Shown here piece after piece: positions 1 to 5,201 of a stretch of 5,201 bases of DNA. Source of the stretch: Candidatus Alcyoniella australis (GTDB lineage Bacteria > Lernaellota > Lernaellaia > JAVCCG01 > Alcyoniellaceae); contig JAVCCG010000065.1 of the NCBI GenBank assembly GCA_030765605.1, positions 1-5,201 on the forward strand, given 5' to 3'. The notes under the pieces are model-generated. The model did not search any database, was not told the origin of the DNA, and saw nothing but the letters and a program-made list of their open reading frames with translations. The first letter of the stretch is position 1, and each line of letters begins with the position of its first letter. The translations under genes were made by a program, and so were the position numbers.

Positions 1-42
1 GCTCAGCGCAGCGTTGCGCGCCGCGTCCACGCTCAGCGCAGC
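1..42. repeat. 12-base direct repeat, 30 bases apart
   Basis: GCTCAGCGCAGC occurs at 1-12 and again at 31-42, giving a 30-base period. The rest of the two 30-base units is not conserved. The second copy ends just beyond the stop codon of the minus-strand lipoprotein gene, so it lies in that gene's 3' flank. The window edge cuts the left side, so I cannot tell whether this is the end of a longer tandem array or a chance repeat in GC-rich DNA. Confidence 0.4.
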
Positions 43-43
43 C

Positions 44-238
44 TCAGATGCAGCGGCATCGGCCCTCTTGCCACACGTAGCTGCCCACGCAGCAATCGGA
101 ACAACAGACCGAGTCGGGCTGATCAGCGCACTTGACCTTGCAGTCCACGGGCGGCTGCGGCTGCTCGGGCTGTGCCTGCTGATCAGAGCAGCCCGCTGCG
201 AGCAGCACAACGATCACCAGCAGCAGTATTGCACGCAC
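44..238 (-). CDS. Small cysteine-rich predicted lipoprotein (64 aa)
   Basis: Function is unknown. The protein opens with a short, very hydrophobic signal sequence (MRAILLLVIVVLLAAGC) ending in a lipobox-like LAAGC. Cys17 would be lipidated and Ser18-Asp19 would follow, so it is probably exported and membrane-anchored. Asp at +2 would favour inner-membrane retention under the E. coli Lol rule, but that rule may not hold here. A Gln/Pro-rich linker (residues 20-30) leads to a compact domain with eight cysteines (33, 37, 45, 46, 49, 50, 61, 63), spaced C-x3-C-x7-CC-x2-CC-x10-C-x-C. Such spacing suggests a disulfide-knotted mini-domain or, less likely, a metal site. The start is GTG at 238, chosen because GGAGGG (246-251) lies seven bases upstream and the signal peptide begins there. 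It is divergent from the outer-membrane protein gene. I recognise no family. Confidence 0.72.
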   Translation of the reverse strand: MRAILLLVIVVLLAAGCSDQQAQPEQPQPPVDCKVKCADQPDSVCCSDCCVGSYVWQEGRCRCI

Positions 239-267
239 GGCCGAACCCTCCGGGTTAATTTTAGGCT

Positions 268-311
268 CTGTGTTAACTATCGATTTTTAACAGACCCCGC
301 CCCATGATCAA
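268..311 (-). promoter_or_regulatory. Possible promoter and inverted repeat for the lipoprotein gene
   Basis: Read on the minus strand, TTGATC (306-311) is separated by 16 bases from TAAAAA (284-289). Each matches the sigma70 consensus at 4 of 6 positions. This would start transcription near 277 and give a leader of about 40 bases. An imperfect inverted repeat, CTGTgTTAA (268-276) against TTAACAG (287-293), covers the -10 and the expected start point, so it could be an operator. Both calls rest on short matches in an AT-rich patch. Confidence 0.28.
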
Positions 312-462
312 AGCCGACCCTGCTCGATAATTACCCTGATATTGACAGCGCGGCCTATTATTTCGTTGCAGCCCGCCCTTAAGTTTTCCCTTGCATTGGC
401 ACTGCGGGCAGTGTTTTCTTGGGCAACGGACAACAACACGACCAATAGCTCGGAGGGGACAG
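312..462 (+). other. Leader region of the outer-membrane protein gene with a small hairpin
   Basis: No convincing plus-strand promoter is visible. A TTGACA (342-347) and a TATTAT (356-361) are only eight bases apart and cannot work together. A hairpin, CACTGC-GG-GCAGTG (400-413), is followed directly by TTTTCTT (414-420), which resembles a weak intrinsic terminator about 45 bases before the start codon. It could act as an attenuator or be accidental. The rest of the stretch shows nothing further. Confidence 0.25.
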
Positions 463-1104
463 ATGAAAATCAGAACCGTTTGCATCGCCGCACTGCTTGT
501 CTTGCTCATGGCCCTGCCGCTCGCGGCCAAAGAGAAGCGCGCCGACGGTCTGCGCATCGGCGCGTATTTGGCGGGCATCGACTACGTGTCGCGCACCGAT
601 GAGTACGAGGGCGGCGACCACAACTACACTTCGCCGGGAATCGGCATCGGCCTGTTAAGCAACGAGGCCCACGGCGGGCTGGTCGCAGGCTACTTCATCA
701 CCAAGAACCACGAGGTCGGCGGCATGGCCACGCTCTACGCCCGCTCATGGACCACGAGCAACGGCGACGACGTGAAAGGCAGCAACAACGGCATCCGCAT
801 CGGCCCGTACTACGATTACAACTTCCAGCTCAATGAAGTAATGAACCCCTTCATCGGCGGCCACCTGGGCCTGTTCCGCATCTCGTCGAAGACCGAGGAC
901 GAGCAGGACGTGACCAGCGGCTGGTTCCTCGGCCCCCAGGGCGGACTGAAGGTCAATATCTACAAGCACGTCTCGCTGGACCTCACCGGCTATATGGACA
1001 TCGGCCGCGGATCGGGCGAGCACAGCAACGAGCACGACTACGATTGGGACATCAGCTTTTGGAACCTGGGAGTCTACGGCGGAATCTCCGTCTACGTTTT
1101 CTAA
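463..1104 (+). CDS. Predicted small outer-membrane beta-barrel protein (213 aa)
   Basis: This is probably an integral outer-membrane protein of unknown cargo or role. A Sec signal peptide (residues 1-22, basic MKIR then a hydrophobic core, likely cleaved after A21-A22) precedes a mature chain of alternating hydrophobic/polar, Gly- and aromatic-rich segments typical of barrel strands. Examples are near 29-42, 58-66, 71-80, 85-96, 110-121, 129-141, 152-180 and 197-213, consistent with roughly eight strands. The chain ends in VYVF; a terminal Phe is the usual barrel-assembly (BAM) signal. Likely loops are acidic (around 45-53, 98-106, 143-150 and 183-196). Length fits the OmpA/OmpW-like small barrels, but I cannot name the family. 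The start at ATG 463 is supported by GGAGGGG (452-458). The gene stands alone and ends before a shared terminator. Confidence 0.8.
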   Translation: MKIRTVCIAALLVLLMALPLAAKEKRADGLRIGAYLAGIDYVSRTDEYEGGDHNYTSPGIGIGLLSNEAHGGLVAGYFITKNHEVGGMATLYARSWTTSNGDDVKGSNNGIRIGPYYDYNFQLNEVMNPFIGGHLGLFRISSKTEDEQDVTSGWFLGPQGGLKVNIYKHVSLDLTGYMDIGRGSGEHSNEHDYDWDISFWNLGVYGGISVYVF

Positions 1105-1130
1105 GCTCCACGACATATCGCGCTTAAAAC

Positions 1131-1162
1131 AAAAGCGCCCCCGTCGGCGGGGGCGCTTTTTT
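1131..1162. terminator. Bidirectional intrinsic terminator between convergent genes
   Basis: A perfect 12-base-pair stem pairs AAAAGCGCCCCC (1131-1142) with GGGGGCGCTTTT (1149-1160) around the six-base loop GTCGGC. On the plus strand it runs into TTTTTT (1157-1162). On the minus strand the stem ends in TTTT followed by GTTTT, so it can stop transcription from both sides. It lies 26 bases after the barrel-protein stop and 25 bases beyond the acyl-CoA synthetase stop. Confidence 0.93.
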
Positions 1163-1185
1163 CGTCTTGATTGCCCTGCGCAGGC

Positions 1186-2937
1186 TCAGCCCTTGGACTC
1201 GCTGTTGGCCTTGACCCAGATCGGGTCGGCCTCCTGCAGCGTGCGGCGCATCACTTTGCCGACCATCGACTTGGGCAGCTCCCCGATCAGCTCGATCGAG
1301 CGCGGAACTTTGTAGTGGGTCAGGTTCTCCTTGGCCCAGGCGCGGATTTCATCGGCCGAAACCTTGCCCCTGTAATCGTCTTTGAGCACGGCCCAGGCCT
1401 TGATGATCTCGCCCGATTGCACGTCGGGCAGTCCGGCCACCGCGACCTCGAGCACTGCCTCGTGTCCCATCAGCAGCGTCTCGACCTCGGTGGGGAACAC
1501 CGAGTAGCCCTTGTACTTGATCAGCTGCTTTTTACGGTCCTCGATGCTCACGCGACCGTGTTCGTCAATGCGGCCGATATCGCCGGTGAGCAGCCAGCGC
1601 TTGCCCTTGGACTCGACGATGGTCTCGGCGGTCTCCTCGGGCTTATTGAGGTAGCCGACCATCACCTGCGGTCCGGCCACGGCCAGTTCGCCGGCCTCGC
1701 CCTGGGGTATGTCCTTTTTCCAGTCGCCGGGATCGACGATCTTCCACTCGGTGCCCGGGAACGGCAGCCCGATGGTGCCGATCTTGCGGTTGCCCCAGAA
1801 CGGGTGGGCCGAGACCACGGGCGTGGACTCGGTTAGGCCGAAGCCCTCGGCCAGGCGCGCGCCGGTGACCTTCTCGAAGGCCTCCTGTACCGGGCGATGC
1901 AGCGGACCCGCGCCGGAGACGCAGAGCTCGAACTTGCCGGCCAGGTCGTATTTATCCACGTCCGGGAACTCGGCGATCCTTTTGAACAGGATCTCGGCCC
2001 CGGGGTACATCGAACCCTCTTCGGGTCCGAGTTCGACGATCTTGCGCAGCAGCTCGCCGGTCTCGGGCGGACGCGGGAAGAGGATCATGTGCGCGCCGAC
2101 CATCAGGCTGATGTTCATCACGCAGGTCATGGCAAAGCTGTGGAACAGCGGCAGCACGCCGATCGACGCGACGCCGGGCTTGGTCTTGAACAGCCAGTGC
2201 TTGGACTGCAGCGCGTTGCTGTAGGTGTTGAAGTGGCTGAGCACCGCGGCCTTGGGCACGCCGGTGGTGCCGCCGGTCATGATGTAGGTCATCACGTCGT
2301 CGGCGGTCATATCGACCTTGGGCGGATTGGGCGCGGCCTTGATCAGATCCCTGAAGCGCAACGCCTGGGGCGGCACCGTGCCGGTGGGGATCTTCTTCAG
2401 CGCCTTGCCCAGCATCTTCTTCAGCGGGCTGATCTTGACCAAGTCCACGACGTTGGTGGCGATTACCTTATCCACCGGGCTCTCGTCGATGATCGGGGCC
2501 ACGGTCGACTCGTAGAGCGAGTCGAGCACCAGCAGGTACTTGGCGCCGATGGTCTTGAGCTGGTGCAGCACCTCGCCGGACTTGTAGGTCGGGTTGATGC
2601 CCGAGGCGATGGCGCCGATCCGCGCGCAGGCGTAATAGCCCACCACGTACTGGAAGCTGTTGGGCAGCAGCATGGTGAACACCTCGCCCTTGCGCACGCC
2701 GATATTGTGCAACGCCGTGGCAAAGCGATCGACCAGCTCGTCGAGCTCCTTGTAGGTGATGTAGCAATCAAGGAACCATACGGCCTTGGCGTCGGGCCAC
2801 TTGCGGGCCGATTCGCGCAACATCTCGCCCATGGTCACCTTGGGAAATTCGATGTTCTTCGGCACCTCGTCGGGCCATCCGGCCTCGGCAGTGAACCAAG
2901 ATCTCGATTCGTCGACGTGGAAAGGATTAGAGCTCAT
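1186..2937 (-). CDS. Long-chain fatty acid--CoA ligase (AMP-forming acyl-CoA synthetase)
   Basis: This activates a carboxylic acid, probably a medium- or long-chain fatty acid, with ATP to acyl-AMP and then acyl-CoA. It feeds beta-oxidation or lipid synthesis in the cytoplasm or at the inner membrane. All ANL-superfamily core motifs are present in order: the P-loop TGGTTGVPK (221-229), PLFHSF (263-268), GFGLTES (365-371), TGD (451-453), the hinge DRKK with QLIKYKG (467-477), and the C-terminal PKSMVGK with the expected catalytic Lys561. The 583-residue length is full for FadD-like enzymes. Substrate chain length cannot be read from sequence by eye. The start ATG at 2937 follows AGGGGGG (2942-2948). 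The gene is monocistronic here, divergent from the winged-helix protein, with a palindrome-rich promoter that suggests repressor control. Only the AMP-binding family and CoA-ligase fold are firm; aryl- or other acyl substrates remain possible. Confidence 0.93.
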   Translation of the reverse strand: MSSNPFHVDESRSWFTAEAGWPDEVPKNIEFPKVTMGEMLRESARKWPDAKAVWFLDCYITYKELDELVDRFATALHNIGVRKGEVFTMLLPNSFQYVVGYYACARIGAIASGINPTYKSGEVLHQLKTIGAKYLLVLDSLYESTVAPIIDESPVDKVIATNVVDLVKISPLKKMLGKALKKIPTGTVPPQALRFRDLIKAAPNPPKVDMTADDVMTYIMTGGTTGVPKAAVLSHFNTYSNALQSKHWLFKTKPGVASIGVLPLFHSFAMTCVMNISLMVGAHMILFPRPPETGELLRKIVELGPEEGSMYPGAEILFKRIAEFPDVDKYDLAGKFELCVSGAGPLHRPVQEAFEKVTGARLAEGFGLTESTPVVSAHPFWGNRKIGTIGLPFPGTEWKIVDPGDWKKDIPQGEAGELAVAGPQVMVGYLNKPEETAETIVESKGKRWLLTGDIGRIDEHGRVSIEDRKKQLIKYKGYSVFPTEVETLLMGHEAVLEVAVAGLPDVQSGEIIKAWAVLKDDYRGKVSADEIRAWAKENLTHYKVPRSIELIGELPKSMVGKVMRRTLQEADPIWVKANSESKG

Positions 2938-2987
2938 ACCGCCCCCCTAATTGAGCACTGCCGTGCTATTTCATCTGGTTGATTCGT

Positions 2988-3039
2988 ACCGGTTGAGCGC
3001 TCATTTAAACCGGATCGCCAAACTTTGTAAAGACCGGTC
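2988..3039 (-). promoter_or_regulatory. Predicted promoter and operator-like palindromes of the acyl-CoA synthetase gene
   Basis: On the minus strand TTTACA (3026-3031, 5 of 6 to TTGACA) is followed after 17 bases by TTAAAT (3003-3008, 4 of 6 to TATAAT). This places the transcript start near 2996 with a leader of about 60 bases. A perfect 10-base palindrome, TGAGCGCTCA (2994-3003), touches the -10 and covers the start point. A second inverted repeat has arms CCGGTT (2989-2994) and AACCGG (3008-3013). GACCGGTC (3032-3039) is palindromic and abuts the -35. This layout suits a dimeric repressor such as a TetR- or GntR-type fatty-acid regulator, but no regulator is identified. Confidence 0.5.
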
Positions 3040-3114
3040 AGGCTGCGCGCTTCCCTTGATCCGCGCGCCTGCTGTATGCTGAGCTGTCACTGTCAATATT
3101 AGCGAGGAATGAAG

Positions 3115-3684
3115 ATGGCCGACAATGAGCAGCTTGTGGACCAGGCCGAGCTGTTCTGCGCCGCGCTCAAGGTGCTATGCCACCGCGAGCACAAGGCTCC
3201 CAGCGCAGTCGAAATCGGCGCGGAGGTCGGCATTGCGCGCGAACGCGCGCACTATCTGGCCAACCGTCTGGAAGAAGTCGGCGCGATCCGCATCGTGCCC
3301 ACGGCCTTTGACGAGCGGATCTACCTCGAGGACTGGGTTAAGGTCGGCCAGCTGCGCGATCGCCAGGCCCCGCCCAAGGTCGAACAACTCGAACAGCAGC
3401 AGCAGTCCCAACGCGACGAGCTGTCCAAGCAGATCGACGCCCGTTTCGACCCCAAGGTCCGCGCCGGGGATAAGCAGGCCCTGTTCGCCGAGTTGCAGGC
3501 CAGGCTGCGCGACCCCAACGCCAATAAAAAGCCCAACCCCCTGGATGCGCTCGGACCTCGGGCCGACCAACAAGAGACCCAGCAGACCCAACAGGCCCAG
3601 CAGACCCAGCAGTCCCCGGACGAGCAAGCTCAAGACGAGCAGCCCCAAGACCAACCGCAGCAGGACGATCCGCCGAGCGAATAG
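3115..3684 (+). CDS. Winged-helix-like protein with Gln-rich C-terminal tail (189 aa)
   Basis: Function is unknown. Residues 7-75 read as a small winged helix-turn-helix domain: helix AELFCAALKVLC, then a HTH-like segment (about 28-55, with EIGAEVGIARERAHYLANRL), then GAIRIV and a short hairpin (61-73) that would be the wing. Residues 82-132 are charged and Gln-rich and could form a coiled coil. From 151 onward the tail is low complexity, with four xQQ triplets (155-166) and then D/E/Q/P repeats. It could bind DNA or serve as a protein-interaction adaptor using the winged helix. I chose ATG 3115 over ATG 3109 because GAGGA (3104-3108) is six bases from the former and directly abuts the latter. 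Third codon positions are GC-rich throughout, which supports this frame over the Ser/Arg-rich overlapping frame. Divergence from the acyl-CoA synthetase gene makes cross-regulation possible but unproven. Confidence 0.75.
   Translation: MADNEQLVDQAELFCAALKVLCHREHKAPSAVEIGAEVGIARERAHYLANRLEEVGAIRIVPTAFDERIYLEDWVKVGQLRDRQAPPKVEQLEQQQQSQRDELSKQIDARFDPKVRAGDKQALFAELQARLRDPNANKKPNPLDALGPRADQQETQQTQQAQQTQQSPDEQAQDEQPQDQPQQDDPPSE
3577..3612 (+). repeat. Nine-base tandem repeat encoding xQQ triplets
   Basis: Four copies of a nine-base unit close to ACC-CAG-CAG lie in frame and encode TQQ TQQ AQQ TQQ. Synonymous CAA/CAG changes and one ACC-to-GCC change show it is not a fresh duplication. Because the unit is a multiple of three, slippage would lengthen or shorten the tail without breaking the frame. 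Confidence 0.8.
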
Positions 3685-3693
3685 CCCGGCAAC

Positions 3694-3769
3694 GCCCGCG
3701 GGCCGCGCAGATCCATTAAAAATCTGAACAGGCCCGGGTCGAACCCGGGCCATGACCGTTTAAGAACGG
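3694..3769. terminator. Stem-loop cluster after the winged-helix gene, possible terminator
   Basis: Four inverted repeats follow one another: the palindrome GCCCGCGGGC (3694-3703); CAGAT (3708-3712) with ATCTG (3722-3726); a perfect nine-base-pair stem GGCCCGGGT (3731-3739) with ACCCGGGCC (3743-3751) and a three-base loop; and CCGTT (3756-3760) with AACGG (3765-3769). None has a T-run right after it on the plus strand. On the minus strand the strong stem is followed eight bases later by TTTTT. The cluster may end transcription from either side or protect the 3' end, but it is not a canonical intrinsic terminator. Confidence 0.4.
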
Positions 3770-3877
3770 CCGATGCCCACTAAATTAGGGCCATGGCTCG
3801 CCGTACCGAATCACACGGCGCCGGACCCTGCAGCAGAAGGAGGCACTCCCAAACAAGGGCCGGACAGACCGTCGTGC
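3770..3877. other. Intergenic stretch without a recognisable feature
   Basis: This lies between the stem-loop cluster and the stop codon of the minus-strand orphan gene. An AAGGAGG (3838-3844) looks like a ribosome binding site on the plus strand, but no start codon follows at a usable distance. Nothing else stands out. Confidence 0.4.
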
Positions 3878-4111
3878 TCAGTTGAAACCGAGCTCCAAAT
3901 ACAACTCTTGCATCAGGCGGCTGCGAACCAATCCCACCAGTTCGTCGCCCAGCTCGGTCACCACCTCGGGCCGTAGCTTGATGTGCCCCAGATGTTCGCG
4001 GTGAGTGGGCTCGTAGCTGGCCAGCGCGATCAGCTCCTGGTCGCTGAGCTCCACTCCCCGCTCGTTTCTGCGGCGCCAGCGGTCGAGGTCTCGCAGCAGC
4101 ATCAGATACAT
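3878..4111 (-). CDS. Hypothetical protein, small and helical (77 aa)
   Basis: I do not recognise this protein. It opens MYLMLLRDLDRWRRRNERG, is rich in charged and Leu residues, has no cysteines, no signal peptide and no clear membrane segment, and reads as mostly helical. The second half (EVVTELGDELVGLVRSRL) looks like an amphipathic helix. Coding is supported by strongly GC-biased third positions and by GGAGAG (4116-4121) placed well for ATG 4111. An upstream in-frame ATG (4138) and TTG (4144) lack a ribosome binding site, and the ATG overlaps a possible promoter, so I prefer the shorter form. The gene stands alone and is divergent from the PH-like gene. Confidence 0.62.
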   Translation of the reverse strand: MYLMLLRDLDRWRRRNERGVELSDQELIALASYEPTHREHLGHIKLRPEVVTELGDELVGLVRSRLMQELYLELGFN

Positions 4112-4133
4112 TGTTCTCTCCGTTTCGATTCTC

Positions 4134-4163
4134 GACATAAGCAATTAGCAAGGGGCATACCAA
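4134..4163 (-). promoter_or_regulatory. Possible promoter of the 77-aa gene
   Basis: On the minus strand TTGGTA (4158-4163, 4 of 6) is followed after 18 bases by TATGTC (4134-4139, 3 of 6). The A-rich run just upstream (minus-strand A-tracts across 4165-4206) would suit an UP element. The predicted start near 4128 is consistent with translation from 4111. The match is weak. Confidence 0.28.
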
Positions 4164-4164
4164 C

Positions 4165-4206
4165 TTTTGCTTTTTGCTTATTTTTTATTTTTACGTCTGT
4201 TTTATA
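4165..4206. other. AT-rich island between divergent genes
   Basis: About 42 bases are almost entirely T and A on the plus strand, including TTTTGC/TTTTTGC repeats and long T-runs, in otherwise GC-rich DNA. It sits between two divergent genes and probably serves as an UP element, bent DNA or a nucleoid-protein site. The GC-rich stretch that follows (4245-4335) can form local hairpins, for example GGGCG (4306-4310) with CGCCC (4315-4319), but shows no gene. Confidence 0.5.
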
Positions 4207-4345
4207 GGGAGTTTTTCAGCACAGAGTACACAGCTGGAACCAGGCGCAGTGACCCCGGCCCTCCAGATTCCGGACCGCGGCGTTCGATTGTCGGAGCGCG
4301 GATTGGGGCGCGAGCGCCCTGCCCCTGTCTGGAATTGAGTTTCGC

Positions 4346-4354
4346 TGGTAGAAT
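4346..4354 (+). promoter_or_regulatory. Extended -10 promoter of the PH-like gene
   Basis: TGGTAGAAT combines the TGn extension (4346-4348) with TAGAAT (4349-4354), a 5 of 6 match to TATAAT. The -35 region near 4325-4330 (CTGTCT) is weak, as is common for extended -10 promoters. The transcript would start near 4361, about 20 bases before the chosen start codon. That excludes the in-frame ATG at 4353. Confidence 0.55.
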
Positions 4355-4379
4355 GCTTTTCCCAACCATGGAGAGCGCG

Positions 4380-4862
4380 ATGGTGCTGTTTATTAAAATC
4401 CTGTTGTCAGCGTTGATCGTCGTTTTACTGGCGATCGCGGTTATTAAATCGATCGCCGGGTTCGTCAAACTATCGATGGCCGCGCGAATCGCGCAGAAGT
4501 TCCAGCAGCAGGAAGTGCTGATGCACGATGTTCAGGCCAACTTCATCGGCCTGGAATCCAAGGGGGAGCAACAGACGCGGGGCAACGGCGCGCTGCTGCT
4601 TACCGAGCGCGAGCTGTGGTTCCTGCGGGCCAAGCCCAAGCTCGAGCTCTCGATCCCGATGAACAACATCAAGGATTTCGGCCTGAAGAAGTATCACGCC
4701 GGGACCTCACTGGGCGTTCCGCTGCTCTACGTTCATTTCATCACCGAGACCGGCGAGGAGACCGTGGCCTGGTCGGTGCGCAAGGCCGAGGATTGGATCA
4801 ACAGCTTGGAGAGCGCCACGGGCAGACCCTCGGACCAGTCGCTGCAACTTCCCGCGATCTGA
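4380..4862 (+). CDS. Membrane-anchored protein with probable PH/GRAM-like domain (160 aa)
   Basis: Role unknown. Residues 4-28 form one hydrophobic helix (ILLSALIVVLLAIAVIKSIA) that would anchor the protein in the inner membrane. The Arg/Lys just after it favour a cytoplasmic soluble domain. A short helical linker (33-50) leads to a beta-rich domain (about 52-145) with strand-like segments ANFIGLE, GALLLTERELWFLRA, LELSIPMNNIKDF, PLLYVHFITE and ETVAWSV, closed by the helix KAEDWINSLES. The pattern 'new reading in lab units, then strand, then Ile-x-x-Ile, then terminal helix' is typical of bacterial PH-like and GRAM-like domains, so I infer that fold without assigning a ligand. The start ATG 4380 has GGAG (4370-4373) six bases upstream. 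ATG 4368 is a possible alternative and ATG 4353 falls inside the promoter. A non-coding tail rich in stem-loops follows. Confidence 0.7.
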   Translation: MVLFIKILLSALIVVLLAIAVIKSIAGFVKLSMAARIAQKFQQQEVLMHDVQANFIGLESKGEQQTRGNGALLLTERELWFLRAKPKLELSIPMNNIKDFGLKKYHAGTSLGVPLLYVHFITETGEETVAWSVRKAEDWINSLESATGRPSDQSLQLPAI

Positions 4863-4880
4863 CGATGTGTGGGTGTGGGG
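4863..4880 (+). other. G-rich spacer after the PH-like gene
   Basis: The stretch from the stop codon to the first palindrome contains GGGTGTGGGG (4871-4880) and no promoter-like signal. The structured region beyond it could therefore be transcribed as the 3' tail of the PH-like mRNA. Confidence 0.4.
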
Positions 4881-4911
4881 AATATTGTTGTTCAACAATA
4901 TTGGTGGGCGC
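4881..4911. repeat. Palindromic element, copy 1
   Basis: Arms AATATTGTTG (4881-4890) and CAACAATATT (4893-4902) pair perfectly around TT. GG-T-GGGCGC follows. G-tracts lie on both sides (GGGTGTGGGG before, GGTGGG after). It shares its stem and the GGCGC flank with the copy at 5098-5129. No T-run follows, so it is not a classical terminator. Confidence 0.85.
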
Positions 4912-4926
4912 GAGCAGGGCCGACTA

Positions 4927-4947
4927 TGAGCCGGTGCAAAGCTCGCG
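4927..4947 (+). repeat. GC-rich direct repeat, copy 1
   Basis: TGAGCCGG, then T, then GCAAA, then G, then CTCGCG. The copy at 5020-5041 has the same blocks with one extra base and one substitution. It forms the 3' half of a small hairpin and the spacer after it. Confidence 0.75.
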
Positions 4948-5019
4948 GCAGCTTGGAGCTGCAGCAATGCACGCGAGCAACCATGGTCATAATCCAACGA
5001 GCCTCTCCGCGCCCGGCTT

Positions 5020-5041
5020 TGAGCCGGGGGCAAAACTCGCG
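5020..5041 (+). repeat. GC-rich direct repeat, copy 2
   Basis: TGAGCCGG, then GG, then GCAAA, then A, then CTCGCG. It lies 93 bases after copy 1. Both copies are preceded at similar distances by CGAGC-N4-CCG, which points to a longer degenerate duplicated unit of about 93 bases. The hairpin preceding the GCAAA block is perfect here and has one mismatch in copy 1. Confidence 0.75.
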
Positions 5042-5097
5042 TAGTCCTCTGGTCGTAGCGCCACGACTTTCTCCGCATCGAAAAATGGGAGGAGGGT

Positions 5098-5129
5098 AAT
5101 AATGTTGAATAACATTATTGGGTAGGCGC
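5098..5129. repeat. Palindromic element, copy 2
   Basis: Arms AATAATGTT (5098-5106) and AACATTATT (5111-5119) pair perfectly around GAAT. GGG-T-A-GGCGC follows, and GGGAGGAGGG (5087-5096) precedes it. Compared with copy 1, the fifth base and its pairing partner both changed, so the stem is kept. Its 3' flank runs into the terminator stem. Confidence 0.85.
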
Positions 5130-5156
5130 TCGGCTGAAATCAGGTTGAGCTTTTTT
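5128..5156 (+). terminator. Intrinsic terminator closing the structured region
   Basis: GCTCGG (5128-5133) pairs with TTGAGC (5145-5150) using two G-U pairs. The stem continues as CTG (5134-5136) with CAG (5141-5143) after a bulged G, and is capped by AAAT. TTTTTT (5151-5156) follows immediately. This points to plus-strand transcription through the upstream structured region. Confidence 0.72.
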
Positions 5157-5174
5157 CGGATTGCCGGTCCGAAA
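5154..5174. other. Additional hairpin beyond the terminator
   Basis: TTTCGGA (5154-5160) pairs with TCCGAAA (5168-5174) around a seven-base loop. It overlaps the T-run of the preceding terminator, so the two cannot both form fully. No T-run follows. The last bases of the window (5175-5201) show no gene or promoter that I can support. Confidence 0.45.
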
Positions 5175-5201
5175 TACGTTGAGATAGTTGTCTGGTTCGC
5201 A

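Follow-up and report, generated by a model that had tools for sequence, protein, structure and literature searches.

The two palindromes in this contig of Candidatus Alcyoniella australis are probably copies of one hairpin, here called H1, that forms the constant left end of a lineage-specific, non-autonomous, mosaic interspersed repeat of the REPIN/BIME/BOX kind. Copy number, fixed module order, extragenic placement, folding and near-identical copies in unrelated flanks support this reading directly. To our knowledge, the repeat family is previously undescribed. It is a large family that has been active recently, in a bacterial lineage that is thinly sampled.

The window, meaning the whole stretch of DNA analyzed, spans the whole of contig C65 (5201 bases), and 82 bases separate the second H1 copy from the contig end (Table 1). 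Direct reading confirms to the base the two palindromes and the differences between them that were described in the initial annotation: the 24-mers at 4881-4904 and 5098-5121 mismatch at bases 5, 11-13 and 18 and nowhere else, with bases 5 and 18 switching jointly from T-A to A-T. Both copies lie between G-tracts, as had been reported, with GGTGGG and GGGTAGG on their right sides. GGCGC is present after both, although not immediately, since it starts four and five bases beyond the stem (4907-4911 and 5125-5129). H1 copy 2 opens a second element inside the first, and the window thus contains one element nested within another. The core remainder and the right-end hairpin (H3) of the second element are absent from the assembly, where the contig stops at 5201.

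Table 1. Repeat modules at the right end of the window.
Feature	Position	Strand	Basis or remark
G-tract GTGTGGGTGTGGGG, to the left of H1 copy 1	4867-4880	+	4 bases past the stop codon of ORF 4380-4862
H1 copy 1, AATATTGTTGTTCAACAATATT; pair 5/18 T-A, loop GTTC	4881-4902	+	Sequence reading, genome pattern search
GGTGGGCGCGAGC, conserved 5' side of core stem	4903-4915	+	Opposite GCGAGCCTACACAC before H3 in complete elements
REP-like hairpin GCAGCTTGGAGCTGC	4948-4962	+	Sequence reading; hairpin type common to many loci
REP-like hairpin CCCGGCTTTGAGCCGGG	5012-5028	+	Sequence reading; type also in other loci
Outer REP-like unit GTCGTGGCGCTACGACCAGAGGACTACGCGAG	5036-5067	-	One of more than 100 genome copies
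G-tract GGGAGGAGGGT before H1 copy 2	5087-5097	+	
H1 copy 2, AATAATGTTGAATAACATTATT; pair 5/18 A-T, loop GAAT	5098-5119	+	Opens second element inside first
Start of D-type core (GGGTAGGCGCTCGGCTGAAATCAG...)	5120-5201	+	Core shared with about a dozen other copies

The stop codon of ORF 4380-4862 is followed by 18 bases and then the start of H1 copy 1. This ORF encodes a membrane-anchored protein of 160 amino acids without a Pfam match, which has a single distant paralogue (24%) elsewhere in the genome. Further upstream, a Gln-rich tandem repeat of the CAGCAGACC type with a 9-base period (3571-3660) lies at the C-terminus of ORF 3109-3684.

Further copies of the stem pattern are abundant in the genome. 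The H1 pattern, AATAnTGTT-N4-AACAnTATT, reads as a stem of 9-10 bp with a loop of 2-4 bases and has 35 exact matches in 4.29 Mb (157 contigs, 62% G+C), against a chance expectation of 3e-5 from base composition and no match for the reversed-pattern control. Five near matches bring the total to 40 at up to two mismatches, decayed copies included. The flanks are similarly regular, with at least seven G among the preceding 12 bases in 35 of the 40 copies and GGTR within 6 bases on the right in 36. The earlier proposal of a repeated structured element, as opposed to random AT-rich DNA, is upheld by these roughly 40 copies, by a fixed partner hairpin and by strong folding.

The partner hairpin, H3, is a second palindrome (AAAGATCGn-N4-nCGATCTTT; AAAGATCGnTTTnnCGATCTTT) with about 55 copies in the genome. 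Whenever H1 and H3 co-occur, the order is fixed as G-tract, H1, GGTRGGCGCGAGC, core, GCGAGCCTACACAC, H3 and C-tract, giving the consensus layout G-tract - H1 - GGTRGGC(G)CGAGC - core - (G)GCGAGCCTACACAC - H3 - C-tract. Of the H3 sites that lie 700 bp or less from an H1, all 15 are downstream of it, none upstream, and 14 share its reading direction; for the remaining one (L016:2113) the orientation was probably misassigned. GCGAGCCTACACAC precedes H3, a C-tract follows it in 48 of 58 cases, and the immediate flanks are GGGT/GGTR for H1 and ACAC/ACCC for H3. The H1-to-H3 distance varies from 23 to 591 bp because different cores, single or chained with GC-rich hairpins, occupy the gap; each core is self-folding and made of a single long imperfect hairpin or several. 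About 14 complete elements are readable, since many copies run into contig ends.

Outside the tracts lies an outer REP-like unit, GTCGTnGnnnTACGACCAGCGnnCTRCGCGAG, with more than 100 copies in the genome. These units often stand inverted on both sides of an element, as read in several cases, and also occur alone. About 10 REP-like hairpin units are arrayed directly behind a tRNA gene (661-743) at another locus (L039:735-1454), where two more tRNA genes lie on the other strand at 1527-1684.

Folding of complete elements, as DNA and as RNA, is stronger than that of all 100-200 dinucleotide shuffles, with z-scores from -5.0 to -9.8. Individual values are -6.6 for L018:1659-1930 (DNA), -5.4 (RNA) and -5.0 (DNA) for L025:2519-2792, and -9.8 for L038:3182-3725 (RNA). 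In most of these predictions the tracts form a closing stem that encloses H1, the core hairpin or hairpins and H3, each as an arm of its own, suggesting that complete elements can fold as multi-arm, cloverleaf-like junctions. The window fragment, which is without its right half, reaches a z-score of -3.3 against shuffles, partly through pairing of H1 copy 1 with H1 copy 2. Core stems are specific to each element, pairing at -25.9 kcal/mol with their own partner versus -22.4 kcal/mol with those of other elements (0 of 2000 permutations). Co-evolution of the G-tract and C-tract as a stem is not supported by a swap test, in which the two tracts of one element pair no better than tracts swapped between elements (p 0.71), and the closing-stem part of the model consequently rests on composition only. 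Two other readings of the hairpin were considered. In a G-quadruplex with H1 as its loop, the second G-tract would often be GG only, and an intrinsic terminator is rejected on the AT-rich H1 stem and the lack of a T-run after it.

The elements are largely extragenic and have spread through the genome. Outside predicted ORFs lie 36 of the 40 H1 copies, in fetched sequence that is about 86% ORF by a simple ORF caller. Most copies are found at the 3' ends of genes or in the gap between convergent ones, many of them just past a stop codon. Copies at different loci with unrelated flanks are 92.0-96.3% identical over 321-440 bp, which indicates recent spread, and one such inter-locus alignment terminates at the G-tract. 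Many copies sit near contig ends, as is usual for multi-copy repeats, and repeats in this position are probably part of why such genomes assemble poorly. At one locus on contig C5 (L018:1659-1930), the element separates two divergent genes, both of which have a TATAAT-like box very near the start codon; boxes so close to the start look like leaderless transcription.

Copy number and near-identity demonstrate that the repeat has spread, and we infer the route as follows. A single strand, either the lagging-strand template or a transcript, would fold with H1, the core hairpin or hairpins and H3 as arms and the G-tract and C-tract as the closing stem. An enzyme encoded elsewhere might then copy or move the folded strand, after which the element would decay and nest at tolerated sites behind genes. 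Neither an empty site nor a transposition intermediate was found, nor a target-site duplication, the last judged by eye in complete copies.

The repeat appears confined to its own lineage. The H1 pattern is absent from all six same-class genomes examined, the class being sampled by seven genomes, and has one match, a lone site, in 54 other genomes. H1 with its GGTRGGCG flank finds no match in the named-genome collection, and the whole element finds none among plasmids. In two same-class genomes, sampled over about 160 kb each, no multi-copy hairpin of the H1-element kind is seen in the sampled sequence. No orthologous site was found in the relatives examined, where ORF 4380-4862 reaches just a 27% match, in one same-class genome. 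The sole virus-record match for H1 with its flank is IMGVR_UViG_3300035698_015017 (L116:1-5250), whose first 104 bases are identical to an H1 element on contig C131 and which is phage from about base 105. Its ORFs include a repressor-like one (961-1677, minus strand) and a DDE-transposase-like one (2427-4442, plus strand), and the phage resembles the Mu type from reading of its ORFs alone. The record is a Mu-like transposable phage inserted in the repeat core of a near-identical strain in that metagenome, and the junction gives no sign that the repeat itself is viral.

The best candidate mobilizer, by analogy, is the single RAYT (REP-associated tyrosine transposase) of the genome. This gene (C95:13418-13864, minus strand; L117) is intact in a 215-codon open frame and matches NF047646 at equivalog level, with 146 bits against a cut-off of 80. 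A strict REPIN system, in which this RAYT recognizes the hairpins and a GTRG tag in single-stranded DNA and mobilizes the elements, is possible, if doubtful. In the outer REP-like units, GTAG or GCAG adjoins the hairpin (the reverse complement of CTRCGCG), and GTRG stands at the 5' base of the core stem, where it is paired; none stands 5' of H1. The Marinomonas TnpA-REP tolerates GTGG in place of GTAG for cleavage (PMC8266576). However, the tag is not invariant, no repeat surrounds C95:13478-13834, and no similarity to the repeats was found in the 7.5 kb stretch that contains the RAYT gene. RAYT-like genes are also present in all six same-class genomes (2-16 matches each), although the element was not found there. 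Given a RAYT with no repeats beside it and repeat-free relatives with RAYT-like genes, the RAYT link is a lead by analogy.

A DDE transposon, lost or unassembled, is an unlikely source of the elements. As its MITE-like derivatives, they would use the G-tract and REP-like part as terminal inverted repeats, which agrees with outer parts that flank the element in inverted orientation (CGCGTCGnAAGATGGGGGAGGGT and its reverse complement), the multiple copies and the near-identical cores. Against this, element ends are ragged: L030 and L031 have no G-tract between the gene and H1, and the stop codon overlaps H1 there. Complete copies show no fixed target duplication by eye, and no transposase ORF lies between H1 and H3, where cores measure at most 591 bp.

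The initial annotation took the paired change in the stem as evidence of selection on structure. The change is real: pair 5/18 is A-T in 31, T-A in 7 and broken in 2 of the 40 H1 copies, and pair 9/14 of H3 is A-T in 28, T-A in 27 and otherwise in 3 of 58 copies. The remaining stem pairs are near-invariant, partly by construction, as the searches required those letters within two or three mismatches. The conclusion drawn from the change, in contrast, was too strong. A single H1 stem pair varies, and copies with the D-type core carry both H1 states (8 A-T, 3 T-A), indicating that the switch occurred within a subfamily or that modules were exchanged. Template switching between hairpin arms makes arms alike, inverts the loop and can yield paired changes (PMC8604942, PMC8794818). 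The H1 copy in L020 has an inverted loop, which is a mark of template switching. Selection on structure would explain the paired changes, but template switching could produce them without selection, which leaves the step from one to the other insecure. Multi-copy DNA palindromes can in general show paired changes without selection on structure, which calls for caution elsewhere.

A functional RNA or DNA element whose structure is under selection, such as a 3' UTR stabilizer, a terminator-like hairpin or a site for a chromosome-organizing protein, would account for the pairs kept in H1 and H3 and for placement behind genes. Its probability is low, considering that nothing of the kind was found in the same class, that Rfam gives no match in the window and tRNA genes alone in seven element loci, that decayed copies persist (L084, L091), and that L020 carries an inverted loop, the mark of template switching, a process that also explains paired changes without selection. 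A more speculative form of the mobile-repeat reading, to which we give similarly little weight, is a new composite class moving as single strands, in which H1 and H3 frame an exchangeable core in a four-way-junction fold and the enzyme recognizes the junction rather than a terminal repeat. If true, junction recognition would allow the swapping of cores and the nesting of elements. The operator pair for a dimeric regulator suggested earlier, despite perfect dyads and AT-rich half-sites, is highly improbable for some 40 copies that lie mostly away from promoters and always within a larger repeat, to two copies of which the window pair belongs and in which the unrelated sequence H3 plays the equivalent layout role.

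The mosaic interspersed repeat can be compared with REPINs, in which inverted extragenic REP hairpins around a spacer form one large predicted hairpin in single-stranded DNA or mRNA (Bertels and Rainey 2011, PMC3116915). Shared features are the high-copy, extragenic, inverted REP-like hairpins (more than 100 units here) and the single-copy RAYT in the genome. Here, however, two unlike constant palindromes flank a long swappable core to give a multi-arm junction, the GTAG tag is not invariant, and the RAYT is not flanked by repeats (no REPtron). BIMEs, the REP mosaics of enterobacteria, are likewise intergenic and built of several palindromic modules in alternating orientation, but their sequences are unrelated, and the present repeat adds a left/right-asymmetric unit that carries AT-rich hairpins. 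BOX elements of Streptococcus pneumoniae have the structure boxA-boxB(n)-boxC. The resemblance to BOX is one of layout, with constant ends, variable internal modules and a large predicted stem-loop, and no sequence relation is known. In the present repeat, several unlike hairpins serve as internal modules and each end has a hairpin of its own. CGTC-tagged REPs and the Rickettsia RPE are short palindromes, occurring as single hairpins or dimers, with no dedicated transposase known (PMC3733652). They share AT pairs at the stem base, stems of 8-9 bp and loops of 4-5 with the present hairpins, but the H1 and H3 ends lack the CGTC tag (TGTC, CCTC) and belong to a junction with a core. A literature search on cloverleaf interspersed repeats found no paper, and the element layout appears new. 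With their unlike constant end hairpins and exchangeable cores, these elements extend the REPIN/BIME/BOX theme.
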